64,000 nt of DNA. It comes from Simplicispira hankyongi. Lineage in GTDB: Bacteria; Pseudomonadota; Gammaproteobacteria; Burkholderiales; Burkholderiaceae_C. A program made the position numbers and the translations under genes. Under the pieces are notes generated by a model. The model saw only the letters and a program-made list of their open reading frames with translations. It did no database searches and was not told the DNA's origin. Location of the stretch: positions 1 through 64,000 of the forward strand of contig NZ_QXJC01000011.1 in NCBI RefSeq assembly GCF_003570885.1, in the 5' to 3' direction. Below, piece after piece: positions 1 to 64,000 of the stretch (positions are counted from its first letter, which is position 1; each line of letters starts with the position of its first letter).

Positions 1-50
1 AGGCCAAAGCCATGGGCATGCAGCTCGTGCCCTCCGACAACACCGCTTGA
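1..50 (+). CDS. 3' end of an unidentified gene (partial)
   Basis: The frame beginning at base 3 reads AKAMGMQLVPSDNTA and stops at TGA 48-50. Nearly all third codon positions are G or C, as in the real genes of this window. The opposite strand can be read as MVFSSGVVGGHELHAHGFG starting nine bases after the arsR stop, but its third positions are mixed, so the plus-strand reading is preferred. The fragment is too short to assign a family. Confidence 0.4.
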   Translation, partial: AKAMGMQLVPSDNTA

Positions 51-85
51 AAACACCATGAAAATCAATCAGTTATCTGGTGTTT
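51..85. terminator. Weak hairpin between convergent genes
   Basis: AAACACCA (51-58) is the exact inverse of TGGTGTTT (78-85), with a 19-base loop. It lies just after the plus-strand stop and overlaps the last codons of the minus-strand regulator. The stem is AT-rich and the loop long, so terminator activity is only possible. Confidence 0.3.
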
Positions 86-413
86 CTTGAGAGCAGCTGC
101 AAGCCGTTGCCGCAGGGCTCAGGCAAGCGGCTCCTTGGCAGCAGTTTTCGGTGAGGTAGCTCAGCAGCTCGTTCATGGTGGCGAACGACGCGCGATAGAT
201 CAGGTTGCGCCCTTGGCGCTCTTGGCTGATGAGCCCTGAGTGGGCGAGCTCTTTGAGGTGGAAAGACAGCGTGTTGGGCGCGACATCCAGTTGGTCGGCG
301 AGGATTCCGGGAGTGAGCCCAGCGTCGCCTGCCATGACCAACGCGCGAAAGACTCGCAAGCGCACTTCTTGGGCAAGAGCAGCAAGGGATTTGACAACGT
401 CGATTTCTTTCAT
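69..413 (-). CDS. ArsR/SmtB-family metalloregulatory repressor
   Basis: A 114-residue winged-helix protein. ArsR/SmtB proteins bind operator DNA as dimers and release it on binding a metal or metalloid. The helix-turn-helix lies at about residues 35-60 (ILADQLDVAPNTLSFHLKEL) and the wing at 61-75. The classical ELCVCDL arsenic site of the recognition helix is absent. A Cys cluster sits at the C-terminus instead: C91, C92 and C97, plus C105 and C107. This resembles the C-terminal three-cysteine As(III) site of Acidithiobacillus ferrooxidans ArsR, so As(III) or Sb(III) sensing is the best guess. Start at ATG 413. No arsenic resistance gene is visible; any partner would lie left of the window. 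Confidence 0.85.
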   Translation of the reverse strand: MKEIDVVKSLAALAQEVRLRVFRALVMAGDAGLTPGILADQLDVAPNTLSFHLKELAHSGLISQERQGRNLIYRASFATMNELLSYLTENCCQGAACLSPAATACSCSQETPDN

Positions 414-460
414 TTAGCAACTATACAACTATTATTGAAATATTGCAGAGTGCTTTGACT
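414..460 (-). promoter_or_regulatory. AT-rich upstream region of the ArsR gene, possible operator
   Basis: Immediately upstream of the start the sequence becomes AT-rich. Read on the minus strand it carries a direct repeat ATAGTTG-T-ATAGTTG just before the start and an imperfect CAA...TTG dyad around 421-445. AATAAT at 431-436 is a possible -10. ArsR-family repressors usually act on an imperfect dyad over their own promoter, and this is the only candidate here. No strong Shine-Dalgarno is seen. Confidence 0.35.
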
Positions 461-801
461 GGAGCATCGAAAGCCGGCCTGCCAACAGTCAACGCCAAGC
501 TTTAAAGGCCGTGCTGCACCATGGGCGTGTGAGCGGAAAGGCCGGTGGCGCAGTGCACTTGGGGACTCCGGTCATGGTGGTGGGGACGCTCTCGGTGCTG
601 GTGAGTGCAATCCATCGAAAGATCCATTGCCCATGACGAAGTCGCTTGTGCGTGCGGTGAGGTCCGTGCCATAAGCTGTCTGATACACAAGGTTTTCATG
701 ATGGTTACTTTTTGTAATACCATGCCGCGGCAGGCTTGGCTCCGGCTATTGCTGATCGGGGCATTGCATGGCCTGCTACTAATCACGCGGGAGGGTTTTG
801 T
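461..801. other. Intergenic stretch without a convincing gene
   Basis: About 340 bases between the divergent ArsR and GGDEF-EAL genes. Short open frames exist on both strands; a minus-strand one is His-rich. None has a ribosome-binding site or a recognisable product. The last bases (789-795, GGGAGGG) are the Shine-Dalgarno of the next gene. Confidence 0.5.
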
Positions 802-3351
802 GTGACCGTGAACCCGTCAGTGCGCCTATCCGACTCGGCGGTGCCTGCTGCTCATACGGCGTGGCCGGCTGCGCTGGCGAGCGTGCCCGCCATGCTCGAT
901 GCAGTGCCAGTGGCGCTCCTCCATTTTCAAATGGAAGGCGCTGAGTTGCGCTTGCAGTTTGCCAATGCTGCGGCACACCGCCTGCATGGCCTGCGGGCCG
1001 TGCGCACGCCTGCGGTGTCGGCTGCCAAGGTGTTTGTGTTGCTCGTGGGCACGCACTTGCTTGAGCAGTTGCACGCTGTGGCGCACTCGGGGGTACCGCT
1101 CGATTGCCAGCATGTGCTGCGTGACCAGGGGCAGTTGCGTCTGGCCTGGAAAATTCATGCAGAGTGCACACAGAAAAACCACGTTCTGGTGACGGTGCAG
1201 GACATCGCTGAATCCGAGGCCTTGGCGGGCAGTCTGTTGCACGCCCAAAGCACGCTGGCCGAAACCCAGCGCGAACTGCGTGAACAAACCGAGGTGTTTG
1301 GGACCATGGAGAGCATGGGGCGCTCGGGCTATTGGCGGCGCATACGCGATGAGGGCGAATCGGTGCTGCTGTGGTCGCCCGGCCTGTGCGACATCGCGGG
1401 GCTGGATCGGCAGGAATGGATCAGCACCGAGCGTGCGCTCAGTGGCGTGCTGCCAGAAGATCGACAGGTGTTCGAATCGGCGCACGGAGCCGGCTGCGAC
1501 AGCGATATCGAATACCGCTGGCGCCGGCCCGATGGGCAGGTACGCTGGATGCGCGCGCGCGTGCGCCTGCCGGCGCAGCAGGACGGCGTGCTGGTGGAAA
1601 TGGGCGTGGTGCAGGACGTGACCGACGAGCACCGATCGGCAGAACGCATGCGCGATCAACTGGATTTCATTCAGAGCATTGCCAGCCGTGTCCCGGGGTT
1701 CATTTACCAATGCCGCGTCCACCGGGATGGCAGCCACAGCTTGCCGTACGTGAGCGAGGCGGTCAATGAAATGATGGGCGTGTCCAACACACTCGTGCGC
1801 CAGGACCACCATGCGCTGGAGCGCAACGTCGTCAAAGGCGATATTCCCATGCTGCGCCGTGTGGTGAGGCGTGCCGTGCGCACGCTTGAGCCGTGGCATT
1901 GCGAGTACCGCGTGCAGGCACCAGATGGTTCGGTGCGCTGGCACATGACCAGCGCGGCCTTGCAGGCGGAATCCGACGGCTCGGTCTTGATGCATGGCTA
2001 CACGCAGGACATTACCGACCGCAAGCATGCCGCCCAGGAGATCGAGCGCCTGGCTTTCTACGACCCGCTCACCCAGCTGCCCAATCGCCGCTTGCTGCTC
2101 GATCGGCTCGACCGCTTGGTACTCGGCAGCCAGCGCAGCCACCAGCACGGGGCCTTGTTGTTCATCGACCTGGACAACTTCAAGGACCTGAACGACACGC
2201 TGGGCCATGACATGGGCGATCAACTGCTGATTCAGGTTGCCCAGCGCCTCTTGGGCAGCGTGCGCGAATGCGACACCGTGGCGCGCTTTGGTGGCGATGA
2301 ATTCGTTATCCTGCTCGACGGCCTTCACCGTGACATGGACGAGGCCGCGCGGCAGACCGAGGCCATTGCACGAAAATTGCTTTCGGCGCTGAACCAGTCC
2401 TTCGAACTAGCGGGCCAGAAGCACTACAGCACGCCCAGTATTGGGCTGACGCTGTTCGGCCAGGAGCGGCTGAGTGTGGAAGAGCTCCTCAAGCGAGCCG
2501 ACCTGGCGATGTACGAAGCCAAGGCCGCAGGCCGCAACACCCACCGCTTCTTTGACCCAGGCATGCAGCAGGCGCTGCACGAGCGCTCCAGCCTGGAGGC
2601 CGATCTGCGCCAGGGCCTAGCGGGCGGCGAGCTCTTTGTGCACTACCAGCCGGTGGTCGATCACAAGGGTCGTGTCATGGGTGCCGAGGTGCTGGCCCGC
2701 TGGAGCCACCCGGTGCGCGGCGCCATCAGCCCGCTGGAGTTCATTCCCCTGGCTGAGCAGACCGGCCTTATCCTGCCCTTGGGCAAGCAGGTGATGCGCA
2801 GCGCCTGCGAGCAACTGGTGCAGTGGGCCAAACATTCACACACGGCGCACCTGAGCATTGCCGTCAACGTCAGCGCCCGGCAGTTTCGCCAAGCCGATTT
2901 TGCTGCCCAGGTGATGCAAATCCTCCAGGAGACGGGCGCGAACCCGTTCAGGCTCACGCTCGAACTGACCGAGAGCCTGCTGCTCGGCGATATCGAGGAG
3001 GCGATACAGCGCATGGTGCAGCTCAAGCGCGAAGGCGTAGGCTTTGCTTTGGACGACTTTGGCACAGGCTACTCCAGCCTGAGTTACTTGAAGCGTTTGC
3101 CTTTGGACCAGGTGAAGATCGACCGGGGTTTTGTGCGCGATGTGCTGACCGACCCGAACGATGCCGCCATTGTGCGCAGCATCCTGGCGCTGGCGCAAAG
3201 CCTCGACCTGGAGGTCGTGGCAGAAGGGGTCGAGACGGCTGGGCAACTGGGCTTTTTGCGCCTGCACGGTTGCGAGAAGTTCCAGGGTTTCCTGTTTGGT
3301 CGCCCAGGCCCTGCCGCAGATATCGAGGCACAGGCCCATGGTGAGGTTTGA
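802..3351 (+). CDS. PAS-GGDEF-EAL protein (cyclic di-GMP turnover)
   Basis: About 849 residues with the start at GTG 802, chosen because GGGAGGG lies six bases upstream; the frame stays open to a TTG at 736, which has no such signal. The N-terminus holds a PAS-like region, then two PAS/PAC units at roughly 170-280 and 287-413. A diguanylate cyclase domain follows with an intact GGDEF at 497-501 and an RxxD inhibitory site (RECD) five residues before it. The EAL phosphodiesterase domain reads EVL at 629-631 and keeps DDFGTGYSSL. Both activities therefore look possible. No membrane segment is seen, so it is probably cytosolic. It is first in an operon with the kinase 39 bases downstream and the HD-GYP protein after that. 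Confidence 0.93.
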   Translation: MTVNPSVRLSDSAVPAAHTAWPAALASVPAMLDAVPVALLHFQMEGAELRLQFANAAAHRLHGLRAVRTPAVSAAKVFVLLVGTHLLEQLHAVAHSGVPLDCQHVLRDQGQLRLAWKIHAECTQKNHVLVTVQDIAESEALAGSLLHAQSTLAETQRELREQTEVFGTMESMGRSGYWRRIRDEGESVLLWSPGLCDIAGLDRQEWISTERALSGVLPEDRQVFESAHGAGCDSDIEYRWRRPDGQVRWMRARVRLPAQQDGVLVEMGVVQDVTDEHRSAERMRDQLDFIQSIASRVPGFIYQCRVHRDGSHSLPYVSEAVNEMMGVSNTLVRQDHHALERNVVKGDIPMLRRVVRRAVRTLEPWHCEYRVQAPDGSVRWHMTSAALQAESDGSVLMHGYTQDITDRKHAAQEIERLAFYDPLTQLPNRRLLLDRLDRLVLGSQRSHQHGALLFIDLDNFKDLNDTLGHDMGDQLLIQVAQRLLGSVRECDTVARFGGDEFVILLDGLHRDMDEAARQTEAIARKLLSALNQSFELAGQKHYSTPSIGLTLFGQERLSVEELLKRADLAMYEAKAAGRNTHRFFDPGMQQALHERSSLEADLRQGLAGGELFVHYQPVVDHKGRVMGAEVLARWSHPVRGAISPLEFIPLAEQTGLILPLGKQVMRSACEQLVQWAKHSHTAHLSIAVNVSARQFRQADFAAQVMQILQETGANPFRLTLELTESLLLGDIEEAIQRMVQLKREGVGFALDDFGTGYSSLSYLKRLPLDQVKIDRGFVRDVLTDPNDAAIVRSILALAQSLDLEVVAEGVETAGQLGFLRLHGCEKFQGFLFGRPGPAADIEAQAHGEV

Positions 3352-3390
3352 AGCACCGAAGCATGGCTCCGGCGGCGGGAAGCGCCTGCC

Positions 3391-6300
3391 ATGCTGATGG
3401 GCGCTCCTGCGGAGCAGCGCGTGCCCTGGTTCAGGGGGGTTGTGGCCGTGCTGTTGTTTTCGCTTGTGGGCGCTTGGCTCGCGGTGCTGGCGTTGCACGA
3501 GCAGCGCTTGGCCGAGCGACAGGTGCTGCGACAAAAAGTGCTCTCACGCGCCAGCAATGTACTGGCCGAGCACTCTACCCACAGTGCTGTGGTGGGCGCT
3601 GTGGCGCTCATGGGTCTGAACGAACCCTTGCTGAAAGCCGTGGCGCTAGGGGTGCGAGCGCCCGATGCCCCTGCTGCTCTGGGAGCGCTCGCCGCCGCAC
3701 GCGAACGCTTTGGACTCGACGGTGCGTACGTGATCAATGCCCACGGAATCGTCGTGGCGCATCAGACGGCAGGTGCCAGCTCCACAGGTCTCGATGTCGG
3801 TTTTCGTCCGTATTTTCAACAGGCCATGCGGGGCCAGATCGGCATCTACGCGGCCATTGGCTCCAAGACGAACACCCGTGGTCTCTACATTGCCGCGCCG
3901 CTGTATGCGGGCAGCACGGTGCAGACGCCCATCTTGGGTGCGGTGATGTTCAAGCTGCCGTTTGCTGTCGTGGACGCTGCGCTTGCTGGTACGGGCCTGA
4001 CGGCGCTGCTGCTTTCGCCACAGGGGGTGGTGATGGCCTCCAGCCGCCCTGAATGGTTGTACGCGCTGACCCCACCACTGACGCAGAGCCGCATTGACGC
4101 CATTGCGCGCCTGGGTCAGTTGGGCCACTATTTCGATAACGGGGTGGCCTCGGAGTTGCCCTTTTCATTGGGCTTGTCGAAGGTTCTGATCGACGGAGTC
4201 CCGCAAGCTGTGGAGCACCAGGAGATGGACTGGGGCGACCCTGGAGGCCCCTGGTCCATGGTGGTACTGGAAGACATCTCACAGGTCATGCCATGGCCGG
4301 TGCGCCTGCGCTACGGGGGCATGGCTTTTGTGTTCTTGGCTTTGCTGGGCCTGTTGGTGCTCGAATTGCTGCGCAACCGCGCCCGTATCGCGGCCACGCA
4401 GCAGCGCCTGTTCGTGCTGGGCGCGGCGCTGGAGAACAGTCCTCTGGGCGTGGTGGTGACCGATGCCCAGGGGGTGATCGAATGGGTCAATCCTGAATTC
4501 GAGCGCAATACCGGCTATTGCCTCGATGAGGTACGGGGCCACAAGCCCTCACTGCTGGCCAGCGGCAAGACACCCATGCAGACCTTCAACGGTATGTGGG
4601 CCGCTGTCATGACCGGGCATGCGTGGAAGGGGCATTTCATCAACCGCCGCAAAGATGGCACCGAATACCACGAGGAGGCAACGCTCTCGCCCGTGCGCAA
4701 TGCGCGTGGGGTCTGCGTCGGCATGGTGGGCCTGCACCAAGAGGTCTCGCAGCGTATGCGCGAGCAGGAAAAATTGCGGCGCAGCGAGCGCAGGCTGAAG
4801 GAGTTGCTGGAGCAACAGAACGCCATTTTTGACAATGCGCCGCCCGTGCTGCTGACATGTGACGGTGCCATGCACCTGTTCAATCCGGCTTTCGTGGCCT
4901 TGCTGGGCGGCACCCCCGAGCAGTTGCAGGACCAGCGCGTGAGCATGCTGTTTGGTAGCCCGGAGCAGCATGCCGCATTTGCCGCATACGTGGCGCCGCA
5001 GCTCGCGCAGGGCCTGCCGGTGCGCGAGAACTGGGCCGTGCAGCGGCTGGATGGCCGTGTGATAGACGTTCGCATGTCGGGGCGCGCCGTGCATCTGGAT
5101 GGGTACCCCAATGCCGCCTTGTGGGTCATTGAGGATGTGACCGAGGTGCACCGCGCTGAACGCACCATGCGCGAGACGAGCGAGCGCCTGGAGTTGGTGC
5201 AAGAGGCAGGAAAAACGGCCGTTTTCGATGTGGACCTGCGCATCGGGCGCTGCCTCTGGCGCGAGAAGATCGAAGGGGTAGAGGGCATCACCGAGCGGGT
5301 ATTTGACGACTGGCGTGCCATCTGGCTTGACCGTCTGTGGCCAGCGGACAGCGCCGCTGCCATGGCGCGCATAGACGCAGCGCTGCAGGGCGATACCTGC
5401 AGTTTCCACGATGCCTGGCGCCTGCAGCGTCTTGAAGAGGGAGTGCGCTGGTACGCCTGCACCGCCCATATCCAGCGCGACGGCGAGGGCAAGGCCGAGC
5501 GCATCGTCGGCGTTATCGTGGATATCGACGCCTACAAGAAGCTCGAAGAGCAGGTGGCGGCCCAGGTGCAGTTCCAGCAGGTGCTGATGGACACCATCCC
5601 GGTGCCCATTTTTTATAAGGACGACCAGGGCCGTTATCTGGGATTCAACCGGGCCTATGAGCAAGCATTTGGAATTCGGCGTGAGGACTTCCTGGGCCGG
5701 ACGGTGCAAAGCCTGGTGTATTTGTCGCAGGATGCACGCGACCGCTTCGAGGCCGATGCGCAGGCGGCGCTGCAGGGGGGCACGGCCGTGCACCGCGAGA
5801 TCGTCATGCCCCAGGCAGACGGGCAGCCGCACCACATGCTGTTCTGGTTGCAGGGTTTTCGCCGGCCTGATGGTGCGCCGGGCGGGGTGATTGGTGTCTT
5901 TGTGGACATCAGCGACCGCGAACGCGTGCAACAGGAGCTGCGCCATGCCAAGGAGCTTGCCGAAGAAGCCACGGCGCTCAAATCCAACTTCCTCGCCAAC
6001 ATGAGCCACGAAATCCGTACGCCCATGAACGCCATCATCGGAATGTCGCACCTGGCGCTCAGGTCGGGGTTGAACCAGCGACAGCACGATTACGTCAGCA
6101 AGATCGGCCAGGCCAGCCAACACCTGATGGGGGTGATCAACGATATTCTTGATTTTTCGCGCATTGAGGCGGGCAAGCTGCGCATCGAAGCACAGCCTTT
6201 CGTGCTCGACCAGGTGCTGGGTGGTGTCGTCGATGTGGTGAGCCACAAGGCCAGTGCACAGGGCTTGGAGCTTATTTGCGATGTGGCGCCCGACGTGCCG

Positions 6301-8301
6301 CCCAATCTCGTGGGGGATGCCTTGCGCATCGGGCAGATTCTCATCAACTACACCAACAACGCCATCAAGTTCACCGAGCGCGGCGAGGTGGGCATTGTGG
6401 TGCGCGTGCAGCAGCGGCAGGGCGAGCAGGTCCTGCTGCGTTTCGAGGTGCGGGACACCGGAATTGGTCTCGCCCCCGAGCAGATTGAGCGCCTGTTCCA
6501 GAGTTTCCAGCAGGCCGACACCTCCACCACGCGCCGCTATGGTGGCACGGGCCTGGGGTTGGCCATCAGCAAAAGTCTGGCCGAACTCATGGGCGGCGAG
6601 GTGGGCGTGCGCAGCCTGCCGGGGCAGGGCTCCACCTTCTGGTTTACCGTGCCGGTGCAACGCGGCGCACCGGCACGGCCTCTGCTACCGGCCCCTGATT
6701 TGCGCGGCCTGCGGGTGCTGGTGGTGGACGACAACGCGCATGCCGCCACGGTGATCGCCGAGATGCTGCAATCCATGAGCTTTGAAGTCGAGCAGGCCCA
6801 TTCGGGCGCCGAGGCGCTGCGGGCCTTGCAACGCGCCACGCCGCAGGGGCAGGCCTTTGACCTGGTCGTACTCGACTGGCAGATGCCAGGGATGGATGGC
6901 CTGGAGCTCGCGCGGCGCATTGGTGAGCTGCGCCTGCCACGGCTGCCGCGGCGCGTCATGGTGACCGGCTTTGGCCGTGAAGACGTGCTGGGCTCCGCGC
7001 GGCGCCAGGGGATTGAAGAGGTGCTCATCAAACCAGTGAGTGCCTCCGTCATGTTCGACACGCTGATGGCCGTCCTGGGTGACCACGGCGAGCTTGCGAC
7101 GGACTCTGTCGCAGCGGCGCCACTGTCGCTTGCCTGTGGCAGTCCGCAGTTCGCTGCCTTGCGCGGTGCGCGTGTGTTGGTGGTCGAAGACAACGAACTC
7201 AACCAGCAGGTGGCGCGTGAAATGCTGGAAGAGGTGGGCGTGGTGGTGGAGGTTGCCAGCAACGGCGAGGAGGGCGTGGCCATGGCGAGCGCGCGGCCCT
7301 TTGACCTGGTCCTGATGGACATGCAAATGCCGGTGATGGATGGGCTGGAGGCCACGCGCAAGCTGCGTGCCGAACCCCGCTTGTCGGCGCTGCCCGTGAT
7401 CGCCATGACCGCCAACGCGCTGGAGGCCGATCGCGAGCGTTGCCTGGATGCCGGCATGAACGACCATCTGGCCAAACCCATGGCCGCGGAAAGCCTGTGG
7501 AAGACCCTGCAGCGCTGGCTCGCGCCAGCCGCCCGGGGTGCTGCGGACACGCCAGCCACCGTCGACAGGCCCGGAGCGGGCGCGGCTTTGGACGACACCG
7601 TGCTGCCAGCGGTTCCGGGCTTGAATCTGGTGCAGGGTTTGCGCAGCACCATGGGCCGGCGCGCGCTCTACGCCGAGACATTGCGGCGCTTTCTCGGGAG
7701 CCAGGAGCATGCGCCGGCACGCATCGGCGAAGCATTGGCCGCGGGCCATGGCGAAATTGCGCTGCGCGAGGCCCACACCTTGCGCGGCCTTGCGGGCATG
7801 GTCGGGGCCACGGCAGTACAAGACAGTGCTGAGCGGCTTGAAGAGGCGCTTCGCAACGGCCCCCAAGATGATGAAGCCGTGCGGCCTTTGCTGGAGGCGC
7901 TGAAGGCGAATGTGGACCAATTGGTGCAATCACTGCAGCCCTGGCGTGGGCGGGTGCAGGGGCCTGCTGGTGGTGCTTTGCCCGGGGCGGCTGCAGCAAG
8001 TCTGGCAACGGGTGGATCGGCCCGGCAGGACCCTGCTTTGCGCGAGGCAATCAACACCGCGCTGCAGCAATTGCACGAGCTGTTGCAGCGCGACGACCCG
8101 GCAGCGGTCGTCTTTGTGCAGCGCCATGCCGCGCTGCTGCAGCAGGCCTTGGGTTCGGCACTGCCCGCGCTCCAGGCCCACCTTGAACAGTTTGACTACG
8201 AAAACGCGTTGCGGCTCTTGGACGGGCAGCGCGTGGCGTTGGCACAAGCGCCCGGCTATCCGCCAAGGCACCGCCGCAAAGGGAGTTCCCATGCAACGTG
8301 A
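3391..8301 (+). CDS. Hybrid sensor histidine kinase with 2 receivers and Hpt
   Basis: A 1636-residue membrane phosphorelay protein. In order: membrane segment ~13-33; an extracytoplasmic sensor region ~34-300; second membrane segment ~305-327; four PAS/PAC units (~337-455, 468-590, 595-717, 725-843); a DHp domain with NMSHEIRTPMN and phosphoacceptor H873; an HATPase domain (~960-1090); receiver 1 with D1162; receiver 2 with D1310; and an Hpt domain with H1462 in AHTLRGLAGMVGA. A helical tail of ~110 residues ends the protein. Everything needed for an internal His-Asp-His relay is present. The next gene overlaps its end by 11 bases and carries a receiver, so it is the likely output. ATG 3391 is used; ATG 3397 is equally possible. 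Confidence 0.92.
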   Translation: MLMGAPAEQRVPWFRGVVAVLLFSLVGAWLAVLALHEQRLAERQVLRQKVLSRASNVLAEHSTHSAVVGAVALMGLNEPLLKAVALGVRAPDAPAALGALAAARERFGLDGAYVINAHGIVVAHQTAGASSTGLDVGFRPYFQQAMRGQIGIYAAIGSKTNTRGLYIAAPLYAGSTVQTPILGAVMFKLPFAVVDAALAGTGLTALLLSPQGVVMASSRPEWLYALTPPLTQSRIDAIARLGQLGHYFDNGVASELPFSLGLSKVLIDGVPQAVEHQEMDWGDPGGPWSMVVLEDISQVMPWPVRLRYGGMAFVFLALLGLLVLELLRNRARIAATQQRLFVLGAALENSPLGVVVTDAQGVIEWVNPEFERNTGYCLDEVRGHKPSLLASGKTPMQTFNGMWAAVMTGHAWKGHFINRRKDGTEYHEEATLSPVRNARGVCVGMVGLHQEVSQRMREQEKLRRSERRLKELLEQQNAIFDNAPPVLLTCDGAMHLFNPAFVALLGGTPEQLQDQRVSMLFGSPEQHAAFAAYVAPQLAQGLPVRENWAVQRLDGRVIDVRMSGRAVHLDGYPNAALWVIEDVTEVHRAERTMRETSERLELVQEAGKTAVFDVDLRIGRCLWREKIEGVEGITERVFDDWRAIWLDRLWPADSAAAMARIDAALQGDTCSFHDAWRLQRLEEGVRWYACTAHIQRDGEGKAERIVGVIVDIDAYKKLEEQVAAQVQFQQVLMDTIPVPIFYKDDQGRYLGFNRAYEQAFGIRREDFLGRTVQSLVYLSQDARDRFEADAQAALQGGTAVHREIVMPQADGQPHHMLFWLQGFRRPDGAPGGVIGVFVDISDRERVQQELRHAKELAEEATALKSNFLANMSHEIRTPMNAIIGMSHLALRSGLNQRQHDYVSKIGQASQHLMGVINDILDFSRIEAGKLRIEAQPFVLDQVLGGVVDVVSHKASAQGLELICDVAPDVPPNLVGDALRIGQILINYTNNAIKFTERGEVGIVVRVQQRQGEQVLLRFEVRDTGIGLAPEQIERLFQSFQQADTSTTRRYGGTGLGLAISKSLAELMGGEVGVRSLPGQGSTFWFTVPVQRGAPARPLLPAPDLRGLRVLVVDDNAHAATVIAEMLQSMSFEVEQAHSGAEALRALQRATPQGQAFDLVVLDWQMPGMDGLELARRIGELRLPRLPRRVMVTGFGREDVLGSARRQGIEEVLIKPVSASVMFDTLMAVLGDHGELATDSVAAAPLSLACGSPQFAALRGARVLVVEDNELNQQVAREMLEEVGVVVEVASNGEEGVAMASARPFDLVLMDMQMPVMDGLEATRKLRAEPRLSALPVIAMTANALEADRERCLDAGMNDHLAKPMAAESLWKTLQRWLAPAARGAADTPATVDRPGAGAALDDTVLPAVPGLNLVQGLRSTMGRRALYAETLRRFLGSQEHAPARIGEALAAGHGEIALREAHTLRGLAGMVGATAVQDSAERLEEALRNGPQDDEAVRPLLEALKANVDQLVQSLQPWRGRVQGPAGGALPGAAAASLATGGSARQDPALREAINTALQQLHELLQRDDPAAVVFVQRHAALLQQALGSALPALQAHLEQFDYENALRLLDGQRVALAQAPGYPPRHRRKGSSHAT

Positions 8302-9415
8302 AAATGGCCTGACCGCCTCGGTTGAATGGCGCGACCGGCACTTGCCCACCGTGCTGGTGGTGGACGATACGCCGGACAACCTGGCATTCATGTCCGAGCT
8401 GCTGGGGGAACACTACCGTGTGAAGGTCGCGAGCAGCGGTGCCCGCGCGCTCAAGGCCGCCCAGGCCGAGCCTGTTCCCGACCTCGTCCTGCTCGACATC
8501 ATGATGCCGGACCTGGACGGCTATGAAGTGTGCAGGCAGCTTAAAGCCACAGCCGCCACGCGCGACATTCCGGTTATTTTTTTGACGGCGCTTGCCGACA
8601 CCGAGGCCGAGCGCAAGGGTTTTGCATTGGGCGCGGTGGATTACGTCACCAAACCCGTGAGCCCGCCCATCTTGCTCGCGCGCGTGCAGACGCATCTGGC
8701 GCTCAAGGCCACGGCGGATTTTCTGCGCGACAAAAGCGCCTACCTGGAGCGCGAAGTGGCCTTGCGCACGCTGGAAGTGCAGGCGATCCAGGACGTTGCC
8801 ATGATGGCGCTGGCCTCACTGGCCGAGACGCGCAACGATGAAACCGGCAACCACATCCGGCGCACGCAGCTGTATGTGAAGGCCTTGGCCGAGAGACTGC
8901 GCACACACCCGCGCTTCGAGCCGGTGCTAAGCCGCTACATGATCGATCTGCTCTACAAATCGGCGCCACTGCACGACATTGGCAAGATTGGTGTCTCCGA
9001 CCTGGTGTTGCTCAAACCCGGCAAGCTCACCGACGAGGAGTTTGAGTTGACCAAGGCGCATGCGCGACTGGGAAGCAAGGCCATCGAGAGCGCCGAACGG
9101 CAGCTTGGCATGCGGGTGCGATTTTTGAGTGTGGCCAAGGAAATGGCCCGCAGCCACCACGAGCGCTGGGACGGCACAGGCTACCCTGACGGCCTGGCCG
9201 GCGACGCCATTCCCGTGCCGGCACGGCTGATGGCGGTGGCCGACGTCTACGACGCGATCATCAGCGAGCGGGTGTACAAAACCGCTGGCACGCACGAGCA
9301 GGCTGGCATCGCCATCGTGAAAGGCCGGGGGACGCAGTTCGATCCGGATGTTGTCGATGCCTTTATCGACATCGCCGAAGAGTTCCACACCATTGCGCTG
9401 AACTATCCGGATTGA
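8291..9415 (+). CDS. Response regulator with HD-GYP phosphodiesterase domain
   Basis: A 374-residue RpfG-type protein. Receiver domain ~18-135 has the acceptor Asp in LVLLDIMMPDLDG and the conserved Lys in YVTKP. A linker leads to an HD-GYP domain (~165-360) with HDIGKIG, HHERWDGTGYPDGL and DVYDAI, so the metal ligands and GYP signature of active c-di-GMP hydrolases are present. ATG 8291 overlaps the kinase gene by 11 bases, which argues for translational coupling. The likely role is to lower c-di-GMP when phosphorylated by the kinase. The frame stays open far upstream, but that part is a shadow of the kinase gene. Confidence 0.92.
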   Translation: MQRENGLTASVEWRDRHLPTVLVVDDTPDNLAFMSELLGEHYRVKVASSGARALKAAQAEPVPDLVLLDIMMPDLDGYEVCRQLKATAATRDIPVIFLTALADTEAERKGFALGAVDYVTKPVSPPILLARVQTHLALKATADFLRDKSAYLEREVALRTLEVQAIQDVAMMALASLAETRNDETGNHIRRTQLYVKALAERLRTHPRFEPVLSRYMIDLLYKSAPLHDIGKIGVSDLVLLKPGKLTDEEFELTKAHARLGSKAIESAERQLGMRVRFLSVAKEMARSHHERWDGTGYPDGLAGDAIPVPARLMAVADVYDAIISERVYKTAGTHEQAGIAIVKGRGTQFDPDVVDAFIDIAEEFHTIALNYPD

Positions 9416-9424
9416 ACGGCTGGC

Positions 9425-10351
9425 TTAGATCTCCGCGTCGTCTTCCAGCTTGCTGGGGACATTGCTCGGCGTCTCGCTCGCAGAAGCAGCTTCCGACAGC
9501 TCCTGCGCCGCCTGGCGCACGGCGGCTTTGTCACCGGCACCGGCGAACTTGCTGTATTTGCCCAGAATCTGCACCAACTGGCCGTAGATGCGGGGCGTGC
9601 CGGCCAGGCATTCGCGTTGCTCCAGAAAATCGGATTCACCGGTGAAGTTGCCGATCAGGCCGCCGGCCTCGGTCACCAGCAGTGAGCCGGCTGCCACGTC
9701 CCAGATGGACAGGCCGGTCTCAAAAAAACCTTCGGTGTAGCCGGCTGCCACGTAGGCCAGATCCAGCGCGGCAGCGCCGGGCCGGCGCAGGCCGGCGGTG
9801 CGCTGCATGACGTCGCCCATCATGTTCAGGTAGCTCTTGAAGTTGTCGCCCGGGCGGAATGGGAAACCCGTGGACAGCAGCGACTCCTTGAGCTGCGTGC
9901 GCTTGGAGACGCGGATGCGCCGCTCGTTCAGGAAGGCGCCGCGCCCCTTGGTGGCCGTGAACAGGTCGTTGCGGCTGGGGTCGTAAATGACGGCCTGCTC
10001 GACCTTGCCGCGCACCGCCAGCGCAATGCTGACGCAATACACCGGGAAGCCGTGAATGAAGTTGGTGGTACCGTCCAGCGGGTCAATGATCCAGACGTAT
10101 TCCGAATCTTTCGCCCCATGCTCGCTGCCCGACTCTTCCGCAACGATCCCGTGGCCCGGATAGGCTGTCAGCAGCGTTTCGATGATGGCGCGCTCGCTGG
10201 CGTGGTCGACTTCGGTAACGAAGTCGTTGATCTGCTTTTGCGAGATGCGCACCGATTCCACGTCAAGCGCCGCGCGGTTGATGATGGCGCCGGCGGCGCG
10301 GGCGGCCTTGATGGCCACGTTGAGCATGGGGTGCAGGTTGGGGGACGACAT
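9425..10351 (-). CDS. suhB: Inositol-1-monophosphatase family protein SuhB
   Basis: 308 residues of the Mg2+-dependent inositol monophosphatase family. The metal-binding motifs are in order: EESGS near residue 70, [12 protein letters not shown] near 90-100, and [15 protein letters not shown] near 216. SuhB proteins dephosphorylate inositol-1-phosphate and in E. coli also serve in ribosomal RNA transcription complexes. ATG 10351 is chosen ([11 protein letters not shown]); ATG 10327 would give the shorter [10 protein letters not shown] start common in the family. The open frame continues upstream across the divergent trmJ gene, which is an artefact. It converges with the HD-GYP gene nine bases away. 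Confidence 0.93.
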
Positions 10352-10495
10352 GGAATTTTTAAGCGGGAGGGCGGCGTGCCAGAGCGGCGCGGCGCACAAG
10401 GTGCAAGAACGGAAAATCGCTGACCGGCGATGCGGGCAGCGACAATAAGCCTCCGATTTTACGCGTCTGGCTCTTGAGTTGCCCGCGACCGTCCT

Positions 10496-11317
10496 ATGAA
10501 AACCCGCTTCATCCTGATCAACACCAGCCACGCCGGCAATGTGGGCGCCACCGCGCGCGCCATGAAAACCATGGGCTTTGGCGACCTGGTGCTGGTCGCC
10601 CCCCGCTGGCCCAACGTGCTGCGGCGCGAGGAAACCATCCAGCGCGCCAGCGGTGCTCTCGACGTGCTGGAGAACGCGCGCATCGTCGCCACGCTCGACG
10701 AAGCGCTGGATGGCGTGAACCACCTCTGTGCCACCGCCATGACGCCGCGCGACTTTGGCCCGCCCACGCGTGCGCCGCGTGCGCATTTTGAATTGCTATT
10801 GAAAGGAGAGCAGCTTGCGCAGTTGGGACAAGCGCTGGAGGCTGAAAACACTTCAAACCTGGTGTTGGAGCCGCCTGCTTCTGCTGCGGGTGCGCAAAGC
10901 ACAGAGGCAGGCATCGCCTTCCTGTTTGGCTCGGAGCGTTTTGGCATGAGCAACGAAGACGTGTACCGCTGCCACGTCGCGCTCTCGATCCCCACCAACC
11001 CCAAGTTCAGCTCGCTCAACCTCGGTGCTGCGGTGCAGCTCATCGCCTACGAATGGCGCCAGGCATTGGGCGGTTTTCCCGTGTACAGCAGCGCGCCTGC
11101 GTCGCAGCAGGCCGATGCCCAGCAGGTGGCCGGCATGCTGGCGCACTGGGAGGAGGCGCTGGCCGCCATTGGTTTCCTGGACCCGGCAGCACCCAAAAAA
11201 CTGATGCCGCGCCTGAACCAGATGTTCAACCGCGCGCAGCCGACACAGGAGGAAATCCACATCCTGCGCGGTGTCGCCAAGGCCATGCTGCAGACCGCAG
11301 CCCAGGCAAAGCACTAA
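10496..11317 (+). CDS. trmJ: tRNA (Cm32/Um32) 2'-O-methyltransferase TrmJ
   Basis: A 273-residue SPOUT-fold RNA methyltransferase that methylates the ribose at position 32 of tRNA using SAM. The N-terminus [20 protein letters not shown] and the SAM-binding knot [15 protein letters not shown] with [17 protein letters not shown] are diagnostic. It is longer than the ~246-residue E. coli enzyme. The excess includes residues ~100-121 ([20 protein letters not shown]), which are encoded by an in-frame copy of the dispersed palindromic repeat just before the catalytic knot. It is divergent from suhB; cysE follows 34 bases downstream. Confidence 0.93.
10795..10858 (+). repeat. Palindromic element copy I, in frame inside trmJ
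   Basis: GCTAT, then AGCAGCTTGCGC, AAGCGCTGGAGGC and CTTCAAA follow the order and spacing of the intergenic copies. It is read in frame with no stop. Similarity is partial because the palindromes have drifted, so this copy is supported by the arrangement of blocks and not by high identity. Confidence 0.6.
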
Positions 11318-11351
11318 ACTGGCTGCCTGCCTGCTTCATTCTCTCGTTCCC

Positions 11352-12128
11352 ATGTTCTCCCGCCTGCGCTCCGATATCCAATGCATCCTGGAGCGCGACC
11401 CGGCCGCGCGCAGTTCGTTCGAGGTGCTGACCTGCTACCCCGGCCTGCACGCCCTGTGGCTGCACCGGCGCGCCCACTGGTGCTGGACGCATGGCCTCAA
11501 ATGGCTGGGGCGCTTTATTTCGCACTTTGCACGCGGGTTCACCGGCATTGAAATCCACCCCGGCGCCAAGATCGGCGAGCGCGTGTTCTTCGACCACGCC
11601 ATGGGCGTGGTGGTCGGCGAAACCGCCGAGATCGGCGACGGTTGCACCATCTACCAAGGCGTGACGCTAGGCGGCACTTCGCTCTACAAGGGGGTCAAGC
11701 GCCACCCGACGCTGGGCAAGGATGTGGTTGTCAGCGCCGGCGCCAAGGTGCTGGGCGGCTTCGAGATTGGCGATGGCGCAAAAATAGGCAGCAACGCCGT
11801 GGTGATCAAGCCCGTGCCCGCAGGCGCCACGGCGGTGGGCATTCCGGCGCGCATCATCCCCTCGAAGGAAGGCCAGAGCGCCGACGTGACCGAGCCACAG
11901 GCCCCCAAGTTCACGGCCTACGGCATCACGCAGGAGGACGACCCCCTCTCGCAGGCCATGCGTGGCCTGGTGGAGAGCGCCGGCTCGCAAGAGCACCAGA
12001 TCGCGCTGCTCTGGCAAGCCATTGAAAAGCTCTCGGCCGGCCAGCATACCCAGGGCTGCGTACCGGGCGACGCGGCGCTGAAAGAGCAGTTCGAGGCGGG
12101 CAAGCTCAACGACCTGATCGGTAAATAG
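11352..12128 (+). CDS. cysE: Serine O-acetyltransferase
   Basis: 258 residues with ATG 11352 ([10 protein letters not shown]). It acetylates L-serine with acetyl-CoA, the committed step of cysteine synthesis. The left-handed beta-helix of hexapeptide repeats is visible from [18 protein letters not shown] through [14 protein letters not shown] to the loop region [20 protein letters not shown]. The protein is the short CysE type with a small N-terminal helical domain. A C-terminal extension of ~60 residues follows the helix (from ~[12 protein letters not shown]), rich in charged residues and of unknown role. It may be cotranscribed with trmJ. Confidence 0.92.
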
Positions 12129-12142
12129 CAGCGCGCTTGTGT

Positions 12143-12207
12143 GCTCTTTTATTGAGAGCTGAAAGCGCTTAGTGTGTAAGCGCTATAGCCAGTTTTCATG
12201 ATATTTT
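12143..12207 (+). repeat. Palindromic element copy E
   Basis: Reads GCTC..GAGAGCT, then AAGCGCTTAGTGTGTAAGCGCTAT, AGCC and TTTTCATGA. It fills the 100-base gap between the convergent cysE and mog genes. The central stem (AGCGCTTA/TAAGCGCT) followed by TTTT could terminate cysE transcription. Confidence 0.75.
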
Positions 12208-12228
12208 TCGACAGTGTGGCGCGTGCGC

Positions 12229-12837
12229 TCAGGTTCGCACGGGCCGCTGCGCCGTCTTGGGCCTGAACGCCTTGCACACCGCCTCGCGGGTCTCCAGGTA
12301 CGGCCCGCCGATCAGGTCGATGCAATAGGGCACGGCGGCAAAAATCCCTGCCGCCAGCAGGCTGCCGTCTGCAGCGCGGGCGCCTTCCAGCGTTTCGGCA
12401 ATCGCCTTGGGCTGGCCGGGCAGGTTGATGATCAGGCTCTGGTTGCGAATCACCGCCACCTGGCGCGACAGGACGGCTGTGGGTACGAAGCGCAGGCTGA
12501 TACTGCGCATCTGTTCGCCAAAACCCGGCATTTCCTTGTGCGCTATGGCCAGTGTGGCCTCGGGCGTCACATCGCGCGGGGCGGGGCCGGTGCCGCCCGT
12601 GGTCAGCACCAGGCTGCAGCCGGCGTCCACCAGGGCCACCAAAGTGTCGCTGATGGTCTGCTGTTCGTCGGCAATCAGGCGCGGCAGAAACTCGATGGGG
12701 TTGTGCAGCGCGCGCGCCAGCCAGTCCTGCAGCGCGGGCAGGCCCTTGTCTTCGTAAACGCCGGTGCTGGCGCGGTCGCTGATGGAAACGATGCCGATTT
12801 TCACCGGCTCGGGTGGGGGCAGGCTGGGGTCAGTCAT
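12229..12837 (-). CDS. mog: Molybdopterin adenylyltransferase (Mog/MogA)
   Basis: 202 residues. Mog adenylates molybdopterin before molybdate insertion in molybdenum cofactor synthesis. The MoCF-binding fold is marked by IGIVSISDRAS at the N-terminus, TTGGTGPAPRDVTPEA near the middle, and NLPGQPKAI. ATG 12837 is chosen; it overlaps the end of the upstream yjgA gene by eight bases, so the two are probably translated together. The frame is open further upstream only as a shadow of yjgA. Confidence 0.92.
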   Translation of the reverse strand: MTDPSLPPPEPVKIGIVSISDRASTGVYEDKGLPALQDWLARALHNPIEFLPRLIADEQQTISDTLVALVDAGCSLVLTTGGTGPAPRDVTPEATLAIAHKEMPGFGEQMRSISLRFVPTAVLSRQVAVIRNQSLIINLPGQPKAIAETLEGARAADGSLLAAGIFAAVPYCIDLIGGPYLETREAVCKAFRPKTAQRPVRT

Positions 12838-13504
12838 TGGGCTCGTCTTCGTCAGGGGGCTCTGTTGCGTCGTCGGCTTCGCTTGCGCCGCCAAGGGCGG
12901 TACGCACCAGCGCAAACAGTTCGCGGTAGGCGCGGCCCTTGCGCGGGGCCAGGCCCGTGGATTCGGCAATCTTGGCGTCGTGGGCGCTCTGCGCGTCCTT
13001 GCGCGCCTGGCGGATCAGCGCGCGCAGTTGCTGGATATCGGTGTCGGGGTGGTGGGCAATCCATTCGGCCTGCGCTGCATCTTCGCTGATCAGCCGGTCG
13101 CGCCACTGCTCCGCCTGGTGCAGCGCCATCTTCTCTTGTGCCGAGCCGCTGTGCTGCACATCCAGCGCGGCGCGGGCGGCTTCCACCGTGGCCTCGTCGA
13201 GCTTGCGCATGAGCTTGCCGACAAACTGCATCTGCCGGCGTTTGCCCTCGAAATTGGTGATACGGCGGGCTTCGGCGAGCGCATCCACCAACTTATCGGG
13301 CAGTTTCAGGCCGGCCAGCAAATCGGCCCGCAGCGTGAGCAGATCTTTGCCCAGGTCCTGGAGCGCATCGCTCTCGCGCTTGAGGTCGGTACGGCTCGAA
13401 TCGGCCGTGCCTTTGAGCTCGGCTTTGAGTTCGAGATCCAATTCGCTGCCTTCGGCAACGAACTGACCGCGCACGTAGTAGCCTTTTTTGGGTTTGCGTG
13501 ACAT
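12830..13504 (-). CDS. darP: Ribosome biogenesis factor YjgA/DarP (DUF615)
   Basis: 224 residues, highly charged, starting at MSRKPKKGYYVRG (ATG 13504). The family is a 50S-assembly factor in E. coli (YjgA, renamed DarP). Recognition rests on ESDALQDLGKDLLTL, the FEGKRRQMQFVGKLMR segment, and a C-terminal part rich in Glu/Asp. It forms a two-gene unit with mog and is divergent from pmbA 79 bases away, an arrangement common in Burkholderiales. Confidence 0.9.
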   Translation of the reverse strand: MSRKPKKGYYVRGQFVAEGSELDLELKAELKGTADSSRTDLKRESDALQDLGKDLLTLRADLLAGLKLPDKLVDALAEARRITNFEGKRRQMQFVGKLMRKLDEATVEAARAALDVQHSGSAQEKMALHQAEQWRDRLISEDAAQAEWIAHHPDTDIQQLRALIRQARKDAQSAHDAKIAESTGLAPRKGRAYRELFALVRTALGGASEADDATEPPDEDEPND

Positions 13505-13583
13505 GTGAAATGGGGGTTGGGGCAGCACGGGCTGCCCGGGGCGCTCTCCTGATGGAGAAGCCGCAAGTATCATAGCCCTCGCC

Positions 13584-14972
13584 ATGAACCCAACCGACTC
13601 CCGCGCCGACACCGGCTTCAGCTATTCCCGCCCGTTTTTTGAAGAACTGGTGGACCAGGCGTTGCAACACGCCAAAAAACTCGGCGCGAGCGATGCCGCC
13701 GCCGAAGCCTCCGAGGGCAGCGGCCTGTCGGTAGGCGTTCGCAAGGGCGAGCTCGAGACTGTGGAGCGCAACCGCGACAAGTCACTCGGCGTTACGGTCT
13801 ATGTCGGCCAGCGCCGCGGTAACGCCAGCACCTCGGATTTTTCGCGTGCCGCCATCGAGCAGACCGTGCAGGCGGCCTATGATATTGCCCGCTTTACCGC
13901 TGCCGACCCCATGGCGGGTCTGCCCGATGAAGGCGATATTGCCCTGCCCGAGACGCACCGCACCGATCTGGAGCTGTTCCACCCCTGGGCCCTGACCAGC
14001 GAAGAGGCAGCGCGCATCGCGCTCGAATGCGAGGCCGCAGCCTTTGCCACCAGCCGGCGCATCACCAACAGCGAGGGCGCTGGCGTGTCGGCCCAGCAAA
14101 GCCATTTTTTCACCGCCCACACGCGTGGTTTTCGCGGCGGCTACGCCACCTCGCGCCACAGCCTCTCTTGTGCCCCCATCGCCAAAAGCCCCGGCAAGCG
14201 CGGCGACATGCAGCGCGACGCCTGGTACAGCTCCATGCGCGACGCGCAGGAGCTGGCCGCACCGGCTGACGTGGGCCGTTACGCCGCCGAGCGTGCGCTC
14301 GCGCGCCTGGGCAGCCGCAAGCTCCCCACGACACAATGCCCGGTGCTGTTCGAGTCACCTTTGGCGGCGGGCCTGCTCGGCGCCTTTGTACAGGCGGTGA
14401 GCGGTGGCGCGTTGTACCGAAAAAGCAGTTTTTTGCTCGACTCGCTGGGCAAGCAGGTTTTCCCCAAGCACATTGATATTCTGGAAGACCCGTTCATCGC
14501 GCGCGGCAAAGGCAGTTCGCCTTTTGACGAAGAGGGCGTGCGCGTGGCGCCGCGCAAGGTGGTGGACGCCGGCTGCGTGCAGGGTTACTTCCTGAGCAGC
14601 TATTCGGCCCGCAAATTGGGAATGAAAACCACGGGCAATGCCGGCGGTTCGCACAATCTCATCCTGAGTTCGCGCCGCACGAAAAAAGGCGACGACCTGG
14701 ACGCGATGCTGAAAAAACTGGGCACGGGCCTGTTCGTCATCGAGCTGATGGGCCAGGGCGTGAACTACGTCACCGGCGACTATTCGCGCGGCGCCAGCGG
14801 CTTTTGGGTGGAGAACGGAGAAATCGCCTACCCAGTGCACGAAATCACCATCGCCGGCAACATGGCCGCCATGCTCAAGGGCATCGAGGCGGTGGGCGCG
14901 GACGCGTACAACTACGGTGCGAAAACAATTGGGTCGGTGCTGGTGAACCGGATGAAGGTGGCGGGGAGCTGA
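13584..14972 (+). CDS. pmbA: Metalloprotease PmbA/TldE
   Basis: 462 residues of the TldD/PmbA family. In E. coli the TldD-TldE pair degrades unfolded peptides, matures microcin B17 and degrades the CcdA antitoxin; TldE itself lacks the zinc motif and acts as partner. Family features include GLSVGVRKGELETVERNRDK, the central RRITNSEGAGVSAQQS, and the C-terminal GNAGGSHNLIL and YSRGASGFWVENGEI. No HExxxH is present, as expected for TldE. tldD is not in the window. Confidence 0.93.
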   Translation: MNPTDSRADTGFSYSRPFFEELVDQALQHAKKLGASDAAAEASEGSGLSVGVRKGELETVERNRDKSLGVTVYVGQRRGNASTSDFSRAAIEQTVQAAYDIARFTAADPMAGLPDEGDIALPETHRTDLELFHPWALTSEEAARIALECEAAAFATSRRITNSEGAGVSAQQSHFFTAHTRGFRGGYATSRHSLSCAPIAKSPGKRGDMQRDAWYSSMRDAQELAAPADVGRYAAERALARLGSRKLPTTQCPVLFESPLAAGLLGAFVQAVSGGALYRKSSFLLDSLGKQVFPKHIDILEDPFIARGKGSSPFDEEGVRVAPRKVVDAGCVQGYFLSSYSARKLGMKTTGNAGGSHNLILSSRRTKKGDDLDAMLKKLGTGLFVIELMGQGVNYVTGDYSRGASGFWVENGEIAYPVHEITIAGNMAAMLKGIEAVGADAYNYGAKTIGSVLVNRMKVAGS

Positions 14973-15011
14973 GAGGGGTCTTAAGGCGCCAAGGATGGGC
15001 CAATTCGTCCA

Positions 15012-15056
15012 AGGCGCTTATAGGCGGCGGTGGTGTAAGCGCTCTTATTAAGCGCG
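15012..15056 (+). repeat. Possible degenerate palindromic element copy K
   Basis: AAGGCGCTTATAGG...GTGTAAGCGCTCTTATTAAGCGC, between pmbA and the convergent tRNA-Thr, contains the GCGCTTA/TAAGCGC core but lacks clear flanking blocks. It may be a decayed copy. Confidence 0.3.
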
Positions 15057-15080
15057 GTCCAATCATCCACAGGCAGGATC

Positions 15081-15116
15081 AAAAGAAAAGCCCCTGACTC
15101 TTGCGAATCAGGGGCC
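15081..15116 (-). terminator. Rho-independent terminator of tRNA-Thr
   Basis: GCCCCTGA and TCAGGGGC form an eight-pair stem with a ten-base loop. On the minus strand it is followed by TTTTCTTTT, directly downstream of the tRNA. Confidence 0.85.
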
Positions 15117-15122
15117 TTCATT

Positions 15123-15198
15123 TGGTGCCGGAGAGATGAATCGAACACCCGACCTTCTCATTACGAATGAGCTGCTCTACCGACTGAGCTACACCGGC
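15123..15198 (-). tRNA. tRNA-Thr (CGT)
   Basis: A complete cloverleaf on the minus strand beginning GCCGGTGTAGCTCAG and ending CTCCGGCACCA with CCA encoded. The anticodon loop TTCGTAA gives anticodon CGT, reading ACG. The body closely follows E. coli tRNA-Thr(CGT). The gene starts 11 bases after the fbp stop on the same strand, so read-through from fbp is possible. Confidence 0.95.
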
Positions 15199-15209
15199 TT
15201 AGCTCAAAA

Positions 15210-16223
15210 TTATAGCCCGGAATGGTAGCTGGTCACGCGTTCAACCTCGTTTTTTGAGCCCAGAATGACGCTGACGCGTTCATGCAGCTTGGTCGGCTGG
15301 ATGTCCAGGATGCGCTCCTTGCCATTCGTGGCGGCGCCGCCGGCCTGCTCGATGAGCCAGGCCATGGGGTTGGCCTCGTACATCAGGCGCAGCTTGCCGG
15401 GCTTGTTGGGTTCGCGTTGATCCCAGGGGTACATGAAGACGCCGCCGCGGGTGAGGATGCGGTGCACGTCGGCCACCATGCTGGCGATCCAGCGCATGTT
15501 GAAGTCTTTGCCGCGCGGGCCTTCCTTGCCGGCCAGGCACTCGTCGATGTAGCGGCGCACGGGCGGGGCCCAGTGGCGCATGTTGCTCATGTTGATGGCG
15601 AATTCCTGCGTGTCGGCGGGAATGCGCACGTTCTCCTGGGTGAGGACGAACGAACCCTGCTCGCGGTCCAGCGTGAACATGACGACGCCGTCGCCCACGG
15701 TCAGTACCAGGGTGGTCTGCGGGCCGTAGACGCAGTAGCCGGCGGCGACCTGGCGGTTGCCGGGCTGCAGAAAATCGCCTTCGTCCACGCCGCGGTCACC
15801 TTCGGGCATGTGCAGCACGCTGAAGATGGTGCCGATGCTGACGTTCACGTCGATGTTGCTGGAGCCATCGAGTGGGTCGAACAGCAGCAGGTATTCGCCC
15901 TTGGGGTAGCGGTTGGGCACTACGTAGATGGCGTCCATTTCTTCGGACGCCATGCCCGCCAGGTGGCCGCCCCATTCGTTGGCTTCGATCAGCACCTCGT
16001 TGGCGATGATGTCGAGCTTCTTCTGGATTTCGCCCTGCACGTTTTCGCTGTCGGCACTGCCCAGAACGCCGCCGAGCGCGCCCTTGTTCACCGCGTGGCT
16101 GATGCTCTTGCAGGCGCGTGCGACCACTTCAAGCAGCAGGCGCAACTGGCCGGGGATGAGGCCGTCGATGCGCTGCTGCTCAACGAGGTAGCGGGTGAGG
16201 GAGATTTTCTTGGGGGGTGTCAT
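15210..16223 (-). CDS. fbp: Fructose-1,6-bisphosphatase class I
   Basis: 337 residues. It hydrolyses fructose-1,6-bisphosphate to fructose-6-phosphate in gluconeogenesis. The catalytic and metal motif [19 protein letters not shown] is present, together with the C-terminal signature [21 protein letters not shown]. The start ATG overlaps the stop of pepN by four bases (ATGA), so the two are translationally coupled in the prfB-pepN-fbp operon. Confidence 0.96.
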
Positions 16224-18949
16224 GGGGTCTCCAGGGCGCGGGTGACCACCTCGCGCACGTCCTTGCTGAGTTTGGCATGTCCGGCCACTTGGGCAATGGC
16301 GGTATGCGCCACGCTGCGCCAGGGTTCGGCCAGCTTGCTCCAGCGGTCCAAGGCGCGCGCCAGGCGGGCGGCGACTTGCGGGTTGATGGCGTCAAGCGCG
16401 AGCACGCGGTCGGCCCAGAAGCGGTAGCCGGCGCCGTCTGCGCGGTGAAAGGCGCCAGGGTTGGCGCTGCAGTAGCTGAAGATGAGGCTGCGCGCGCGGT
16501 TCGGATTGCCGATCTGGAAGTCCGGGTGCTTCATCAGCGCCTGCACGGCGGGCAGTACGTGGCCGCCGCGATCGGGCGTGCCGGCCTGCAGGGCAAACCA
16601 TTTGTCGATGACCAGGGCGTCGTCCTTGAACAAGGCATGGAAGCGCGCCAGTGCGGCCGCGGCGTGCGGGTGGCCGCTGGTGACCAGGGCTGCAAGTGCA
16701 GCAAAGCGGTCGGTCATGTTGCCGGCATCCTTGAAGCGCTGCAGCGTTTTGCCGGGCCAGACGGCGTCACCCGTGTGCTGCGCGGCGAGGCACAGCATGG
16801 ACAGCGCCTGGCCGGCGAGGGCGCGGCGGCCGGCCGACGCCGCGTCTGGCTGGTAGGCGCCGGTGTCGTGGCTGGCTTCGTAGGCGGCTTCCCAGTCGCT
16901 GCGCAGGGCGGTGGCCAGTTGCAGGCGCATGGCTTCGCGCACCGCATGCACGCGCTGCGGGTCCACCACGTCGAGCTGCTCGGCCAGGTAGCTTTCGGAG
17001 GGCAGGCTCAGCACCAGCTCCTTGTAGGCGGCGTCGAGTTGCGGGTCGCGCAGTGTGCGGCGCAGGGCGGCGAGCAGGTCCGCGTCCATGATTTCAGCAT
17101 CCAATGTGCCTCCAGCGCTTGATGCATCTGCGCTACCAGCTATTGCATTGATAGCGCAGCGCAGCATCAGGCGCTGGCCTGCTTCCCAGCGGTTGAAGGC
17201 GTCGGTGTCGTGCGCCAGCAGCGTCAATAGCTCGGCATCGGTGTAGGCGTAGTCCAGCCGCACCGGTGCGCTGAACGAGCGCAGCAGCGAAGGCACGGGC
17301 GCGCTCGCCACGCCGATGAAGCGCAGCGTCAGGCTGGCCGCGTCGAGCACCACGGTGCGCGTGCTGGCGCCGGGGGCGGTTTCGCCTTCCATCTGCAGGG
17401 GCAGGGCGCTGCCGTCCTGTGCCAGCAGGCCCAGTTCGACGGGAATGACGAAAGGCAGCTTGCTCGGCTGGTTCGGTGTGGCTGGGCAGCTTTGGCTGAG
17501 CGTGAGGGTGTAGGTTTGCGCGGTGGCGTCGTATTCGCCTTGCGCCTTGACGCAGGGCGTGCCGGCCTGGCTGTACCAGCGTTTGAAGGCATCGAGCCGC
17601 GTGGCCAGTTCGCTGCCGGGGTTGGCGTCGGCAATCGCGGCTGCGAAGTCGTCGCAGGTGACGGCCTGGCCGTCGTGGCGCTCGAAGTACAGCTTCATGC
17701 CGCGCGCAAAGCCCTCGCGGCCCACCAGGGTGTGCATCATGCGCACCACTTCAGCACCTTTTTCGTAAATGGTGACGGTGTAGAAGTTGTTGATTTCCAC
17801 GTAGCTTTCGGGCCGTACCGGGTGCGCCATGGGGCCAGCGTCTTCGGGGAACTGCACGGTGCGCAGCACGCGCACATCCTCGATGCGCTTGACGGCGCGG
17901 GCCGAGGCGCTGCCCGCCATGTCCATGGAAAATTCCTGGTCGCGGAACACCGTCAGGCCTTCTTTCAGGCTGAGCTGGAACCAGTCGCGGCAGGTGACGC
18001 GGTTGCCGGTCCAGTTGTGGAAGTACTCGTGGCCGACCACGCTCTCGATGTTGGAAAAATCAACATCGGTGGCCGTGGCCTGGCTGGCCAGCACGTACTT
18101 GGTGTTGAAGACGTTCAGGCCCTTGTTCTCCATGGCGCCCATGTTGAAGTCGCTGGTGGCGACGATCATGAAGCGCTCCAAATCAAGGCTGAGGCCAAAG
18201 CGCGTTTCATCCCACGCGACGCTGGCCATCAGGGAATTCATCGCGTGCTCGGTCTTGCCCAGGTCGCCGGGGCGCACGTACACCTCCAGCAGATGCTCCT
18301 TGCCCGTGCGGGACGTGATGCGCTGCTGGCGCGCGACCAGTTTGCCGGCCACCAGGGCGAACAGGTAGCAGGGCTTTTTGTGCGGGTCCACCCATTTGGC
18401 GAAGTGCCGGCCGCCATCCAAGTCGCCTTGTTCCACCAGGTTGCCGTTGGAGAGCAGCACCGGGTAGGCGGCCTTGTCGGCGCGCAGCAGCACCTGGTAG
18501 CTGGCCATGACGTCTGGGCGGTCGAGGAAGTAGGTGATGCGGCGAAAGCCCTCGGCCTCGCACTGCGTGAAGAACGTGCCCTGGCTCACGTAGAGCCCCA
18601 TCAGGGCGGTGTTCTTCTCGGGCGCGCAGGTGGTGAAGATCTCCAGGTCAAAACCGGCCTCGTCCTGGGGCAGGTTTTCAAGCACCAATTGGCCTGCGTC
18701 CATGCGAAAAGACGTGCCGGCGCCGTTGACCATCACGCGCGCAAGGTTCAGCTCGTCGCCGTCGAGGCGCAGCGGCTGCGCTGGCACGTCCGGGTTGCGG
18801 CGCACGCGCATGCGGTTCAGGACGCGTGTCTTGGCCGGGTCGAGGTCGAAGGTGAGGTCTACGGTGTCGATCCACCAGGCCGGGGCCTGGTAGTCGCCGC
18901 GGTGGCGGGCGGTGGCGGGTGCCTGGCCGTCTTCGCGCAATGAAAACAT
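16220..18949 (-). CDS. pepN: Aminopeptidase N
   Basis: 909 residues of the M1 zinc metallopeptidase family, removing N-terminal residues from peptides in the cytosol. The exopeptidase motif GAMENKG and the zinc site [11 protein letters not shown] with downstream [12 protein letters not shown] are intact, followed by the Ig-like and helical C-terminal domains. It is longer than E. coli PepN (870). The extra length includes residues ~599-620 ([19 protein letters not shown]), encoded by an in-frame copy of the dispersed palindromic repeat. It starts nine bases after prfB and overlaps fbp by four. Confidence 0.96.
17091..17155 (-). repeat. Palindromic element copy J, in frame inside pepN
   Basis: On the minus strand the blocks GCTATCAATGCAATAGCTGG, GCGC, AAGCGCTGGAGGC and GAAAT match the intergenic copies in order and spacing. 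It is read in frame as part of the protein with no stop codon. The left GCTAT/ATAGC arm is well kept. Confidence 0.7.
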
Positions 18950-18958
18950 GCAGATTCC

Positions 18959-20063
18959 TTAAATACCTTGCTTCAATGAAGCTTCGATGAAGGCGTCGAG
19001 GTCGCCATCCAGCACTTTCTGGGTGGCGGAGATTTCGACGTTGGTGCGCAGGTCCTTGATACGGCTGTTGTCCAGCACATAGCTGCGAATCTGGTGGCCC
19101 CAACCGACGTCGGTTTTGGTGTCTTCGAGCTTTTGCGCTTCTTCCTGGCGCTTGCGCATCTCGAAGTCGTAGAGCTTGGAGCGCAGGCGCTGCCAGGCGA
19201 TGTCGCGGTTGCCGTGCTGGCTGCGCCCGTCCTGGCACTGCACGACGATGCCGGTCGGCAGGTGGGTCAGGCGCACGGCCGAGTCGGTCTTGTTGATGTG
19301 CTGGCCGCCTGCGCCGCTGGCGCGGTAGGTGTCGGTGCGCACGTCGGACGGGTTGATGTTAATTTCGATCGAGTCGTCAATTTCCGGATAGACGAACAGC
19401 GAGGCAAAACTGGTGTGGCGGCCGCCAGAACTGTCGAACGGCGATTTGCGCACCAGCCGGTGTACGCCGGTTTCGGTGCGCAGCAGGCCGTAGGCGTAAT
19501 CGCCCTCGATATGGATGGTGGCGCTCTTGAGGCCGGCCACGTCGCCCGGGGTTTCTTCTTCCACCGTCGCCTTGAAGCCCTTGCGCTCGGCGTACTTCAG
19601 GTACTGGCGCAGCAGCATGCTGGCCCAATCGCAGGCCTCGGTGCCGCCGGCGCCGGACTGGATGTCGATAAAGCAGTTCAGCGGGTCGGCTTCGGTGCGG
19701 AACATGCGGCGGAACTCAAGCGCCTCGATGTCTGGGCGCAGCTTGGCGGTTTCCTGCTCGATGGTGATCAGGCCGGCCTCGTCGCCTTCCTCGCGGCTCA
19801 TTTCGAACAGCTCGCTGTTGTCGGCCAGTTCGCGCGTCAGGCGCTCAAGCGTGAGTACCACGCCGTCGAGGGATTTTTTCTCTTTGCCGAGCTCCTGGGC
19901 CTTCTTCGGGTCGTTCCAGACCGAGGGGTCTTCGAGCGAGGCGTTTACCGTGCGCAGGCGTTCAAATTTGGCATCGTAGTCAAAGATACCCCCGTAACTC
20001 ACGGGTGCGCTCCGTGAGGTCTTGCAGGGAGTTGCCGATGAGGTTGATGCGTTCTGCTTCCAT
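18959..20063 (-). CDS. prfB: Peptide chain release factor 2, programmed +1 frameshift
   Basis: RF2 releases nascent chains at UGA and UAA. Translation begins at ATG 20063 and runs 27 codons ([24 protein letters not shown]) to an in-frame TGA at 19982-19980. The site reads CGGGGG TAT CTT TGA C, with the Shine-Dalgarno-like GGGGG, slippery CTT and UGA-C context of the classical autoregulatory frameshift. Skipping one base continues in the +1 frame to the stop at 18959, giving ~367 residues. The RF2 anticodon tripeptide SPF ([10 protein letters not shown]) and the catalytic GGQ ([11 protein letters not shown]) are present. pepN follows nine bases downstream. Confidence 0.96.
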
Positions 20064-20130
20064 GGTGTTGTCTTTGGGTGTCTGGTGAGGAATCGGGCAT
20101 TTTCTCACGCGCTGCAGACAGAAGTAATTT

Positions 20131-20195
20131 GCTATTTAGAAAATAGCTGAAAACCTAGGACCAACAAGCGCTGGAGCCTTATTTTTCTCAAAAGT
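20131..20195 (+). repeat. Palindromic element copy F
   Basis: GCTATTTAGAAAATAGCTG, then a degenerated middle, AAGCGCTGGAGCC and TTATTTTTCTCAAAAG. It lies between prfB and the 3' end of the upstream-facing GGDEF-EAL gene. The left arm is intact, while the left half of the central palindrome is lost. Confidence 0.75.
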
Positions 20196-20202
20196 TTGGC
20201 CG

Positions 20203-22443
20203 TCAGGGCACAGGTTGCTTGCCCGCAGCCTGCGAGTGGGAATGCAGCCAGCCGGGCAGGGCGTCGCCCGGCATGGGGCGGGCGTAGTAGTAGCCCTGGG
20301 CCTCGGTGCAGCCTTGTTCCCGCAGGAAGGCGAGCTGCTGCGGCGTCTCGACACCCTCGCCGGTGGTTGCGATGCCCAGGGCCTGCGCCATGCGCACGAT
20401 GGCGCTGACGAGGGCGCGGTCGCTGGCGTCCTCGCCCAGGTCGCGCACAAAGGACTGGTCGATCTTGAGCTTGTGGATGGGAAAACGCTTGAGCAGGCTG
20501 AGCGACGAATACCCGGTGCCGAAGTCGTCAATGGCCAGCCGCACGCCAAGGGCGTTCAGTTGGTCCATGGTGGCGCTCGCCGACTGCGGGTCGTCCAGGG
20601 CCACGCCTTCGGTCAGTTCCAGCTCCAGCGCATGCGCCGGCAGCTCGGCCTGGGCCAGCATCTGGCCGATGCGCTCGGGCATGCCGGGCTGGCGGAACTG
20701 CACGGCCGAGAGGTTCACGGCCACGCTGGGCACCGCATGGCCGGCGTGTTGCCAGGCGCGCAGCTGTGCCAAGGCCGTACGCAGCACCCAATCACCAATG
20801 GCCAGAATCTGGCCGCTGTCCTCGGCCAGGGGAATGAATTCGGTGGGCGAGATGGCGCCCAGTTCGGGGTGCTGCCAGCGAAGCAGCGCTTCGACGCCGT
20901 GCAGTCGGTCGGTGGCTATGTGGACCTGCGGCTGGTAGTGCAGCGTGAACTGCCCGCGCTCCAGCGCGCGCCGCAACGCGTTCTCCAGCGTCAGGGCACG
21001 GGCCGATTGGGCCTGCATCTCGGGCGTGAAGAACCGGTGGGTATTGCGCCCGCCCTGCTTGGCGCGGTACATGGCCACGTCGGCCGACTGCGTAAGCGTT
21101 TCGAAATCTGCGCCGTCGCGAGGGAACACGGCAATGCCCATCGAGGGCGCCATGGTCAGCTCGTGGTGTCCGATCTGGTAGGGCGTCTTGGAGGCATCGA
21201 GCAGTTTGCCCGCCACGCGTTCCGCGCCCCTGGCATCGGCGCCGGGCAGCAGCAGAATGAACTCATCACCGCCGAGGCGGCAGACCGTGTCCTTGTCGCG
21301 CACCACGGCGCGCAGGCGCTCGGCAATGGCGACCAGCAGGGCATCGCCGACGCGGTGGCCCAGCGAGTCGTTGACGTGTTTGAAATGGTCGAGGTCGAGA
21401 AAGACGACGGCCAGCGGTGTATTGTTTTGCTGAGCAGCGCTGATGGCGTCGCGGCTGCGCTCGGCCAGCAGCGTGCGGTTGGGCAGGCCGGTCAAGGCGT
21501 CGTAGTGGGCCAGCCAGTGGATGCGGTCGCGGTCGGCGCGGCGCTCTTTCATTTCGCGGTGCAGGGTGTCGACGGTGTCGCTGAGCTCGCGCGTGCGTTC
21601 CTGCACTTGGCGCTCGAGCTCGGCCTGGGCCTGGGCCACCGCGGCCTGGGCGCTGCGGCGCTCGGTCACGTCCATCACGGTCCACAGCGATCCCAACGCG
21701 GGCTTGCCAGGATGCAAGGCCCGGCTGCAGACTTCGCAGACGATCTGGCGGCCGTCCTTGCGGCAAATGGTGACTTCGCCCGCAAACGAATCGCCGCGCT
21801 GCAGTACTGGATAGCTGCGCTGCGCAATGTCGTCCCACTCGGCGTCGGTGGCGTACCACTGCCGCGTCGAGCAGCCGGTCAGCTCGCCCGGACCGTAGCC
21901 CAGCATGTTTTCAAAGAAGCTGTTGCAGCGCGTCATCTTGCGGTCGACGAGGTAGACGATGCCCACCATGGCGTGGTCGAACAAAGTCTGCTTTTCCCAC
22001 AAGGCGGCTTCCAGCTGGTTCTGCGCGGCTTTTTGCGCATCGAGGTCATCGATGACCCAGACAGCACCGTCCAGCGGCTCGGCCGCATTGATCAGGCTGC
22101 CGGTGAGGCGGGCCCAGAAGCGCTGGCCGCCCCGCCGCCGCATTTCGCGCTCAGTGGTGTAGGGCTTGCCGGCCGCGATCACGGGAAAGGCTGCGCGCCC
22201 CAGATCGCGATAGGCCGCTCGACCCAGGGAAAAGCTCTCGCTGCGCTGGCCAATCAGTTCGGCCGCCGAGGCATAGCCGAACAACTGTGCAAACCGGGCA
22301 TTGCAGCGCACCACCTGCCGTTCGCGGATGAAAACGATGCCCGCGCCCGCGTTGTCCAGCAGCGCCTGCAACTCGTGCAGGGTGCGCTCAGGCGAAGCCG
22401 TGTTGGGGGGCGCGGCAGAAAGGGAGGGGGCAAACTCGTTCAA
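20203..22443 (-). CDS. PAS-GGDEF-EAL protein (cyclic di-GMP turnover)
   Basis: 746 residues, no signal peptide or membrane segment. Two PAS domains (~20-130 and ~145-265) are followed by a coiled coil (~270-310). The GGDEF domain (~315-480) has intact LGGDEF near 391 and an RDKD inhibitory site five residues before it. The EAL domain (~490-735) has EALLRW near 517, NLSAVQFRQ, DDFGTGYSSLSLLKRF and GEGVET. Both catalytic motifs are canonical, so it may switch between c-di-GMP synthesis and breakdown. It is divergent from ppk. Copy F of the repeat follows its stop. Confidence 0.93.
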   Translation of the reverse strand: MNEFAPSLSAAPPNTASPERTLHELQALLDNAGAGIVFIRERQVVRCNARFAQLFGYASAAELIGQRSESFSLGRAAYRDLGRAAFPVIAAGKPYTTEREMRRRGGQRFWARLTGSLINAAEPLDGAVWVIDDLDAQKAAQNQLEAALWEKQTLFDHAMVGIVYLVDRKMTRCNSFFENMLGYGPGELTGCSTRQWYATDAEWDDIAQRSYPVLQRGDSFAGEVTICRKDGRQIVCEVCSRALHPGKPALGSLWTVMDVTERRSAQAAVAQAQAELERQVQERTRELSDTVDTLHREMKERRADRDRIHWLAHYDALTGLPNRTLLAERSRDAISAAQQNNTPLAVVFLDLDHFKHVNDSLGHRVGDALLVAIAERLRAVVRDKDTVCRLGGDEFILLLPGADARGAERVAGKLLDASKTPYQIGHHELTMAPSMGIAVFPRDGADFETLTQSADVAMYRAKQGGRNTHRFFTPEMQAQSARALTLENALRRALERGQFTLHYQPQVHIATDRLHGVEALLRWQHPELGAISPTEFIPLAEDSGQILAIGDWVLRTALAQLRAWQHAGHAVPSVAVNLSAVQFRQPGMPERIGQMLAQAELPAHALELELTEGVALDDPQSASATMDQLNALGVRLAIDDFGTGYSSLSLLKRFPIHKLKIDQSFVRDLGEDASDRALVSAIVRMAQALGIATTGEGVETPQQLAFLREQGCTEAQGYYYARPMPGDALPGWLHSHSQAAGKQPVP

Positions 22444-22617
22444 TGAAACAGCGGTGCGGAGGCGGCCGGGCGGGTGCAGGGGACCTTGGCTGCGAGATTG
22501 TATGCAATTGTTTCGCCATCCGCCGTGGGTGCGCCTGAATCCAACGGCGAATAAGTGTATGCGCAGTGTCTGGTCGCGGGTGACTCGCTGGTTCCCGGCG
22601 CGGGTGCGGGAACGGGA
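22444..22617. other. Intergenic, 5' part of the region upstream of ppk
   Basis: With the Pho box and ppk leader this is a 306-base gap between divergent genes. I see no gene in this part. It presumably contains the promoter of the minus-strand GGDEF-EAL gene, but no clear -35/-10 pair stands out. Confidence 0.4.
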
Positions 22618-22651
22618 GCGTCACGGGCGTGTCACAAAGGCTGGACAAACT
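22618..22651 (+). promoter_or_regulatory. Pho box and promoter of ppk-sixA
   Basis: GCGTCAC-GGGC-GTGTCAC (22618-22635) has the two seven-base TGTCA-type repeats separated by four bases that PhoB recognises. A weak -10 (CAAACT, 22646-22651) follows ten bases later, the spacing of PhoB-activated promoters that lack a -35. It predicts induction of polyphosphate kinase in phosphate starvation. Confidence 0.7.
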
Positions 22652-22749
22652 ACCAAGCACACCGAGCGCGGCGCGCGTACGCCACTGGCCTCGCTGGTGC
22701 GGCCTGGCTGTCGCAGGCTGTCCTTTTGCTCTGAGGGTTCTGCTCGCCT

Positions 22750-24897
22750 ATGCTTCGTCCGCTCCTGTGCCTCGCTGTGCCAACACCTGTCGAAGACGTG
22801 GCGCCGCCGCCTGGGCCGCCCATGCACGCACCCACCGTGCCCCGACTGGAAGCCGCGCTGCTGGACCGCGATCTGAGCATCCTGGCGTTCAACCAACGCG
22901 TTTTTGACTGGGCAGCGCGGGCCGACGTGCCGTTGCTCGAGCGCCTGCGCTTCCTGGCCATCGTGTCGTCCAACCTGGACGAGTTTTTTGAAGTGCGGGC
23001 CGAGCCGCACCTGGCGTCCGCGCGCAACTCGGTGGCCGGCCGGCCGGCCTTCGAGGCCATTGCCGCCACGGTGCGCCAATTGGTGAACCGGCAGTACGCG
23101 CTGTACCAGAACGAATTGCTCCCGCAACTGGCGCTGCATGGGATCCGGGTGATCGCACATGGTGAGCGGTCGCCCGCACAGCGCCGCTGGGTGCGCGCGC
23201 TGTTCGAGCGCGAATTGCGTCCCTTGCTGCTGCCGGTGAGCCTGGATCCCGCGCACCCCTTTCCCCAAGTGGCCAACAAGTCGCTCAATTTCATCGTCCG
23301 GCTCTCCGGCAGCGACGCATTTGGCCGCCACAACGAAGTGGCCATCGTGCGCGTGCCGCGGGCCCTGCCGCGCTTTTTCCGCCTTCCGGCCTCCGTCGCG
23401 CCTGAAGGCCGGCAGTTTGTCAGCGTCTCAAGCGTGGTGCGCGCGCACCTGTCCGATCTCTTCGTGGGCCGTGAGGTGACGGAGCTGTCGCAGTTTCGCG
23501 TCACGCGCCATTCGGATCTGGCGGTGGACGAGGAAGACGTGCGCAATCTGCGCACCGTGCTGCGCCAGGGCCTGCAGCAGCGCAATTTCGGGCAGGCGGT
23601 GCGGCTCGAAGTGTCGGCGGGCTGTACGGAGTTTCTCTGCGCCTTCCTGCTGCGCCAGTTTGAACTGCCCGAGGCGGCCATGTACCGCGTGGAAGGTCCG
23701 GTGAATCTGGTGCGCTTGTCGCAACTGGTCGATATGGCCAGCGAGCCTTCCCTGTTGTTTCCGGTCTGGACGCCGCGTTGGCCTCGGGATTTGCCGCACA
23801 CAGGCTCGCTGTTCGCGCATCTGCACGCAGGAGACGCGCTGGCGCACCAGCCGTACGAGAGTTTCGATGCGGTGCTGGCGCTGCTGCGCGAGGCCGTGTT
23901 CGATCCGGCGGTGGTCGCCATCAAGCAGACCATTTACCGCACCGGCTCGGACTTGCAGTTGCTGGAACTTTTGCGCGAGGCCGTGCGCCTGGGCAAGGAA
24001 GTGATGGTGGTGGTGGAACTGAAGGCTCGCTTTGACGAGGAGGCCAACATCAACTGGGCCGAGGCGCTTGAGAGCGCTGGCGCCCAGGTGGTGTACGGCG
24101 TGCTGGGCCTCAAAACGCACGCCAAGATGCTGCTCATCACCCGGCGCGAGGGCCGGCGCATGCGGCGCTATGGCCATCTTTCCACGGGCAACTACAACGC
24201 ACGAACGGCGCGCTTGTATACCGACCTGAGCTACATGACGGCCGACCCCCTGCTTACCGCCGACATGGACCAGGTTTTCAGCCATCTGGCCAGCCAGAGT
24301 GTTCTGCCGCGCATGCGGCGCCTGCTGGTGGCGCCGTTTCACCTGCAGCGGCGCATGCTCGAGCGCGTGGCCGCGGTGGGTAAGGCGGCAGCGCAGGGGC
24401 AGGAGGCGCGCATCGTCCTCAAGATGAATGCCCTCACGGACGAAGCGCTGGCGCTGGCGCTGCTGAAAGCGGGGGCCCAGGGGGCGCGTATCGACCTGAT
24501 CGTGCGCGGCGCCTGCATCGTGCCCGCGTGCGTTCCAGGCGTGAGCGACAACATCCGGGTGCGCTCGGTGATCGGCCGCTTTCTGGAGCATGCGCGCGTG
24601 TTTTATTTTGCGCACGGTGAGGAGCAGGTGCTGTATCTCTCCAGCGCCGACTGGATGAACCGCAACATGCTGCGCCGCGTCGAACTGGCGTGGCCGGTGT
24701 CCGATCCGCGCCTGCGCCAGCGCATCATTGACGAGTGCCTGGTCGGAGCGCTGCACGATGACCGCGACGCCTGGCAGTTGCGACCCGACGGCAGCTACGC
24801 CCGTGCGCAGCACCCCGTCTCTGGCAATAGCGTGCAGGCCGCGCTGATGGCGCGCTACGCCCAAGGTGCAAGCGATGCGGTACGCCGCGCCCCGTGA
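22750..24897 (+). CDS. ppk1: Polyphosphate kinase 1
   Basis: 715 residues. PPK1 reversibly polymerises the terminal phosphate of ATP into polyphosphate, at the inner membrane in E. coli. The N-terminal LDRDLSILAFNQRV, the autophosphorylated His in GHLSTGNYNARTARLY (H476 in this numbering), and the second conserved His in GRFLEHARVFYF are present. ATG 22750 is used; a start at ATG 22822 (MHAPTVPRLEAALL) would remove a Pro-rich 24-residue head and cannot be excluded. It overlaps sixA by one base and is preceded by a Pho box. Confidence 0.95.
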   Translation: MLRPLLCLAVPTPVEDVAPPPGPPMHAPTVPRLEAALLDRDLSILAFNQRVFDWAARADVPLLERLRFLAIVSSNLDEFFEVRAEPHLASARNSVAGRPAFEAIAATVRQLVNRQYALYQNELLPQLALHGIRVIAHGERSPAQRRWVRALFERELRPLLLPVSLDPAHPFPQVANKSLNFIVRLSGSDAFGRHNEVAIVRVPRALPRFFRLPASVAPEGRQFVSVSSVVRAHLSDLFVGREVTELSQFRVTRHSDLAVDEEDVRNLRTVLRQGLQQRNFGQAVRLEVSAGCTEFLCAFLLRQFELPEAAMYRVEGPVNLVRLSQLVDMASEPSLLFPVWTPRWPRDLPHTGSLFAHLHAGDALAHQPYESFDAVLALLREAVFDPAVVAIKQTIYRTGSDLQLLELLREAVRLGKEVMVVVELKARFDEEANINWAEALESAGAQVVYGVLGLKTHAKMLLITRREGRRMRRYGHLSTGNYNARTARLYTDLSYMTADPLLTADMDQVFSHLASQSVLPRMRRLLVAPFHLQRRMLERVAAVGKAAAQGQEARIVLKMNALTDEALALALLKAGAQGARIDLIVRGACIVPACVPGVSDNIRVRSVIGRFLEHARVFYFAHGEEQVLYLSSADWMNRNMLRRVELAWPVSDPRLRQRIIDECLVGALHDDRDAWQLRPDGSYARAQHPVSGNSVQAALMARYAQGASDAVRRAP

Positions 24898-25358
24898 TGG
24901 ATCTCATCCTCTGGCGCCATGCGGAAGCCGTTGCGGGCGGCGTCGGCATTGAAGACCTGCGGCGCCCGCTGACGGCACGTGGCGAGCGCCAGGCGGCGCG
25001 CATGGCCCGGTGGCTGGACAGCCAGTTGCCCGAAGGCCTGCGCGTGCTGTGCAGCCCGGCGCTGCGCACCGAGCAGACGGCACGCACCCTGGGGCGCAAG
25101 CTCAGGCTGTGCGCCGAACTGGCGCCGGGCGGCAGCGCGCAGGATCTGCTCGATTGCGCGCGCTGGCCGCAGGGGCGCGGCACGGTGCTGGTCGTCGGGC
25201 ACCAGCCCGTGCTGGGCGAGGTGCTGGCCCAGACGCTTGGCCTGGCGGGCGGGGCCTGCGCAGTGCGCAAGGGCGCGGTGTGGTGGCTGCGCCAGCGCCA
25301 GCGCGTGGACGCATGGGAAACCGTGCTGCTGGCAGTGCAGTCGCCTGAACTGCTTTAG
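24897..25358 (+). CDS. sixA: Phosphohistidine phosphatase SixA-like
   Basis: 153 residues, histidine-phosphatase (RHG) family. LWRHAEA carries the catalytic His and VLVVGHQPVLGE the second His. SixA in E. coli dephosphorylates phosphohistidine in phosphotransfer proteins. ATG 24897 overlaps the ppk stop (TGATG); a GTG one codon upstream is also possible. Coupling to ppk, whose mechanism uses phosphohistidine, is suggestive, but the substrate cannot be told from sequence. Confidence 0.85.
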   Translation: MDLILWRHAEAVAGGVGIEDLRRPLTARGERQAARMARWLDSQLPEGLRVLCSPALRTEQTARTLGRKLRLCAELAPGGSAQDLLDCARWPQGRGTVLVVGHQPVLGEVLAQTLGLAGGACAVRKGAVWWLRQRQRVDAWETVLLAVQSPELL

Positions 25359-25365
25359 GTCAACT

Positions 25366-25428
25366 ATTTGATAAAAATCTGCCGCTAGCGCAATACCAAT
25401 ATAGGAATACAGCTATATTTACTATAGC
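25366..25428 (-). repeat. Palindromic element copy H, reversed
   Basis: On the minus strand: GCTATAGTAAATATAGCTG, a diverged middle, GCGCTAGCGGCAG and TTTTTATCAAA. It occupies the 100-base gap between the convergent sixA and ppx genes. It is the only intergenic copy clearly in this orientation. Confidence 0.7.
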
Positions 25429-25458
25429 AATCGAGAGCTCGGATGGCGTGGAAGCGGT

Positions 25459-26934
25459 TCAGGGCAGATCAAGCTGCAAGTCCCAGGGCGTTTTGTTCCA
25501 TGCCGCCGCTTCCTCTTGCAGCAGGTAGGCCGATTGCGGAAATTCGCTTGCCCAGCCGGGCCGCGCCTGCAGGGCAAAGCGCTGACCGGACAGGCGCAGG
25601 CTCAGCCCTTCGGTTGACGGGTCGCGCCGTGCATGGCACAAGGCTTTGGCCAGCCGCAGGCACAGCAGTTGCAGGGCCAGCGTGGTGTCGCTCATGTCCA
25701 CATCCAGTTTGCGTGGCTTGCCGCGCTGGCCGAGCACCAGCGTGCCCAGTTGGGCGAGCTCGTCGCGTGAGAAGCCGGCCGCGTCGGTGTTGTCCAGAAT
25801 GTAGGCGCCGTGGCGGTGCGCATCGACATGCGAGACGATGCAGCCGATTTCATGCAACTGCGCCGCCCAGGCCAGCTCTCGTGCGCCCATCGCCCCGGGG
25901 CCGCGCAGTTGCCCATACAAATCCACCGCCGTGCGCGCCACGCGTGCGGCCTGGTCCACATCGACGGCAAAGCGTTGCATGAGTGTCTGCACGGTGAGCA
26001 CGCGCAGGTCGGATTCGGGGTGTTCGCGCTGGACCATGTCGTACAGCACGCCCTGGCGCAGCGCTCCCTGGGCCACGTTAAGGCTGTCGATGCGCAGCAG
26101 GTCGAACACGGCGCACAGCACGCTGATGCCGCCCCCGATCACCGGACGCCGGTCTTCCTTGAGGCCGTCCAGGCGCACGCGGTCGGCGCTTTGCGCGCGC
26201 AGCAACTGGGCTTTGAGCCAGAGCAGGCCGTCGCGGCCGATGCGATCGCGCTCGAAACCTGCGCCCGCCAGAATGTCCGCCACCGCCCCCACCGTGCCCG
26301 AGGCGCCGTAGGCCAGCTCCCAGTGGCTGGACGAAAACATCTCCGCCGCATCTTCCAAGGCCGCTTGTGCGGCGACCTCGGCGCGCTCGAAGGCATTGGC
26401 GGTAAAGCGGCCATCGGCGAAATACTGCGTCGACCAGGCGACGCTGCCCACGCGGTAGGACGCGACGGCCTGTGCGTCGAATTGCTGGCCCAGGATGAGC
26501 TCGGTCGAGCGACCGCCGATGTCGATCACCAGCCGGCGCTCGTCCGACTGCGGCAGCAGGTGCGCCACGCCCTGGTAGATGAGGCGGGCCTCCTCGGGGC
26601 CGGAGACCAGGTCGATCGCATGGCCCAGCACCTCGCTGCCGCGGTGCAGAAAGGCTTCCCGGTTGTTGGCCTCGCGCAGTGTCTGCGTGGCCACCGCGCG
26701 TACCTGTGTGTGCGCAAAGCCCCCCAGCCGTTCGGCAAAGCGCGCCAGGCAGTCCCAGCCGCGCTGCATGGCGTCCAGGCTCAGGTTGTGGTCTTCGTCC
26801 AGCCCGCCTCCCAGGCGCACGGTTTCCTTGAGGTATTCCACGCGCTGGATATGGCCGTTGTCTTGCCGGCCGATCTCAAGGCGAAAGCTGTTGGATCCAA
26901 GATCGACGGCGGCGAGCAACGTTCCGTTTTGCAT
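25459..26934 (-). CDS. ppx: Exopolyphosphatase (Ppx/GppA family)
   Basis: 491 residues with the actin-like ATPase fold. The N-terminal phosphate-binding loop AAVDLGSNSFRLEIG and the second, DIGGRSTELILG, are canonical, and an HD-like C-terminal region follows. Ppx releases phosphate from polyphosphate chain ends; the paralogue GppA hydrolyses pppGpp, and sequence alone does not fully separate them. The ppk context favours Ppx. ATG 26934 (MQNGTLLAAVDLG) is chosen over an upstream frame extension with no ribosome-binding site. The PhoB-linked binding-protein gene lies 121 bases upstream on the same strand, so read-through may give ppx phosphate control. Confidence 0.93.
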   Translation of the reverse strand: MQNGTLLAAVDLGSNSFRLEIGRQDNGHIQRVEYLKETVRLGGGLDEDHNLSLDAMQRGWDCLARFAERLGGFAHTQVRAVATQTLREANNREAFLHRGSEVLGHAIDLVSGPEEARLIYQGVAHLLPQSDERRLVIDIGGRSTELILGQQFDAQAVASYRVGSVAWSTQYFADGRFTANAFERAEVAAQAALEDAAEMFSSSHWELAYGASGTVGAVADILAGAGFERDRIGRDGLLWLKAQLLRAQSADRVRLDGLKEDRRPVIGGGISVLCAVFDLLRIDSLNVAQGALRQGVLYDMVQREHPESDLRVLTVQTLMQRFAVDVDQAARVARTAVDLYGQLRGPGAMGARELAWAAQLHEIGCIVSHVDAHRHGAYILDNTDAAGFSRDELAQLGTLVLGQRGKPRKLDVDMSDTTLALQLLCLRLAKALCHARRDPSTEGLSLRLSGQRFALQARPGWASEFPQSAYLLQEEAAAWNKTPWDLQLDLP

Positions 26935-27055
26935 TGTGGAAAAAATAGGGGGAGGAAATAGGGAAAACCAGACGGTTGGCGGGGTTGGGCAGGATAGCAC
27001 CCGCGTGCGCAGCGCCCGGCCCGGCCGGCACTGCGGTAGCCCGCTGGTCAGCCGA

Positions 27056-28228
27056 TCAGCCGATCAGTCGCCCATCGGCAGACAGCATGGTCTGGGTCAC
27101 GTAGCCGCTGCGGCGCTCGGCGCCTTCGCAGCGCACCATGAAACCGTCCACATCGGTGTCCTTGCGCTCGCGCAGCGCCTGCAGGACGCTGGCGCGGGTG
27201 ATGCCCATGCGCATGCCCGAGAGCACGGCTGCGGTGTAGCGCGCCGCCACGAAGCCGGCCAAGCCCTGGGGCGACGGCGGCTCGTCGTAGTAGCGCGCGA
27301 GCGCCTGGCGATAGGCCCGTACCACGCCGGTGCTGGAGGTCAGCAGTGGTACCGCCTGCGTGGCAATGACGGAGGAGTGGCGGGGCACACCGCCCATCTG
27401 CCCGAGCACCTGCAGGTTCACATCGGCCAGCGTAATGATGTAGCGGTGGCCGCCTGGCTGGGCTGGCAGACGCTGTGCGAACGCATGCAGTTCAGGTGTT
27501 CCGCCCACGAACAACACGATGGCCTGGGTCTGCTCGGCCTGGCGTTCGGCGCTGCTGGGCGCCTGGCCCGGCGCAGGCAGGGAGCGCAGTTTCAGGCCCA
27601 GGGTAGCGGCCGCCTGCTCGACCGCGGGCAAGGCTGCATCGCGTTGACGGGCATGGGAAAACGCGACCCCGATTTCCCGCACGCCCACACTGGACAGGGA
27701 GCTGAGCGCGTGGGCCATCTGTTCGCGGTAGCCCGGAAAAATACCGAATACGGCGCTGCTGTCGGGGTAGGTGTCCTCTGCCTGTACCCAGGGCGCCACC
27801 TGCGCCAGCGTGGCCCCGCTTGGGCTTTTGGCCTGCAGTCCGGTCAGGGTGCGGGTGGCCGCATCCCCCACGCAGCCCGACAGGACCACGCAGTTGGCCG
27901 TTGCCTCGATGCGCTGCCAGGCATCACGTGTGCCCTGGGCACTGCCGTCGGTGACAAAGCTCAGGTGGCGCACGGGGCGGCCCTGCACACCTCCCGCGGC
28001 ATTGATGCCTTGCCAGGCGGCCTGTGAACCGACAAGGAAATCGCGCCCCACGTCCTGCAGGTTGGCGGACATATCCACCACCTGGGCCACGGCAATCGGC
28101 GTGGTGTCGGTGCCGGGTGACCGTGGTTGGGCTGCAGACGGCAGGCCCCACAGGGCAAGGGCCGAGCTGGCGGCGTGCAAAAAACCCCTGCGGCTGATGG
28201 GAAGGCTGGAGCGCAAACCTGAAGGCAT
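27056..28228 (-). CDS. Tat-exported ABC-type substrate-binding protein
   Basis: 390 residues. The N-terminus has a twin-arginine signal (ISRRGFLHAASSALALWG, Arg13-Arg14) ending near PSAAQ, so it is probably exported folded to the periplasm. The rest is a type I periplasmic binding fold of the LivK/Peripla_BP_6 class: VAQVVDMSANLQDVGRDFLVG, then INAAGGVQGRPV. No permease or ATPase gene accompanies it. It is divergent from pstS and has its own Pho box reading towards it, which puts it in the phosphate regulon by inference. The ligand is unknown. Three tandem copies of an eight-base GATCAGCC-type unit sit at its stop. Confidence 0.85.
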   Translation of the reverse strand: MPSGLRSSLPISRRGFLHAASSALALWGLPSAAQPRSPGTDTTPIAVAQVVDMSANLQDVGRDFLVGSQAAWQGINAAGGVQGRPVRHLSFVTDGSAQGTRDAWQRIEATANCVVLSGCVGDAATRTLTGLQAKSPSGATLAQVAPWVQAEDTYPDSSAVFGIFPGYREQMAHALSSLSSVGVREIGVAFSHARQRDAALPAVEQAAATLGLKLRSLPAPGQAPSSAERQAEQTQAIVLFVGGTPELHAFAQRLPAQPGGHRYIITLADVNLQVLGQMGGVPRHSSVIATQAVPLLTSSTGVVRAYRQALARYYDEPPSPQGLAGFVAARYTAAVLSGMRMGITRASVLQALRERKDTDVDGFMVRCEGAERRSGYVTQTMLSADGRLIG

Positions 28229-28268
28229 GGCAAACCCGCGCGAAGCGGTTGGTGGAAGAAGCGCTCAG

Positions 28269-28300
28269 CGTATATTTGTGCCGTGACGGTGCTGTGACAC
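28269..28300 (-). promoter_or_regulatory. Pho box for the divergent binding-protein gene
   Basis: On the minus strand GTGTCAC-AGCA-CCGTCAC (28300-28283) matches the seven-four-seven layout. TATACG (28274-28269) lies eight bases beyond as a candidate -10. It faces away from pstS, towards the substrate-binding protein start at 28228. Confidence 0.65.
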
Positions 28301-28331
28301 TGGTGGTTTCGACGGATGCAGGGAGTCGCAT

Positions 28332-28365
28332 ATGTCACAGACATGTCACATTGAGCGCCTAAATT
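28332..28365 (+). promoter_or_regulatory. Pho box and promoter of pstS
   Basis: ATGTCAC-AGAC-ATGTCAC (28332-28349) is a perfect direct repeat in the PhoB layout. TAAATT (28360-28365) follows ten bases later as the -10. The pstS start is 39 bases further on. Confidence 0.88.
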
Positions 28366-28403
28366 GCACTTGCTTTCCATCAACCAAGGTAAGGGGTTTT
28401 GCA

Positions 28404-29444
28404 ATGAACGGTTCAATGATTCGAATTTTGGTCTCTGGCGCAGTGGCTGTGGCGTTTGCTGGCGGCGCGTACGCGCAGCAAGAGGCTACCGGCGCTGGCG
28501 CCAGCTTTCCCGCGCCGCTGTATGCCAAATGGGCGTCTGACTACAACAAGGCGACCGGCGTGCGCATCAATTACCAGTCGGTTGGTTCGGGCGCCGGCAT
28601 CCACCAGATCGACGCCAAGACGGTGGACTTTGGTGCTTCTGATATGCCCCTGGAAGATAAGGACCTGGCTCAGAAGGGCTTGATGCAGTTCCCCACCGTG
28701 ATCGGTGGCGTGGTGCCAGTGGTCAATATTCAAGGTATCGAAGCCGGCCAGATGAAGTTGAGTGGCCATGTGCTGGGCGATATTTATCTGGGCAAGATCA
28801 AGCGCTGGAACGATCCAGCCATCGTGGCGCTCAACCCTGGTGTGAAGCTGCCTGATGCCGATATTTCTCCGGTGCGCCGCGCAGACGGTTCGGGCACCAG
28901 CTTCATTTTCACCAATTACCTGAGCAAGGTGAATGCCGAGTGGAAGTCCTCCGTGGGCGTAGGCACGACAGTGAAATGGCCCACCGGCGCGGGTGGCAAG
29001 GGCAACGAGGGTGTTGCTGCCTTCGTTGGCCGTCTGCCCAACTCCATTGGCTACGTGGAGTACGCTTACGTCAAGCAGAACAAGATGAAGTACGTGCAGC
29101 TGTCCAACAGCACCGGCACCTTTGTCTCGCCTGAGGACAAGGCTTTCAAGGCCGCCGCGGCGGGCGCCGAATGGAACAAGAGCTTCTACCAGATCCTCAC
29201 CGATGAGCCTGGCAAGGACTCATGGCCCATCACGGGCGCTACCTTTATCCTGATGCACAAGGTGCAGGACAAGCCCATGCAGGCCACCACGGTACTCAAG
29301 TTCTTTGACTGGGCCTACACCCATGGTGACAAGACGGCGGCTGATCTGGACTACGTGCCCATGCCCGATAGCGTGAAGGCCGTGATCATGAAGGCCTGGG
29401 GCGAGATCAAGGACAGCTCGGGCAAGGCCGTTACGTTCAAGTAA
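28404..29444 (+). CDS. pstS: Phosphate-binding protein PstS
   Basis: 346 residues, periplasmic component of the high-affinity PstSCAB phosphate importer. A Sec signal peptide runs from [20 protein letters not shown] to about AYA-QQ. The mature start [17 protein letters not shown], the phosphate-binding GSGAGIHQI and [11 protein letters not shown] loops, and the length are typical. ATG 28404 is supported by AAGGGG nine bases upstream. It is first in the pstSCAB-phoU-phoB-phoR run. Confidence 0.97.
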
Positions 29445-29450
29445 GCGCGG

Positions 29451-29482
29451 TCGGGCGCGGCGCATTGGGCGCCGCCGCCCGA
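29451..29482 (+). terminator. Strong stem-loop between pstS and pstC
   Basis: TCGGGCGCGGCGC (29451-29463) pairs with GCGCCGCCGCCCGA (29469-29482) through 13 base pairs with one bulged C and a five-base loop. There is no T-run. It is more likely an mRNA 3' stabiliser or processing site that raises PstS above the permease subunits than a true terminator. Confidence 0.65.
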
Positions 29483-29503
29483 TTTCGATCACCAGGACAG
29501 CCA

Positions 29504-30526
29504 GTGTCTACACTTACCGTTTCCTCCGCGCCAGGCGCCCATGCTCTGGCGGGTGCCCAGAAGAATATGCCTCCACCGCGTAAGTTTCGAATCTCCGGCG
29601 TACTGGCCGACCGTGTTTTTGCGCTGCTTGCGCATGCGGCGGCCTGGCTCACCCTGGCAACTTTGGCAGGGATCCTGGTGTCCCTGGTCATCGGGGCCTG
29701 GCCCGCTATCGAAGCCTATGGGCTGGGCTTTCTGACCAATAGCGTGTGGGACCCGGTGAAGGACGAGTACGGCGGTCTGGTGATGATTTACGGCACCTTG
29801 GCCACCTCGGCCATCGCCTTGCTGATTGCCGTACCGGTGAGTTTCGGCATTGCGCTGTTCCTCACCGAGCTCTCACCCGGCTGGCTCAGGCGCCCGCTGG
29901 GCACGGCCATCGAGTTGTTGGCTGCCGTTCCGTCCATCGTCTACGGCATGTGGGGCCTGATGGTGTTTGGCCCCATTCTGGCGACCTGGGTGCAGGCGCC
30001 GCTGCAAAAGTTGTTTTCTGGCGTGCCGTATCTGGGCGCGCTGGTGTCAGGTCCGCCCGTGGGCATTGGCATTTTGTCGGCGGGCATCATCCTGGCGATC
30101 ATGATCATTCCGTTTATCTCGGCGGTGATGCGAGATGTGTTTGAAGTGACGCCCACGTTGCTCAAAGAGTCGGCCTACGGCTTGGGCTCGACGACCTGGG
30201 AGGTGGTCTCCAAGGTCGTGCTGCCCTATACCAAGACGGGGGTTCTGGGTGGCATCATGCTGGGGCTGGGCCGTGCGCTGGGCGAGACCATGGCGGTCAC
30301 CTTTGTGATCGGCAACATGAACCAGCTCGATTCGTTGTCGCTGTTTGCCGCCGCCAACAGCATCACGTCCGCGCTCGCCAACGAGTTCGCCGAGGCAGGC
30401 GAGGGGCTGCACCAGGCGTCGCTGATCTACCTGGGGCTGGTGCTGTTTTTCATTACCTTCGTGGTGCTGGGGTTGTCAAAAATTCTGCTGCTGCGCCTGC
30501 AGAAGAACGAAGGAGCCCGGTCATGA
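29504..30526 (+). CDS. pstC: Phosphate ABC transporter permease PstC
   Basis: About 340 residues with six predicted membrane segments, the first at [19 protein letters not shown]. The inner-membrane ABC permease signature EAA..G appears as [23 protein letters not shown] 29504 is chosen because AGGACA lies just upstream; the frame extends to 29465 without a ribosome-binding site, and ATG 29567 is an alternative. It overlaps pstA by four bases. Confidence 0.94.
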
Positions 30527-31410
30527 GCAGCACCTCGCAAACCTTGATTTCAGCGGCCGACCTGGGCGCTGCACGGGCCGCGCGTTTTGCCAGGCGCAAG
30601 CGCGTCAACCGCATTGCGCTGGGTCTGTCGCTGCTGGCCATGGTGTTCGGCGTGTTCTGGTTGGTGTGGATTCTTTGGGAAACCCTCCGCTTGGGTCTGG
30701 GCGGGTTGTCGTTGGCGCTGTTCACCGAAATGACGCCGCCGCCCAACGAAGCGGGGGGGCTGTCGAACGCCATTTTTGGCTCGCTCACCATGGTGGCGCT
30801 GGCCACCTTCGTGGGCACGCCGATCGGCATCCTGGCGGGCATTTACCTGTCGGAGTACGACACCCACGGCCCGCTGGCGCAGGTCACACGCTTTGTGAAC
30901 GACATCCTGCTCTCGGCGCCCAGCATCGTGATCGGCTTGTTCGTCTATACCGTCATGGTGACGCGTTTCAAAAGCTTCTCCGGCTACGCAGGGGGGTTGG
31001 CGCTGGCGCTGATCGTGGTGCCGGTGGTCATTCGCACGACCGAGAACATGCTGCTGCTGGTGCCGGCGGGCCTGCGCGAGGCGGCCTATGCCTTGGGTAC
31101 GCCGAAGTGGAAGGTGATTTCTTTCATCACGCTGCGTGCGGCGCGGGCCGGCGTCATCACCGGTGTGCTGCTCGCGGTGGCGCGCATCGCGGGTGAGACG
31201 GCGCCGCTGCTGTTTACCGCGCTGAACAACCAGTTCTGGAACGCCGACCTGTCCAAGCCCATGGCCAGCTTGCCGGTGACCATCTTCAAGTTCGCCATGA
31301 GCCCCTACGAGAACTGGCAGAAGCTGGCCTGGGCGGGGGTGTTCCTCATCACCATGGCCGTGTTGGCCCTCAACATCCTGGCGCGCGTGCTCACGCGCGT
31401 CAAAAAATGA
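30523..31410 (+). CDS. pstA: Phosphate ABC transporter permease PstA
   Basis: 295 residues with six membrane segments. The permease signature is [21 protein letters not shown], whose EAAxxxG contacts PstB. The ATG overlaps the pstC stop (ATGA). It pairs with PstC to form the phosphate channel. Confidence 0.94.
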
Positions 31411-31438
31411 AACGGCGTAAGCCGTCTGTTTGGACACC

Positions 31439-32260
31439 ATGCTGACCACCACGCTTGCACCGCCTTCCAGGCTGAACACTGCCCACATGGCGACCGCCAT
31501 GCCTACCGTGCCCAAGATCACCGTGCGCAACCTGAACTTCTATTACGGCAAGTTCCATGCGCTCAAGGGCATCAACCTCGACATTCCTGAGAACAAGGTC
31601 ACTGCGTTCATCGGGCCGTCGGGATGCGGCAAATCGACGCTTCTGCGCACGTTCAACCGCATGTTTGAGCTCTATCCCGAGCAGCGCGCCGAAGGCGAGA
31701 TCGTGCTAGACGGCGAGAATCTGCTGACCAGCAAGCAGGATGTGGCCCTGCTGCGCGCCAAGGTCGGCATGGTGTTTCAGAAGCCCACGCCGTTTCCCAT
31801 GTCGATCTACGACAACATCGCTTTTGGCGTCAAGCTGTTCGACAGCTTGAGTGCTCCTGAGATGGACGAGCGCGTGGAATGGGCGCTGCGCAAGGCAGCG
31901 CTCTGGACAGAGGTGCGCGACAAGCTGCATCAGAGCGGCGCCAGCCTCTCGGGCGGACAACAGCAGCGTCTGTGCATTGCGCGCGGCATTGCCATCAAAC
32001 CCGAAGTGCTGCTGCTCGACGAGCCGTGTTCCGCGCTCGACCCCATTTCAACCGCCAAGGTCGAGGAGCTGATTGCCGAGCTCAAGGCCGATTACACCGT
32101 GGTCATCGTGACCCACAACATGCAGCAGGCGGCCCGCTGCAGCGACTACACCGCTTACATGTACCTCGGCGATCTGATGGAATTTGGCGAAACAGAGCAG
32201 TTGTTCGTCAAGCCCAAGCGCAGCGAAACGGAAGACTACATTACCGGCCGATTTGGCTGA
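31439..32260 (+). CDS. pstB: Phosphate ABC transporter ATP-binding protein PstB
   Basis: 273 residues from ATG 31439. Walker A is GPSGCGKST, the ABC signature LSGGQQQRL, Walker [14 protein letters not shown], followed by the switch His in VTHNMQQA. It energises phosphate import and, with PhoU, reports transporter state to PhoR. ATG 31487 would give a start closer to E. coli PstB, and a TTG at 31430 is also open. The gap after pstA is 28 bases. Confidence 0.95.
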
Positions 32261-32271
32261 CCGGAGGCAAC

Positions 32272-32973
32272 ATGACAGAAAAGCATCTATCCTCGCAGTT
32301 CGATACCGAGCTCAATACCGTTTCGGCCCGTGTCATGGAACTCGGCGGGCTCGTGGAATCGCAGATCGGTCACGCCATCCGCGCCCTGTCGCAGTTCAGC
32401 CTGGAGGCCGTGGACACCGTAGCCACGCTAGAGACACGTATCAATGCGCTCGAAGTCGATATCGACCGCGAGCTCTCCACCATCATTGCCCGGCGCCAGC
32501 CCACCGCGCGTGACCTGCGCCTCTTGATGGCTTTCTCCAAGGCAACGGCCAACCTGGAACGCATGGGTGATGAGGCCAGCAAGATGGCGCGCATGGTGCG
32601 CTCCATCATCGAAACTGGCGCGCCGCGCAACCTCCCCACCATGGACCTGCGCGTGGCTGCCGATCTCGCCTCCGGTTTGCTGCACAAGGCGCTGGATGCG
32701 TTTGCGCGGCTCGACACTCGGGCAGCGCTGGCCATTCTCAAGGAGGACGACCTCATTGACGAGGAGTTCGATGGCTTCGTGCGCAAGCTCATCACCTACA
32801 TGATGGAAGATCCGCGCACCATTTCGCCCAGCCTCGATCTGCTGTTTATCGCCAAGGCCATTGAGCGCATCGGTGACCACTCCAAGAACGTGGCCGAACT
32901 CATCATTTACCTGGTCGAGGGTACGGACGTGCGCCACACCTCGGTGGCCGAGATCGAGTCGGTGCTGCGCTGA
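32272..32973 (+). CDS. phoU: Phosphate signalling protein PhoU
   Basis: 233 residues forming two PhoU three-helix repeats. The metal-cluster motifs ERMGDEASKMARM and ERIGDHSKNVAELI are at matching positions in the two halves. PhoU links PstB to PhoR and holds the kinase in the phosphatase mode when phosphate is plentiful. ATG 32272 follows GGAGG; the stop overlaps phoB (TGATG). Confidence 0.96.
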   Translation: MTEKHLSSQFDTELNTVSARVMELGGLVESQIGHAIRALSQFSLEAVDTVATLETRINALEVDIDRELSTIIARRQPTARDLRLLMAFSKATANLERMGDEASKMARMVRSIIETGAPRNLPTMDLRVAADLASGLLHKALDAFARLDTRAALAILKEDDLIDEEFDGFVRKLITYMMEDPRTISPSLDLLFIAKAIERIGDHSKNVAELIIYLVEGTDVRHTSVAEIESVLR

Positions 32974-33686
32974 TGAGGCATCTTCCCAAAGTGCTGGTGG
33001 TAGAGGACGAACCGGCGATTGCCGAACTGATTGCCGTCAACCTAAGGCACAACGGTTTTGTGCCCGTGTGGGCCGAAGACGGCCCCAGCGCACAGCGCGA
33101 GCTTGACGCCGTACTGCCCGACGTGATTCTGCTGGACTGGATGCTGCCCAGCCAGAGTGGCTTGCAGCTCGCGCGAAAGTGGCGCGGCGACGCGCGCACG
33201 CGCGGCATTCCCATCCTGATGCTGACCGCGCGCGGCGACGAGCCCGACAAGGTCGCCGGCCTCGATGCCGGCGCGGACGACTACATCACCAAGCCGTTTT
33301 CCACCCAGGAGTTGCTGGCGCGCATCCGCGCCGTGCTGCGCCGCCGTGCGCCTGAGCAGGTTGCGGAGGCGGTGGAACTTGGCGGTCTGCTGCTGGATGC
33401 AGCTACGCACCGCGTGATGTATCTGGGCACTGAGCTGCGCATGGGGCCTACGGAATTCAGGCTGCTGCGCTACTTCATGAAGCACCCCGAGCGGGTGCAC
33501 TCCCGCGCTCAGTTGCTGGACAAGGTCTGGGGGGACCATGTTTTCATTGAGGAGCGTACGGTGGATGTGCACGTCAAGCGCCTGCGCGAAGCGCTGGGCC
33601 AGGCGGGCGCCATGATCGAGACGGTGCGTGGCGCGGGCTACCGGTTTTCCGGTCAGGCTGGAGGCAGTGCAGCCATCCCCGACTGA
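32973..33686 (+). CDS. phoB: Phosphate regulon response regulator PhoB
   Basis: 237 residues, OmpR/PhoB type. The receiver has E11/D12, phosphoacceptor D55 (ILLDWMLPSQSG) and K107 (YITKPF). The C-terminal winged helix covers ~135-230 and ends with TVDVHVKRLREAL and the wing VRGAGYRFS. It activates promoters with Pho boxes, three of which are visible in this window. It is translationally coupled to phoU. Confidence 0.96.
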   Translation: MRHLPKVLVVEDEPAIAELIAVNLRHNGFVPVWAEDGPSAQRELDAVLPDVILLDWMLPSQSGLQLARKWRGDARTRGIPILMLTARGDEPDKVAGLDAGADDYITKPFSTQELLARIRAVLRRRAPEQVAEAVELGGLLLDAATHRVMYLGTELRMGPTEFRLLRYFMKHPERVHSRAQLLDKVWGDHVFIEERTVDVHVKRLREALGQAGAMIETVRGAGYRFSGQAGGSAAIPD

Positions 33687-33729
33687 CGCTGTGCGGGAGT
33701 CATTCGGCTGTGATGTACTCTCACATTCA

Positions 33730-33785
33730 TAGCATGTAGCCCATATGCATAAAGCGCTAGAGGCCGATTTGATCAATTTTTTCTA
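33730..33785 (+). repeat. Palindromic element copy G, between phoB and phoR
   Basis: CATAGCATGTAGC, then CATATGCATAAAGCGCTAGAGGCC and a T-rich end. The right half is well preserved and the left half decayed. It sits in the 123-base phoB-phoR gap. Confidence 0.65.
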
Positions 33786-33809
33786 TTCAATACCCCGGCT
33801 CCCATTTTC

Positions 33810-35141
33810 ATGCTGGTCCGAGCGCTGATTTTTTTCCTGGTGCAACTCCTCGGGGCTGCCATCGGTTTCTGGCTGGGCGGCATTTGGGCTGCGGTGTGGG
33901 TGGGCGCTGGAGTGGTCTGGTGCTGGTTTCTCGTCGATCTGCTGCGATCCGCCCGCGTGCTGCACTGGCTGCGTGAGGCCCCCGAAGGCCCCGCTCCGGC
34001 GAGCGTGGGGGTGTTGGGAGAAGCCGTGGACCGGGTGCAGCGCCTGCTGCGTGTGCGAGACCAGGCGACACGCGAGAGCGACGAGCGCCTGCACGGCATT
34101 CTCGATGCGCTCCAGGCCACGCCCAATGGCGTGCTGCTGCTCGACGATCGGGGCCGGATTGTCTGGTGCAACCAGCGCGCTGCACAACACCTGGCCATCG
34201 ATGCGCAGCGCGATGTGCTGCAGTTCATTGGCAACCTGCTGCGCGACCCGGACTTTACCGCCTACCTGGCCGGAAAAGACTGGTCGCACGATGTGGTGAT
34301 CTCCACGCGCCCGGCCGAGAGTGCACATGTGGCCCGCCTGTCGATCCAGCTGTGCGCGTATGGCGATGGCCAGAAGCTCATGCTGACGCGCGACGTGACT
34401 GCAGTGGAGCAGGCCGAAGCCATGCGGCGCGATTTCGTCGCCAACGTGTCGCATGAGATCCGCACGCCGCTCACCGTCGTGGCAGGTTTTATCGAAACCT
34501 TGCAAACGCTCACGCTGGATCCCCAGGAAAAGTCACGCTACCTTGCCCTCATGGCACAGCAGGCCCAACGCATGCAACGTGTGGTCGAGGGGCTGCTGGC
34601 GCTCTCACGGCTTGAGGCCAGCCCGCCACCCGGAATTGCTGAATGGGTGCCGGTCGCCGCGCTGCTCGAACGCTGCGAGCAGGAGGCGCGTGCCCTTCAG
34701 GCACTGATCGCACCGGGGCAGACGCTCCGTTTTTCGCAGTTCAACCGTCCCGAAGATGTGGGTGACATTGCGGGCGTGCCGGCCGAATTGCACAGTGCTC
34801 TGGCCAATCTTGTGGGCAATGCAATTCGCTACACCCCGGGTGATGGCAGCGTCGATGTGCAATGGGCTTGGCAACCCGATGGCAGTGCGGTTTTTTCGGT
34901 GCGCGATACCGGGCCAGGCATTGACGCCGAGCACCTGCCGCGCATCACCGAGCGGTTCTATCGGGTCGATCGCAGCCGCTCGCGTGATACCGGCGGCACA
35001 GGACTGGGGCTGGCCATCGTCAAGCACGTGGCGCAGCGCCACGGCGCCCAACTGCTCATCGAGAGTGTGGCGGGAAAAGGCTCAACGTTCCGGATCGCGT
35101 TTCCCGCCTTCCGGCTGCGCCGACGGCAGGCGCAGTTGTGA
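33810..35141 (+). CDS. phoR: Phosphate regulon sensor kinase PhoR
   Basis: 443 residues. Two closely spaced membrane segments (~5-20 and ~25-45) leave almost no periplasmic domain, as is usual for PhoR. A PAS domain covers ~95-195. The DHp motif is FVANVSHEIRTPLTVVAGF with H215, and the ATPase domain has N, G1 (DTGPGI) and G2 (GTGLGLAIVKH) boxes. It phosphorylates PhoB under phosphate limitation and is controlled through PhoU and PstB. It is separated from phoB by repeat copy G. Confidence 0.95.
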   Translation: MLVRALIFFLVQLLGAAIGFWLGGIWAAVWVGAGVVWCWFLVDLLRSARVLHWLREAPEGPAPASVGVLGEAVDRVQRLLRVRDQATRESDERLHGILDALQATPNGVLLLDDRGRIVWCNQRAAQHLAIDAQRDVLQFIGNLLRDPDFTAYLAGKDWSHDVVISTRPAESAHVARLSIQLCAYGDGQKLMLTRDVTAVEQAEAMRRDFVANVSHEIRTPLTVVAGFIETLQTLTLDPQEKSRYLALMAQQAQRMQRVVEGLLALSRLEASPPPGIAEWVPVAALLERCEQEARALQALIAPGQTLRFSQFNRPEDVGDIAGVPAELHSALANLVGNAIRYTPGDGSVDVQWAWQPDGSAVFSVRDTGPGIDAEHLPRITERFYRVDRSRSRDTGGTGLGLAIVKHVAQRHGAQLLIESVAGKGSTFRIAFPAFRLRRRQAQL

Positions 35142-35157
35142 GCGGCTGATGCGCCAA

Positions 35158-36861
35158 TCAGGGCGGGGCACGCCGATACACCACCAGCGCATCGTTGCGG
35201 TCTGTTGGTCGGCCAATCCGGCCCGTCAGCACCCATTCCTTCGCGTCGGGCGGTGTGCGCCGCAAGGCCGGGGTGGGAGCATCGTCGGCTTCCACGAGCC
35301 AGGGACATGACGGCGCAGCAGCGGTAAGTGGCTGCATGGTGATGCTGCCAAAGATCTGTAGCGCGGCAAACTGGCCCTGGTCCAGTCCCAGTACATGCAC
35401 GCAGACGGGGCGGCCGATGAGCGCCTGCAAGGCCCGAACCTGCGGTGCGTCGCTGCGCGCATAGTCAAGCATGGGCAACCATAGGGTGGTCAGCAGTAGC
35501 CAGCACAGCGTGGTGCCCGCCGCCGGGAGTACCAGCGTTTTCCACAGCGCGCTCTGGTTGCGTCCCGTGCGCCAGACGACCACGGCACACCATGCTGCTG
35601 TGGCCGCCAGCGCCACGGCCAGCGCCACAGCGGAAAACTCCGGCCGAAAGCCATGTGCCAGCCGGGCGACGTTGGCGGCTGGTTGGGCGGGGATGCCAGT
35701 TTGCGTGGAGATCCAGATGACCCAGATCGCAATCGCCGAGGCCGAAAAAAACAGCAGAGTGAACCAGTCGATCAAGGCCGAAACACTGCGTTTGAGCGTG
35801 GGCAGTGCAAAGGCAGCGAGCGCTGCCAGCGCCGGCAGGCCCAGCAGCAGCGCGCGGTCTGCTGGCCGCGAGAGGACCGTGGCGCCCAGTGCGCACCCGG
35901 CAAACCACATGGGCAGCCACAAATGGCGTTGCAATGACCGGGTGAAGACATGGCCGCGCCAGCGCCACAAGGTCCACAGCGCGAGCGGCCAGGCGGGCCA
36001 GGTGAACCACAGCAGCAGGCGTGCGAGGTTGTGCCCGTCTTTCTCGAAATCCGGCCAGAAGACATGCCGCTCCGAGAGGCCCAACTGCCATGCAAGCAGC
36101 GCCGCCGCCAGGGTCAGCGCGAGCAGGCCCCAGGCAGCGCGGCCATTGCGTGCGCTGTGCTGCAACTGCTCTGGCGCCCATAGGCATAGCACCGCGCCAC
36201 CCGTGCCATAGAGCACCGCCAGCACCGGAGCGCCGCTCAGCACCAAGCCGGGCAGACCCAAGGACATTGCCACCCACGGGCCCCAGCGGTGACGGGGCAT
36301 GGCCGCCAACCCGTAGAACACCAGCGCGGTGGCGCACAGCTGTGTGAGATAGGCGGTAGTTTCATGCGAAGGCTGGGCCAGCCCCAGGCTGGCGAGCAGC
36401 GCAAGCAGCCCACCATCGGCGATGGCACGGGCATAGCCTGCGGGTGAGGCCTCACCGCCAAAGGCAAATGCCACGGGCTGCGCACCAGGGCTGCGTGCCA
36501 GTGCATAAATACCCCACCAGGTGGCCCACAAGGTCAGGACCAGCAGCAGTGCAAAGGGAATCCGGGCGGCGAAGATGGCAGGCAGGATGCCTTCTGTGCC
36601 TTGCAGGGCCCAGGCACCAATCCAGTAGGGCAGCAAGCCATCTGATTCCGGCGGAAGCCCGCCCAGCAGTGGCGCCAGCCATGGCGTATGCCCCTGCGCC
36701 AGTTGCAGCATGTAGCCATAGGCGGTGACGTCCGCCCCGCGCCAGGGGTCGCGGCCAATAAAACCTGGCAGCACGTAGGCTGTGCACAGCAGCAATAGCG
36801 CCCAGCGCGGCAGTGGTCGCACGGCGCTGTGGGGCACGATGGCGGGAGTCGGTTGGTTCAC
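35158..36861 (-). CDS. Polytopic membrane protein, GT-C glycosyltransferase-like
   Basis: 567 residues with about ten to twelve hydrophobic segments. The opening WALLLLCTAYVLPGFIGRDPWRGADVT resembles the start of ArnT/PMT-type GT-C transferases. In those enzymes an acidic pair sits in the first extracytoplasmic loop (a DE after the PW); here the loop reads RDPWRGADVTAYG, keeping one Asp only. A periplasmic-type C-terminal domain of ~130 residues follows the last segment. Activity and substrate cannot be assigned. It converges with phoR (16-base gap). Confidence 0.6.
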   Translation of the reverse strand: MNQPTPAIVPHSAVRPLPRWALLLLCTAYVLPGFIGRDPWRGADVTAYGYMLQLAQGHTPWLAPLLGGLPPESDGLLPYWIGAWALQGTEGILPAIFAARIPFALLLVLTLWATWWGIYALARSPGAQPVAFAFGGEASPAGYARAIADGGLLALLASLGLAQPSHETTAYLTQLCATALVFYGLAAMPRHRWGPWVAMSLGLPGLVLSGAPVLAVLYGTGGAVLCLWAPEQLQHSARNGRAAWGLLALTLAAALLAWQLGLSERHVFWPDFEKDGHNLARLLLWFTWPAWPLALWTLWRWRGHVFTRSLQRHLWLPMWFAGCALGATVLSRPADRALLLGLPALAALAAFALPTLKRSVSALIDWFTLLFFSASAIAIWVIWISTQTGIPAQPAANVARLAHGFRPEFSAVALAVALAATAAWCAVVVWRTGRNQSALWKTLVLPAAGTTLCWLLLTTLWLPMLDYARSDAPQVRALQALIGRPVCVHVLGLDQGQFAALQIFGSITMQPLTAAAPSCPWLVEADDAPTPALRRTPPDAKEWVLTGRIGRPTDRNDALVVYRRAPP

Positions 36862-36891
36862 GCGGAATCAGGCGATAGGTTTGCGGCCAAG

Positions 36892-36915
36892 CATACGGGC
36901 AAACATACGGGCAAA
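36892..36915. repeat. Tandem 12-base duplication
   Basis: CATACGGGCAAA occurs twice in direct succession upstream of the membrane-protein gene. This is probably a recent slippage event. Confidence 0.7.
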
Positions 36916-36916
36916 C

Positions 36917-36942
36917 AAAAAGACAGCGCGGTTTCCCGAGCT
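36917..36942 (-). terminator. Terminator downstream of rpmE2
   Basis: On the minus strand AGCTCGG-GAAA-CCGCGCT forms a seven-pair stem with one mismatch and a GAAA-type loop, followed by GTCTTTTTG. Confidence 0.6.
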
Positions 36943-37015
36943 GCCTTCTGATGGGTGCGAGGGCGCTGGCGTTTGGAGGTGGCTTTTGAGGGCCCGCCAG
37001 TGCGCTTGCCGTTGC

Positions 37016-37273
37016 TTACTTGGCCGTTGTCTTGCCGAAACGGTTGCGGAAGCGCTCGACGCGGCCACCCATGTTGTCGACCGACTTTTGTGTGCCCGTG
37101 TAGAAGGGGTGCGATTCGCTGGAGGTATCGAGCTTGAACAGCGGCAGTTCACGGCCGTCCTCGGTCTTGCCCATTTCCTTGGTGTTCGCACACGAACGCG
37201 TGACGAACTTGAAACCGTTGGAGAGGTCCACGAAGAGCACTTCGCGGTAGTTGGGGTGAATGCCTTCTTTCAT
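37016..37273 (-). CDS. rpmE2: 50S ribosomal protein L31 type B
   Basis: 85 residues starting [18 protein letters not shown]. The zinc-binding CxxC pairs of classical L31 are missing, which marks the zinc-independent type B paralogue; C-minus L31 proteins replace the zinc form when zinc is scarce in several bacteria. AAGGATCAGC precedes the ATG. The gene lies 80 bases downstream of rho on the same strand, a common Burkholderiales order. No Zur box is evident. Confidence 0.93.
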
Positions 37274-37353
37274 GCTGATCCTTGAATGTCGCTGCGGGAG
37301 CCGGGCCAGACCATCTGACCTACTTTCCGCAAAAAAGCCTGCAATTATAACTT

Positions 37354-38616
37354 TTATCCGCCGCGGCGCATCATGTCGAAGAACTCGACATTGCTCTTGG
37401 TGGCCTTCATGTTCTTGATCATGAGCTCCATGGACTCAATCTCGTCCATGTTGTACATGAACTGGCGCAGGATGCGCGTCTTTTGCAGGATTTCTGGCGC
37501 CAGCAGAAGCTCTTCACGTCGCGTGCCGCTCTTGTTGAGCTCGATGGCGGGGAAGACGCGCTTTTCATAGAGGCGGCGACTGAGGTGAATCTCGCAGTTG
37601 CCCGTCCCCTTGAACTCTTCAAAGATCACTTCGTCCATCCGGCTGCCGGTATCGACCAATGCCGTGGCGATGATGGTCAGCGACCCGCCTTCTTCCACCT
37701 TGCGCGCTGCGCCGAAGAAACGCTTCGGGCGTTGCAGGGCATTGGAATCGACGCCACCTGACAAAACCTTTCCCGACGAGGGCACAACGTTGTTGTAGGC
37801 GCGTGCCAGACGGGTGATGGAGTCGAGAAGGATGACGACATCCTTCTTGAGCTCGACCAGGCGCTTGGCGCGCTCGATCACCATTTCGGCCACGTGCACG
37901 TGGCGCGCGGCGGGCTCGTCGAAGGTGGAGGCAATGATCTCGCCCTTCACCGTACGCTGCATTTCCGTCACTTCTTCCGGTCGCTCGTCCACCAGCAGCA
38001 CCATCAGGTGCACGTCGGGGTTGTTGGCCGTGATGGCGTGGGCGATGTGCTGCATCATCACTGTCTTGCCGCTCTTTGGGGGCGCTACGATGAGTGCGCG
38101 CTGGCCGCGGCCGATGGGCGCGATGATGTCGATGATGCGGCCGGTGATGTTTTCTTCGCTCTTGATGTCCCGCTCAAGCCGCATGTGTTCCTTGGGAAAC
38201 AGCGGCGTGAGGTTCTCGAACATCACCTTGTGCTTGTTCTGCTCGGGCGGGCCGTCGTTGACCTTGTCGAGCTTGGTGAGCGCAAAGTAGCGTTCGCCGT
38301 CCTTGGGCGTACGCACCTCGCCCTCGATCATGTCGCCGGTGTGCAGATTAAAGCGCCGTACCTGGCTGGGGCTGATATAGATGTCGTCGGTACTGGCGGT
38401 GTAGCTGGTGTCGGGGCTGCGCAGGAAACCAAAACCATCAGGCAGGATTTCCAGTACGCCATCGGCAAAAATCTGCTCGCCCGCCTTGGCGCGCTTCTTG
38501 ATGATTGCGAACATCAGCTCCTGCTTGCGCATGCGGCCGCCGTTTTCGATGTCAAGCGCTTCCGCCTGCTGGAGGACTTCGGACACGTGCAGTGCCTTGA
38601 GTTCGTTGAGGTGCAT
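37354..38616 (-). CDS. rho: Transcription termination factor Rho
   Basis: 420 residues. The N-terminal helix bundle starts [15 protein letters not shown], the RNA-binding cold-shock-like domain includes [13 protein letters not shown], and the ATPase has Walker A APPKSGKT, Walker [17 protein letters not shown], and the Q- and R-loops. The hexameric helicase ends transcription at rut sites. The 240-base leader to trxA allows the autoregulation known for rho in other bacteria. Confidence 0.97.
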
Positions 38617-38747
38617 GGAGTGACTCCTGAGCGGAGTTGGTAGAAATCAGGGAAGAGGCTCTGTACCAGGAAGGCCGCTGTGAGCGGATCTGTCAGGCCT
38701 GAAGTGCTCGAATCGGACGCCGGAGTTTGCGTAGCGGAGAGCGGAAA

Positions 38748-38775
38748 TGATTATGACAGGAAAAACTCAGGACAA
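38748..38775 (-). promoter_or_regulatory. Candidate sigma-70 promoter of rho
   Basis: On the minus strand TTGTCC (38775-38770), 16 bases, then TAATCA (38753-38748). It lies ~130 bases upstream of the rho start, after the trxA terminator. Confidence 0.4.
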
Positions 38776-38804
38776 GGCCAACGGGCGATTGCGGCTCGTC
38801 GATC

Positions 38805-38849
38805 ACAAAAAAGAGCTGCGCGGACTGCGGGCTGGCCGCAGCAGCGCAG
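38805..38849 (-). terminator. Terminator downstream of trxA
   Basis: On the minus strand a GC-rich hairpin (CTGCGG-loop-CCGCAG with outer GC pairs) runs into GCTCTTTTTTG. It separates trxA from rho. Confidence 0.65.
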
Positions 38850-38856
38850 GCTTGTC

Positions 38857-39189
38857 TCAGGCCAGTTGCTGGTCGATGAAGGCGGTGAGTTGTGCCTTGC
38901 TCATGGCGCCCACCTTGGTAGCGGCAAGCTCACCGTTTCGAAACAGCATCAGCGTTGGAATGCCACGGATGCCATAGCGCGCTGGCACCTCGCGATTGTC
39001 GTCCACGTTCATTTTGGTGACTTGCAGCTTGCCTTGGTAGCTGCCAGCTACTTCGTCGAGGATGGGGGCAATCATCTTGCAGGGGCCGCACCACTCGGCC
39101 CAGTAGTCCACCAGGACGGGCGTTGCAGACTGAAGCACGTCGGCTTCGAAACTGGCGTCTGAGAGGTGCTTGATGAGATCGCTGGCCAT
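38857..39189 (-). CDS. trxA: Thioredoxin
   Basis: 110 residues. The active site WCGPCK has C34 and C37; the cis-Pro loop is RGIPTLMLF. It is the general disulfide reductant of the cytosol. ATG 39189 ([11 protein letters not shown]) is chosen; the frame extends upstream without a ribosome-binding site. trxA followed by rho is a conserved order in proteobacteria. Confidence 0.96.
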
Positions 39190-39277
39190 GCTTTTCCTTT
39201 GATCGATGCGAAACAGATAGAGTACCGCGATTGTGACAGAAACAGACTCCCACTCACCCTTGGGAGGGTCTAAGTTT

Positions 39278-39294
39278 GCTATGACTGTCATAGC
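39278..39294. promoter_or_regulatory. Perfect 17-base palindrome, operator candidate
   Basis: GCTATGAC-T-GTCATAGC lies between the divergent trxA and flavoprotein genes, 28 bases before the latter's start. A -10-like GATATA follows it towards the flavoprotein gene. The symmetry is typical of a homodimeric regulator site. The regulator is unknown. Confidence 0.5.
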
Positions 39295-39322
39295 GAAAAA
39301 CGATATATGAAGGACTAGAAAA

Positions 39323-40681
39323 TTGGACGATCCTATAAGCCAGGCCGGCACGGCTGTTGATGCCGTGGTGGTGGGTGGGGGGCCCGCGGGCTTGATGGCA
39401 GCCCAGCAGCTTGCCGCCGCCGGATGGCGCGTTCATCTCTACGATGCCATGCCCTCCGTGGGGCGCAAGTTCCTGCTCGCGGGAAAAGGGGGGCTGAATC
39501 TGACGCATTCGGAGCCCGAGTCGGCCTTCGTACAGCGTTACGGCGACCGTGCGCCCTGGGTGGCGCAGTGGCTGGCAGAGCTGGGGGCGCCGCAAGTGCG
39601 GGCCTGGGCGCAGAGCCTGGGGGTGAGTACCTTCATTGGCACTTCTGGGCGTGTGTTTCCGCAGGAGATGAAAGCGGCGCCTCTTTTGCGCACTTGGTTG
39701 TCACGCCTGCGTGCCGCCGGGGTGCAACTGCACATGCGCGAGCGCTGGCGGGGCTGGGCCGACGATGGAGCGCTGCTGTTGGAAGGGCCGCACGGTTCGC
39801 ACCGTGTGCTGGCGCGCACGGTGGTGTTGGCGCTTGGGGGTGCGAGCTGGCCGCAATTGGGCTCGGATGGGGCATGGGTGCCCGTGCTTGCCGCTGATGG
39901 GACGCAGGTAGCGCCCCTGCTGCCCGCCAACTGCGGCTTTGATGTCGTGGGCGGGGCGGCTCTGCGCGGCGAGAGTCGGCGGGAGTTTTTTAAGGATTTG
40001 GTGGGGCAGGGCGTGGCGCAGGCCAGCGGCTGGAGCGCCCATTTCTGCGAGCGCCATGCTGGCGCAGCGCTGAAATCGGTAGCGCTGTCATTTGCGGACA
40101 GTGTGGGCCACCGTTTTGCCCGCCGTGGCGAGTTTGTGGTAACCGGCACAGGGGTGGAGGGCAGTTTGATCTATGCGGTTTCCGCGCTCTTGCGCGACGA
40201 AATTGCACGCAGCCACAGTGCCACGTTCTATCTGGATTTGTTGCCTGATCACCCTGCCGAACGGGTCACTGCCGAGGTTGCGCATCCCCGTGGCTCCCGA
40301 TCGTTGTCCACCCATCTGAAAAGTCGCTTGGGTCTCTCGGGCGTGAAGCTGGCCTTGCTGCACGAACTGCTGACCAAAGAACAACTCAGCGATGCTGCTG
40401 TCCTGGCGGCCGCCATCAAGCATTTGCCGGTGACGGTACTTGCAGCGCGGCCTGTCGCGGAGGCCATCAGCACGGCGGGCGGCGTAGCGCAGGAATCTCT
40501 GGACGCGCACCTGATGCTCCGCCGTCGCCCTGGTGTCTTTTGCTGCGGCGAGATGCTCGACTGGGAGGCGCCGACGGGCGGCTATCTGCTGACGGCGTGC
40601 TTGGCCAGCGGGCGCATCGCAGGGCAGGGCGCCGCCCACTGGCTGTCCGTGCCGCGAGCCGATGCGACTGTGGGTGCTTAG
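39323..40681 (+). CDS. FAD-dependent oxidoreductase, TIGR03862/HI0933 type
   Basis: 452 residues. The Rossmann dinucleotide motif is [14 protein letters not shown], followed by the family block [19 protein letters not shown] and the C-terminal ...[20 protein letters not shown], where FAD is completed. The HI0933-like flavoproteins have no settled substrate. TTG 39323 is chosen because GAAGGA lies eight bases upstream and no better start exists. The cyclase gene follows after 72 bases on the same strand. Confidence 0.88.
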
Positions 40682-40753
40682 CGACAGTGGGCCCACGACT
40701 GCAGGCTGCTGCCCTAAACTGTTTTACTTACCGCCTGCCTGAAAAAGCACCCC

Positions 40754-41680
40754 TTGCGCACCTTTGCCACCGTCATGTTTGCCGACTTGTCGGGAAGCGC
40801 CGCGTTGTATGAATCCCTTGGCAACGAGCGAGCTTCCAAGGTGGTCAGCCGCTTGACCCGCTGGATGGGTGACATCGTCGTGGCCCATGGTGGCCGCGTC
40901 GTCAAGGAGCTGGGCGATGGTGTGCTGAGTGTGTTTGTGGAAGCCTCTGCGGCGATCACAGCCGCAGCGGCCTTGCAGCGCAGCCACCAAGCGAATCTGG
41001 CGCGCTGGGCTGAGCCCCTGCGCATGGCGGTTCGTATCGGCATCGCCAGCGGCGAAGTGATGGAGCTCGATGGCGATACCTACGGAGACGCCGTCAATGT
41101 GGCATCGCGTTTGTGCGAGCGTGCGCTGGCCAATGAAGTGTGGGTGACTGACGCCACGGCCGTGGACGCTGGCGCTGTGCCGCAAGTGCAATTTCGTCGT
41201 CTGGGCGCCTTCGACATTCGCGGCAAGTCCGAATCACAGGTGGTGTACCAGGCAGATTGGCGCCAAGACCTGCCGCAGGACGCGTTGACCCAACACGCGG
41301 GGTTGTCGAGTTTGGTTGCGCCCATTGACCATGGAGCAGCGAGCGTGGAGTTGGCCTGGCTGGACGATATGCGCAGCTTTGGTTCGGAAGAAACGCCTGT
41401 GCACATAGGGCGCTTGCCTGAAGCTGACTGCTTTGTACACGACCCGCGCGTCTCACGCACGCACGCACGAATCGATTGGCGCCAAGGGTGCTTTACGCTC
41501 ACCGATGTGAGCAGCTTTGGCAGCTGGGTGCGCTTCGATGGCAGCGAAACAGAAGTGCGTTTGCGGCGTGACGCCTGCATGTTGCATGGCAGTGGGCAGA
41601 TATCCCTGGGCACGCCCTTTGGAGCGGATGCCCCGGTGCTGACGTTTCATGTCCGGGATGGGGACGTGCACGGCGCTTAG
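40754..41680 (+). CDS. Class III adenylate cyclase with C-terminal FHA domain
   Basis: 308 residues. The cyclase homology domain (~1-165) has both metal Asp residues (D11 in MFADLSGS and D55 in KELGDGVLS), the purine-contact Lys51, and DTYGDAVNVASR with D108, N115 and R119, so the set for ATP-specific catalysis looks complete. The FHA domain (~214-303) has GRLPEADCFVHDP and the phosphothreonine-contact SRTHARID; the usual NG turn reads FG. There is no membrane segment. TTG 40754 is the only reasonable start; ATG 40775 would remove the first strand. The fusion suggests cAMP output gated by a Thr-phosphorylated partner. A Crp-type regulator lies 2.5 kb away. Confidence 0.87.
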   Translation: MRTFATVMFADLSGSAALYESLGNERASKVVSRLTRWMGDIVVAHGGRVVKELGDGVLSVFVEASAAITAAAALQRSHQANLARWAEPLRMAVRIGIASGEVMELDGDTYGDAVNVASRLCERALANEVWVTDATAVDAGAVPQVQFRRLGAFDIRGKSESQVVYQADWRQDLPQDALTQHAGLSSLVAPIDHGAASVELAWLDDMRSFGSEETPVHIGRLPEADCFVHDPRVSRTHARIDWRQGCFTLTDVSSFGSWVRFDGSETEVRLRRDACMLHGSGQISLGTPFGADAPVLTFHVRDGDVHGA

Positions 41681-41698
41681 CGTTTGGTTTTTGAAAAA

Positions 41699-41762
41699 AT
41701 ATACGTAAAAATAGCTACTAGCGCTTATGGAGTAAGCGTTAGTAGCTATGGTTTTTGATATA
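41699..41762 (+). repeat. Palindromic element copy C
   Basis: ATAGCTACTAGCGCTTA-TGGAG-TAAGCGTTAGTAGCTAT is a near-perfect 17-base inverted repeat (41711-41749), flanked by TACGTAAAA and GGTTTTTGATA. It lies in the 107-base gap between the convergent cyclase and acyl-CoA dehydrogenase genes and would make a good bidirectional terminator. Confidence 0.85.
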
Positions 41763-41787
41763 TCTGAGGCGTACTGGGTGGTGGCCG

Positions 41788-43035
41788 TCAGTGCGCTTTG
41801 GGTGCTGCGTATTTGCCCAGCTCCATTTTGGCGATGGAAGCGCGGTGCACTTCATCCGGGCCGTCGGCAAAGCGCAAGGTGCGTGCGCCGGCGTACGCGT
41901 AGGCAAGCGGAAAATCGTCGCTCACGCCGCCACCGCCGTGCGCCTGTATAGCCCAGTCAATCACGTCACAGGCCATGCTGGGCGCGACGACCTTGATCAT
42001 GGCGATTTCGGTCTTGGCGACCTTGTTGCCAGCCACGTCCATCATCCAGGCGGCCTTGAGCGTCAGCAAACGTGCCATGTCGATCTTGCAGCGTGCTTCG
42101 GCAATGCGCTCCTGGGTCACACCCTGCTGTGCCACGGTCTTGCCGAAGGCGACGCGCGAAAGCGAACGCCGGCACATCAGTTCCAGTGCGCGTTCGGCCA
42201 GACCGATCAGGCGCATGCAGTGGTGGATGCGCCCTGGGCCAAGGCGTCCTTGCGCGATTTCAAAACCGCGGCCTTCGCCCAGCAGGATGTTCGAAGTGGG
42301 GACCCGGACGTTTTCAAACAGGACTTCGGCGTGACCATGCGGTGCATCGTCGTAGCCAAACACGCTCAGGTTGCGCAGGATTTTGACGCCGGGCGTGTCG
42401 GCAGGCACCAGGACCATGCTTTGCTGCGAGTGGCGCTGCGCTTCGGGGTCGGTCTTGCCCATGGTGACGAACACGGCGCAGCGCGGGTCGTTGGCGCCGG
42501 ACGTCCACCATTTGCGCCCGTTGATGACGTAGTCGTCGCCCTGGCGCTCGATGCGGGTCTCGATGTTGGTCGCGTCGCTGGAGGCGACGGCCGGTTCGGT
42601 CATGGCGAAGGCCGAGCGGATCTTGCCTTCGAGCAGTGGCTTGAGCCAGCGCGCCTTGTTCGCTTCGTCGCCGTAGCGTGCGATGGTCTCCATGTTGCCG
42701 GTATCCGGTGCCGAGCAGTTAAAAACCTCGCTGGCCCAGACGACGCGGCCCATGATTTCGGCCAGCGGTGCGTATTCCTGATTGGTCAGCCCCGCGCCCT
42801 GGTAGCCCGAGGCTTCGGCGGTGTCCACGGGCAGGAACAAATTCCACAGCCCTGCAGCCTGCGCCTTGGGTTTGAGGGTTTCAATGGTGGACAGCGGCGT
42901 CCAGCGCCTGCCCGCCTGGGTGTTGGCGGCCAGCTCCCGTGCCAAGTCTGCTTCAGCGGGGTAAATGTGTTCGTCCATGAACCTGATCAGGCGTGCCTGC
43001 AAGTCCTTGGTTTTGGGGGAATAGTCAAAGTCCAT
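41788..43035 (-). CDS. Acyl-CoA dehydrogenase, ACAD10/11-like
   Basis: 415 residues from ATG 43035, which has GGAGAACTCC upstream. Family blocks are [17 protein letters not shown] (flavin region), [30 protein letters not shown] and [17 protein letters not shown]. The GRIHHCMR block is typical of the clade related to human ACAD10 and ACAD11. It lies 27 bases after an APH-like kinase gene, the domain fused to the dehydrogenase in ACAD10/11. It is last in the five-gene minus-strand operon. Confidence 0.92.
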
Positions 43036-43062
43036 GGAGTTCTCCTTCAAAAATGGGAGCCG

Positions 43063-44148
43063 CTAGCTGCGCTGGGCAAAGCCCCAGGCCATTTCCGCCA
43101 GCGGCCTTGCGCCGGTGGCCGATGCCTTGGCTTGGGCGCTTGACGCCGTGCCTGTTTCGACGCGCTTGGCAATGCCTTGCAAGATGGCTGAGAGCCGGAA
43201 CAGGTTGTAGGCCAGGTAGAAATTCCAGTCGTGGGCAAGCTCTTCAGGCGTTGTCAGGCCGGTCCGTTCGCAGTAGCGGCGGATGTACTCGGCTTCCGAG
43301 GGGATGCCCAGCGCCGCGTGGTCCAGCCCGCCGATGCCGCGGAACATGCCGGGCGGAATGTGCCAGGCCATGCAGTGGTAGCTGAAGTCGGCCAGCGGGT
43401 GGCCGAGCGTGGACAGCTCCCAGTCGAGCACGGCAATGGCGCGCGGCTCGGTGGGGTGGAACATGAGGTTGTCGAGGCGGAAGTCGCCATGCACGATGGA
43501 CGTGCGCGCCTCGTCTCGCGCGCCGGCGGGAATGTGCGCCGGCAGCCACTCCATGAGCCGGTCCATCTCGGCAATCGGCTGGGTGATGGACGCCTGGTAC
43601 TGCTTGCTCCAGCGGCCGATCTGGCGCTCGAAATAATTGCCTGGCTTGCCATATCCCGCCAGGCCACGCTCGGCATACGGCACGGTATGCAGCGCAGCGA
43701 TCACGCGGTTGGTTTCGTCGTAGATGGCGCCGCGCTGCGCGGGCGTCATGCCGGGCAGGGCCTGGTCCCACAGCACACGGCCTTCCATGTACTCCATGAT
43801 GTAGAAGGCGCGTCCGATGACGGATTCGTCCTCGCACAGCACGTGCATGTGTGGCACGGGCACGTCGGTGCCTTGCAGGGCGCTCATGACGGCAAATTCG
43901 CGCTCCACCGCATGCGCCGAGGGCAGGAGTTTGGCCACCGGACCGGGCTTGGCGCGCATCACATAGCTGCGGCTCGGCGTGACCAATTTGTAGGTCGGAT
44001 TGGATTGGCCGCCCTTGAACATCTCCACCTGCAAAGGGCCGGCAAAACCTTCCAGCCGCGGCGCCAGCCAGGCGCTCAAGGCAGCGGTGTCGAATGCGTG
44101 TGTGTCAGACACTGGGCGTGTGCCAACAAAATGGTCAAAGTTGCTCAT
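43063..44148 (-). CDS. APH-like phosphotransferase (acyl-CoA kinase candidate)
   Basis: 361 residues with a protein-kinase-like fold. GGQSNPTYKL is the nucleotide loop, RAKPG has the ATP Lys, HGDFRLDNLMFHP the catalytic Asp, and LDWELSTLGHPLADF the metal Asp. Members next to acyl-CoA dehydrogenases phosphorylate the 4-hydroxyl of 4-hydroxyacyl-CoA (ACAD10/11 N-domains; LvaA of the Pseudomonas levulinate pathway). That role is inferred from family and context. It starts 13 bases after the Crp-type regulator gene. Confidence 0.88.
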   Translation of the reverse strand: MSNFDHFVGTRPVSDTHAFDTAALSAWLAPRLEGFAGPLQVEMFKGGQSNPTYKLVTPSRSYVMRAKPGPVAKLLPSAHAVEREFAVMSALQGTDVPVPHMHVLCEDESVIGRAFYIMEYMEGRVLWDQALPGMTPAQRGAIYDETNRVIAALHTVPYAERGLAGYGKPGNYFERQIGRWSKQYQASITQPIAEMDRLMEWLPAHIPAGARDEARTSIVHGDFRLDNLMFHPTEPRAIAVLDWELSTLGHPLADFSYHCMAWHIPPGMFRGIGGLDHAALGIPSEAEYIRRYCERTGLTTPEELAHDWNFYLAYNLFRLSAILQGIAKRVETGTASSAQAKASATGARPLAEMAWGFAQRS

Positions 44149-44161
44149 GGGTGGTACATGC

Positions 44162-44881
44162 TCAGTTGTCGAGCTCGGTCAGGCGCATCAGCGCGGGGCG
44201 GTCGCACACCACCAAGCCACCCGGCTCGATGCGGATGATGTCGTCCCGCTCCATGGCCTTGAGTTCCTGGTTCACCCGCTGGCGCGAGGCGCCCAGGAGC
44301 TGTGCCAATTCTTCCTGCGCCAGTTGCAGGCCAATGCGCATTTCGTCGTTGTGGGACAGGCTGGAGATGCCGTAGCTGCGCACGAGGTGCAACAGTTGCT
44401 TGGCCAGGCGTGCACGCAGGGGCAGGGTATTGAGATCTTCCACCAAGCCGTAGAGTTGGCGAATGCGGCGCGCATGCAGGCGCAGCATGGCTTCGTAGAG
44501 CTCGATGTGCATCGCCAGGATTTTTTTGAAATCGCTCTTGGCTACGCACAAGATGGTGGTTTCCCCATGGGCATAGGCGTCGTGCGTGCGCCGGTCGCCG
44601 TCGAAGATGGAAACGTCGCCAAACCAGATGCCCGGCTCTACGTACGTCAGCGTGATCTGCTTGCCCGAGATGGAGGTCGAGCTCACGCGCACGGCGCCCT
44701 TGGCGCAGGCAATCCAATCCTCCGGTGGATCGCCACGGGCGCAGATCAGGCTGCCGTCCTTGAAACGTTTGACGTAGGCGCATCGGAGAATGTCGTGTCG
44801 CAGCGAAGGGGAGAGGGAAGAAAACCAGCGACCAGAGTTGATCGCCTCGCGTTCGTCGATAGTAAGAATAGGGTCGTCCAT
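44162..44881 (-). CDS. Crp/Fnr-family transcriptional regulator
   Basis: 239 residues. A cyclic-nucleotide-binding beta-roll covers ~25-140 (DGSLICARGDPPEDW, EPGIWFGDVSIFDGDRRTHDAYA), then the C-helix and a winged helix (~165-225, LAQEELAQLLGASRQRVNQE). The N-terminus lacks the four Cys of Fnr. The canonical RXS cAMP-contact segment of Crp is altered to RRTHDA, so cAMP binding is uncertain. It is embedded in the acyl-CoA operon, so local control of that operon is likely. Confidence 0.9.
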   Translation of the reverse strand: MDDPILTIDEREAINSGRWFSSLSPSLRHDILRCAYVKRFKDGSLICARGDPPEDWIACAKGAVRVSSTSISGKQITLTYVEPGIWFGDVSIFDGDRRTHDAYAHGETTILCVAKSDFKKILAMHIELYEAMLRLHARRIRQLYGLVEDLNTLPLRARLAKQLLHLVRSYGISSLSHNDEMRIGLQLAQEELAQLLGASRQRVNQELKAMERDDIIRIEPGGLVVCDRPALMRLTELDN

Positions 44882-44992
44882 GGTCTGTCTTGTGTGTGAC
44901 TGGTGGCGGTTTTATTGTCGCGTCCGGGACCGGCGAGTCCGCGCGTGCGATGTCTCCTGGGTGTCTGGCACGCACGTGGCCAGCAGCGGTTT

Positions 44993-45772
44993 TCAGCGGA
45001 AATGGGGCGTGCGTTTGTCCAGGAAAGCGGCAATACCTTCGCCTGCGTTGGGGTGCTGCAGGTTGCTGACAAAGTGCTTGCGCTCCATGGCCAATTGGGA
45101 GTGCAGATCGTTGGTGCGCGCCTCGGCGAGCAGTTCCTTGACGCTGGCGAGCACATTGGGTGCGCGCGCATGAAGGGCTGCGCACAAATCCAGAGCACCT
45201 CCCAGCGCAGCACCGGGATCGGTCAGCCGGTTGACGATCCCCAGTGCATGCAGGCGCTCGGCTGGCAGCGTATCGCCCAGCATCAGCCACTCTGCTGCCA
45301 GCGTGCGCGGAATGGCCTGTGCCAGTGCCCAGCTTGCGCCGCCATCGGGTGACAGGCCAACGCGGCTGTAGGCCAGCGAGAAGCGTGCACTGCGCGAGGC
45401 CACAAGAAAATCGCAGGCCAGAGCCAGAGAGAAGCCCGCTCCCGCAGCCACGCCTTCGACTGCTGCAACCACGGGTTTGGGGTAGGTTCGGAGTGCTTCG
45501 ATCCAGTCGTGCAGCGCGGTGATGCTGGCCGTCTGTACTTCGGGGTCCAGCGAGCGGTTGGCCTGCAGTCGGACCAAGTCGCCCCCGGCACTGAAGAGAC
45601 CATCCGCACCTGTCAACACCACACTGCGGATATCGGTGCTTCGCTCAGCACCGTTGAGCACCTCGATGCCAGCGGCGTAGATGTCGGGGCCCAGCGTGTT
45701 GTGCTGGCCGGGGTTGCGCAGCGTCAGAACCAGGGTCTGGCCCTCGGTGCGGCTTAGGAGTTCTGCAGCCAT
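44993..45772 (-). CDS. Enoyl-CoA hydratase/isomerase family protein
   Basis: 259 residues, crotonase fold. The oxyanion-hole motifs FSAGGDL and AAGAGFSLALACDF are present. The two catalytic Glu of true hydratases are missing: GAGFS replaces GGGCE, and the second position has SRVGLSPDGG, with a single Asp as in PaaG and other isomerases. Isomerisation of an enoyl-CoA is therefore more likely than hydration. It lies six bases after the hydroxyacyl-CoA dehydrogenase gene. A PaaG role in phenylacetate breakdown is the main alternative. Confidence 0.88.
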   Translation of the reverse strand: MAAELLSRTEGQTLVLTLRNPGQHNTLGPDIYAAGIEVLNGAERSTDIRSVVLTGADGLFSAGGDLVRLQANRSLDPEVQTASITALHDWIEALRTYPKPVVAAVEGVAAGAGFSLALACDFLVASRSARFSLAYSRVGLSPDGGASWALAQAIPRTLAAEWLMLGDTLPAERLHALGIVNRLTDPGAALGGALDLCAALHARAPNVLASVKELLAEARTNDLHSQLAMERKHFVSNLQHPNAGEGIAAFLDKRTPHFR

Positions 45773-45778
45773 GGCGTG

Positions 45779-47299
45779 TCAGCCCTCTGTGTGGGTGAGG
45801 CTCAGGCCCAGTGCGCCGCGCCGACGTAACCAGGGGCTGGGGCGGTAACGCGGGTCGCCATACACGGTTTGCAGGTTGAACAGCACTTCCAGGATATTCG
45901 TCGGTCCCCAACGGTCACCCATGGCGAGTGGCCCGAGTGGATAGCCGAGGCCCAGAGTGACAGCAAGCTCCAGATCGGAGGGGCTGCAAATCGCCTGCTG
46001 GCAGATATCGCTGGCGATGTTCACGATGTGCGCCACCACGCGCTGAGTGACAAAGCCGCCGCTGTCGCGAACGACACTCACGGCCTTGCCATCGCGTGCA
46101 AAGAGGGCATGGGCAGCGTCGCGCATATCCGAGCGCGTGGCCGGGTTGGTGGCCAGCACACGGCGCCGCGTGCTGGCATCGTCGATGAGCATGTCGATGC
46201 CGACGGTGCGCGCCGGGTCCAGCCGCTCCACCACCGCAACCGTGGTGATATCAAAGCCCAGCGGTGCCACAAGACACAAGGCCTGGCTGGACGGTGCTGA
46301 CCCGGTTTCAATGGACGCGCCGAGGTCCTTGAGCAACTGGTAAATCTCGGCACGGCGCGCGGCGCGAGGGGACACCCATACCGCCGGGATCACGTTCACC
46401 GCAGGGGTCGGCGCTTCTGTGGGCACCTGGGCCACCCCTTGCTCGTAGCGGTAGAAACCTTCGCCGCTTTTGCGACCCAGCACGCCTGCGGCGAGGCGCT
46501 GTGCGGTGATCACACTGGGGCGAAACCGGGGTTCTTCGTAGAACTGGTGGTAGATGGATTCCATGACCGGGTGCGACACATCAAGCCCGGTAAGGTCCAT
46601 CAGTTCGAAAGGGCCCAGGCGAAAGCCCACCTGGTCACGCAGAATGCGGTCGACCGTCGCGAAGTCGGCCACACCTTCGGAGACGATACGCAGCGCTTCC
46701 GTACCAAATGCCCGGCCTGCATGGTTCACGATAAAGCCGGGAGTGTCTTGTGCACGCACCGGCGTATGCCCCATGCGCACGGCCAGGTCCGCGAGGGCGT
46801 CACAAGTGCGTGGATCTGTCTTGAGGCCGGGCACCACTTCCACCACCTTCATGCGAGGTGCCGGGTTGAAGAAGTGAAAACCGCAAAAGCGACCCGGGTG
46901 TGCCAGCCTGGCGGCCAACGCCGTGATGGGGAGAGACGAGGTATTGCTCGCCAGCACCGCGTCGGGTGAGACGATAGCTTCGAGCTCAGCCAGCAAGGCG
47001 AGCTTGGCGTCCGTGCGCTCAACAATGGCCTCTACCACCAGATCACAGCTCGCCAGTTCAGGCATCTGATCGGCTGCGGAAAGCTGGGTTTGCCACCTGG
47101 AGGCTGTCTCCGCCGTGCATTTGCCCGTGGCCGCCATGCGCTGCCAATGTGCGGCTATGGCGGTGGTACCGCTTTGTGCAATCCCCGGGCGTATGTCGAG
47201 CAACAAAACGGTGCAGCCAGCCTGCGCCGCAAGCTGTGCAATGCCTTGGCCCATGGCGCCAGCGCCCACGATACCGACACGTGAAATTTGCTTTTTCAT
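45779..47299 (-). CDS. 3-hydroxyacyl-CoA dehydrogenase (PaaH-like)
   Basis: 506 residues from ATG 47299. The NAD site is VGIVGAGAMGQGIAQ, followed by ASNTSSLPITALAA, the catalytic His in GFHFFNPAPRMKVVEV, and two C-terminal helical repeats with GFIVNHAGR and GFVTQRVVAH. This two-repeat form matches PaaH-type enzymes. It oxidises 3-hydroxyacyl-CoA with NAD. It is first in the operon and divergent from the FimV-like gene 70 bases away. Confidence 0.92.
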   Translation of the reverse strand: MKKQISRVGIVGAGAMGQGIAQLAAQAGCTVLLLDIRPGIAQSGTTAIAAHWQRMAATGKCTAETASRWQTQLSAADQMPELASCDLVVEAIVERTDAKLALLAELEAIVSPDAVLASNTSSLPITALAARLAHPGRFCGFHFFNPAPRMKVVEVVPGLKTDPRTCDALADLAVRMGHTPVRAQDTPGFIVNHAGRAFGTEALRIVSEGVADFATVDRILRDQVGFRLGPFELMDLTGLDVSHPVMESIYHQFYEEPRFRPSVITAQRLAAGVLGRKSGEGFYRYEQGVAQVPTEAPTPAVNVIPAVWVSPRAARRAEIYQLLKDLGASIETGSAPSSQALCLVAPLGFDITTVAVVERLDPARTVGIDMLIDDASTRRRVLATNPATRSDMRDAAHALFARDGKAVSVVRDSGGFVTQRVVAHIVNIASDICQQAICSPSDLELAVTLGLGYPLGPLAMGDRWGPTNILEVLFNLQTVYGDPRYRPSPWLRRRGALGLSLTHTEG

Positions 47300-47369
47300 T
47301 GTTTGATTATCCCGTTCGCGTAAATACTGCAATCTATGCAAGAATTACCTGAAGCAAATTGAAAAAAAA

Positions 47370-49448
47370 GTGAGACTTCGCAATCTTCTACTAGCCGTCT
47401 CGATGGGGGTCGCGGCGAGCGGTGCAGCGGCACTGTCCCTTGGCAATCCCCAGGGCACGGTGGTGCTGGGTAGGCCATTGGACCTCGTGTTCGACGTGCA
47501 CACCGATGGCGCGCAGTTGGCAGATGCCTGCATCAGCGCGGACGTGACGGCTGGGGACACACCGCTCTCACGCAGCCAAATTCTGGTGTCTCCCGTTGCC
47601 CCGAGGGAGGGGCGTGCCACGGCCATCCGTGTCCAGAGCACACAACCGATCAATGAGCCCGTGCTGAGTGTGCGGCTTGCCGCCGGCTGTTCGGGCAGCG
47701 TGGTGCGTACCTATACCGTATTGGCCTATCCGGAAACCTCTTTGAGTGCTCGCCAGTTGGCTGCTGCAAGCTTGGCAAACATGCCCCAACAGCCTGCCGC
47801 AGGTCTCTCAGGGCCTTCCGGGCGGGCACAAGCTTCGGGTGGCATGCCGGGTCGCCGCACCAAGGCAGTTGCAGAAGCACCCCAGAAGTCTGTGAAGCGA
47901 CCTAAGCATGGCCGAGCGGGCCACCAAGCTGCCGTGCCCAAGGCAGCGGAAGACTCGGGACGCTCACGCTTGGTCATGGAACCTTTGTCCGATTGGCTGG
48001 AAGCGCCTTCCGTATTGCGGGCTTCTCCAGAGATTGCAACGCTGTCGCCCGCGTCTCCGGTGCAGCGCGAAGAAGCTGCTGCACGCTGGCGGGCGCTGAA
48101 CATGCAGCCGCAAGAGCTGTTGCAGGAGGCGGCGCGCCAGGTTGCACAGGAAACCGAATTGGCCAAGCAGCACGCCCAGGCCGAGCGCGACAAGGCAGCT
48201 GCGCTACAGGTTCAACAGGCATTGCAACAACGGGTGGCTGAGCGTTTCTCTGCACAGGTTGTCTATGTCCTCAGCGCGTTGCTGCTCTTGCTTGCGGGGG
48301 CGCTGCTATGGATGTGGACGCGGCTTCGCCGGCCGGCGCCTGGCGGTGAGCGCTCCTGGGCGCAGGCGGTTGTGCAAAATGCGGAGGCCGCTTCGGCAAG
48401 TGCTGCCAGCACTGCGGCTCAGGTGGCGTCCGTGCGGGCACCTGTGCATGCTGAGCACTCACTGCGCGTGCGGCCCACTGAGCCAGAGCTTTTGCCATCG
48501 GGCATGCTGCCCATTGAGTTCGGACATTTGCAGGAGACCGGGTCGGTGGAGCAGGTCGAGCCCGTGACGCCTGCCACGTCCGATGCGCCTGCACCCGTCG
48601 CTGCGGTGGTGAACCCGGAAGATTTGTTCGATCTGCAGCAGCAGGCAGAGTTTTTCGTTTCCGTTGGAGAGCACGACCAAGCCATTGATGTGATGAAAAA
48701 ACACATTGAGGCCAATCAGACGTCCTCGCCCCTGGCATACCTTGAATTGTTGCGCCTGTACCGGTCACTGAGCCGGATTGAGCAGTTCAATGCGCTGCGT
48801 ACGCAGTTTCACCGCTATTTCAACGCGCAGGTGCCCGAATTTGCCGCATTCTCTCGCCAGGGAAAGACGCTGTTTGCCTACCCCGAGGTGCTGGCGCGGA
48901 TCGAGGCCTTGTGGTGCGATCCGTCCGTAGTGCCCTTGCTGCAGGAATTGCTCTTTCGAGGCCAAGCGAGCGAGCAGCAGCGCTTCGATTTGCCTGCTTA
49001 CGACGACCTCTTGTTGCTGCACGCGGTGGCGCGCACAACGCCTGCTGCCACGCGCGGCATTTCCAGCTCACGCATTCGCACGACGCCGCTGGAGCCCACG
49101 GATTGGGAAACGCCTCAGGCAGAGTTGATTGAGCCCACCGCCGCTCCCGCCAGCAATCTGATGGAGTTTGAGCACGATTGGGCCTTCGAGACCCCTGGGG
49201 ACCGTCCGGCCGATCCGGCAGCGGCGGCCGGCAGCACAGCGCTTGATCTCGACCTGAGCGACGTGGCGCACCTGGACGCTCTATCCGAGCAAGCCGAGAG
49301 CAGTGCGCCTCTGCCCTTTCTGACGCAGGACGAATTGCCCCCCGTTCCCACCACAGCACCGCCAGCGCCCGATCAACCGGTCGGGTTTGGCAGCAACAGC
49401 GACCGCTTCGAGGCGCGGGTCGACCCCGACACACGCAAGCCGCGCTGA
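47370..49448 (+). CDS. fimV: FimV-like pole-organising protein
   Basis: 692 residues. A signal peptide covers ~1-22 (LLLAVSMGVAASGAAA), followed by the FimV N-terminal beta domain LSLGNPQGTVVLGRPLDLVF, a low-complexity Ala/Pro linker and a coiled coil (~240-295). A single membrane segment (~296-318, VLSALLLLLAGALLWMW) leads to a cytosolic part with a TPR-like block (~412-500). FimV/HubP proteins mark the cell pole and support type IV pili. GTG 47370 is the first start and its ribosome-binding site is weak. It is shorter than Pseudomonas FimV. Confidence 0.8.
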   Translation: MRLRNLLLAVSMGVAASGAAALSLGNPQGTVVLGRPLDLVFDVHTDGAQLADACISADVTAGDTPLSRSQILVSPVAPREGRATAIRVQSTQPINEPVLSVRLAAGCSGSVVRTYTVLAYPETSLSARQLAAASLANMPQQPAAGLSGPSGRAQASGGMPGRRTKAVAEAPQKSVKRPKHGRAGHQAAVPKAAEDSGRSRLVMEPLSDWLEAPSVLRASPEIATLSPASPVQREEAAARWRALNMQPQELLQEAARQVAQETELAKQHAQAERDKAAALQVQQALQQRVAERFSAQVVYVLSALLLLLAGALLWMWTRLRRPAPGGERSWAQAVVQNAEAASASAASTAAQVASVRAPVHAEHSLRVRPTEPELLPSGMLPIEFGHLQETGSVEQVEPVTPATSDAPAPVAAVVNPEDLFDLQQQAEFFVSVGEHDQAIDVMKKHIEANQTSSPLAYLELLRLYRSLSRIEQFNALRTQFHRYFNAQVPEFAAFSRQGKTLFAYPEVLARIEALWCDPSVVPLLQELLFRGQASEQQRFDLPAYDDLLLLHAVARTTPAATRGISSSRIRTTPLEPTDWETPQAELIEPTAAPASNLMEFEHDWAFETPGDRPADPAAAAGSTALDLDLSDVAHLDALSEQAESSAPLPFLTQDELPPVPTTAPPAPDQPVGFGSNSDRFEARVDPDTRKPR

Positions 49449-49545
49449 TGGTCGTTGGCCCCTTTGGGCATGGGTGCAAGACCACCGGTAGCGAGGGCAC
49501 CTGTTTTTATCTGCCCACAGTGCGTACGCTGGGTGTGCGAAAAAC

Positions 49546-49610
49546 GCTCTTATTTATATAGCTTAAACGCTATGCTTGATAAGCGCTAGGGCCTGTTTTC
49601 TTCTTAAATT
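49546..49610 (+). repeat. Palindromic element copy D
   Basis: GCTCTTATTTATATAGCTTAAACGCTATGCTTGATAAGCGCTAGGGCCTGTTTT, ending CTTAAATT, here given in blocks: left arm 49546-49563, core 49566-49590, tail 49591-49610. It lies between convergent genes, and the TAA stop of the minus-strand hydrolase (49604-49606) is part of the tail. Confidence 0.8.
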
Positions 49611-50437
49611 CTATCGTGGCGATCCACTAGAAAATCGCGCAGCGCCGCCAGCGTTTCCTCCGGCGCTTCGGTCATTTCGTTGTGCCCCACGGGCAGCATG
49701 CGCACGGTTACCGTTTTGCCGGCTTGTTTTGCAGCGGCCACCAAAATCTGAGCTGCCTTGGGTGTCGTCATCTGGTCCTGCGCACCGAGCACGAACAGCA
49801 CGGGGCATTCCACGTTCACTATGGCCGCCTCGCCCCCGGCATACTGATCGCATGCCATGAACCCTCGGTGAAAGACATTCACCTCGGGATTGCTGGCCAA
49901 CACCCGCCGACCCAGCGCCATCTGGGCGCCAAAGACCCAGGTTCCTGGCCCGAGTGCCGAGGGTGGCGCGCACAAGGTGCTGCGGGAGTACACGTTGACC
50001 ATGCGCAGCGCTGTCTCTGGGGCATTCAGGGCCGCGTCCAGTAGGGCAGGCGACACTTTCATGGGCCACGCCGTTCCCACCAGGGCGAGATGCGTGGCGC
50101 GCGCTTTCATGCGGCTTGCCGCCTCTAGCGCAATCAGCGAGCCCCAGCTGTGCCCGACCAAGGCGGCACGCTCCACCCCCAGGGCGTCGAGCAAGGCGAT
50201 GATGAAATCCGCCGCTTCCTCCACGCTTTGGGGGGCCGCGCCGGCGCTGCGGCAATGGCCGGGCAAATCGACTGCCAGCACGTTCCAGCCATGGTTGGCC
50301 AGCCAGCGGCTCTGCATGGCCCAGACGCTGTGGTCGTTGAGCACGCCGTGGATCAAGACGGCGGTGGGTAGAGTCGGGTCGAAGCTGCGCCCGCCGGTGT
50401 AGCAATAGGTGTCGTGTCCGTTGACTGGCAAGCGCAT
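49604..50437 (-). CDS. Alpha/beta-hydrolase
   Basis: 277 residues, alpha/beta-hydrolase fold. The oxyanion region is LIHGVLNDHSVWAMQ, the nucleophile Ser sits in LVGHSWGSLIAL, the acid is likely in VLGAQDQMTTP, and the His in LPVGHNEMTEAP. The substrate is unknown. It starts two bases after the MetY-type gene, so the two are probably cotranscribed. Its last codons and stop (DRI-TAA) fall inside the tail of repeat copy D. Confidence 0.87.
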   Translation of the reverse strand: MRLPVNGHDTYCYTGGRSFDPTLPTAVLIHGVLNDHSVWAMQSRWLANHGWNVLAVDLPGHCRSAGAAPQSVEEAADFIIALLDALGVERAALVGHSWGSLIALEAASRMKARATHLALVGTAWPMKVSPALLDAALNAPETALRMVNVYSRSTLCAPPSALGPGTWVFGAQMALGRRVLASNPEVNVFHRGFMACDQYAGGEAAIVNVECPVLFVLGAQDQMTTPKAAQILVAAAKQAGKTVTVRMLPVGHNEMTEAPEETLAALRDFLVDRHDRI

Positions 50438-50439
50438 GC

Positions 50440-51741
50440 TCAGGCTCCCGCTTTTTCTGCGGCCTTCAGGGCGCGCTTGAGGTCGTCTATCAAATCGTCC
50501 ACGTCTTCCAGGCCGATGGACAGGCGAATCGTTCCTTGGGTGATGCCAGCAGCGTTCAGTGCTTCGTCGCTGAGGCGGAAGTGCGTAGTACTGGCGGGGT
50601 GAATGACCAGGCTGCGGCAGTCGCCCACGTTGGCTAGGTGGCTGAAAATTTTCAATGCTTCAATGAACTTCTTCCCTTGCTCGCGTGAGCCCTTGAGGTC
50701 GAAGCTGAAGACGGAGCCGGCGCCCCGCGGCAGCAGCCGCTGCGCCAATTGGTGGCTGGGGTGCGAGGGCAGCATCGGGTGGCCGACACGCGCCACAAAA
50801 GGGTGGCTTGCCAGGAACTCCACCACGCGCTCCGTGTTGCGCATGTGCTGCTGCATGCGCAGCGGCAGGGTTTCGATGCCTTGCAAAATCAGCCAGGCGG
50901 TGTGCGGGCTGATGCAGGCGCCGAAGTCGCGCAAGCCCTCGCGGCGCGCGCGCAACAAAAACGGACCGACTGTGCTTTCCTCGGCGAACACCATGCCGTG
51001 AAAGCCGTCGTAAGGCTCGGTCAGCTCGGGGTAGCGGCCAGAGCCTTCCCAGTCGAAACTGCCGCCATCCACCAGCACGCCGCCTATCACCGTGCCGTGC
51101 CCGCTGAGGAACTTGGTGGCGGAGTGGTACACGATGTCGGCCCCGTGTTCAAAAGGCTTCATCAGCCAGGGGGTTGTGAACGTGGAATCAACCAGCAATG
51201 GGACGCCAGCCTCGTGGGCGATGGCGCTCACGGTCGGAATGTCGAGCACGTCGAGGCCTGGATTGCCCACGGTCTCGCCAAACAGCAGGCGCGTATTGGG
51301 GCGGATGGCGGCGCGCCAGGCGTCCACATCGCCGGCCGGTACAAAGCTCGTTTCGATCCCGAAGCGGCGCAAGGTGTAATGCAAAAGATTCTGGGAGCCG
51401 CCATACAGCGCGCTGCTGGCAACGATGTGCGAGCCCGCGCCCATCAAAGTGGCAATGGCCAGATGCAGGGCTGCTTGCCCGCTGGCGGTGGCCAGAGCCC
51501 CCACGCCGCCTTCCAGGGCCGCCATGCGCTGCTCCAGTACGGCCGTGGTGGGATTGCTGATGCGCGAGTACACGTGGCCGCCGCGTTCCATGTTGAACAG
51601 CGAAGCCGCGTGGTCGCTGGAGTCAAAAACGAAAGACGTGGTGAGGTGAATGGGAACAGCGCGTGCGCCGGTGGCAGGGTCGGGTATGGCGCCTGCGTGC
51701 AGGGCCAGGGTGTCGAAGCCAGGGTCGGCGTAACCGGGCAT
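50440..51741 (-). CDS. metY: O-acetylhomoserine sulfhydrylase-type PLP enzyme
   Basis: 433 residues of the Cys/Met gamma-family. The N-terminus GFDTLALHAGAIPDPATGARAVP, the PLP-phosphate region ASGQAALHLA and the Schiff-base Lys in YHSATKFLSGHG are present. The length and extra segment after the Lys fit MetY, which makes homocysteine from O-acetylhomoserine and sulfide; O-succinylhomoserine use (MetZ) is the alternative. ATG 51741 has GGAGACCC upstream. The frame extends upstream through the divergent CBS gene's leader without a start signal. Confidence 0.9.
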   Translation of the reverse strand: MPGYADPGFDTLALHAGAIPDPATGARAVPIHLTTSFVFDSSDHAASLFNMERGGHVYSRISNPTTAVLEQRMAALEGGVGALATASGQAALHLAIATLMGAGSHIVASSALYGGSQNLLHYTLRRFGIETSFVPAGDVDAWRAAIRPNTRLLFGETVGNPGLDVLDIPTVSAIAHEAGVPLLVDSTFTTPWLMKPFEHGADIVYHSATKFLSGHGTVIGGVLVDGGSFDWEGSGRYPELTEPYDGFHGMVFAEESTVGPFLLRARREGLRDFGACISPHTAWLILQGIETLPLRMQQHMRNTERVVEFLASHPFVARVGHPMLPSHPSHQLAQRLLPRGAGSVFSFDLKGSREQGKKFIEALKIFSHLANVGDCRSLVIHPASTTHFRLSDEALNAAGITQGTIRLSIGLEDVDDLIDDLKRALKAAEKAGA

Positions 51742-51806
51742 GAAGGGTCTCCAATGCAATCGTGGATGGGCGTGTGCGGCATTGTGGGCTATATTTATGA
51801 GGCCGC

Positions 51807-51828
51807 GCAGCAACACAGAGCTTGCTGC
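51807..51828. promoter_or_regulatory. Dyad between metY and the CBS gene
   Basis: GCAGCAA-8 bases-TTGCTGC in the 106-base divergent region. It could be an operator for either gene or a leader hairpin of the CBS mRNA. Confidence 0.35.
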
Positions 51829-51847
51829 ACACAGCGAGGAACCCCCC

Positions 51848-52321
51848 ATGAAAGTCAGCGACATCTTGCGTGTGAAGGGCAATACGCTCTACACCGCCCA
51901 CCCTGCCGAACCACTTGCGGACGCCGTGCGCGTGATGTCGGAGCGGGACATCGGTTCGCTGGTGGTCATGGAGCATGGTGACTTGGTGGGCATGCTCACC
52001 TTCCGCGAAGTCATCCAGGCGCTGGTGCGCAATGGCGGCGCCGTGGGCACGATGCTGGTGCGTACGGCCATGGACGACCACCCGCTGACCTGTACCAATG
52101 CGACCGATATGGACGAAGTACGCCGCATGATGCTCGAACGCCACGCGCGCTACATGCCGGTCATGGACAACCGCATGCTGATGGGAGTCATCAGCTTCTA
52201 CGACGTTGCCAAGGCCGTGGTGGACAGCCAGAATTTCGAAAACAAAATGCTCAAGGCCTATATCCGCGATTGGCCCGAGGGCGAGGACAGCGATACGCCC
52301 GGCGCCGCTGCCGGGAAGTAA
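51848..52321 (+). CDS. Twin CBS-domain protein
   Basis: 157 residues consisting of two CBS domains (~8-60 and ~73-130), starting MKVSDILRVKGNTLYTAHP. CBS pairs bind adenosyl ligands such as AMP, ATP or SAM and regulate partner proteins. No effector domain is attached. GAGGAA precedes ATG 51848. It is divergent from metY and 49 bases upstream of aroC. The partner is unknown. Confidence 0.88.
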   Translation: MKVSDILRVKGNTLYTAHPAEPLADAVRVMSERDIGSLVVMEHGDLVGMLTFREVIQALVRNGGAVGTMLVRTAMDDHPLTCTNATDMDEVRRMMLERHARYMPVMDNRMLMGVISFYDVAKAVVDSQNFENKMLKAYIRDWPEGEDSDTPGAAAGK

Positions 52322-52370
52322 GCTACTTGTGCGGTGCTCGCCCGTGTCGCTGCCCCGATAATGGCGGCCC

Positions 52371-53468
52371 ATGAGCGGCAACACATTCGGCACCCTTTTC
52401 GCAGTCACCAACTTTGGTGAATCCCACGGCCCGGCCATTGGCTGCGTGATCGACGGCTGCCCGCCTGGCATGCCTTTGTGCGAGGCCGACATCCAGGCCG
52501 ACCTGGACCGGCGCCGTCCCGGCACCAGTCGCCACGTCACACAGCGCGCCGAGCCCGATGCGGTGGAAATCCTCTCGGGGGTCTACGAAGGCCTGACCAC
52601 CGGAACGCCGATTGCCCTGCTGATTCGCAACACCGACCAGCGCAGCAAGGACTATGGCGATATCGCCCAGCGCTTTCGCCCTGGACATGCCGACTACACC
52701 TACTGGCACAAGTACGGCGTGCGCGATCCGCGCGGTGGCGGGCGCTCGTCGGCTCGGCTGACGGCGCCCACCGTGGCGGCCGGCGCCGTGGCGCGAAAGT
52801 GGCTGGCCGCGCAGTTCGGCACCCAGGTGCGCGCCTGCATGAGCCAACTGGGCGAGCTCGACATTGGCTTTGAGTCCTGGGAGCACGTGGCGCAGAACCC
52901 GTTTTTTGCTCCAGTGGCCGATGTGCAGCGTTTGGAGGCCTATATGGACGCGCTGCGCAAGGCGGGCGACTCCTGCGGTGCGCGCATCCGCGTGCAGGCC
53001 ACCGGCGTTCCCATTGGGCTGGGCGAACCGATTTACGACAAGCTCGACGCCGACATTGCCTGGGCCATGATGGGCTTGAACGCCGTCAAGGGCGTGGAAA
53101 TCGGCGCCGGTTTTGCCAGCGCCGCGCAGCGGGGCACCGTGCATGGCGATTCGCTCTCACCCGAGGGCTTTCGCAGCAACCATGCGGGTGGGGTGCTGGG
53201 CGGCATCAGCACGGGGCAGGACATCGAGGTGCAGATCGCCATCAAGCCAACCAGTTCGATCTTGAGCCCACGCGAATCCATCGACACAGCCGGGCAGTCG
53301 GTCCAGGTCAGCACCCGCGGCCGCCACGACCCCTGTGTGGGCATACGGGCGGCGCCCATTGCCGAGGCACTGCTGGCGCTGGTGCTGATGGACCATGCCC
53401 TGCGCCACCGCGCGCAGTGCGGCGACGTGCACCAAAGCGTGGCGCCGATTGCAGCCGAAGCCCCTTGA
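52371..53468 (+). CDS. aroC: Chorismate synthase
   Basis: 365 residues. It converts EPSP to chorismate with reduced FMN, the last common step of aromatic synthesis. Family blocks are [35 protein letters not shown]-type ([15 protein letters not shown]), [12 protein letters not shown] and the C-terminal [18 protein letters not shown] with the conserved Arg and His. The length is standard. Confidence 0.96.
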
Positions 53469-53472
53469 ATTC

Positions 53473-53537
53473 GCTATAGAAAAAATAGCTTCTAGCGCTT
53501 ACTGGATAAGCGCTAGAGGCCAAAAAACCTTAAAATT
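53473..53537 (+). repeat. Palindromic element copy A (best preserved)
   Basis: Left arm GCTATAGAAAAAATAGCT (53473-53490); core TAGCGCTTA-CTGGA-TAAGCGCTA (53493-53515); then GAGGCC, a run of six A and CTTAAAATTTT. It lies in the 101-base gap between convergent aroC and nrdR. Read on the minus strand the core stem is followed within a few bases by six T, so it may terminate nrdR. Confidence 0.88.
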
Positions 53538-53569
53538 TTCGCACTCTTGAGCGCGGGGCAAGCGCTGGC

Positions 53570-54019
53570 TCAGCGCCGCACCTCGTCCACCAGGTGCTTG
53601 AACTCGTCGATGTCCTCGAAGCTGCGGTACACGCTGGCGTAGCGGATGTAGGCCACCTGATCGAGCTTCTTGAGTTCGCGCATGACCAGTTCGCCAATGC
53701 GGCTGGACGCGATCTCGCGCTGCCCCAGGCTGAGGAGCTGTTCTTCGATGCGTTCTATGGCCGCGTCCACCTGCGTCGTGCTTACCGGGCGCTTGCGCAG
53801 CGCAATGGCAAACGAGCCGAGCAGCTTGGCATGGGCGTACTCGGTGCGTCGCCCGTCTTTCTTGACGACGACAGGAAAGCTGACTTCAGGCTTCTCGTAG
53901 GTCGTGAAGCGCTTGCCACAGGCCAGGCAGCGGCGCCGGCGGCGGATGAAGTCGCCGTCTTCCGCGACCCGCGTCTCGGCCACCTGGGTGTCGAGATGGC
54001 CGCAGAAGGGGCACTTCAT
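53570..54019 (-). CDS. nrdR: Transcriptional repressor NrdR
   Basis: 149 residues. A zinc ribbon (CPFCG...CLACGKRF) is followed by an ATP-cone domain (~49-139). NrdR senses dATP/ATP and represses ribonucleotide reductase genes; its targets are not in the window. It starts ten bases after glyA, the usual betaproteobacterial order, so it shares the ZTP-controlled transcript. Confidence 0.96.
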
Positions 54020-54029
54020 GATCGCCGCT

Positions 54030-55277
54030 TTACCCGCGGTAGACGGGGAACTGGGCCGTCAGCGCGTTCACCTTGGCACGCACGGCAGCCACATGGGCTT
54101 CGTCGCGTGGCTTGTCGAGTACATCGGCGATCAGGTTGGCGGTCAGGCGGGCTTCCTCGTCCTTGAAGCCGCGCGTCGTCATGGCAGGCGTGCCCAGGCG
54201 GATGCCGCTGGTCACCATGGGCTTTTCCGGATCGTTCGGGATGGCGTTCTTGTTGATCGTCATGTGGGCCGATCCCAATACTGCTTCGGCATCCTTTCCG
54301 GTAATGCCCTTGGCACGCAGGTCGACCAGCATCAAGTGGCTCTGCGTGCCACCGCTGACGATGCGCAGCCCGCGCTGCGTCAAGGTTTCGGCCATGATGC
54401 GTGCGTTGACGAGCACCTGCTCCTGGTACTGCTTGAATTCGGGTTGCAGCGCTTCCTTGAAGGCTACCGCCTTGGCCGCAATCACGTGCATCAGCGGGCC
54501 GCCCTGCAGGCCGGGGAAGATGGCGCTGTTGATCGCCTTCTCATGCTGCGCCTTCATCAGAATGACGCCGCCGCGCGGACCGCGCAGGCTTTTGTGGGTG
54601 GTGCTGGTGACGATATCCGCGTGCGGCACGGGGTTGGGATAGACACCAGCGGCAATCAGGCCGGCGTAGTGCGCCATGTCCACCATGAAAATGGCGCCGA
54701 CGTCTTTGGCCACCTTGGCGAAGCGCGCGAAGTCGATGTGCAGGCTGTACGCCGAAGCACCCGCGATGATGAGCTTGGGCTTGGTCTCGTGCGCCTTGCG
54801 TTCCATGGCGTCGTAGTCGATGACCTCGTTGGCGTCGAGCCCGTAGGACACCACGTTGAACCACTTGCCCGACATGTTGAGTGCCATGCCGTGCGTCAAA
54901 TGCCCGCCTTCGGCCAGGCTCATGCCCATGATGGTGTCGCCCGGCTTCAAGAAGGCAAGAAACACCGCTTCGTTGGCCGACGCGCCGCAGTGGGGCTGCA
55001 CGTTGGCCGCTTCGGCGCCAAAAATCTCTTTGATGCGAGCAATGGCCAGCTGCTCGGCGATGTCGACGTACTCGCAGCCACCGTAATAGCGCTTGCCGGG
55101 ATAGCCCTCGGCGTATTTGTTGGTCAGCTGCGTGCCCTGGGCCCACATGACGGCGGGCGAGGCGTAGTTCTCGCTCGCGATCAGTTCGATGTGCTCTTCC
55201 TGGCGCCGGTTTTCGGCCTGAATGGCAGCGAACAGCTCAGGGTCGGTTTGCTCTACGAGAATATTGCGTTGGTACAT
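54030..55277 (-). CDS. glyA: Serine hydroxymethyltransferase
   Basis: 415 residues from ATG 55277 ([19 protein letters not shown]). The PLP Lys lies in [25 protein letters not shown] and GGHLTHG are family blocks. It interconverts serine and glycine with tetrahydrofolate, the main one-carbon source. Its Shine-Dalgarno AGGA lies six bases upstream, inside a predicted riboswitch expression platform. Confidence 0.97.
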
Positions 55278-55281
55278 GGCA

Positions 55282-55292
55282 GTCCTGTGAAC
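55282..55292 (-). promoter_or_regulatory. glyA ribosome-binding region, pairing partner
   Basis: GTTCACAGGAC contains the AGGA Shine-Dalgarno of glyA. It is complementary (11 pairs, one bulge) to GTCCTTGTGAAC at 55384-55373 inside the upstream riboswitch, so access to it can depend on riboswitch folding. Confidence 0.55.
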
Positions 55293-55314
55293 TTGTGTCC
55301 CTTGAATCAAGGGC

Positions 55315-55448
55315 TGCCCAGGCGAACGGCGGAACGCAGCGGACGGGGGCCCGTGCGGCACGCTTCCCGGTGGTTCACAAGGACAGCGCCTTGCTGGTTT
55401 CCACGTCAGCGACGGCCCTTGGGGCCGCGCCTATCGCCAGTCGCGTAC
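55315..55448 (-). ncRNA. ZTP/ZMP (pfl) riboswitch upstream of glyA
   Basis: On the minus strand the leader reads GCGACTGGCGATAGGC (from ~55445), then GACGTGGAAACCA, CCACCGGGAAGCGT and finally CCGTTCGCCTGGGCA (55329-55315). These are the conserved blocks of the pfl motif, including the 3' CCGUUCGCCUGGGCA that forms the ligand pocket and pseudoknot. The class senses the purine intermediates ZMP and ZTP, which accumulate when 10-formyltetrahydrofolate is short, and activates one-carbon genes such as glyA. It ends 38 bases before the start codon. Confidence 0.9.
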
Positions 55449-55483
55449 CCCGCGAGTTTACCTGAGACCCTGGGCCGACTTGC

Positions 55484-56332
55484 TCAGAGTGCGGAGAGCA
55501 GGGCGACTTTGTCGGTGCTGGCTGCGGCCGGGATGGCAGGAGCCGGCGCAGCAGGCGTCACGGCCTTGGTGGTCAAGGTGCCGGCGGCGGAAGGTGCGGT
55601 GCGCGTGCTGCGCCCGGCGGCTACCTGGCGCAAGCGGAAGTGCTCGGCCATCACCTTGGCGGCATAGCCGCCATCGCTTTCAATATTGGCGGCGCCCACG
55701 TAGTAACGCAAGCCGCCTTCGAGGGAGCCGGCGCGGCGGATGCATTCTTGCAGCACCTGTACGCCGACCCGCAAATTGGTGACAGGGTCAAAGGCTGCGA
55801 GATGCCCGCCCACACTCTCATACTTGTCGGTGTGTACGCGGGTCATCACCTGCATCAGGCCTTGTGCGCCGACCGGGCTCTGGGCAAAGGGATTGAAGCT
55901 CGACTCAATGGCCATGATGGCCAGAATGAGCGTCGGATCGAGCTTGGTCTTGCTGCCAATTTCATAGGCCTCGCTGACCAGCAAGCTCAGTGGCTCAGGC
56001 GCCACGTTGTATTTCTTGCTGAGCCAATAGGCCACGCGTGCCTGCTCCTTGGGCAGGCCTTGCGGATCTGTTGCCAGCACCCGTTCGCTCGGCTCCTCTA
56101 TATCTAGTGCGTCGTCCGCTTCTGGTGCCACGCTCTGGCGCGCTTCAAGCCAGCTGCGCAGTTGCACTTCGCCTTGGGCACGCAAATCGGGGCGTGCTGC
56201 CAGCATGATGGCCAAGCAGGCCACGGCGAGTCCGAGCAGCGCAAAGCTGTTGTGGGTCGTTTTCAAAAAGACGTTGGTCAAGGTGTTTGCCATCACACGC
56301 AAGGCCGCGGCCAACTTTCCTGTCGCTGTCAT
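55484..56332 (-). CDS. Lytic transglycosylase, SLT domain
   Basis: 282 residues from ATG 56332, with AGGAAGCT just upstream. One membrane segment (29-46, SFALLGLAVACLAIMLAA) anchors it to the inner membrane with the enzyme outside. The SLT domain (~125-235) has catalytic E143 in AIESSFNPFAQSPVGAQGLMQ and later VQVLQECIRRAG and YYVGAAN. It cleaves peptidoglycan glycan strands to 1,6-anhydro ends. A Pro/Ala tail of ~40 residues ends it. The family member name cannot be fixed. Confidence 0.9.
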   Translation of the reverse strand: MTATGKLAAALRVMANTLTNVFLKTTHNSFALLGLAVACLAIMLAARPDLRAQGEVQLRSWLEARQSVAPEADDALDIEEPSERVLATDPQGLPKEQARVAYWLSKKYNVAPEPLSLLVSEAYEIGSKTKLDPTLILAIMAIESSFNPFAQSPVGAQGLMQVMTRVHTDKYESVGGHLAAFDPVTNLRVGVQVLQECIRRAGSLEGGLRYYVGAANIESDGGYAAKVMAEHFRLRQVAAGRSTRTAPSAAGTLTTKAVTPAAPAPAIPAAASTDKVALLSAL

Positions 56333-56511
56333 AGCTTCCTTTCGGCGGTACTGTCGCGGTTCGCACAGACACAAGGTCTCGCGTTCGCGATGTTCACCTG
56401 ATTGGTACGCCATCAAATTCGTGCCTGGCGTGTAGCACTGGACCGTTTTGACTTAGCCGAGATCGGCAGCGGAACTGGGGTTTGTACTTAGCGTTGGCGC
56501 CAAGATCGCGG
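56333..56511. other. Leader of the transglycosylase gene
   Basis: About 170 bases between the predicted transcription start and the transglycosylase ATG. I see no gene. It forms the first part of the 524-base gap before the DUF349 gene. Confidence 0.4.
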
Positions 56512-56541
56512 ATTCTAGGAGGGCATCAAATGCCAGGTCAA
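56512..56541 (-). promoter_or_regulatory. Sigma-70 promoter of the transglycosylase gene
   Basis: On the minus strand TTGACC (56541-56536), an 18-base spacer, and TAGAAT (56517-56512). The spacer contains GGCAT-CAA-ATGCC, a short perfect dyad that may be an operator. Confidence 0.65.
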
Positions 56542-56562
56542 CACTAACATTGTAATTTAATA

Positions 56563-56590
56563 GCTTTGTTTGTTATTAAATAGCTGTATG
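56563..56590 (+). repeat. Partial palindromic element copy L
   Basis: Only the left arm is recognisable: GCTTTGTTTGTTATTAAATAGCTG. The core palindrome is absent. It lies in the divergent gap between the transglycosylase and DUF349 genes. The rest of this gap (to 56856) shows no gene or clear promoter. Confidence 0.4.
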
Positions 56591-56856
56591 AAACCGCTGA
56601 TTTGGCCCGTGCCGACAAGAGTCTTGAAGTCTTCACGGTGCTTGCATCGCTCCGCCTGGCGGCCTCTGCGAGGCAGGTGCAGGCAGCGGGCGCTGGTCTG
56701 AAAGTCCGGAAATTGGGGAGTCGAACCAAAACGCGGTGAAAATAGGCCCATGCACGCAATGGCGTGCCCTCTGTTCTTATTTCTTTGTTTGGCTGGCGAG
56801 CACTTGTACGCCATTGCCTCCATCTGCTCATGTTTCCTTTTTCTTTGCGCAACAAG

Positions 56857-59571
56857 ATGTCCGACGCCCCTGATCTCACCCCCACGCCGGCACCGGCGGC
56901 GCCCGTGCATCCCCTGGACGGGCTGACTGGTGGAGCCTTTTCTGCTGCAACCTCTGGTGAGCGCGCCGCCCGAATTCGCGAGTGGTTGGTCTCACAGCCC
57001 GAGCCGGCGCAGCTCCAGGAAGTCTTCAAGGAGCTGAGTGGCCGCGACAAAGGCGCTGCGCGTGCGGTGCGCGAACGTCTGGATGAAATTCGCCGAGCCA
57101 AAAGCCAGGAGCTGATTGCTGCCGAATGGGCAGAAAAGGCCACTGCGCTGCTGGCAGCCTCCAAACTCAATATCGCCGACGCCATGGCCTGGCAGCGCGA
57201 CGCCGCCAAGGCCGGTGCGCCGCTCTCACGCGAACCGCTGGCCGAGCTTAAGACGGCTTTGACCGAGCGCATCAAGGTGATTGAAGACCTCCAGCACCGC
57301 GTGCAGGTGCAGCGCGAGGCCGCGGTGCTGCTTGCCCAGCGCATTGAAGTGCTGTCGACCAAATCCTGGCAGGATGCCCACGCGGTGCGTGAGGCGCTGC
57401 AGGCTGACGTACAGAACTGGCAGGACCAGGCGCAGGCCTTGGCGAGCGACGCCAGCTGGCCAAGCGTGGAGGCGCGCTTTCCTCCGCTCCTTGATACGTC
57501 GCGTGCGCAACTGCTCGTTGTCTGGGACGCGTTCCAGGCCGCCATCGCCCAGGCCGCGGCTGCGGCGGCAGATGCGCAGGCACCGCTGCCGGCGGTCCCT
57601 TTGTGGGCCGACGAATTGCGCGCCGCGCGTGGCGAGGCTCCGGCTGCGGCCGAAGCGAGCGCTCCGCGTCCTGCGAAGCCCCGAACAGACCCGGCGATCG
57701 TCGCCCAATCGGTGGCCAAGGTGTCTGAGGCGCTCGCCAAGTTGGAGCAGGAAACGGCGCAGGGCCACGGCAAAGCCAGTTCTGGCGCTGCCGCGGCATT
57801 GCGTGCCGTGCTCAAGCAGCATGGCCGGCATATCGACGCAGCGCTGGAGCAGCGCGTGCACGCGGGTTTGGTGGCGGCGGGCGAGCTCGAAGGCTGGCAG
57901 CGCTGGAGCTCTGACCAGGTCCGCGAAGACCTCATTGCCAAGGCGCATGGCTTGCTCAATCGCCCGGATGGCCAGGCCCTGGGCGGGCGCAAGATGCAAG
58001 AGAGCCTGCGCCAGTTGCGCGAGCAATGGAAGCAGGCCGATCAGGGTGGTGCGCCCAACCATGGCCTATGGAAGAAATTCGACGAGGCGTGCAACGAAGC
58101 ACACAAGGTGGTGGAAGCTTGGCTGGAGAAAGTGCGCGCTGACGCAGCCGAGCACAAGGCGCAGCGCTTGGCCCTGATTGCCGAACTCCAGGCCTGGGGC
58201 GAGCAGAACGCCACCAATACCGATTGGAAGTCTGTTTTGCGCGGACTGCAGCAATTTGGCGCCCGCTGGCGTGAGGGCGGGCATGTGGGCGAGAAGCTGC
58301 TGGCCGAACTGCTGCCCCAGTGGAAGCGGGCCATGGACGCGGCGGCTGCGCCGTTTGAAGCCGCGCAAGCAGCCAGCTTGGGTCGACGCCAGGCCATGAT
58401 TGAGGAGGCGGCAGTGCTGGGTGCCGCGCCCATGCTGCGCATCGACGCCGTCAAGGCTCTGCAGCAACGCTGGCAAGCCGAGGCACAAGCCGTGCCGATG
58501 GAGCGACGCCAGGAGCAAAAGCTTTGGGACGCATTCCGCAAGCCCATTGACGAGGCCTTCAATCGCAAGACGGCCGATCGCGAGCGCGGCGCAGAGCAGA
58601 CGAGCGCACACGACAAAGCCGTGCTCGAAGCCTCCAAGGCTCTGGAAGCCGCCAACGCTGGCGGTGACGTCCAGGCGATTCGCGCTGCCGTGGCTGCTTT
58701 GGAGGCTGCTTTGCGTGGTCAGGCGGCCCATGCCGCCGAACAGGCTACCGCGCATGCCCCTGAGGCACCGACCAAGGCCTCAGGCAGTGGTGTTGGCAGC
58801 GCAGAAGGACAGGCGCAAGACGCTTCTCCAGCGTCTTCTCCGATGGATGCCGCCGCAGAACGCGAAGCTGGCGTGCAAGGTGAACAGGCTGCTGCGCAAG
58901 CACTACGGGCCGTGCCACGCCCTGTCGTGGCCGTACGCGGTGACGACCGGCCGGGTATGAAGAAGGATGTGCCGGCAGCACCAGGCCGGGGCGCCAGGCC
59001 GGGCGAACGCCGCGATGCCCGGGGACCGCGCGATGGCGCGCCGGGCATGGGCCGGCCATCCGGGCGCTTTGGTGAGCGTGCAGAATTTGCCGACCGTGGG
59101 CCGCGGCTGGGTGATGCCGCGTTCCGGGCGCAGCGCGAGGCACTGGAGCACGCGCAGGCGGCGCTGCGCAAACTCGCTGCCCAAGCGCATGGTGAAGCGC
59201 TGGCGCATTTGCTGGCCGCCTGGGATGCACGCGATGCCTCGCAGATCCCATCCACGCAGGAATTTGGCCGCGCCGTGAACGCAGCTGCGCGCAACCTCTG
59301 GGTGCAGGCGCTGTCGCAAGCACCGCAACCCAAGCCCAAGGTGCCCGCAGCGGATCTGCTGCTCAGGCTTGAAATTGCCGCCGAAGTGCCAACGCCCGCC
59401 GAGCAGCTACCGGCCCGCCGGATGCTGCAATTGCAGCTGCTTACGCGCCGCAATGAAGCAGCGCCGGCCGAGACCTGGACGCAGGATGTGGCTGCGCTGC
59501 TGGCAACGCCGAGCGAGGCGGGCGCCGCTCGCCGGCTGCAAAACGCGTTGAAGGCGCTGATGCGCGCTTAG
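56857..59571 (+). CDS. DUF349 domain-containing protein
   Basis: About 904 residues, mainly helical, Ala/Gln/Glu-rich. Repeated DUF349 units are seen, e.g. the segment around SLRQLREQWKQADQGG..LWKKFDEACN and the one around KALQQRWQAEAQAVP..LWDAFRKPID. A basic low-complexity linker of Gly/Arg/Pro (~705-770) precedes a C-terminal helical domain. The family has no settled biochemical function. ATG 56857 (MSDAPDLTPTP) is chosen as the plausible start; ATG 56830 and earlier frames lack ribosome-binding sites too. An ordinary bidirectional terminator follows. Confidence 0.8.
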   Translation: MSDAPDLTPTPAPAAPVHPLDGLTGGAFSAATSGERAARIREWLVSQPEPAQLQEVFKELSGRDKGAARAVRERLDEIRRAKSQELIAAEWAEKATALLAASKLNIADAMAWQRDAAKAGAPLSREPLAELKTALTERIKVIEDLQHRVQVQREAAVLLAQRIEVLSTKSWQDAHAVREALQADVQNWQDQAQALASDASWPSVEARFPPLLDTSRAQLLVVWDAFQAAIAQAAAAAADAQAPLPAVPLWADELRAARGEAPAAAEASAPRPAKPRTDPAIVAQSVAKVSEALAKLEQETAQGHGKASSGAAAALRAVLKQHGRHIDAALEQRVHAGLVAAGELEGWQRWSSDQVREDLIAKAHGLLNRPDGQALGGRKMQESLRQLREQWKQADQGGAPNHGLWKKFDEACNEAHKVVEAWLEKVRADAAEHKAQRLALIAELQAWGEQNATNTDWKSVLRGLQQFGARWREGGHVGEKLLAELLPQWKRAMDAAAAPFEAAQAASLGRRQAMIEEAAVLGAAPMLRIDAVKALQQRWQAEAQAVPMERRQEQKLWDAFRKPIDEAFNRKTADRERGAEQTSAHDKAVLEASKALEAANAGGDVQAIRAAVAALEAALRGQAAHAAEQATAHAPEAPTKASGSGVGSAEGQAQDASPASSPMDAAAEREAGVQGEQAAAQALRAVPRPVVAVRGDDRPGMKKDVPAAPGRGARPGERRDARGPRDGAPGMGRPSGRFGERAEFADRGPRLGDAAFRAQREALEHAQAALRKLAAQAHGEALAHLLAAWDARDASQIPSTQEFGRAVNAAARNLWVQALSQAPQPKPKVPAADLLLRLEIAAEVPTPAEQLPARRMLQLQLLTRRNEAAPAETWTQDVAALLATPSEAGAARRLQNALKALMRA

Positions 59572-59586
59572 TCTCGACGTTCCAAT

Positions 59587-59620
59587 AAAAAAGCCGCTGC
59601 AATGATTGCAGCGGCTTTTT
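59587..59620. terminator. Bidirectional terminator
   Basis: AAAAAA-GCCGCTGCAAT-GATTGCAGCGGC-TTTTT: a near-perfect stem flanked by A- and T-runs. It serves both the DUF349 gene (plus) and the first tRNA-Leu (minus). Confidence 0.92.
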
Positions 59621-59623
59621 GCT

Positions 59624-59708
<85 letters not shown>

Positions 59709-59774
59709 TTGAACTCGAATGCCTGAATTTTATAGCAATGAACCCAAGATTCATGCGCCAATGGAGCGAATAAC

Positions 59775-59802
59775 AACAAAAAAGCCGCTTACGCAGCGGC
59801 TT
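59775..59802 (-). terminator. Terminator between the two tRNA-Leu genes
   Basis: On the minus strand GAAGCCGCTGCGTAAGCGGC followed by TTTTTTG, just after the second tRNA-Leu, so each copy has its own terminator. Confidence 0.85.
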
Positions 59803-59813
59803 CTCGTTAAACT

Positions 59814-59898
<85 letters not shown>

Positions 59899-59932
59899 AT
59901 TTCAGGAAAGAACGAGATTGTATAGCAAAAAA

Positions 59933-62230
59933 ATGAGTGAAAAATTGCCCGCAAACCAGCCTACCGACGAATTTGAAGGCACGGTTCAAGGGCACCGCGA
60001 TGGCCACGGTTTTGTCCTGCGCGACGATGGCCTGTCTGACATTTTTCTTCCCCCAAACGAGATGCGCGCGGTGTTGCACAAAGACCGCGTGCGTGTCTGT
60101 ATCGTGCGCCAGGACCGGCGTGGCCGTCCCGAGGGGCGGGTGGTTGAAATCATCGAGCGGCCCGCGCAACCGCTGATCGGGCGGCTGCTGCAAGAAAGCG
60201 GCGTGTGGATCGTTGCGCCTGAAGACAAGCGCTACGGGCAAGACGTGCTCATCCCCAAGGGGGCGCTTGCCGATGCGCAGCCGGGCCAAGTGGTGGTCGT
60301 GCAACTGACCGAGCCACCCGCGCTCTATGGCCAGCCTGTGGGCCGCATCACCGAGGTGCTCGGCGAGGTGGACGACCCCGGCATGGAAATCGAAATCGCC
60401 GTGCGCAAGTACGGCGTGCCGCATGAATTTTCTGAGGGGTGCCTGGCCGAGGCTGGCGCGCTGCCCGATAAGGTGCGGCCGCAGGACAAGAAGCACCGCA
60501 TCGACCTGACCGATGTCCCGCTCGTCACCATTGACGGCGAAGACGCACGCGATTTTGACGACGCCGTGTACTGCGAGCCGGCGAAGGTGGGGCGCGGCAA
60601 GGGCTGGCGCCTGCTGGTTGCGATTGCCGACGTGAGCCACTACGTGCAGACCGGCAGCGCCATCGACATCGACGCCTACGACCGCGCAACCAGCGTGTAT
60701 TTCCCGCGCCGCGTCATTCCGATGCTGCCCGAGAAGCTCTCCAACGGCCTGTGCTCGCTGAACCCCGAGGTCGAGCGTTTGTGCATGGTCTGCGACATGC
60801 TGATCACGGCCAAAGGCGAAGTACACGCCTACCAGTTCTACCCGGCGGTGATGTTCAGCCACGCCCGCTTCACCTATACAGAGGTTGCGGCGATTCTGGC
60901 GAACACGCGCGGCCCAGAGGCGGCGAAACGCAAAGAGCGCGTGCCTGATCTGCTCAACCTGCACGATGTGTACCGCGCACTGTTGATAGCGCGGCGCGAG
61001 CGCGGTGCGGTGGACTTTGAAACCACCGAGACGCAGATCGTCTGCGACGACAACGGGCGCATCGAGAAAATCATCCCACGCACGCGCAACGACGCCCACA
61101 AGCTGATCGAAGAGGCCATGCTGGCGGCCAACGTTTGCAGTGCCGACTTCATCGCCCAGGGCAAGCAGCATGGCCTGTACCGGGTGCACGAAGGCCCGAC
61201 GCCCGAGAAGCAGGACATCCTGCGCAGCTACCTGAAGGCCATGGCGGTGGGCATGACCATCAGCGACAACCCGGCACCGTCCGAGTTCCAGGCGATTGCC
61301 GAAGCCACCAAAGACCGGCCGGACGCCCAGCAAATCCACACCATGCTGCTGCGCTCCATGCAGCAGGCCATCTACACGCCCATCAACAGCGGCCACTTTG
61401 GTCTGGCGTTCGAGGCGTACACCCACTTCACGAGCCCGATTCGCCGCTACCCCGACCTGCTGGTGCACCGCGTCATCAAGTCGATTCTGGGCAATACAAA
61501 GTACCGCCTGCCCATGCTGCCGATGCCGGGTGAAGCGCATGCCAAGTTGGCCAAGCGCCTGGCAGCGCGCGTCCCCCGGCCCGGCGCCGTGCCGCGCAAG
61601 AAGGAAACGGGCGCTGCGCTGGCGGAAACGCAATCGTGGGAAGCGGCGGGCCTGCACTGCAGCGCCAACGAACGCCGTGCCGACGAGGCCAGCCGCGATG
61701 TCGAGGCCTGGCTCAAGTGCAAGTACATGCGCGAGCACCTGGGCGAGGAATACGGCGGCGTGGTGTCGTCCGTCACCAGCTTCGGCATCTTCGTCACGCT
61801 GGACGCGATGTACGTCGAAGGCCTGGTGCACATCACCGAGCTGGGCGGCGACTACTTCAAGTTCGACGAGGCGCGCCAGGAACTGCGCGGCGAGCGCAGC
61901 GGTACCCGCTACGCCATCGGCTCGCGCGTACGCGTGCAGGTCAGCCGGGTCGATCTTGATGGCCGCCGCATCGATTTCCGCCTGGTGCATGAAGGCGAGG
62001 CGCTGGCGCCGCGCGGCGCTGGCGACCGAAGCGGCGGGAAAAACGGCAGCAAAAAGAGCGATAAGCCGGCGCGTTCCCGCAGTGATGCGGACGATGTACC
62101 ACCCGTGAGCCGCAAGGCCGGGCGCGTTGCATCTTCCGCGCCCGCATCGGGAGGCAAATCGCGGCAGCAGGCTGCCCTGCTGACCCAGGCGCCGGCGCGT
62201 ACCGGCAAGGGCAAGTCACGCCGGAGCTGA
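59933..62230 (+). CDS. rnr: Ribonuclease R
   Basis: 765 residues from ATG 59933. Cold-shock domains (~15-160) are followed by the RNB catalytic domain with IDGEDARDFDDAVYC (metal Asp residues) and RRYPDLLVHR. An S1 domain (~605-690) follows, with YGGVVSSVTSFGIFVTL, and a Lys/Arg/Ser-rich tail. RNase R degrades structured RNA 3' to 5'. The frame remains open upstream across the tRNA-Leu gene, which is an artefact. It ends near repeat copy B. Confidence 0.96.
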   Translation: MSEKLPANQPTDEFEGTVQGHRDGHGFVLRDDGLSDIFLPPNEMRAVLHKDRVRVCIVRQDRRGRPEGRVVEIIERPAQPLIGRLLQESGVWIVAPEDKRYGQDVLIPKGALADAQPGQVVVVQLTEPPALYGQPVGRITEVLGEVDDPGMEIEIAVRKYGVPHEFSEGCLAEAGALPDKVRPQDKKHRIDLTDVPLVTIDGEDARDFDDAVYCEPAKVGRGKGWRLLVAIADVSHYVQTGSAIDIDAYDRATSVYFPRRVIPMLPEKLSNGLCSLNPEVERLCMVCDMLITAKGEVHAYQFYPAVMFSHARFTYTEVAAILANTRGPEAAKRKERVPDLLNLHDVYRALLIARRERGAVDFETTETQIVCDDNGRIEKIIPRTRNDAHKLIEEAMLAANVCSADFIAQGKQHGLYRVHEGPTPEKQDILRSYLKAMAVGMTISDNPAPSEFQAIAEATKDRPDAQQIHTMLLRSMQQAIYTPINSGHFGLAFEAYTHFTSPIRRYPDLLVHRVIKSILGNTKYRLPMLPMPGEAHAKLAKRLAARVPRPGAVPRKKETGAALAETQSWEAAGLHCSANERRADEASRDVEAWLKCKYMREHLGEEYGGVVSSVTSFGIFVTLDAMYVEGLVHITELGGDYFKFDEARQELRGERSGTRYAIGSRVRVQVSRVDLDGRRIDFRLVHEGEALAPRGAGDRSGGKNGSKKSDKPARSRSDADDVPPVSRKAGRVASSAPASGGKSRQQAALLTQAPARTGKGKSRRS

Positions 62231-62258
62231 AGCGCAGACCTCCGTTTGCGCACGTTTC

Positions 62259-62324
62259 GCTATATTTTTAGGAGCTGCTAGCGCATATGGGATAAGCGCT
62301 AGTGCCTATTTTTACTTAAAATTT
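62259..62324 (+). repeat. Palindromic element copy B
   Basis: GCTATATTTTTAGGAGCTGC, then TAGCGC-ATATGGGATAA-GCGCTA, GTGCC, TATTTTTAC and TTAAAATTT. It fills the gap between convergent rnr and nnr. On the plus strand the core stem plus TTTTT makes a plausible rnr terminator. The nnr stop lies in its tail. Confidence 0.85.
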
Positions 62325-63829
62325 GGCGCGCAGGCCAATGCGCTGGCGACCAAGCTTGTGCCGCCGGGCCAGCCGTCGGCCAGGCGGCCATGCACGAACA
62401 CCGCATGGCGCGCCGCGGCGAGTGGGGCGTCGCCAGCGGCAAGGCGCGCGCCCACCATGCCGGCCAGTACATCGCCCGTGCCCGCCGTGGCCAATCGGGC
62501 GTTCCCCGTGGGGTTGATGAAGGAGGGGGCTTCCCCGGGGGGCGCCACGATGCTGCCCGAGCCCTTGAGCACACAAACGCAGCCAAAGCGCTGCGCCAGC
62601 GTGTGCGCTGCGGTGAGTCGGTCGGCCTGCACGCTGGCAGCGCTGCAGCCCAGCAGGCGGGCGGCTTCCAGTGGGTGGGGCGTCAGGATGGTGGGCAGGC
62701 CGTGTGCCGCGCGCTGGGCCAGGGCGGTTTGCAGCTTGGTGTCGCGTGCGATGGCATTCAGCGCATCGGCATCCAGCACCAGGCGAGCGGCCTGAGTGAG
62801 TACGGGCGGCAGCACCTCGATTACCGCTTCGCCGCCGCCGCAGCCGCAGACCACCGTCAGTTGGCCCAGTTCCAGGGCCTCGAAGTGGCGCTGCATCAGT
62901 TCAGGCGTCGAGTTGGCCGCATGCAATGCGCCGCCGTCCAACAGGGCCACCAGCACCCGCCCGGCACCTGCGTGCAATGCGGCCGTGGCGGCGAGCAGGG
63001 CCGCGCCTTCCATGCCCATGCCGCGTCGCGCCAGGCCTTCGCCGCCGACGATGGCAACGTCGCCAAAGCTGCCCTTGTGGCTGGCGTGGGGGCGGGGGCT
63101 GTGTTCGGGCGGGCCGGCCAGCCAGGCGCAGGCACGGGCATCCTCTGGAGAGACGCCCAATCGATCGAGCCATACGGTACCAGCGGCATCGCGCCCTTGT
63201 GCAGTGAAAAGGCCGGGTTTGAGCGTGAGGAGCGAGAGGGTGTGGCAGAGCGCCCCCGGGGGGATACCCGGCGCGAATCCTTCTGCCCAGGCGCCGGTGT
63301 CGGTCTGCAGGCCGCTGGGCACATCCACACACAGCAAGGGGGCTGGGCCGGCGCGCAACTGGTGCAGCAGGGCGCGCCAACGCTCAGGCGGCGGGCGCGA
63401 AGCATCCCCGGGCGCAAGGCCAATGCCCAGCAGCGCGTCGATGCACAAGTCGCGCTCGGTCAGGGCCGTAGCGGGGCCGTCGGCAAAGCACACGCCGGCG
63501 CTGCGCGCGCGCTCAAGCGAGCGGCGTGCGTCGGGCGGCACGTGGGTATCGTTGCCCAACCAGGTCACCGTGACCTGGCGGGTGGGGTTGTGCAGGTGCA
63601 GGGCGGCTTCCAGCCCGTCGCCGCCGTTGTTGCCTGGCCCGCAGACGATCCACACCTTGCGCGCGTGCGGCGCGAGCGCCAGGGCGAGCTGCGCGGTGGC
63701 CAGGCCTGCGCGCTGCATCAGCGTGTGTTCGGGCAGACCCGCCGCTGCGGCCTGTTCCAGGGCGCGCGTGGCGGCAAGGTCGTGCAGGGCGTGGGGCCGG
63801 TCAGGCAGGATGCGCAGCATGCGCGCCAT
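62312..63829 (-). CDS. nnr: Bifunctional NAD(P)HX epimerase/dehydratase
   Basis: 505 residues. The N-terminal epimerase domain has ALEQAAAAGLPEHTLMQRAG and VCGPGNNGGDGLEAALHL; the C-terminal ADP-dependent dehydratase (ribokinase-like) has GSFGDVAIVGG, LTPHPLEAARLLG and the phosphate/catalytic loop NARLATAGTGDVLAGMVGA. The enzyme repairs hydrated NADH and NADPH. The final residues NFK and the TAA stop are encoded in the tail of repeat copy B. Confidence 0.94.
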   Translation of the reverse strand: MARMLRILPDRPHALHDLAATRALEQAAAAGLPEHTLMQRAGLATAQLALALAPHARKVWIVCGPGNNGGDGLEAALHLHNPTRQVTVTWLGNDTHVPPDARRSLERARSAGVCFADGPATALTERDLCIDALLGIGLAPGDASRPPPERWRALLHQLRAGPAPLLCVDVPSGLQTDTGAWAEGFAPGIPPGALCHTLSLLTLKPGLFTAQGRDAAGTVWLDRLGVSPEDARACAWLAGPPEHSPRPHASHKGSFGDVAIVGGEGLARRGMGMEGAALLAATAALHAGAGRVLVALLDGGALHAANSTPELMQRHFEALELGQLTVVCGCGGGEAVIEVLPPVLTQAARLVLDADALNAIARDTKLQTALAQRAAHGLPTILTPHPLEAARLLGCSAASVQADRLTAAHTLAQRFGCVCVLKGSGSIVAPPGEAPSFINPTGNARLATAGTGDVLAGMVGARLAAGDAPLAAARHAVFVHGRLADGWPGGTSLVASALACAPNFK

Positions 63830-63865
63830 TATGGGCGTGCGGGTTGCGCGCTTGGCGTTACCGGC

Positions 63866-64000
63866 TCAAGCTTTGGCGGCGGAAAAATGCGCCAGTTCGC
63901 TCGCTGCCCATGCGCACGTCTGCCCGCTCAGCATCTCGGACAGCAGGCGTGCGCAGCCGCTGGCGAGCGACCACCCATAGCCGCCGTGGCCCAAATTGAG
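63866..64000 (-). CDS. FAD-dependent oxidoreductase, DadA-like, 3' end
   Basis: The last 44 residues, LNLGHGGYGWSLASGCARLL and onward to ...ASELAHFSAAKA, stop at 63866. The block N-x-GHG-x-x-GW(S/T)-x-(A/M)-x-G closes the FAD site in the D-amino-acid dehydrogenase/DAO family. The rest of the gene lies beyond the right edge. It is upstream of nnr on the same strand, 36 bases away. Confidence 0.75.
   Translation of the reverse strand, partial: LNLGHGGYGWSLASGCARLLSEMLSGQTCAWAASELAHFSAAKA

Follow-up and report, generated by a model that had tools for sequence, protein, structure and literature searches.

A dispersed 70-bp repeat with a slowly changing core at gene 3' ends in Simplicispira hankyongi and related Comamonadaceae

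Results

The locus and the copies in the window

We analyzed a 64,000-nt stretch of Simplicispira hankyongi contig NZ_QXJC01000011.1 (the window), which belongs to a 3.71-Mb genome. The genes for chorismate synthase and NrdR, assigned by Pfam, converge here on a sequence element of ~70 bp, and further copies lie in other gaps and within two genes (Table 1). We built a model, R1, from 37 copies of the element and ran it on the window with filters off and E up to 10. It returned 15 matches, which represent ten distinct copies and five opposite-strand echoes. Seven of the ten belong to the training set and match by construction, while the copies at 33714, 17089 and 10792 were matched though they lie outside it. 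The first-pass annotation of this DNA had listed ten such sites and, in addition, two in-gene copies for which it gave no coordinates; R1 recovered eight of the ten sites as well as two in-gene copies, but matched neither 15012 nor 56563 at E up to 10. Four Rfam matches in the window reached the gathering level (three tRNAs and one ZTP riboswitch), none of them on an element copy, and the best Rfam match at 53400-53620 had an E-value of 0.82, far under its gathering score.

Table 1. Copies of the element and other features located in the window
Feature	Position	Strand	Score and remarks	In R1 training set
Copy within SpoU-family methyltransferase gene	10792..10861	+	R1 40.4 bits	no
Element copy, convergent gap	12140..12209	+	R1 63.2 bits	yes
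Copy within M1-family aminopeptidase gene	17089..17158	-	R1 42.6 bits	no
Element copy, co-directional gap	20128..20197	+	R1 54.4 bits	yes
Element copy, convergent gap	25362..25431	-	R1 46.8 bits	yes
Element copy, co-directional gap	33714..33783	+	R1 50.3 bits	no
Element copy, convergent gap, near-symmetric	41695..41764	-	R1 58.2 bits on -, 46.8 on +	yes
Element copy, convergent gap, overlapping end of 49604-50437 gene	49543..49612	+	R1 49.0 bits	yes
Element copy, convergent, between chorismate synthase and nrdR	53470..53539	+	R1 76.2 bits	yes
ZMP/ZTP riboswitch match upstream of serine hydroxymethyltransferase gene	55309..55454	-	39.5 bits; gathering score 39	
tRNA-Leu(CAG) gene	59624..59708	-	near-identical to the next, 190 bp start to start	
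tRNA-Leu(CAG) gene	59814..59898	-		
Element copy, convergent gap	62256..62325	+	R1 71.7 bits	yes

Sequence and copy number of the element

The consensus of 102 copies of length 70 that scored at least 40 bits is ATTGCTATTAAATTAATAGCTGCTAGCGCTTATCGAATAAGCGCTAGAGGCCAATTTTACTTAAAATTTT. Its core consists of ATAGCT, two AGCGCT boxes 15 bp apart, GGC and flanking AT tracts, and column information dropped sharply beyond 70 bp in the 31 copies that we inspected. As sequence, the two-palindrome layout described in the first-pass annotation was correct. Its GCTAT..ATAGC arms, however, are often unpaired (columns 4-20 pair in 57 of the 102 copies and columns 7-17 in 58), and its T-run is weak.

The dispersed repeat is real. 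A strict pattern had 92 exact matches in the genome, 47 on one strand and 45 on the other, and the reversed control had 0; all 92 were 32 nt long with spacers of 3 and 11, despite permitted spacers of 2-5 and 7-15. R1 identified 127 non-redundant copies in a sampled 864 kb, from which we extrapolated a copy number of roughly 550 for the genome. When 150 of 1647 first-look candidates from the genome were scored with R1, all 150 matched. The mean GC content of the element is 39% (range 29-53%, 102 copies) and the copies are almost always single, with one of 124 neighbour spacings under 200 bp. The core word AAGCGCTAG occurred 65 of 69 times inside elements; the four occurrences outside compare with 4.7 expected, so that core words outside the 70-bp element are at chance level.

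Placement relative to genes

Genes were called with a purpose-written caller. Of the 127 copies in the sampled 864 kb, 99 were intergenic; convergent gaps contained 34 of these, co-directional gaps 63 and divergent gaps 2. The remaining 28 were genic or at a sequence edge; with a retrained version of the caller, 26 were genic. Genic copies scored lower, with a median of 47 bits against 58 bits for the others (p = 4e-4). When 99 elements were dropped at random on intergenic bases in 20,000 trials, 14.8 fell in convergent gaps (sd 3.5, maximum 31) and 20.6 in divergent gaps (minimum 6). The enrichment at convergent gene ends proposed in the first-pass annotation was thus confirmed over random placement, with 34 observed against 14.8 expected, but there was no excess over co-directional gaps per gene 3' end (34 of 210 vs 63 of 506, p = 0.19). 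Since convergent and co-directional occupancy were alike, the rule is better put as at 3' ends than as at convergent junctions. In the window itself our caller found nine convergent junctions, not the 11 counted earlier, and six of the nine hold a copy. The simplest placement rule is that the element lies after a gene and rarely in front of one only.

We then measured distances in 52 co-directional gaps that each contained a single copy scoring 38 bits or more. The element starts a median of 5.5 nt past the upstream stop codon and ends 30 nt before the next gene; it was nearer to the upstream stop in 38 gaps and to the next gene in 12, with 2 ties (p = 3e-4), and it overlapped the end of the upstream gene in 19 of the 52. 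Orientation in the co-directional gaps was even, with 34 copies in the same and 29 in the opposite direction.

Age and conservation

The congener G011 (median protein identity 89%) shares 343 conserved junctions with the S. hankyongi genome (G000). At fifty of these junctions at least one of the two genomes has the element. Both carry it at 37, in the same orientation in 37 of 37, while 8 junctions have it in S. hankyongi only and 5 in G011 only. Gap lengths were nearly equal at five of the eight S. hankyongi-only junctions, suggesting decay rather than absence. We propose that the element is old and mostly vertically inherited.

For 39 S. hankyongi copies, aligned to the orthologous G011 gap by sequence alone and with gaps counted as changes, we found that consensus bases present in the S. 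hankyongi copy were kept in G011 at 93% in the core, 84% in the middle and 73% in the variable columns. The bootstrap difference between core and variable columns was 0.16-0.24, and the gradient was present in G/C and A/T columns separately. Intergenic sequence flanking the orthologous copies was 77-79% identical. Whole-copy gene conversion as the cause of the slow core was ruled out, since the variable columns were 68% alike between orthologues and 37% alike between random paralogues. The slow core may reflect purifying selection, in copies that were chosen by high score in the S. hankyongi genome.

Distribution across the genus and family

Copies were found in 20 of 23 other genomes of the genus. 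The remaining three (G002, G005 and G007) had none at E 1e-8, and in 400 kb of G002 there was no R1 match at E up to 10. In a midpoint-rooted 8-gene tree these three form a clade nested among element-bearing genomes (support 0.996). The called coding density of the G002 sample (400 kb, L299-L318) was 0.786, as compared to 0.887 in G000 (GC 64.8%). For the copy within the SpoU-family methyltransferase gene, R1 matched at the corresponding position of the gene in 11 of 20 congener loci fetched. This copy encodes a variable linker (..ALEAEN.. in S. hankyongi), and the linker is unrelated in G002 and G007 and shorter in G005.

A family-wide sample of 200 genomes from 141 genera was scanned with stricter filters, scoring 25 candidates in each genome. 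Matches turned up in 46 of the genomes and 37 of the genera, whereas 0 of 16 genomes from other families of the order had the element. The carriers among the matches listed include Acidovorax, Giesbergeria, Comamonas, Extensimonas, Paenacidovorax and Rhodoferax, and the best long match to the S. hankyongi sample among the listed loci was a Giesbergeria MAG (91% over 4.7 kb). A search of phages returned one record. Six IMG/VR viral contigs (L152-L157) had one strict copy each; these are perhaps prophage edges or captured host DNA.

One lineage-specific copy was found in G001 (L089), at a junction between tightly packed genes that is orthologous to positions 50437-50440 of the window. The copy overlaps the downstream start codon. 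In 15 other genomes of the genus, including that of S. hankyongi, the gap at this junction is 3 bp or less, indicating that insertion does happen. No target-site duplication was obvious by eye in this one comparison of a filled and an empty site.

The Y1 transposase

Mobilisation by a REP-associated (RAYT) transposase had been considered in the first-pass annotation, and a search for such a gene did find one Y1 transposase in the S. hankyongi genome. Its 7.4-kb locus has no element copy. We scanned 20 Y1 loci, 17 of them in element-bearing genomes. A match was present at the Y1 3' end in three of the 20, one of them weak, which is close to the background of 12-16% of 3' ends; one locus had a match ~100 nt upstream of Y1, and none of the 20 had matches on both sides. 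The Y1 gene is also kept in the element-free congeners. The gene is thus not linked to the element within the genus, and mobilisation by it is not borne out, given that Y1 is unflanked and that 37 of the 50 junctions are shared. In the family sample Y1 was present in 38 of 46 genomes with the element and in 93 of 154 without it (p = 0.005). This association is weak, and it leaves room for a role of Y1 in the past spread of the element. Two genomes given as 100% complete (G134 and G234) each had 17 element matches and lacked any Y1 hit at E 1e-5, which argues against a need for Y1.

Pairing within the element

We compared paired counts with the independent-column expectation at 20 candidate pairs, using 102 S. 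hankyongi and 81 G011 copies, and found that the two agreed. No pair was above shuffles at p < 0.05 (lowest 0.056), and an earlier count on 37 copies likewise gave no support for RNA structure. At columns 30-40, for example, the counts were TA 57, AA 27, TT 10 and AT 6, and mispairing occurred in roughly a quarter to two fifths of the copies at columns 23-47 to 26-44, 30-40, 31-39 and 32-38. Since no pair covaried, the visible constraint is on sequence. Taken together, the lack of covariation and the even orientation favour a double-stranded site over an RNA, whether structure or sequence. At seven of the 20 pairs in S. hankyongi one side is invariant among pairable bases, the shuffle sd is 0 and the count cannot change. 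These seven pairs leave room for an RNA stem and thereby count against a DNA site, and the near-invariant mid-stem pairs are uninformative either way. The hairpin was predicted at -13.1 kcal/mol, as compared to -6.6 kcal/mol for mononucleotide shuffles.

Terminators with and without the element

A lax first terminator scan was set aside because it was positive in 32 of 89 divergent gaps, and a stricter rule was used. The strict rule was met by 10 of 102 copies on the plus strand, 19 on the minus strand and 28 on either, and a loose rule by 29, 34 and 51, respectively; of shuffled plus strands, 2 met the strict and 6 the loose rule. In the 8 nt that follow the stem, T occurred on average 3.8 and 3.9 times on the two strands. 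The strict rule was not met more often at gene 3' ends with an element than at ends lacking one (10 of 94 vs 30 of 316, p = 0.70).

The commonest intergenic 9-mer in the element-free G002 was GGCTTTTTT, while the commonest intergenic words in the element-rich G000 and G011 were the element's own. Strict terminators were found at 19 of 42 convergent ends in G002, as compared to 18 of 128 in G000 (p = 6e-5) and 17 of 128 in G011 (p = 4e-5); G005 and G007 alone had them at 3 of 12. At convergent ends, ordinary terminators are thus about three times as common in G002, whose GC content is also different (57.6% vs 64.8% and 63.8% in the element-rich pair). We regard this as a lead and not as proof, since the contrast is confounded by GC and depends mainly on G002. 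The spreading terminator suggested in the first-pass annotation finds partial support in the stable hairpin and in this contrast; speaking against it, the stem lacks covariation and no more than 28 of the 102 copies conform to the strict rule on at least one strand.

The start of DUF1010

In antisense, the element has an open frame that translates to a sequence like ..FLASSAYPVSARSYFF.., and this frame corresponds to positions ~1-26 of Pfam DUF1010 (PF06231). Three of five antisense fragments matched the start of this family weakly, the best at 19.2 bits with a cut-off of 25. The DUF1010 model hit 69 places in the S. hankyongi genome at E up to 1, two of them above the cut-off; 11 of 14 control genomes were also positive at this lax level, none above the cut-off. 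The sampled regions contain 14 of the 69 places, and 13 of these were antisense on an element copy, including that at 53470 (53470-53535 of the window, minus strand). The DUF1010 gene in the class 1 integron of plasmid R751 (L267:1356-1646) scored 108.8 bits and contains an antisense R1 match of 33.8 bits. A plasmid search for the element gave 55 records, and a DUF1010 gene lay under 16 of the 20 matches listed. Judging from these matches, Pfam DUF1010 appears to begin with the translated antisense strand of an element copy, so that the start of this domain of unknown function, which is annotated in resistance integrons, would be explained as a translated repeat. DUF1010 is a protein annotation and not a DNA family, and its C-terminal part is not element. 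The DUF1010 cassette of class 1 integrons, which we take to be orfD, may have originated in a genome of the Comamonadaceae type.

Relation to described repeats

The accessible text of one paper (PMC5217627) gives a 16-bp motif pair, GCTTAT(N)5AAGCG, in Acidovorax ebreus TPSY, with no function stated there. The motif has 114 copies, generally within 50 bp of gene ends, and 107 are intergenic (44 convergent, 4 divergent and 59 co-oriented). It is the reverse complement of the element core CGCTT N5 ATAAGC, which has two exact matches in the window against 0.03 expected, and our element likewise carries the motif, is mainly intergenic and is commoner in convergent than in divergent gaps. A Polaromonas motif in the same table, ATAGCT(N)22CAAAAG, may be a relative. 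The finding is therefore partly in print as far as the core is concerned. The full element, its orthology and age, selection or constraint, covariation and RAYT tests and an element-free clade do not appear in the accessible text and are added here. Our search of the open-access literature, as far as its texts were accessible, found no function for the element.

Like REP, BIME and REPIN sequences, the element has hundreds of palindromic, mainly intergenic copies, in agreement with the REP-like character suggested in the first-pass annotation: it lies at 3' ends and avoids divergent gaps (2 of 99), and hence promoters, though 26 of 127 copies are genic. The copies of our element are, in addition, mostly inherited vertically. 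According to the accessible parts of the reports, REPs and BIMEs with a RAYT have a palindrome preceded on its 5' side by a conserved tetranucleotide of the GTAG type (PMC8266576, PMC2817692), whereas the 102-copy consensus has none of GTAG, GTGG and GGAG on either strand. Stenotrophomonas REPs keep their palindrome by complementary changes, and the rayt gene is flanked by two inverted REPs (PMC2817692, accessible part). Our element, in contrast, had no detectable compensatory changes in 102 and 81 copies, with the seven insensitive pairs noted above, no flanking of Y1 on both sides and no clustered inverted pairs. The Beta-proteobacterial repeat element (BRE) is also dispersed and mainly intergenic in Betaproteobacteria, including Comamonadaceae; the accessible description (PMC3110155) gives ~90 bp, an average GC of 69% in Bordetella, sometimes tandem copies and at most 29 per genome. 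Compared by description, our element differs from BRE in length, GC content and arrangement, being 70 bp long, 39% GC on average and almost always single, with 127 copies in 864 kb, and we rejected identity with BRE on these grounds.

Discussion

We favour the reading, to which we give a probability of about 0.4, that a protein binds the element as a DNA site at gene ends. The element would be a dispersed double-stranded site directly after stop codons, whose core would be recognised as sequence, most likely by a putative dimeric protein, DNA-binding or nucleoid-associated. With the protein bound, the site would keep neighbouring transcription units apart, either by stopping or slowing read-through RNA polymerase from either direction or by a topological effect such as has reportedly been proposed for REP/BIME sites. 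The protein, the effect on transcription and selection behind the slow core are what we infer; the genic copies, about a fifth of the total, are awkward for a strong polymerase block. A more specific version makes the element a genome-wide gene-end insulator in one lineage of Comamonadaceae, which would have left much of its gene-end separation to this site; the putative protein-bound site would block polymerase both ways and partly replace terminators, all copies being lost together with the protein. We consider this version rather improbable as it stands.

The main competitor is an RNA hairpin, i.e. a bidirectional terminator or a structure that stabilises 3' ends, which would have spread as a repeat and taken the place of ordinary terminators. 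The hairpin, stable on both strands and bordered by AT tracts on either side, the loose- and strict-rule counts above those of shuffles, the placement at 3' ends and the smaller number of ordinary terminators in element-rich genomes would all fit with it. We nevertheless find it doubtful, given the absence of covariation, the mispairing at several stem columns, a T content of less than half in the 8 nt that follow and the failure of the strict rule to be commoner at element-bearing 3' ends. It is unlikely, too, that the element is a selfish REP- or MITE-like repeat without host function, tolerated at 3' ends after spread by a past Y1 or other transposase. The REP-like placement, the G001 insertion, the copies inside genes, the patchy distribution in the family and the weak family-wide Y1 association point that way, while a core that changes more slowly than the rest of orthologous copies, an orientation kept at every shared site (13 other junctions have the element in one genome only), the single copies and an unflanked Y1 gene that is also present in element-free congeners point away from it. 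RAYT as a partner is unsupported within the genus. Neisserial uptake sequences also have hundreds of copies near gene ends, and we considered a short DNA-uptake-type signal within a longer context; we rejected it as very improbable, since AAGCGCTAG is at chance level outside an element that is long and structured.

A core kept as sequence at several hundred 3' ends, unlinked to a RAYT within the genus and lacking an RNA-pairing signature, points to an as yet undescribed gene-end function in a common environmental family. The genus itself offers a natural comparison, between congeners estimated at 550 copies and others in which none were found.
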